Assembly: GCA_946478755.1 (NCBI GenBank)
Contig: CAMLDJ010000302.1
Location: forward strand, 1-6,641
Origin: an uncultured Pedobacter sp.
Lineage (GTDB): Bacteria > Bacteroidota > Bacteroidia > Sphingobacteriales > Sphingobacteriaceae
Direction: 5' to 3'
DNA length: 6,641 bases
Shown: piece after piece, positions 1-6,641 of the stretch
Position numbering within the stretch: the stretch's first letter is position 1
Layout of the letters: each line of letters begins with the position of its first letter
Notes under the pieces: model-generated
What the model saw: the letters and a program-made list of their open reading frames with translations, nothing else
The model's database searches: none
Told to the model about the DNA's origin: nothing
Position numbers and translations under genes: made by a program

Positions 1-469
1 AAGAGTCGTCCAGTTCTGTACCCATAAATGAAATGCCATTGCCATCAATGACTCCAGCTCCGGAGATGGTCACCTGTTTAAGCTGATCGCCACTGATCCA
101 TAAAGTACCCTCACCTTTATTTTCCCGGAAAGCACTTTCCGTATATACTTTTTCATCCGCGTTAGCCAATACAGTAGCATTCACCTCTACGTGAAACTCC
201 ACATAAGACTTGAGTTTGAAAGGACTGGCCATATAAATTTTACCAGAAGGGACAATAACCCTTCCGCCGCCACCTGCTGAGCAGGCATCAATGGCTTTCT
301 GAATGGCAGCCGCGTCATCAGTACGTCCATCCCCGACAGCCCCGTAAGCGGTAATGCTGTAATCCTTTCTAAAGGGAACCGAAGCCAGATCAGCCGCAGC
401 AAACCCTGGAGCAAAACACATTAAAAGGATATAAAAAACAAATAGGTATTTTTTTTCTCTGTTCATCAT
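1..469 (-). CDS. GH28 polygalacturonase-like secreted glycosidase (partial, N-terminal 156 residues)
   Basis: The frame reads from tandem ATG codons at 469 and 466 to the left edge with no stop, so only about the first third of a typical 450-550 residue enzyme is present. Residues 1-25 form a type I signal peptide (basic MNREKK, hydrophobic core, FAAA cleavage region), so the product is exported. The mature start matches the pectin-lyase-like beta-helix opening of GH28: ITAYGAVGDGRTDD (39-52), AIQKAIDAC (55-63), GGGGRVIVPSG (66-76), LKSYVEFHVEVNATVLA (86-102) and VTISGAGVIDGNG (133-145). The catalytic GH28 motifs (NTD, DD, GHG, RIK) would lie beyond the window. GH28 enzymes hydrolyse alpha-1,4-galacturonan or rhamnogalacturonan; the exact substrate cannot be told here. 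The gene follows the GH92 gene by 44 bp on the same strand and is probably in one operon with it. A non-GH28 beta-helix enzyme is possible but less likely. Confidence 0.82.
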   Translation of the reverse strand, partial: MMNREKKYLFVFYILLMCFAPGFAAADLASVPFRKDYSITAYGAVGDGRTDDAAAIQKAIDACSAGGGGRVIVPSGKIYMASPFKLKSYVEFHVEVNATVLANADEKVYTESAFRENKGEGTLWISGDQLKQVTISGAGVIDGNGISFMGTELDDS

Positions 470-513
470 GGTCGGTTTATACAGTATACTTATGGATAGC
501 CGGATTTATCATT
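470..513. other. Short GH92-GH28 intergenic gap
   Basis: Forty-four bases separate the GH92 stop codon from the GH28 start codon. The gap is AT-rich, contains the small odd palindrome TATACAGTATA, and shows no Bacteroidota -7 element (TAnnTTTG), no hairpin followed by a T run, and no Shine-Dalgarno sequence. This fits co-transcription of the two minus-strand glycosidase genes rather than separate promoters. Confidence 0.5.
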
Positions 514-2817
514 TTACCTGCTGTTTAAGCCAGTTGGCTGATCATTTGCGGCCACACCCCATAGTGAAGGTTGTTTATCCAGAAAGATTTCCAGTCTGCC
601 TCCGTTAATGATGTCAGCATACCGGATATATGTTTTCGAATACGGTTGCCCGTTTAGTGTTAAACGTTTAATGAATGTATCATTTTTGCTTCGCTGATGC
701 TTAACGATCTCAAATACGCGGTTGCTGCTCAGCCTGATCTTAACGTTTCTAAATAGAGGAATGGATAGCAGGTATTGATCTGAAACAGGATCTAACGGAT
801 AAAAACCCATTGCTGCAAATACATACCAGGCAGACATCTGGCCGGCGTCATCATTGCCGCTCAGTCCACCAGGTCCATCTCCATATTCCTCAGCTAAAAT
901 CTGCTGCACATTTTTTGAAGTCTTCCATGGAGAAGCGGTGTAATTGTACATAAATGGGATCTGGTGCCCGGGTTCATTCCCATGCCAGTATTCCTTCTTT
1001 GCAAAAAGACTATCTAAAGCATTTTCCAGCTGATGCCGGCCACCCATTACCTTTGCCAGCCCTGGCACATCCTGCGGTACATAAAAAGTATACTGTCTTG
1101 GAGTACCTTCGGTAATGTAAGGCTCCCTGGAATCAGATTTGAATACCCGATACCAGGAACCGTCTGCATTCCTTCCCCTCACCATGTTTACCCCAGGATC
1201 AAAAACATTTTTATAATTGGCAGCCCGTTTTATGAGCAGGTTAAAATCAGTGGATTTGCCCAGCGCTTTCGCCATACTTGCCAAAGCGTAATCGTCGTAA
1301 GCATACTCAAGGGTACGGCTCACCTGCTCTTTTTTGTGAAAGGCCTCAGATACACTGTCTTCCATAGGAATATAGCCGTATTTCAGATAAGAACGCAAGG
1401 CCCTGCGTCCCATCCCGTTTTTATAATCCACCTCACCGGCTACCTTGAAAGCATTCCGGTGCATTAAACGGTAAGCCTCATTTACATCATAATCTTTGAT
1501 CCCTTTGTTAAAAGCGGAGGCTATAAAGGCGGTGCCATGATCCCCGACCATGGCAGAAGTATAATTATTCCAACATGGAAAAATAGGCAACCAGCCACCC
1601 TGCGTACCTTTCAATATCATAGCATTTACCCAGTCATTAACAAGTCCTGGCTGCAAAATCTCCATTAAAGGCAAATGGGCGCGATAAATATCCCACATCG
1701 AGAAATCGTCATAGTAATTGCCTTTAGCAAGCTTATTGAGCTGATAATCTCCCGAAAAGCGGGGATAGCTGCCATCAATATCATTGTACAGCCTTGGGTG
1801 CTGCATAACGTGATAAAGTGAGGTATAAAAAATTCGCTTATCCTTTTCTTTACTGGTTTCTATAACGGTTTGACTTAAGGCTTTTTGCCATACCTCTTTA
1901 TTTTTTGCGGCCAGTGACTTAAAATCCCAACCCGGGATCTCCGATGCAAGATTTTTTCTGGCTCCTTCGATGCTGCTGAACGAGGTACCCACCCTGATGC
2001 GCAGCTGCTCTCCTTTTTGAAGCTTCAAGCCGAGATAAGCACCAATATCCTTTTGATTGGCTATGCTATCGGCAAGAAAAATACGTCCCTCACTAAAGGT
2101 CCCTGCATCCTTAAATACACGATCTACCTGCATCACAAAATACCCACTGAAACCGGCAGGTCTGCCCCAGCCCTGATAAATCCGGTGTACCGGATTATAG
2201 CCATAGACCTCGCCGCTCTTTGCGTCAACCTTTATAAAGCCTTGTTGCTCATCGCTATTGGGGCTAACCAGCAAATAAAGGCTATCTGCTTTTGCTACCG
2301 TAATCTGAAGCATGGCACAACGCAGGCTAGCTGTCATTTCTGTGGTTAGCTGATATGCCGGCAACTTTAAGCGATAATAAAACGGTGTACTCTGCTCGTC
2401 ATCATGGGAAAAAGGGGTTCTATAAGCAGAAGCCTTCGTTTTCAATGAACCGGTAATGGGCATAAAGGTAACACTGCCATAGTCCTGGGTACAAGATCCA
2501 CTGATCCAGTGGCTGGCCCTAAACCCACTTAACAGGCTATCTCTGTATAAATATGGTGGCAGACACTTCATTTCAGTGGCCTGGGTCTGGGGAGTCCATT
2601 GCGTCATTCCAAATGGCAGGCCAACGGCGGGTATGGTATTCGCAAACTTCTCCGTTCCTCCGTCGCCATGCTTCAAGGCTGAAATTGTGGTGCTGGCGGC
2701 TGTACCAGCCATTGGCTGGACGTATTTAACCAGGTCCGGGTCCTGTGCAAGACCTATTAACGGACTTGAAATCAATATCCAGCAAAGAACTATTTGGTAT
2801 CCGGTTAGTTTGTTCAT
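514..2817 (-). CDS. GH92 family glycosidase, putative exo-alpha-mannosidase, exported
   Basis: Complete 767-residue protein of normal GH92 length. Residues 1-24 are a signal peptide (hydrophobic 8-23, cleavage near GLA-Q), with no lipobox cysteine, so a periplasmic or secreted soluble enzyme is expected. Family hallmarks appear in order: the N-terminal beta-sandwich with GDGGTEKFANTIPAVGLPFGM (51-71), SGSCTQDYGSVTFMP (106-120), DDFSMWDIYRAHLPL (370-384), GGWLPIFPCWNNYTSAMVGDH (407-427), TEGTPRQYTFYVPQDVPG (569-586), GNEPGHQIPFMYNY (613-626) and GNDDAGQMSAWYVFAAMGFYP (654-674). Glu570 sits where GH92 enzymes carry the general acid, and the Asp656/Asp657 pair sits in the general-base motif. GH92 members are Ca2+-dependent, inverting alpha-mannosidases of several linkages; the linkage here is not predictable. 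The residues after the acid, TPR, differ from the common EGNAWQYT form. The gene is 126 bp downstream of lacI and has an operator-like palindrome in its upstream region. Confidence 0.93.
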   Translation of the reverse strand: MNKLTGYQIVLCWILISSPLIGLAQDPDLVKYVQPMAGTAASTTISALKHGDGGTEKFANTIPAVGLPFGMTQWTPQTQATEMKCLPPYLYRDSLLSGFRASHWISGSCTQDYGSVTFMPITGSLKTKASAYRTPFSHDDEQSTPFYYRLKLPAYQLTTEMTASLRCAMLQITVAKADSLYLLVSPNSDEQQGFIKVDAKSGEVYGYNPVHRIYQGWGRPAGFSGYFVMQVDRVFKDAGTFSEGRIFLADSIANQKDIGAYLGLKLQKGEQLRIRVGTSFSSIEGARKNLASEIPGWDFKSLAAKNKEVWQKALSQTVIETSKEKDKRIFYTSLYHVMQHPRLYNDIDGSYPRFSGDYQLNKLAKGNYYDDFSMWDIYRAHLPLMEILQPGLVNDWVNAMILKGTQGGWLPIFPCWNNYTSAMVGDHGTAFIASAFNKGIKDYDVNEAYRLMHRNAFKVAGEVDYKNGMGRRALRSYLKYGYIPMEDSVSEAFHKKEQVSRTLEYAYDDYALASMAKALGKSTDFNLLIKRAANYKNVFDPGVNMVRGRNADGSWYRVFKSDSREPYITEGTPRQYTFYVPQDVPGLAKVMGGRHQLENALDSLFAKKEYWHGNEPGHQIPFMYNYTASPWKTSKNVQQILAEEYGDGPGGLSGNDDAGQMSAWYVFAAMGFYPLDPVSDQYLLSIPLFRNVKIRLSSNRVFEIVKHQRSKNDTFIKRLTLNGQPYSKTYIRYADIINGGRLEIFLDKQPSLWGVAANDQPTGLNSR

Positions 2818-2877
2818 CTCGGTTTTGCACTGTTAAACGGTACTTACAAAGTCCGCAATTACCGAAAATCTGTATTT

Positions 2878-2899
2878 CATCTTTTAATCGGGCAAGATG
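2878..2899. repeat. Inverted repeat in GH92 leader region
   Basis: The arms CATCTT and AAGATG match perfectly across a 10-base spacer that contains TTAATCG, the core half of the operator found nearby. It lies about 60-80 bases upstream of the GH92 start, between that start and the operator palindrome. No T run follows it on either strand, so it is not a convincing terminator. It could be a weak RNA hairpin in the GH92 leader, a secondary protein-binding half-site, or chance. Confidence 0.3.
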
Positions 2900-2908
2900 A
2901 GCTATATT

Positions 2909-2934
2909 TATTTACTTAATCGATTACGTAAATA
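2909..2934. promoter_or_regulatory. Putative LacI-family operator upstream of GH92 gene
   Basis: A 26 bp palindrome with left arm TATTTACTTAATC and right arm GATTACGTAAATA has 12 of 13 base pairs symmetric; the one break is at 2916/2927. The centre is the CG step usual for LacI-family operators, where the regulator's hinge helix intercalates. The left side is identical for 14 bases to the palindrome at 4003-4028. It lies 9 bp past the lacI stop codon and about 80 bp before the GH92 start, so it is placed to control the GH92-GH28 unit. Binding by the adjacent regulator is inferred. Confidence 0.8.
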
Positions 2935-2943
2935 CTGCTCCGC

Positions 2944-3960
2944 TTATATTGATACCGATGTAGAACTTCTCATAAATAGCTGGGAGGGGATTACACTGCT
3001 ATCTTCGCCTGAAATGGCATACTTTTTCTTCAGGGCCTTAAATAAAATTGTTGCCGCAAGCTCTCCCATCTCAAAGGCGGGTTGTGTGATAGTGGTAAGC
3101 GATGGATTAAGGATTGCCGCTGTAGAATCATTCGAAAAACACACGATTTTAATGTCTTCCGGAATGCGGAGTCCCAATTCCATGCAGACCAGGTAAAGTT
3201 CGGTTGTCATTTTGCTTACCGTAGCTACAATCCCATCTGGTCTGTCTTTACTGTTCAATACCTCAAGAAGTAACTGATAGTTCAGGCTAAGGTCTTCATT
3301 ATAATTGATAATACTAGCCGAATCATAAGACATCTGATAATCAAGCAAGGCCTGCCGGTAGCCCTGCATTCTTTTAGAGCTGATAGACAATGAATCTGAA
3401 ATGGACAGAATAGCAATCTTTTTACAGCCCCGTTCAATTAAATGTTGTGTCACCTGATAGCCACACTCATAATCATTTGTTGTGATCTTCGCTGTATCAA
3501 TTTCCTCGCATGTTCTATCGAAAAAAACCAGGGGTACGGCTTTATGCAGCGCTTTGATGTGGTCGTAGGTATTGGTTTTCATGGCCAGGGACATGATCAC
3601 CCCATCAACCCTTCCTGATTCGAGATCTTTTAAGATCTCCTTTTCACGTTCAAAGTTCTCATGCGTCAGGTAGATCAATGCATGATAGCCCTTTTCAATC
3701 GCAACCGCCTCAATGCCATTCAAGGCCAGTGAAAAGAAACTGTCAGCAACTTCCGGAATGACCACAGCGATGGTTTTGCTTTTTCGTTCACGTAAACTTC
3801 CTGCATAGGGATGAGGAACATAGTTTAAAACTGCCGCTAAATCCAGCACACGCTGCTTGGTAATATCACTAATTTCATGACTATCCCTCAAAGCCTTTGA
3901 AACAGCAGCAGTTGACAGATTCAACTGCTTAGCCAACATTTTAATGGTGATGTTACCCAT
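2944..3960 (-). CDS. LacI/GalR-family transcriptional regulator
   Basis: Complete 338-residue protein of the standard LacI length. Residues 4-24 (ITIKMLAKQLNLSTAAVSKAL) form the helix-turn-helix, followed by the third helix around ISDITKQRVLDLA (30-42) and the hinge LNYVPHPYAGSL (45-56), which includes the leucine that in this family inserts at the central CG of the operator. The rest is a two-lobed periplasmic-binding-protein-like sensor: IAVVIPEVADSFF (64-76), GRVDGVIMSL (116-125), VPLVFFDRTCEE (142-153), TNDYECGYQVTQHLIERGCKKIAIL (161-185), RPDGIVA (240-246), IPEDIKIVCFSN (267-278) and PSLTTITQPAFEMGELAA (286-303). The inducer is unknown; inositol, a uronate or a sugar released by the neighbouring enzymes are candidates from context only. 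Near-identical palindromes sit on both sides of the gene, which argues for autoregulation and control of both flanking transcription units. Whether it represses or activates cannot be read from the sequence. Confidence 0.94.
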   Translation of the reverse strand: MGNITIKMLAKQLNLSTAAVSKALRDSHEISDITKQRVLDLAAVLNYVPHPYAGSLRERKSKTIAVVIPEVADSFFSLALNGIEAVAIEKGYHALIYLTHENFEREKEILKDLESGRVDGVIMSLAMKTNTYDHIKALHKAVPLVFFDRTCEEIDTAKITTNDYECGYQVTQHLIERGCKKIAILSISDSLSISSKRMQGYRQALLDYQMSYDSASIINYNEDLSLNYQLLLEVLNSKDRPDGIVATVSKMTTELYLVCMELGLRIPEDIKIVCFSNDSTAAILNPSLTTITQPAFEMGELAATILFKALKKKYAISGEDSSVIPSQLFMRSSTSVSI

Positions 3961-4002
3961 TTTTCAAGAGATAATTTGGTCAACTGGTCCCGTTAAATCC
4001 AC

Positions 4003-4028
4003 TATTTACTTAATCGGTTAAGTAAATA
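4003..4028. promoter_or_regulatory. Putative LacI-family operator in divergent lacI / inositol oxygenase gap
   Basis: A 26 bp palindrome with left arm TATTTACTTAATC and right arm GGTTAAGTAAATA has 12 of 13 pairs symmetric; the single break is at 4014/4017. It has a central CG. It is centred about 55 bp upstream of the lacI start and about 105 bp upstream of the inositol oxygenase start, so one bound dimer could act on both divergent genes. Its twin is at 2909-2934, centre to centre 1,094 bp away. Confidence 0.82.
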
Positions 4029-4058
4029 AATCCCATTAAATATGGAAATCTAACAATT

Positions 4059-4066
4059 CAAAACTA
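4059..4066 (-). promoter_or_regulatory. Candidate Bacteroidota -7 promoter element for lacI
   Basis: On the minus strand this is TAGTTTTG, an exact match to the Bacteroidota sigma-A -7 consensus TAnnTTTG. The upstream -33 position has only a partial match (GTTTA). A transcript from here would begin around 4050 and carry a leader of about 90 bases to the lacI start, with the 4003-4028 palindrome inside the early transcribed region. That is a plausible roadblock position for autorepression. An eight-base match in an AT-rich gap can occur by chance, so confidence is low. Confidence 0.3.
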
Positions 4067-4120
4067 CAACTTTATCATCATAAACGGGCTGAATTAATAA
4101 TAAGATTAATCGAAAATCTA

Positions 4121-5011
4121 ATGAACACTAACCAAAGCAATTCCGCACAAGAGAACAATAGTCCATTGCATAATCTGGATGAATGGGAAAATGACGTATT
4201 GAACCGATACCCCGACCCATCTGCTATCAACAAAGACAAAAAGGAAGAAGATTTCAGAGCCTACGAAAAAACTGAAAAAGATGGAGTAAAAGAATTTTAT
4301 CGCCTGAACCACAAATACCAGACTTTCGATTTTGTGATGCAAAAAAAGCTGGACTACCTGAAGTTCGACAAGAAAGAAATGCCGATCTGGAGTGCTTTTG
4401 ATTTTCTAAATGAGCTTGTTGATGATTCTGATCCTGATACCGACTTAGACCAGATGCAGCACCTTATTCAGACTTCCGAAGCAATCAGGAACGACGGGCA
4501 TCCGGACTGGATGGTACTCGTTGGCTTAATCCATGACATGGGAAAAGTATTGTGTTTATTTGGCGAACCTCAATGGGCTGTAGTGGGCGATACTTTTCCC
4601 GTAGGCTGTGCTTATTCCGATAAAATTGTCTACCCGGAATTCTTTAAAGAAAATCCCGACTTCAACAATAAGACCTATCAGGACAAATTCGGTGTTTATA
4701 CTGAAAACTGCGGCCTGGATAAAGTACATATGTCATGGGGCCACGACGAATATGTATACCACATGATGAAGGATTACATTCCTGAACCCGGTTTATACAT
4801 GCTTCGCTACCATTCTTTCTATTCCCAGCACAGGGAAAATGCCTATTCACATTTAATGAATGAGAAAGACCACGAAATGTTTAAATGGGTTAGCCTTTTT
4901 AATCCATACGATCTGTATTCCAAAAATCCAAATCAAAAAAGCTGGGAGGAATTAAAGCCATACTACCAGAATCTGGTAGCTAAATACCTGCCTGTTACCC
5001 TTAAGTTCTAG
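4121..5011 (+). CDS. MIOX: Inositol oxygenase (myo-inositol to D-glucuronate, EC 1.13.99.1)
   Basis: Complete 296-residue protein, close in length to animal and plant MIOX (about 285-310). This non-haem di-iron enzyme of the HD-domain superfamily cleaves myo-inositol with O2 to give D-glucuronate. All five metal-binding positions known from the human enzyme are present: His114 (in DQMQHLIQTSEAIR), His138-Asp139 (GLIHDMGK), His208 (SWGHDEY), His231 (RYHSFY) and Asp264 (FNPYDLY). Lys142, matching the substrate-binding lysine of the HDxGK motif, is also kept. Other family blocks are DPDTDLDQ (104-111), GEPQWAVVGDTFPVGC (148-163), CGLDKVHMSWGHDEY (197-211) and LKPYYQNLVAKYLP (278-291). There is no signal peptide; the first 45 residues are polar and charged, so the enzyme is cytoplasmic. 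The start has no Shine-Dalgarno sequence, as is usual in this phylum. The gene diverges from lacI across an operator-like palindrome and is followed after 86 bp by a SusC-like receptor gene. Confidence 0.95.
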   Translation: MNTNQSNSAQENNSPLHNLDEWENDVLNRYPDPSAINKDKKEEDFRAYEKTEKDGVKEFYRLNHKYQTFDFVMQKKLDYLKFDKKEMPIWSAFDFLNELVDDSDPDTDLDQMQHLIQTSEAIRNDGHPDWMVLVGLIHDMGKVLCLFGEPQWAVVGDTFPVGCAYSDKIVYPEFFKENPDFNNKTYQDKFGVYTENCGLDKVHMSWGHDEYVYHMMKDYIPEPGLYMLRYHSFYSQHRENAYSHLMNEKDHEMFKWVSLFNPYDLYSKNPNQKSWEELKPYYQNLVAKYLPVTLKF

Positions 5012-5075
5012 CCGCTCTGCTCCTTCGGCATCGCGACAAGCAGCTAAGTAACAAACCAAATATAAATCATTAATT

Positions 5076-5108
5076 ATGAAACTAAACTTACCAAACCATG
5101 AGATTTAA
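5076..5108 (+). other. Ten-codon upstream ORF overlapping the SusC-like start
   Basis: ATG at 5076 opens a 10-residue frame (MKLNLPNHEI, then TAA) that ends 11 bases inside the SusC-like coding region, in a different frame. It could be a leader peptide coupled to translation of the receptor, the remnant of an older start lost by frameshift, or a chance ATG. Its opening MKLNLPNHE resembles ordinary N-terminal coding sequence, but it lacks other support. Confidence 0.2.
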
Positions 5109-6641
5109 TTATACACTTTTTCAGCGTAGCTGCATGTGTATGCTACTCTTACTAATTTGTCAGGCTTCTAATGTAGCACTGGCTCAGAATGAACGAAAAA
5201 TCACCGGCAGGGTGGTCGATGAGCAGAACCTTCCGGTACCTGGTACTTCGGTTTCAATAAAAGGGACTGGTAAGGCGACTGCAACCGGTGGTGATGGATC
5301 CTTTAGCATCACTGCAAAGAAAGGTGATCTACTGGTTGTCAAGTCCATAGGCTTTGAAACGAAAGAGACAATCGTTACGGATGCATCATCGTATACGGTA
5401 AAAATTAGCCAGGCCAGTACAAACCTGGCGGATGTTGTCGTGGTCGGTTATGGTAAAAGTACCAGAAAAGCCTTAACAAGTTCCATATCTTCTGTAAAAG
5501 GGGATGAACTGAATAAAGGAGCCATCAGCGATGTAGGCCAAATGCTTCAGGGTAAGGTACCTGGACTGAACATCAGTCGCAGTGGCGACCCTAACCGGGC
5601 TGCAGCCATCGTTATGCGTGGTGCTTCTACCTTACGTGAAGGTGCACAATCCCCTCTATTCGTTATTGATGGGGTTCCCGGAGCAGATATTTCGATCCTG
5701 GCACCAGACGATATTGCCTCCGTAGACGTTTTAAAAGATGCTGCTGCGGCAGCGATCTATGGAAACAGGGCCGCCAACGGGGTAATTATGGTAACCACTA
5801 AAAAAGGTACAGCAGGTCAGGCCCAACTGAGTTATAGCACTTACTTTGGTGTTGAAAATGTGTCCAACCAGTATGATATGATGAATTCAGACCAGCTGAA
5901 GGCCTTCCTGGAAAAAAATAACTCCTCACTGACGCCGGCTAACGACAAAGGGGCAAATACCGACTGGCAGAATGAGGTTCAACGCAGCAATGCACTCTCT
6001 TACAACCATAATATTTCTTTGAGCGGCGGTACCGAAAAAACAACTTACCATGCCAGCATCAACTATTTCAATCAGCAAGGTATTGTAAGAACCAGTGGCC
6101 TGAACCGTTTTATCGGCCGTGTAGGGATAGAGCAAAAAGCGCTGAACGACAAGCTGAAGATCGGATTCAGCCTGAGCAACTCGATCAGTGATGCCGATCT
6201 GGTACCCTACCGCAATACGGTACTTTCTCAGATGCTGACTTACCTGCCTACGGCACCGGTTAAAAATCCAGATGGCTCCTATTTCGACAACCTCATCCAA
6301 ACCAGCTATTACAATCCCGTATCAATGCTCGAGAATGGAAAAGAGAACCTGAAAACTAAAAACCTGCTGGGAAATTTTACAGCCAACCTGAAATTACCAT
6401 TTGGCTTTTCTTATGATGTATCTGCTTCTTACCAGAATACGCAGAATGTATACGGTGCGTTTTACAACAGTATTTATACTTCCAGGTACAACAACGTAAG
6501 GAATACACCTGATCCGCCAGCAAATCCAGTATTTCTTTCACTGGTTGGACAAAATGGCGTGGCGTTAAGAAATGCTTACCAAAACACGAACAAAATTATT
6601 GAGACCTATCTGACCTGGAACAAAAAACTTGGCGACCATGA
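5098..6641 (+). CDS. SusC/RagA-family TonB-dependent outer-membrane receptor (partial, N-terminal 514 residues)
   Basis: The frame is open from ATG 5098 to the right edge, giving 514 residues, about half of a typical 1,000-residue SusC protein. Residues 1-29 are a signal peptide (hydrophobic 13-21, cleavage VALA-Q). Residues 35 to about 105 form the carboxypeptidase-regulatory-like (CnaB-type) domain: ITGRVVDEQNLPVPGTSVSIKG and DGSFSITAKKGDLLVVKSIGFE. The segment DVVVVGYG (112-119) precedes the plug, which carries the SusC hallmarks GQMLQGKVPGLNISRSG (147-163), MRGASTL (173-179), PLFVIDGVPG (186-195) and ASVDVLKDAAAAAIYGNRAANGVIMVTTKKG (207-237). Barrel strands follow, including YNHNISLSGGTEKTTYHASINYF. 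There is no STN domain, so FecR/anti-sigma signalling is unlikely. The protein would import oligosaccharides or other glycosides with a SusD partner, expected downstream but not visible. Its position 86 bp after the inositol oxygenase gene, with no terminator between, suggests a shared transcript. The substrate is not predictable from sequence. Confidence 0.93.
   Translation, partial: MRFNYTLFQRSCMCMLLLLICQASNVALAQNERKITGRVVDEQNLPVPGTSVSIKGTGKATATGGDGSFSITAKKGDLLVVKSIGFETKETIVTDASSYTVKISQASTNLADVVVVGYGKSTRKALTSSISSVKGDELNKGAISDVGQMLQGKVPGLNISRSGDPNRAAAIVMRGASTLREGAQSPLFVIDGVPGADISILAPDDIASVDVLKDAAAAAIYGNRAANGVIMVTTKKGTAGQAQLSYSTYFGVENVSNQYDMMNSDQLKAFLEKNNSSLTPANDKGANTDWQNEVQRSNALSYNHNISLSGGTEKTTYHASINYFNQQGIVRTSGLNRFIGRVGIEQKALNDKLKIGFSLSNSISDADLVPYRNTVLSQMLTYLPTAPVKNPDGSYFDNLIQTSYYNPVSMLENGKENLKTKNLLGNFTANLKLPFGFSYDVSASYQNTQNVYGAFYNSIYTSRYNNVRNTPDPPANPVFLSLVGQNGVALRNAYQNTNKIIETYLTWNKKLGDH

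Follow-up and report, generated by a model that had tools for sequence, protein, structure and literature searches.

Introduction

LacI-family regulators are known mostly as repressors. CcpA and Cra/FruR, which have the same family fold as the regulator described here, both repress and activate, and CcpA activates from upstream sites; both are global, whereas the present regulator has one or two sites per genome in its close group. Cra activates gluconeogenesis genes (PMC4052901). IpsA of Corynebacterium is a LacI-type regulator with myo-inositol as its effector and a palindromic site, which lies upstream of the -35 element at activated promoters and over the -35 and/or -10 element at repressed ones (PMC3899939). 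The locus considered here resembles IpsA in regulator family, inositol theme, palindrome and predicted site position upstream of the promoter, but the targets of IpsA, an actinobacterial protein, are cell-wall genes and inositol synthesis (ino1) rather than catabolism. Inositol catabolism itself is associated with LacI-type IolQ of Bacillus subtilis, a repressor by the title of the paper (PMC5504672), and with the LacI-type IolR groups (PMC4052901); their organisms and pathway genes differ from those here. KdgR, UxaR, UxuR and UxmR, predicted LacI-type regulators of uronate catabolism in Bacteroides (PMC3878776), share phylum and family with the present protein but differ in genes and organisms, and the word inositol does not occur in the main text of that source.

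Searches of the open-licence PMC literature turned up no title or abstract opening on a LacI gene paired with a myo-inositol oxygenase (MIOX) gene in Bacteroidetes. Glucuronate, the MIOX product, would feed uronate catabolism. The locus described below supplies a concrete regulator and operator pair with which control of inositol oxygenase in Bacteroidota can be tested.

Organisation of the locus

The window, that is, the whole stretch of 6,641 nucleotides analysed from an uncultured Pedobacter sp., carries from left to right GH28(-), GH92(-), lacI(-), MIOX(+) and susC(+). The regulator (338 aa; 2944..3960, minus strand) has a LacI HTH domain (PF00356, 27.9 bits, cutoff 27) and a Peripla_BP_3 domain (PF13377, 97.6 bits), which place it in the LacI family by domain content; its best-scoring solved relatives by sequence are CcpA (3oqo) and next PurR. 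To its right, MIOX (296 aa; 4121..5011, plus strand; PF05153) is followed by a SusC-type TonB-dependent transporter with Plug and CarboxypepD_reg domains (5098..6641, plus strand), which runs off the window. To its left, a domain search identifies a glycosidase of the alpha-mannosidase family GH92 (767 aa; 514..2817, minus strand), and beyond it lies a GH28-type protein cut by the window end (1..469, minus strand). This fragment matches PF12708 above the cut-off and PF00295 just under it, the latter being well matched by full-length GH28-type relatives in loci L119 and L123.

A 10-codon frame, MKLNLPNHEI (5076-5108), overlaps the start of susC and recurs with nearly the same letters in locus L116; it might act as a leader or mark an alternative start.

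Two CG-centred palindromes

Site 1 (2909..2934) appears in the window as TATTTACTTAATCGATTACGTAAATA and lies on the minus strand, reading TATTTACGTAATCGATTAAGTAAATA toward GH92; site 2 (4003..4028, plus strand) is TATTTACTTAATCGGTTAAGTAAATA when read toward MIOX. The two sites share their first 14 bases, are identical at 24 of 26 positions and are both centred on CG. Within each, 12 of the 13 pairs match; counted from the centre, the mismatched one is pair 6 in site 1 and pair 2 in site 2. The twin near-palindromes of the preliminary description are confirmed. Both have the even palindromic form with central CG found in LacI/GalR operators. The rest of the window contains no 26-mer, at any centre, that pairs at 11 or more of 13 positions; the next best (10/13, at 433) is not CG-centred. 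Of 1000 first-order Markov copies of the window, 6 reached a best score of 12/13 at any centre, and the expected number of places within one mismatch of the joint consensus is 5e-10, a consensus that was itself built from both sites. A chance origin of the palindromes was rejected on these two figures.

Site 1 follows the lacI stop (2944) and precedes the GH92 start (2817) by 91 bp; site 2 lies between the divergent starts of lacI (3960) and MIOX (4121), at 42 and 92 bp respectively. Both sites are thus about equally far ahead of the first gene of an arm. Diverged relatives keep the inner part of the palindrome and its target-facing arm, and keep the distal outer arm (positions 8-13) much less: among representatives, target-facing positions 8-13 (TAAATA) sum to 10.2 bits as against 4.3 bits in the distal half. 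LacI-type operators are usually 16-22 nt long (PMC4052901), and the length of 26 bases is in part a local trait.

Association of the sites with the LacI gene

Within the genome collection used, the closest Pedobacter relatives of the LacI protein, at 75-80% identity, occur in P. steynii (L001), Pedobacter sp. KBW06 (L002) and P. psychroterrae (L004). A LacI match with E <= 1e-100 is found in 34 of the 145 Pedobacter genomes in the set, nine of which, at 71% identity or above, form the close group. In the family as a whole, 139 of the 399 genomes carry MIOX, and 106 non-duplicate MIOX loci, the window included, were analysed: 87 with an adjacent divergent LacI gene and 19 without. Loci L168-L172 were left out as duplicates, and L116, L137 and L138 were left out of the MIOX counts since tblastn finds no MIOX there; part of the MIOX matches, mainly the most distant (63-68% identity), lies outside the 106 loci.

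A site satisfying a strict rule lies upstream of MIOX in 81 of the 87 loci with an adjacent divergent LacI gene versus 2 of the 19 without (Fisher p 8e-13, a value that ignores kinship among loci). The rule was built from the clade's own half-site, so the counts lean toward that form. All six strict-rule failures (L125, L217, L221, L237, L239, L254) carry a degenerate variant of the site at the expected place. Sites that the strict rule leaves uncounted also occur among the 19: a perfect palindrome of another form in L206, where a LacI gene lies ~5 kb off, half-like sites in L226 and L248, and a site ahead of another gene of the locus in L244 and L247. Across the genus, TTTACNNNANCGNTNNNGTAAA finds matches in 65 of 145 genomes, a number of limited use because the reversed control pattern also matches many genomes; 29 loci taken from these matches comprise 21 LacI-MIOX loci and 8 others.

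The form of the half-site can be set beside the recognition helix in 86 LacI rows with a site. Operators of the type CG.TTTCG go with Val at helix position 17, a lac specificity residue, in 12/12 cases, and the 67 operators of the type TTA[AC]G with Thr, Ile, Ser or Ala; L236 has Val17 with a third operator type. On the LacI tree, where the site used for L208 differs from the MIOX operator of that locus, the states of position 17 and half-site change two or three times, and the sign test (p = 1) is without power because the independent changes are too few.

Comparison thus upholds the assignment of the sites to the LacI protein, with the MIOX/SusC and GH92/GH28 arms as their targets, and both palindromes very probably serve as operators for the regulator encoded between them. 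That they bind some other protein instead, or are chance or structural features of the DNA, is highly unlikely: site presence tracks the adjacent LacI gene, the half-site type appears to vary with the recognition-helix residue, if over few independent changes, and a CG centre is in keeping with the LacI family.

L126 has a LacI gene with two internal stop codons together with a partial MIOX match, a pair that looks decayed together. In L003 a perfect 13/13 palindrome, TATTTACGAAACCGGTTTCGTAAATA (7925-7950), separates a LacI gene (54-55% identity) from a divergently oriented gene whose product is a repeat protein, FG-GAP-like by eye.

Presence and loss of the arms

Site 2 is kept in 10/10 loci of the close group. 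Site 1 follows GH92: it is present in 5/5 clade loci with GH92 directly behind lacI (the window, L116/G003, L119/G131, L123/G061 and L279/G128) and in 0/5 without GH92 (L117, L118, L120, L121, L122). On the LacI tree the five loci without site 1 group in one supported clade and may therefore represent a single event. In P. psychroterrae (L116, ~9754-9906) site 2 is followed by no more than a remnant of MIOX, made up of the two ends of the gene, and then by susC; a different MIOX (65% identity) is encoded elsewhere in the genome. Operator and box (see below) are retained in L116 despite this reduction, as would be expected if they also serve susC. Arms that come and go with their own operators (GH92/GH28, MIOX) constitute a natural experiment on the recruitment of genes to a regulator.

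In two-armed relatives the locus also includes susD and, past it, a calcineurin-like phosphoesterase, and L119 adds a gene with a weak acyltransferase match (L119, 299-2488; L123, 16112-17110). Pfam was applied to the L119 proteins, giving PF00149 for the phosphoesterase, and the L123 phosphoesterase was identified through its resemblance to the L119 protein. As a guess, a mannose-phosphate-inositol substrate, e.g. fungal or plant inositol glycolipids, would fit such a locus.

Extent of the regulon

The nine close genomes contain 13 sites with two mismatches or fewer to the 22-base core, and every one of them falls at this locus, which points to a local regulon. Places elsewhere with three mismatches number three, close to the two given by the reversed control pattern, and a wide regulon was rejected on this comparison; a slightly different core, scanned in four genomes, adds one further three-mismatch place, in G002. 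The small regulon suggested earlier stands as far as its two flanking arms are concerned, and the consensus scan of the nine close genomes does not bear out members elsewhere. Control of lacI by its own product, also suggested, is possible in the window, where site 2 lies 42 bp from the lacI start, but this distance ranges from 32 to 473 bp over 21 representatives.

The two sites are good ones and lie 1094 bp apart, and by binding both the regulator could loop out the DNA that carries its own gene, as the preliminary description had envisaged. The spacing, however, is 1094, 1088, 1085 and 1279 bp in four genomes, with no common helical phase, and five genomes of the close group carry one site only; looping was rejected as very unlikely.

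A CA-centred sequence, TTACGTAATCAATTACGTAAAT, is identical at two off-locus places, G002:C16:566330 and G129:C1:4719133.

A promoter-like box at constant distance from the operator

Bacteroidetes promoters have the motif TAnnTTTG at -12 to -5 (PMC9723704, PMC7366714). A predicted -7-like box of the MIOX promoter, CAACTTTA, lies at 4067..4074 on the plus strand, +39 to +46 from the operator end, and a corresponding box of the GH92 promoter, AGATTTTCG, at 2863..2871 on the minus strand, +38 to +46 from the operator end. When the 81 loci are anchored at the operator and read toward MIOX, the 22 cluster representatives (ungapped identity <62%) have A41 in 20/22, T44 in 21/22 and TTT at exactly +43 in 12/22; TTT within +42 to +46 is found in 15/22 and is missing from 7/22. 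Columns +40 to +45 hold 6.36 bits toward MIOX versus 0.66 bits toward lacI, where the best six-column stretch reaches at most 2.56 bits. None of 5000 mononucleotide shuffles gives 12 TTT at one position, and none of 2000 reaches 6.36 bits. With the identity limit lowered to 50%, 15 representatives remain, with T44 in 14, A41 in 13 and TTT within +42 to +46 in 9. The distance from operator to start codon varies over the 81 loci (69 to 144 bases, once 283) while that to the box is constant, so the spacing appears to be locked to the box.

Seven loci with GTTAACG-type operators (L131-L135, L236, L241), which played no part in defining the box but are close kin of one another, have T43 and T44 in 7/7 and TTT in 5/7. 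Of the other held-out sites, L217 has T43 T44, L206 has T44 T45, L226 is shifted by one and L248 has TTT at +43. The GH92 promoters carry TTTT at +41 to +44 in 5/5 loci, within 1 base of the MIOX layout. The MIOX box fits TAnnTTTG in part, as CAACTTTA in the window and as GAAATTTG in some distant relatives. Scanning 67 loci of LacI homologues for an exact TAnnTTTG box at a set distance from a strict CG palindrome yielded only 18 palindromes, and no box at the MIOX distance.

A constant -33 element was not found across the aligned promoters, some of which have TTG-like letters at +12 to +16; in the GH92 promoter, TTG at 2893-2895 may be such an element. In loci such as L125-L130 the start codon is reached already at ~+70, which makes it unlikely that the box itself is a -33 element there. 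If the box is a -7 element, the operator centre would lie near -63.5 at the predicted MIOX promoter and near -62.5 at the predicted GH92 promoter. The operator ends ~38 bp before the predicted -7 box, without overlap. This constant distance, absent from the preliminary description, would alter the likely mode of action.

Mode of action

A LacI dimer would bind the CG-centred palindrome upstream of each promoter, that of MIOX-SusC and that of GH92-GH28, as a local regulator dedicated to an inositol/glycan utilisation locus. It may act as an upstream, class-I-like activator that helps polymerase at both promoters, with an inositol- or sugar-related ligand as the probable switch. That the palindromes are two operators of a local LacI regulator, most likely a class-I-like activator of both arms, is the reading we favour, with a probability of roughly 0.55. 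Its comparative part comprises the sites, their link to the LacI gene, the gene targets and the constant box spacing. From these we infer binding, transcription starts, activation and ligand. Constant site-to-box spacing, a feature expected of class-I-like activators, is found at this locus and, in similar form, in a second subfamily (see below).

Activation is argued from a single feature, the position of the operator upstream of the box at a constant distance, and spacing alone is also compatible with repression. With the same regulator and operators, a conventional repressor released by an inducer might, when bound, hinder RNA polymerase from upstream, and we regard this as the main alternative, serious if less favoured. 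It agrees with the repressors for which the family is mostly known, and the 42 bp between site 2 and the lacI start would allow self-repression. The MIOX boxes match TAnnTTTG only partly, 7/22 lack TTT, and no constant -33 element was found, all of which speaks against the activator reading. A large comparative study (PMC4052901) places more than three quarters of LacI-type sites at 140 to 30 bp ahead of the start codon, a range that includes both window sites. Against repression, the sites are clear of the predicted -7 box and their spacing is tied to the box and not to the start codon; the -7 boxes are also weak.

Should the spacing indeed mean activation, the customary interpretation of a LacI-family gene as encoding a repressor would not hold for many annotated genes of these bacteria. 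The 81 aligned operator-promoter regions provide a basis for designing tests.

A second LacI subfamily

A looser look beside lacI, which gave 35 palindromes, first made a second subfamily apparent. Its loci are mostly from Chitinophagaceae (L006-L073; one example is on the minus strand of L017, near 3033), and their LacI relatives show 37-43% identity. The operator, AT[CT]G.T..CGG.A[AT]CGATTGC (ATCGTTACCGGGAACGAT-like), is followed by TAAAWAAA and then by a TAnnnTTG box at +45 to +52, a layout that seems similar to that of MIOX but 6 bp longer. More widely, LacI regulators beside sugar-utilisation genes in Sphingobacteriaceae and Chitinophagaceae might be upstream activators that bind a short way ahead of the Bacteroidetes-type promoter, with base-exact spacing and an AT-rich arm toward the promoter, in at least two subfamilies (predicted centres ~-63.5 for MIOX and ~-69.5 for SusC), a generalisation that we hold tentatively and with some doubt. 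Fourteen representatives (28 sites) of the second subfamily have T51 in 14/14, G52 in 11/14, T45 in 11 and A46 in 10, and the best six columns hold 6.81 bits away from lacI versus 2.5 toward it. SusC-type genes, judged by eye, lie downstream in most of these loci.
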